Source: Candidatus Eiseniibacteriota bacterium
Lineage (GTDB): Bacteria; Joyebacterota; Joyebacteria; Joyebacterales; Joyebacteraceae
Assembly (NCBI GenBank): GCA_030630395.1
Contig: DAOVNE010000118.1
Coordinates: 1 to 5,415, forward strand
Direction of reading: 5' to 3'
Length of the DNA stretch: 5,415 nucleotides
Shown: positions 1 through 5,415 of the stretch, one piece after another
How positions within the stretch are numbered: position 1 is the stretch's first letter
Layout of the letters: each line of letters opens with the position of its first letter
Position numbers and translations under genes: made by a program
The notes under the pieces: generated by a model
Seen by the model: only the letters and a program-made list of their open reading frames with translations
Told to the model about the DNA's origin: nothing
The model's database searches: none

Positions 1-869
1 CCGCCCACGTGGGACGTAGCATTGTCGACAATGGTGCATCCGACGGCGGAGCCGGCCTGGAGCCAGAGGCCGCCGGCGTAGTTCGTGGTCGCCTCGTTCC
101 GACTGATGTCACAGTCCGTCAGAAGCGGCTGGAAGCCCGACATCCGCACGCCGCCGGCCCTCAGTGCCGTATTGCTCACGATCTCGCAATCGCTGAACTC
201 CGTTGTGCCAACAGCGGATACGTAGAGGCCGCCCGCGATGCTGGTCGCCTCGTTGTCGATGATCGCGCACCTCTCGTAGAAGCCGCCCCCGCCACTCACG
301 GCAACGCCTCCACCGTAGTCCCCGGTGTTGCCTGTGAAGATGCAGTCCTGAACCCAGGGGCCGCCCATGTTACTCACGTAGAGACCTCCGCCATATCTGA
401 CGCCGCCCACCGCCGTGCACTGGTACACGATGCAGTTGACCAGATCAGAATCTGCGCCCTGGATCCAGATCCCTCCACCACCATCCGTCGTCACGTACCC
501 GTTCATGATCCCGATGTCCTGGAGCCGGGCCGTGCCGCTCCCGGTCGACGTGAAGTGGAACCCGCGGTGCTCGTCGCGCGCGCTCCCTTGGCAGTCGATG
601 ATGCAGGCAGTCGGATCACCACCCTGTGACCGTATCAGCACGCTCACCGACGGCACCACGATGTCCCGGTTGCCGTCGCCGGTGAATGTCTCGTCGGTCA
701 GCTCGATGGTGTCCCCGTCGACCGCCACATCGACCGCGGCCTGGATGGTCGGATAGTCCCCGAGACCATCCGCACTCACAACGTACGTGATAGCTGTGGC
801 CGGGACGGAGGCCACAACGACGAATGCGGCAGCAACGACCGATGTCTTCACACGGTTAGCAGTCCTCAT
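1..869 (-). CDS. Secreted right-handed parallel beta-helix repeat protein (N-terminal part, runs off left edge)
   Basis: The minus-strand frame is open from ATG at 869 to the window edge: 289 full codons and no stop, so the C-terminus is missing. The start is supported by a strong ribosome binding site, AAAGGAG, 5 bases upstream. Residues 1-26 form a signal peptide: a basic start (MRTANRVK), a hydrophobic stretch rich in Val and Ala, and a likely cleavage after A-T-A, so the product is exported. Residues ~30-57 contain GDYPTIQAAVD...DGDTI, the opening cap motif common in pectinesterase-like and other beta-helix proteins. From about residue 131, degenerate coils repeat: a glycine-rich turn (GGGLYVS, GGGVAVS, AGGLYVS, AGGVRMS, AGGLWLQ) and then a Cys-containing strand (DCIFTGN, RCAIIDN, DCEIVSN, DCDISRN, GCTIVDN). 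No catalytic residues can be assigned, so enzyme versus structural or adhesive surface protein is open. Such proteins often end in a sorting or anchoring domain, which would lie outside this window. Fold and export are fairly certain; function is unknown. Confidence 0.9.
   Translation of the reverse strand, partial: MRTANRVKTSVVAAAFVVVASVPATAITYVVSADGLGDYPTIQAAVDVAVDGDTIELTDETFTGDGNRDIVVPSVSVLIRSQGGDPTACIIDCQGSARDEHRGFHFTSTGSGTARLQDIGIMNGYVTTDGGGGIWIQGADSDLVNCIVYQCTAVGGVRYGGGLYVSNMGGPWVQDCIFTGNTGDYGGGVAVSGGGGFYERCAIIDNEATSIAGGLYVSAVGTTEFSDCEIVSNTALRAGGVRMSGFQPLLTDCDISRNEATTNYAGGLWLQAGSAVGCTIVDNATSHVG
3..479 (-). repeat. Degenerate ~75-bp (25-residue) beta-helix coil repeats
   Basis: Within the beta-helix gene, six Cys-x-(I/V) strands occur at residues ~146, 176, 201, 228, 253 and 278, a spacing of 30, 25, 27, 25 and 25 residues. 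Each is preceded by a Gly-Gly turn and a strand of the type L/V-Y/W-V/L-S. The repetition is clear in the protein but only partial in the DNA, where short blocks such as GGCGGCCTCT recur. This points to old, diverged duplication rather than a recent tandem repeat. Confidence 0.8.
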
Positions 870-981
870 GGATTCTCCTTTGCTCCAGAGCCAGTGCGCA
901 ATCACCTCACGTTGACAGCAGTTCGCTGACGGTACCACATCAGCATGGGGTTCGCCACCGCCGCCACTGGCGCACAAGACA

Positions 982-1026
982 AGGCGGGCAGAACCGAGCC
1001 CCCACGGGGTTCAATCCTGCCCGCCT
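982..1026 (-). terminator. Candidate intrinsic terminator of the GEVED/FlgD-domain gene
   Basis: A perfect 10-bp GC-rich stem is formed by AGGCGGGCAG (982-991) and CTGCCCGCCT (1017-1026). Inside it AACC (992-995) can pair with GGTT (1008-1011). Read on the minus strand the stem is followed by TTGTCTTGTG, a T-rich though interrupted tract. It lies about 95 bases after the stop of the upstream gene and about 110 bases before the next start, where a terminator is expected. The imperfect T tract keeps this below certainty. Confidence 0.55.
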
Positions 1027-1031
1027 CTGCT

Positions 1032-1119
1032 AGCTGCGGCTGTAGCTCCAGACCGCGACTGCGGTCGAACTCGCCTCAGTCGGCAGCATGCATCACCTGC
1101 GGTCGTGCCTCAACCGCAG
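1032..1119 (-). other. Hairpin-rich 3' untranslated region
   Basis: Between the stop codon at 1122 and the candidate terminator there are three more small stem-loops. CTGCGGT (1097-1103) pairs with ACCGCAG (1113-1119) over 7 bp with a 9-base loop, directly after the stop. GACCGC (1051-1056) pairs with GCGGTC (1061-1066) over 6 bp with a 4-base loop. AGCTGC (1032-1037) pairs with GTAGCT (1041-1046), including one G-U pair. None is followed by a T tract, so these are not obvious terminators by themselves; they could stabilise the transcript's end. The direct repeat CTGCGGTCG at 1059-1067 and 1097-1105 allows alternative pairings. Confidence 0.4.
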
Positions 1120-1121
1120 TC

Positions 1122-2672
1122 CTATTTCAGAAGCAGCATCTTCTTGCTGGACTCGATGCCGTCGGCCTTCATGCGGTAGAAGTAGACGCCGGTGGCCATC
1201 TGCTCGCCGTTCGAGTTGAGTCCATCCCATGTGACAGTCCGCTCGCCCTCGGGCTCGAAACCGTCAACGAGTGTCGCCACGAGCCTACCTGAGACATCGT
1301 AGACCTCGATGGTCACGTGACTGCCATCCGCCGGAACCTCGTAGTGGATGGTCGTCTTCGGATTGAACGGGTTCGGCACGTTCTGGCGCAAGCCGTGCTG
1401 CATCGGCGTGACCTCGTCCGGAACGTCAGTTCCGGACGTCATGTCGAGCCGGAAAGCCAGGTCGATCGATTGTCCGGCCATCTCATGCATCGGTGGGTAG
1501 ATGAGTTCCTCCCACGGACCCATGTACGGCTCCATGCCCATGCCCCAGACCGCGTCATCGTTCCAGTGGTCGAGCGTCGTCTTCCAACCGAATAGAGTCT
1601 CCGCGTCGAGCGGTCTTGCCTGGACATCCAGCCAATAGACGATCGCGGAATCCGGCGTGCCGACCTGGTGGAACGCTCCCCCAGCCGGAATGTCGAACGA
1701 GTAGAGCCAGCAGGTCCAGTCGGCCGGGAACATATACTGCTCCGGTGGATCCATCCAGCCTTCCTCGATCCCGCCTTGCCAGACGTCGGCCGTGAACTCC
1801 CCCGGCATGAAGATCCAGAGCCACAGAAGCTCACCCGGCATGCTGTAGCCCGTGGGGCTCTCATCCGCTGGGATATCCTCATGGATACTCAGGATGAACT
1901 CAACCGCCGTCGGATCCCCTCCGAACGGCAGATTGTCACCGAGCCACGATCCCCAGACATCGATGTGTGTGAGTCGCCCAGGCGCCTCACAGAGGAAGTC
2001 GTCAGCGAGAACGAAGGGATTCGGAGGATTATCCGAAGCATTGATGTCAATGCCCGTCGTGCTGAGGTCCGGTCTCTGCTCCCACTTCCACTCTTCGATA
2101 CCATTGTCGATCAGGACAAGATGGTCCTCGACCTCTCCGTCCATCGCCGCGCCGGTGAAAGTCAGACCGCCGTTCGAACTCATGCGGAAGCGCGAGTACG
2201 TGAGCCCGGGTACGGCCATGGCCGGCACCGGGAAGTTGAAGACCGTCGACACACCCGGGGGCGCCCACGCGCTGAACAGAATCTGGTCGCCCGCCTCGAC
2301 CCAACTGCCGTCGTAGCCGAAGTCGATCCACGCGTCGATGTAGCCTCCCGATTGACATGTGGTCATGTCAATCGCAACGCTGGCTGTGCTGCCTGGGGTC
2401 AGATTCGTTGTGAACGTCACACCGTCTTCGTCATCCGATGTCATGAGGTCGTCACCCGTGGACGCCGAGTCCGGCTGGCCGTCCTGTTCGCCATCGATGA
2501 GCTGCCCCATCTTGTACGCCAGAGTGAACGCATGAAAGGCGCCATTGCTCGCGGCGTACGTCGGATAGCCCGGATCCGGTGCATCACCGAAGTCCTCGCC
2601 GATCTGCGCGAATGCCGGCGCAGCAAAGACCATTGCCAGAACAACGATGATGAGAACCTTGTAGCAGCGCAT
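1122..2672 (-). CDS. Secreted protein with GEVED-type domain and C-terminal FlgD/Ig-like domain
   Basis: This complete 516-residue gene starts at ATG 2672, with AGGGAGGG three bases upstream. Residues 1-22 are a signal peptide (MRCYKVLIIVVLAMVFAAPAFA, cut before QIGED). Residues ~26-188 match the GEVED-type extracellular domain: DFGDAPD at 28-34, an acidic DDEDGV segment, a YIDAWIDFGYDG strand region and the signature DGEVEDHLVLI at 178-188. Residues ~195-412 form a second domain with LADDFLC and IDVWGSW motifs and many Trp, resembling an uncharacterised domain often found in exported proteins of candidate phyla; its exact family name is not certain from reading alone. Residues ~428-516 are a FlgD/Ig-like domain: LRQNVPNPFNPKTTI, then VYDVSGRLVATLVDG, then TGVYFYRMKADG and the end KKMLLLK. 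This resembles type IX secretion C-terminal signals, but the cognate secretion route is unproven in such lineages. It has its own promoter candidate and terminator, so it is probably monocistronic. No catalytic motif was seen; role unknown, probably surface or extracellular. Confidence 0.93.
   Translation of the reverse strand: MRCYKVLIIVVLAMVFAAPAFAQIGEDFGDAPDPGYPTYAASNGAFHAFTLAYKMGQLIDGEQDGQPDSASTGDDLMTSDDEDGVTFTTNLTPGSTASVAIDMTTCQSGGYIDAWIDFGYDGSWVEAGDQILFSAWAPPGVSTVFNFPVPAMAVPGLTYSRFRMSSNGGLTFTGAAMDGEVEDHLVLIDNGIEEWKWEQRPDLSTTGIDINASDNPPNPFVLADDFLCEAPGRLTHIDVWGSWLGDNLPFGGDPTAVEFILSIHEDIPADESPTGYSMPGELLWLWIFMPGEFTADVWQGGIEEGWMDPPEQYMFPADWTCWLYSFDIPAGGAFHQVGTPDSAIVYWLDVQARPLDAETLFGWKTTLDHWNDDAVWGMGMEPYMGPWEELIYPPMHEMAGQSIDLAFRLDMTSGTDVPDEVTPMQHGLRQNVPNPFNPKTTIHYEVPADGSHVTIEVYDVSGRLVATLVDGFEPEGERTVTWDGLNSNGEQMATGVYFYRMKADGIESSKKMLLLK
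2349..2374. repeat. Perfect 11-bp inverted repeat inside a coding region
   Basis: CGATTGACATG (2349-2359) and CATGTCAATCG (2364-2374) are exact reverse complements separated by the 4-base loop TGGT. It lies in the GEVED-domain gene where it encodes I-D-M-T-T-C-Q-S (residues ~101-108). It could be an mRNA hairpin or a binding site for a dimeric protein; no function can be assigned. Confidence 0.7.
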
Positions 2673-2725
2673 TGTCCCTCCCTCACGAATCCACAGCCAT
2701 AAGTCATAGACGAACTACTAGCATG

Positions 2726-2754
2726 ACAATACCACACACCTATGCGTTTACCAA
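2726..2754 (-). promoter_or_regulatory. Candidate sigma-70-type promoter for the GEVED/FlgD-domain gene
   Basis: On the minus strand TTGGTA (2754-2749) and TATTGT (2731-2726) are separated by exactly 17 bases, each matching 4 of 6 bases of the -35 and -10 consensus. Transcription would begin near 2718-2720, giving a leader of about 47 bases before ATG 2672. The local sequence is more AT-rich than the surrounding genes. The promoter consensus of this lineage is unknown, so this is a tentative call. Confidence 0.35.
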
Positions 2755-2794
2755 GCGGCGTCGTGATGAGCTATGTGTGTCGGGTTCTGAAACG

Positions 2795-2811
2795 GCCGCA
2801 GTCGGTGCGGC
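2795..2811 (-). terminator. Candidate terminator hairpin at the end of the nuo operon
   Basis: GCCGCA (2795-2800) pairs with TGCGGC (2806-2811) over 6 GC-rich bp with a 5-base loop, about 20 bases after the stop of the NuoI-like fusion gene. On the minus strand it is followed by CGTTTC, which has only three consecutive T, so intrinsic termination would be weak. Its position, ahead of a separate promoter candidate for the next gene, fits an operon end. Confidence 0.35.
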
Positions 2812-2830
2812 GGTGTGGGGAGTGGCACAA

Positions 2831-4684
2831 CTACCGGGGGCGGGTCATCCACTTGTGGATGCCTTCCGACGCGATCTTGGCGTCGGCAATCGCGGTGACT
2901 GCATCCAGGTTCGTGTTGACGATGTCCCCTCCGGCAAAGACTCCAGGGAGCGAGGTCATGCCGTTCTCGTCAACGCTGACTTTTCGCATCTCATTGAATC
3001 GGAGTTTCTCAAGCATATCCTCGGGAAGGAACGAGAAGTCCGATCCCTGTCCGATGGCCTCGATGATGGTCGTCCCATTGAGCACCATCTCCTGGTCCTC
3101 AAAGAACGTAGGCGCGAATTTCCCCTCATCATCGAACACGGACTTCACCTTCATGCACAGGAGTCCGCTCACGTTGCCGGCGTCGTCGAGCAGGACCTTC
3201 TTCGGACCCCACGCGGGATTGAACTCGACCGCCTCTTCACGGGTCTCCTCTATCTCCTCCTGGGTCGCTGGCAGCTCATCCCAGTCCTCGAGCGAGGCCA
3301 TGCGCGTTACGACCTTCTCCCCTGGGTATTGCATGTGCTGAAGCCTGAGGGCCTCCCTCGCGACGTCCATCGCCACGTTGCCGCCACCGATCACGATGAC
3401 TTCTTTCGTGACCTTGCTCATGGACTCCGTCTTGTTTTTCCTTAGGAAGTCGAGCGCGAGCCCGCACTTGTCCGCATTCTCAACTCTCGTGGAGCGGCTC
3501 ACGGTCAGACCGATGCCGAGATAGACGGCGTTATACTCATCGAGCAGCTCCTGGAAACGCACGTCCGTTCCCACCTTCGTGTTGTACCGGAACTCCACAC
3601 CGAGTGACGCAACATGATCCGCATCCTTCTCGATGCTCTCCAGGGGCAGCCTGTACCTGGGCGGCCCAATGCGTATCACACCACCGCCACCAGAAAGCTC
3701 GTCGAACACAACGACGTCGTCACCCATGAGCCTCAAGAAATACGCCACCGAGAGCCCGCCGGGGCCCGCTCCGATGACCGCCACCTTCTTCCCGGTCGGC
3801 TCGCCCGGCTGCTGCTCGAGAGTTGACTTGAAGTCCTGGATCGTGTCGGCCGTATACCTCTTGAGCCATCTGATCGCCAACGGCTCGCCCCTCAACGTGA
3901 GCGAGCACGCGTCCTCGCAGTGCTTCATGCAGACGCGCCCGCAGATCGACGGAATAGGGTTGTCCTCGTATATCTTCCGGAGTGACTCCTCCGGATCGCC
4001 GTTGTAGATGGCCCCAATGTAGTCCGAGATCTTCATGTGAGCCGGACAGGCTTCCTCGCAGAGCCGGCACTCCAGACACCGCTCGGCCTCGCGCACCGCC
4101 TGTTCCCTGTTGTAACCCACGACCTGCTCGATGAAGGAGAGCGTCCTCTCAGCGGGCGGGATCTCCGGCATGGGGACGCGCTCGGGCTCAAAGAGCGCGT
4201 ACGAGAGGTCGGACGAGAAGCCTTCGTAGTCCTGCTTCCGGTGCGTGAGGCTCGCCTTCATGATCGAGTAGTTCTCGTCCGGGAGAAACGTCCCCTCGTC
4301 GGTCTTCTCATCCTTCGGCGTGAAGACGAAGGTATCCGTATCGAAGTGGATATGGAAGTAGTCCCTGGAGAGCCTGAGCGAACCCGGCGGGCAGATATCG
4401 ATGCACAGACCGCAGAAACAGCACCTGCCGTAGTCGAGCTTCGGGCGTTCGTTCTTCTCGCCCGGGCCGACCTCAAGATCGGGAACCTCGATCATCTCTA
4501 TCGCCGTGTTCGGGCAGATGTCCACGCAGTTCCCGCATCCGGTGCACTTGTCCCAATCGTTCAGGTGGAAGCCCCTGTACCTCAGAGCGGGCTCCTTCTT
4601 CTCGAACGGATACCTGAGAGTCTTAGGCTTCTTGAAAAGAAACCTGGCTACCTTGAACGAACTGAGCAAGCTGCCTTTGGCCAT
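2831..4684 (-). CDS. Fused NuoI-like ferredoxin / GltD-NfnB-like FAD-NAD(P)H oxidoreductase
   Basis: This complete 617-residue iron-sulfur flavoprotein is probably the electron-input subunit of a complex I-type enzyme (inference). Residues 1-~125 are NuoI-like: the basic N-terminal helix with RYPFEKK and RYRGFH, two [4Fe-4S] motifs CxxCxxCxxxCP (Cys 47, 50, 53, 57 and 88, 91, 94, 98), and the NuoI-type ending DTFVFTPKDE. Residues ~180-285 resemble the N-terminal iron-sulfur domain of GltD: Cys 203, 206, 209, 213 and Cys 248, 252, 256, 260 within ICGRVC...CEDAC. Residues ~299-345 hold the FAD-binding GAGPGG (305-310) and a GPPRYRLP motif. Residues ~429-475 hold a second dinucleotide fold (GGGNVAMD, 433-440) for NAD(P)H. 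Residues 582-598 carry the C-terminal FAD motif VFAGGDI...AVTAI. Plain NuoI is usually well under 250 residues and GltD about 450-500, so the length fits a true fusion, continuous in one frame. It follows nuoD by 28 bases, with AGGGAGAG ten bases before ATG, so it is co-transcribed. No membrane segment is evident; it would act on the cytoplasmic face. Domains are certain, physiological role is inferred. Confidence 0.95.
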   Translation of the reverse strand: MAKGSLLSSFKVARFLFKKPKTLRYPFEKKEPALRYRGFHLNDWDKCTGCGNCVDICPNTAIEMIEVPDLEVGPGEKNERPKLDYGRCCFCGLCIDICPPGSLRLSRDYFHIHFDTDTFVFTPKDEKTDEGTFLPDENYSIMKASLTHRKQDYEGFSSDLSYALFEPERVPMPEIPPAERTLSFIEQVVGYNREQAVREAERCLECRLCEEACPAHMKISDYIGAIYNGDPEESLRKIYEDNPIPSICGRVCMKHCEDACSLTLRGEPLAIRWLKRYTADTIQDFKSTLEQQPGEPTGKKVAVIGAGPGGLSVAYFLRLMGDDVVVFDELSGGGGVIRIGPPRYRLPLESIEKDADHVASLGVEFRYNTKVGTDVRFQELLDEYNAVYLGIGLTVSRSTRVENADKCGLALDFLRKNKTESMSKVTKEVIVIGGGNVAMDVAREALRLQHMQYPGEKVVTRMASLEDWDELPATQEEIEETREEAVEFNPAWGPKKVLLDDAGNVSGLLCMKVKSVFDDEGKFAPTFFEDQEMVLNGTTIIEAIGQGSDFSFLPEDMLEKLRFNEMRKVSVDENGMTSLPGVFAGGDIVNTNLDAVTAIADAKIASEGIHKWMTRPR

Positions 4685-4712
4685 TGTTCTCGTTCTCTCC
4701 CTGACTGGACGG

Positions 4713-5415
4713 CTACCTGTCTATCTCCGGGGCCACGACGTAGAGGCTTATCATGATATTACCCACGTCGGAGATGCTCGCTCCCTTGAGCGCCTTCTCG
4801 AGGATCGTGAGTCCGTGCGTATAGGAAGGCGTCCTGAAATGAACCCTGTACGGCTTGTCCCCACCGTCGCTCACGAGATAGAGCCCGAGTTCCCCGCGCG
4901 ATGACTCGCAGCGCACATACGTCTCGCCCTCCGGAATGCGCCACTTGAACGGGTTCGGAACTCTGTTGTATACCTCACCCTTGGGCATCGCGTCCAGGAG
5001 CTTGAAGATCATGTGAACGCTCTCGATCATCTCATTCCGTACGATCCAGATCCTCGAGTACGCATCGCCGTCTTCGCTGGTGTGAACGTCCCAGGGCACC
5101 TTGTCATACGCTGCGTACGGATCGATCTTCCTGACATCGTCGTCCACACCCGTCGCCCTCAAGACCTGCCCGACCGCGCCCATCGCGAGGGCATCTTCTC
5201 TCGTGACGACGCCTATGCCCTCCGCCCTGTCCGCGAAGAGCCGGTTGTTGAAGAACGTCGCATCGTAATCCGGAACACAGCCTCCGATGGAATGGAGCGT
5301 GGAGACCAGCCTGTCTTCGAACCCCTCCGGGAAGTCCCTCCGCACGCCGCCCGGCCAGATGTAGATGTGATACACCCTGCCGCCGGTGAGCTCCTCGAAC
5401 CGATCGAGAATGAGA
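4713..5415 (-). CDS. nuoD: NADH-quinone oxidoreductase subunit D (NuoD), C-terminal part
   Basis: The frame is open from the right window edge to TAG at 4713; 233 residues are visible and the N-terminus is missing. The GTG at 5375 is an internal Val, not a start, since the match continues upstream as ILDRFEELTGGRVYH. Family features in order are FEELTGGR, then YIWPGGVRRDFPEGF, then GVVTREDALAMGAVGQVLRATGVDDDVRKIDPY (visible in parts), EDGDAYSR, and the C-terminal block SSRGELGLYLVSDGG, PYRVHFRTPSYTH and a final PEIDR. NuoD (49-kDa/Nqo4) is the peripheral-arm subunit that, with NuoB, forms the quinone-reduction site. The related group 4 [NiFe]-hydrogenase large subunits have a C-terminal Cys-x-x-Cys that ligates nickel; it is absent here, which supports complex I. 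The last segment reads SLYVVAPEIDR instead of the usual SLDPVMGDVDR-like ending. The quinone-site His and Tyr known from family members lie upstream of the window and cannot be checked. Confidence 0.95.
   Translation of the reverse strand, partial: LILDRFEELTGGRVYHIYIWPGGVRRDFPEGFEDRLVSTLHSIGGCVPDYDATFFNNRLFADRAEGIGVVTREDALAMGAVGQVLRATGVDDDVRKIDPYAAYDKVPWDVHTSEDGDAYSRIWIVRNEMIESVHMIFKLLDAMPKGEVYNRVPNPFKWRIPEGETYVRCESSRGELGLYLVSDGGDKPYRVHFRTPSYTHGLTILEKALKGASISDVGNIMISLYVVAPEIDR

Follow-up and report, generated by a model that had tools for sequence, protein, structure and literature searches.

The closest described system to the locus reported here is the MBS of P. furiosus (6u8y; PMC7684303). 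According to that paper, the MbsN subunit receives electrons from ferredoxin, and the MbsJ loop is three residues shorter than that of MBH and carries a CxxC motif (C25 and C28) together with C93 and C123; the length of the loop and the CxxC leave one iron of the [4Fe-4S] cluster free. The same source states that this complex is without the quinone residues His38 and Tyr87 of complex I and that C85 and C385 of its MbsL are relics, dispensable for activity (PMC7684303). A second relative is the 13-subunit MBX of Thermotoga maritima, which is described as ferredoxin-dependent in the accessible excerpt of PMC9431562, a text that mentions no NAD(P)H module. Both canonical complex I (NuoA-N) and the 11-subunit complex I have homologous B, C, D, H, I and antiporter subunits. 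What donates electrons to complex-I relatives without NuoEFG is an open question; PMC11238625 reports that efforts to find one donor shared by the 11-subunit complexes were unsuccessful.

The window analysed here, a stretch of 5,415 nucleotides, contains a fused MbsN-NfnL/GltD-like oxidoreductase and part of an MbsL gene; the remaining operon is known from relatives. The fusion is a single uninterrupted ATG frame of 617 aa (2831..4684, minus strand, stop included). It begins with a NuoI/MbsN-like domain (residues 1-123; 4316..4684, minus strand) that has two [4Fe-4S] sites (C47, C50, C53 and C57; C88, C91, C94 and C98). A Fer4_20 domain follows (residues 168-290; 3815..4183, minus strand) with two further [4Fe-4S] sites (C203, C206, C209, C213, C248, C252, C256 and C260), and the rest is a FAD- and NAD(P)H-binding module of the NfnL/GltD fold (residues 291-617; 2834..3814, minus strand). 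In Pfam and NCBIfam searches, the NuoI-like dicluster was placed at residues 13-123 (TIGR01971, 4e-25, under its cut-off), Fer4_20 at 184-283 and Pyr_redox_2 at 299-599. The same full-length architecture is represented by NCBIfam NF010590 (PRK13984), “putative oxidoreductase”, a name that states no function or complex. Residues 2-614 of the window protein align to positions 7-607 of the 611 in this model. Its score of 675 bits misses the cut-off of 946 bits, which a clade-2 member (L084) passes with 951.5 bits. The fusion family is thus already in NCBIfam, as the unnamed PRK13984.

Each of the 74 related fusions with frames of at least 560 aa retains the full set of 16 cluster cysteines. The first-pass annotation had described a 617-codon frame joining a NuoI-like dicluster to an iron-sulfur, FAD and NAD(P)H module, and had proposed that up to four [4Fe-4S] clusters and FAD in one chain could form a compact input arm for NAD(P)H; the frame, its domains and the conserved cysteines agree with that description. 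It had also named an assembly error as something that would weaken its replacement idea. Such an artefact is ruled out, because 74 of 80 related loci carry the fusion intact as one frame of this length. Among the other six, five (L078, L079, L080, L095 and L122) are truncated where their contigs stop and one (L088, genome G002) is split into two overlapping frames. A protein search with the window fusion gave 7700 matches, 120 of which were listed; apart from the window's own cluster, the other 119 in that list measure 610-640 aa and show 70-83% identity over 99-100% of the query. Judged by these sequences, the fusion architecture is far beyond chance.

Twenty-eight bases (4685-4712), the spacing given in the first-pass annotation, separate the fusion from an MbsL/NuoD-like subunit (4713..5415, minus strand). 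The window is a whole contig (C249), and this gene is incomplete at the contig end; its C-terminal 233 aa are present and finish in APEIDR, without DPCxxC. In the window's own assembly (74% complete), an MbsH' query found only paralogs at 34-37%, on a contig (C76) that also has a NuoD-like fragment. The full operon is seen in a close relative at 94-95% (genome G004, locus L034; estimated to be 100% complete). It starts with rex, MrpE, MrpF, MrpG, MbhD and MbhE/MnhB, continues with a NuoK-like subunit at the MrpC position, two antiporter-like subunits and NuoH-, NuoB-, NuoC- and NuoD-like subunits, and has the fusion last; its small Mrp subunits were confirmed by Pfam. The order in relatives, A-B-C-D-E-G-H-H'-M-J-K-L-fusion, is the same in 50 of the 50 loci, among the 80, that have at least six upstream subunits, and at least 11 of the 12 upstream subunits are present in 38 loci. 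MbsL lies immediately upstream of the fusion in 73 of 80 loci. Regarding the other seven, six are on contigs that start at most 133 bases from the fusion frame, and L101 also shows MbsL. The same adjacency was found in 16 of 16 loci of a second scan, made with a Tyr-Arg-Arg member as query; at least two of them (G008 and G032) had come up in earlier searches.

The first-pass annotation had also assigned the neighbouring gene to complex I and seen the fusion as a possible replacement of NuoEFG. These two claims are not supported. A PDB comparison covered five parts, namely L, J, M, X (H') and the N-terminal domain of the fusion (N). In G004, the best match of MbsL is 6u8y_L (1.6e-95), followed by Thermus Nqo4 (2.8e-72); that of MbsJ is 6u8y J (4e-64), followed by a plant NDH subunit (3e-33); that of MbsM is 6u8y M (3e-57), followed by MBH (2e-17); and that of H' is 6u8y X (8e-82), followed by MBH (1e-60). 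The N-terminal part of the fusion has its best match in 6u8y_N (1.3e-28). Relatives of the window also have the arrangement that marks an MBS, with an Mrp-derived membrane arm, two antiporter-like subunits (H and H') and then M, J, K, L and N. The subunit set and the Mrp-derived arm with two antiporter-like subunits are those of P. furiosus MBS, as are the MbsJ loop with CxxC and the absence of a NiFe site and of the quinone Tyr (PMC7684303). By sequence, the complex is of the MBS/MBX type, P. furiosus MBS being closer than complex I in the five subunits compared, and the fusion corresponds in position to the MbsN that accepts electrons from ferredoxin as a subunit of its own, and not to NuoEFG. 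MbsN of P. furiosus is a separate protein of 208 aa; its counterpart here shares one chain with an NfnL/GltD-like FAD/NAD(P)H module.

Genes for NuoG and NuoF were also looked for directly. Across the window's family of 20 genomes (G000-G019), no NuoG scored over its cut-off, and weaker NuoG-like matches occurred in every one. PF01512 had three matches in G004, which were two RnfC and one 602-aa NuoF homolog that is under the NuoF cut-off and adjoins a GltD-like frame. By these NuoG and NuoF searches, the NuoEFG input module of complex I was not found. No canonical complex I was seen in G004 by the NuoG, NuoF and NuoD profiles. The NuoD-like genes of G004 are the MBS-type copy and one [NiFe] hydrogenase (L134). 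The latter, used as positive control, carries RICGIC and DPCYSC, whereas the motifs of group 4 [NiFe] hydrogenases (L1 RxCxxC and L2 DPCxxC) were not found in the MBS-type MbsL. DPCxxC was likewise absent from the MbsL C-terminal ends inspected. A hydrogenase thus fits the second NuoD-like gene of G004 and is rejected for the MBS-type copy, which has no NiFe motif.

Residues around the predicted active site were counted in 70 MbsL, 62 MbsJ and 74 fusions, which were selected from the 80 loci for their length and score. The MbsJ stretch is 31 residues long in 62/62 sequences, the same as in P. furiosus, and 34 residues long in 7/7 hydrogenase-type J (six from the same loci, called from sequence, and one from G004 beside the large subunit with the NiFe motif). 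The stretch of E. coli NuoB is also 31 residues long, but has a tandem CC in place of the CxxC of MBS. Therefore, loop length separates MBS from hydrogenases only, and CxxC versus CC alone separates it from complex I. The four MbsJ cysteines are kept in 60, 62, 62 and 62 of the 62 sequences. In MbsL, the Tyr87 equivalent is absent from 70/70 sequences. The His38 equivalent is absent from 48/70, including the window's clade, and present in 22/70; since Tyr87 is missing throughout, the His38/Tyr87 pair occurs in no MbsL. The relic cysteines that P. furiosus MbsL retains (C85 and C385) are both lost in the window's clade (42/70 loci) and both kept in the rest (28/70).

The lack of Tyr87, the CxxC and the best PDB matches to MBS lead us to reject a canonical complex I with a replaced N-module. 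A complex I without NuoEFG, acting as an NADH:quinone oxidoreductase, would suit the automated family names (NuoB/C/D/H/I), the 22 MbsL with a His38 equivalent and an MbsJ stretch as long as that of E. coli NuoB. This explanation is very unlikely in view of the missing Tyr87, the absence of His38 from the window's clade, the CxxC instead of a tandem CC, and the closer relationship of all five tested subunits to MBS. Moreover, no MqnA/D-family gene and no menD had a match in G004, which counts against a quinone acceptor there. The locus differs from complex I in that its membrane arm includes Mrp subunits, the quinone Tyr is missing, the B-like subunit carries CxxC and the electron-input protein is another one. 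By analogy with MBS, the acceptor would be polysulfide or an organic di- or trisulfide.

The fused module carries a clue to its electron donor. GltD and NfnL are NADPH enzymes, and we take their Tyr-Arg-Arg to be the site for the 2'-phosphate of NADPH. NADH-specific Rossmann enzymes have an acidic residue after the second strand. In the window protein, Ser464-Leu465-Glu466 (3287..3295, minus strand) replaces Tyr-Arg-Arg directly after a predicted strand (459-463), so that Glu466 follows this strand. This part of the second Rossmann motif is x-Leu-Glu in 72 of 74 fusions, the two exceptions being from Mesoaciditoga. Tyr-Arg-Arg is found in 22 of 23 non-fused relatives, with one exception (N_L012_1, 698 aa) that has Ser-Leu-Glu; 25 candidate rows had been aligned, two of which proved to be fusions. 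This is also a difference from NfnL of NfnAB, GltD, and StnC and NfnA (5jca, 6s6s, 8oh5 and 9bov), which have Tyr-Arg-Arg. All 120 listed matches of the window protein have Ser- or Cys-Leu-Glu. With a Mesoaciditoga fusion as query, 116 of the 120 proteins listed have Tyr-Arg-Arg. Among the 16 loci of the second scan, 14 were read, five with Tyr-Arg-Arg (L139-L142 and L144) and nine with Ser-Leu-Glu. The two fusions of the 74 and the 116 listed matches that keep Tyr-Arg-Arg suggest that cofactor use varies within the family.

In a tree of 77 rows, calculated after removal of the motif columns, a single branch (support 98) separates all 65 fusions from the remaining rows, and a second branch (SH-aLRT 100) does the same for the 46 x-Leu-Glu rows. 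Its rows were 41 of the 74 fusion frames, the window, 12 second-scan loci, 11 proteins from the Mesoaciditoga query and 12 outgroup rows. An earlier tree had 13 outgroup rows, including N_L012_1, a poor fragment there that was left out of the 77-row tree; both trees are quick searches without bootstraps. As read from this tree, there is one fusion event, then one motif switch from Tyr-Arg-Arg to x-Leu-Glu.

A second clue comes from regulation. Rex binds TTGTGA-N6-TCACAA and senses NADH/NAD+, and control by Rex leads to induction at high NADH. The rex gene heads 8 of 37 testable operons, five more operons being too near a contig end. A Rex-box-like site near the start, with at most one mismatch to TTGTGA-N6-TCACAA, is found in 7 of these 8 operons. 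In L034, the site ahead of the operon is at 5497-5514 of that locus. At up to two mismatches, a site is present in 4 of the other 29 operons and in 34 of 1152 control windows. Because of the x-Leu-Glu motif and the linkage to Rex, we infer that NADH, not NADPH, would be the donor. An NADPH donor, feeding the same complex and acceptor even in the x-Leu-Glu clade, is unlikely. It would agree with the NADPH dependence of GltD and NfnL, with the many fusions that retain Tyr-Arg-Arg, and with the top structural matches (obtained for residues 163-617, the NuoI-like part being modelled with middling to low confidence), which include 5jca and DPD and have several titles naming NADP(H) or NADPH. In the window's clade, however, neither Arg is left and a Glu has appeared behind the second Rossmann strand (72/74), and rex stands at the head of several operons.

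Ferredoxin has to be weighed as well. NfnL has a Glu by its proximal cluster, beside its bifurcating FAD. In the fusions this residue is Lys (Lys275 in the window protein) in 74 of 74; nearly all of them lack both NfnL features, with Leu-Glu in 72 of 74 instead of Tyr-Arg-Arg, and they differ further from NfnL by the MbsN domain and the membrane-complex operon. The Glu is found in 17 of the 23 non-fused relatives, and Lys in the other 6. Ferredoxin might still donate at the MbsN domain while the fused module accepts electrons, making the complex a ferredoxin:NAD(P)+ oxidoreductase on a pump, or ferredoxin and NADH might be confurcated into sulfur reduction. The transfer from ferredoxin to P. 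furiosus MbsN, as given in PMC7684303, would fit this, as would the descriptions of Mbx as a ferredoxin:NADP+ oxidoreductase (excerpt of PMC6349859) and of T. maritima MBX as ferredoxin-dependent (excerpt of PMC9431562). We regard it as quite unlikely, since the Glu of the NfnL bifurcation site is Lys in every fusion, although Lys is also seen in those six non-fused relatives, and since a pure ferredoxin:NAD route would skip the MbsJ site and its coupling.

Taken together, the fusion is probably, by our prediction, the arm through which an MBS-type sulfane-sulfur reductase that pumps ions would oxidise NADH. By analogy with MBS and NfnL, NADH would reduce the FAD of the fused module, and electrons would then move within one chain through the two [4Fe-4S] clusters of Fer4_20 to the two of the MbsN domain. 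From there they would reach the three-Cys [4Fe-4S] cluster in MbsJ, where sulfur-sulfur bonds of sulfane sulfur would be reduced. The redox reaction may be coupled via MbsL, M and H' to the Mrp-type membrane arm, with Na+ or H+ pumping as expected from MBS. With sulfur as electron sink, an anaerobe could in this way turn NADH back into NAD+ while building up an ion gradient, and the complex might work in series with Rnf; G004 encodes RnfC twice, so ferredoxin electrons could arrive via Rnf and NADH. The potential of NADH is about -320 to -280 mV; that of polysulfide is about -270 mV under standard conditions and becomes more favourable when sulfide is scarce. With such a small driving force, few ions per electron pair are expected. 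A small driving force would also make the reaction reversible, and complex-I relatives can run in reverse. In this complex, reverse operation would let the ion gradient drive the reduction of NAD+ by sulfide or persulfides; it has very little probability, because the Rex-box-like sites would suggest induction at high NADH, which fits NADH disposal. Beyond the function of the single protein, and more tentatively, NADH oxidation by the fusion could represent a second NADH arm in the complex-I superfamily, independent of NuoEFG. It might have arisen by one fusion of an NfnL/GltD-type NADPH enzyme with MbsN and one later switch from NADPH to NADH, giving a quinone-free respiratory chain from NADH to sulfane sulfur that is encoded in one operon and coupled to Na+ or H+ pumping, and that then spread among anaerobic bacteria of many phyla.

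Among named relatives of the fusion, Candidatus Eisenbacteria MAGs are the nearest (95% and 78%). In total, 136 relatives were found in a scan that took one genome from each species; it used peptide patterns of the NuoI-like part and is therefore silent on unfused MbsN. By their record titles, the best 80 of these, which were kept, include Fermentibacteria, Zixibacteria, Cloacimonadota, KSB1, Planctomycetes, WOR-3, Bacteroidales, Spirochaetes, Izemoplasma, Myxococcota and Mesoaciditoga, among others. Two loci with archaeal titles (L048 and L078) lie on contigs of 4-5 kb and may be mis-binned. In a search of 61 genomes, a whole, broken or split fusion was found in seven of the window's family (G000, G002, G004, G007, G008, G013 and G016) and, outside it, in G032; it was absent at E 1e-60 from G001, a 99% complete genome of the same genus. 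With the Tyr-Arg-Arg member as query, at least 16 of 386 genomes gave a match at E 1e-105, a lower bound with three candidates scored per genome. Among 14 control genomes, only that of Thermotoga maritima matched the PRK13984 profile, above the curated cut-off. Because this genome passes the cut-off, the MBX of T. maritima probably ends in the same fusion. No description of this fusion or of an NADH-fed MBS was found in the open-access literature searched. New here are the x-Leu-Glu switch in MBS-type fusions and the Rex-box-like sites at most of the rex-headed operons.

These results bear on the question of the donor in complex-I relatives without NuoEFG. For this branch, the donor module is covalently attached and NADH is the candidate, so the question becomes testable on one purified complex, for which Thermotoga maritima is a cultured source. 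The tree orders the steps, with the fusion first and the cofactor switch second. If the proposal is true, anaerobes of many phyla that produce NADH, and not just ferredoxin-driven organisms, could respire sulfur with MBS-type pumps.

Downstream of the fusion gene, on the minus strand that the two share, the window encodes a protein (positions 1122-2672) in which domain matches identified DUF7901, GEVED and a C-terminal FlgD_ig / Por_Secre_tail sorting domain. A long open frame read from the sequence (positions 3-977, minus strand) runs past the contig end; from the sequence alone, its product gives the impression of a surface protein with a parallel beta-helix.

Among the related loci, unusual gene forms were observed. 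In one relative (L088, on contig C78 of genome G002), the fusion gene is split into two overlapping frames. In L040 (genome G008), MbsH and MbsH' may be joined as one frame of 1125 aa, as suggested by its length and a single match; the operon that holds this frame is of the Tyr-Arg-Arg type. As to the quinone-site pair of complex I, the equivalent of His38 occurred without the Tyr in MbsL of 22 of the 70 loci (L085 to L121 range).

Six loci (L049, L050, L052, L056, L057 and L077) carry extra complex-I-like genes 3' of the fusion, on the strand of the MBS operon. These sets comprise M- and J-like genes, with L- and H'-like genes added in some, and are of the hydrogenase type, judging by the J subunit. 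G004, a close relative of the window, encodes on contig C32 (L134) an Mrp-linked, formate-hydrogenlyase-like [NiFe] hydrogenase of group 4 that includes a molybdopterin subunit, and the NuoD-like subunit of this hydrogenase has both RICGIC and DPCYSC.

NfnL-like proteins were also found outside the fusions. Both Mesoaciditoga loci contain, about 850 bases beyond the fusion, a further NfnL-like frame that stands unfused and is about 472 aa long (12675-14090 in L110; 4034-5452 in L109). In another non-fused NfnL-like protein, N_L012_1 (698 aa; L012, on contig C49 of genome G059), Ser-Leu-Glu replaces Tyr-Arg-Arg, a possible independent cofactor switch outside the fusions.
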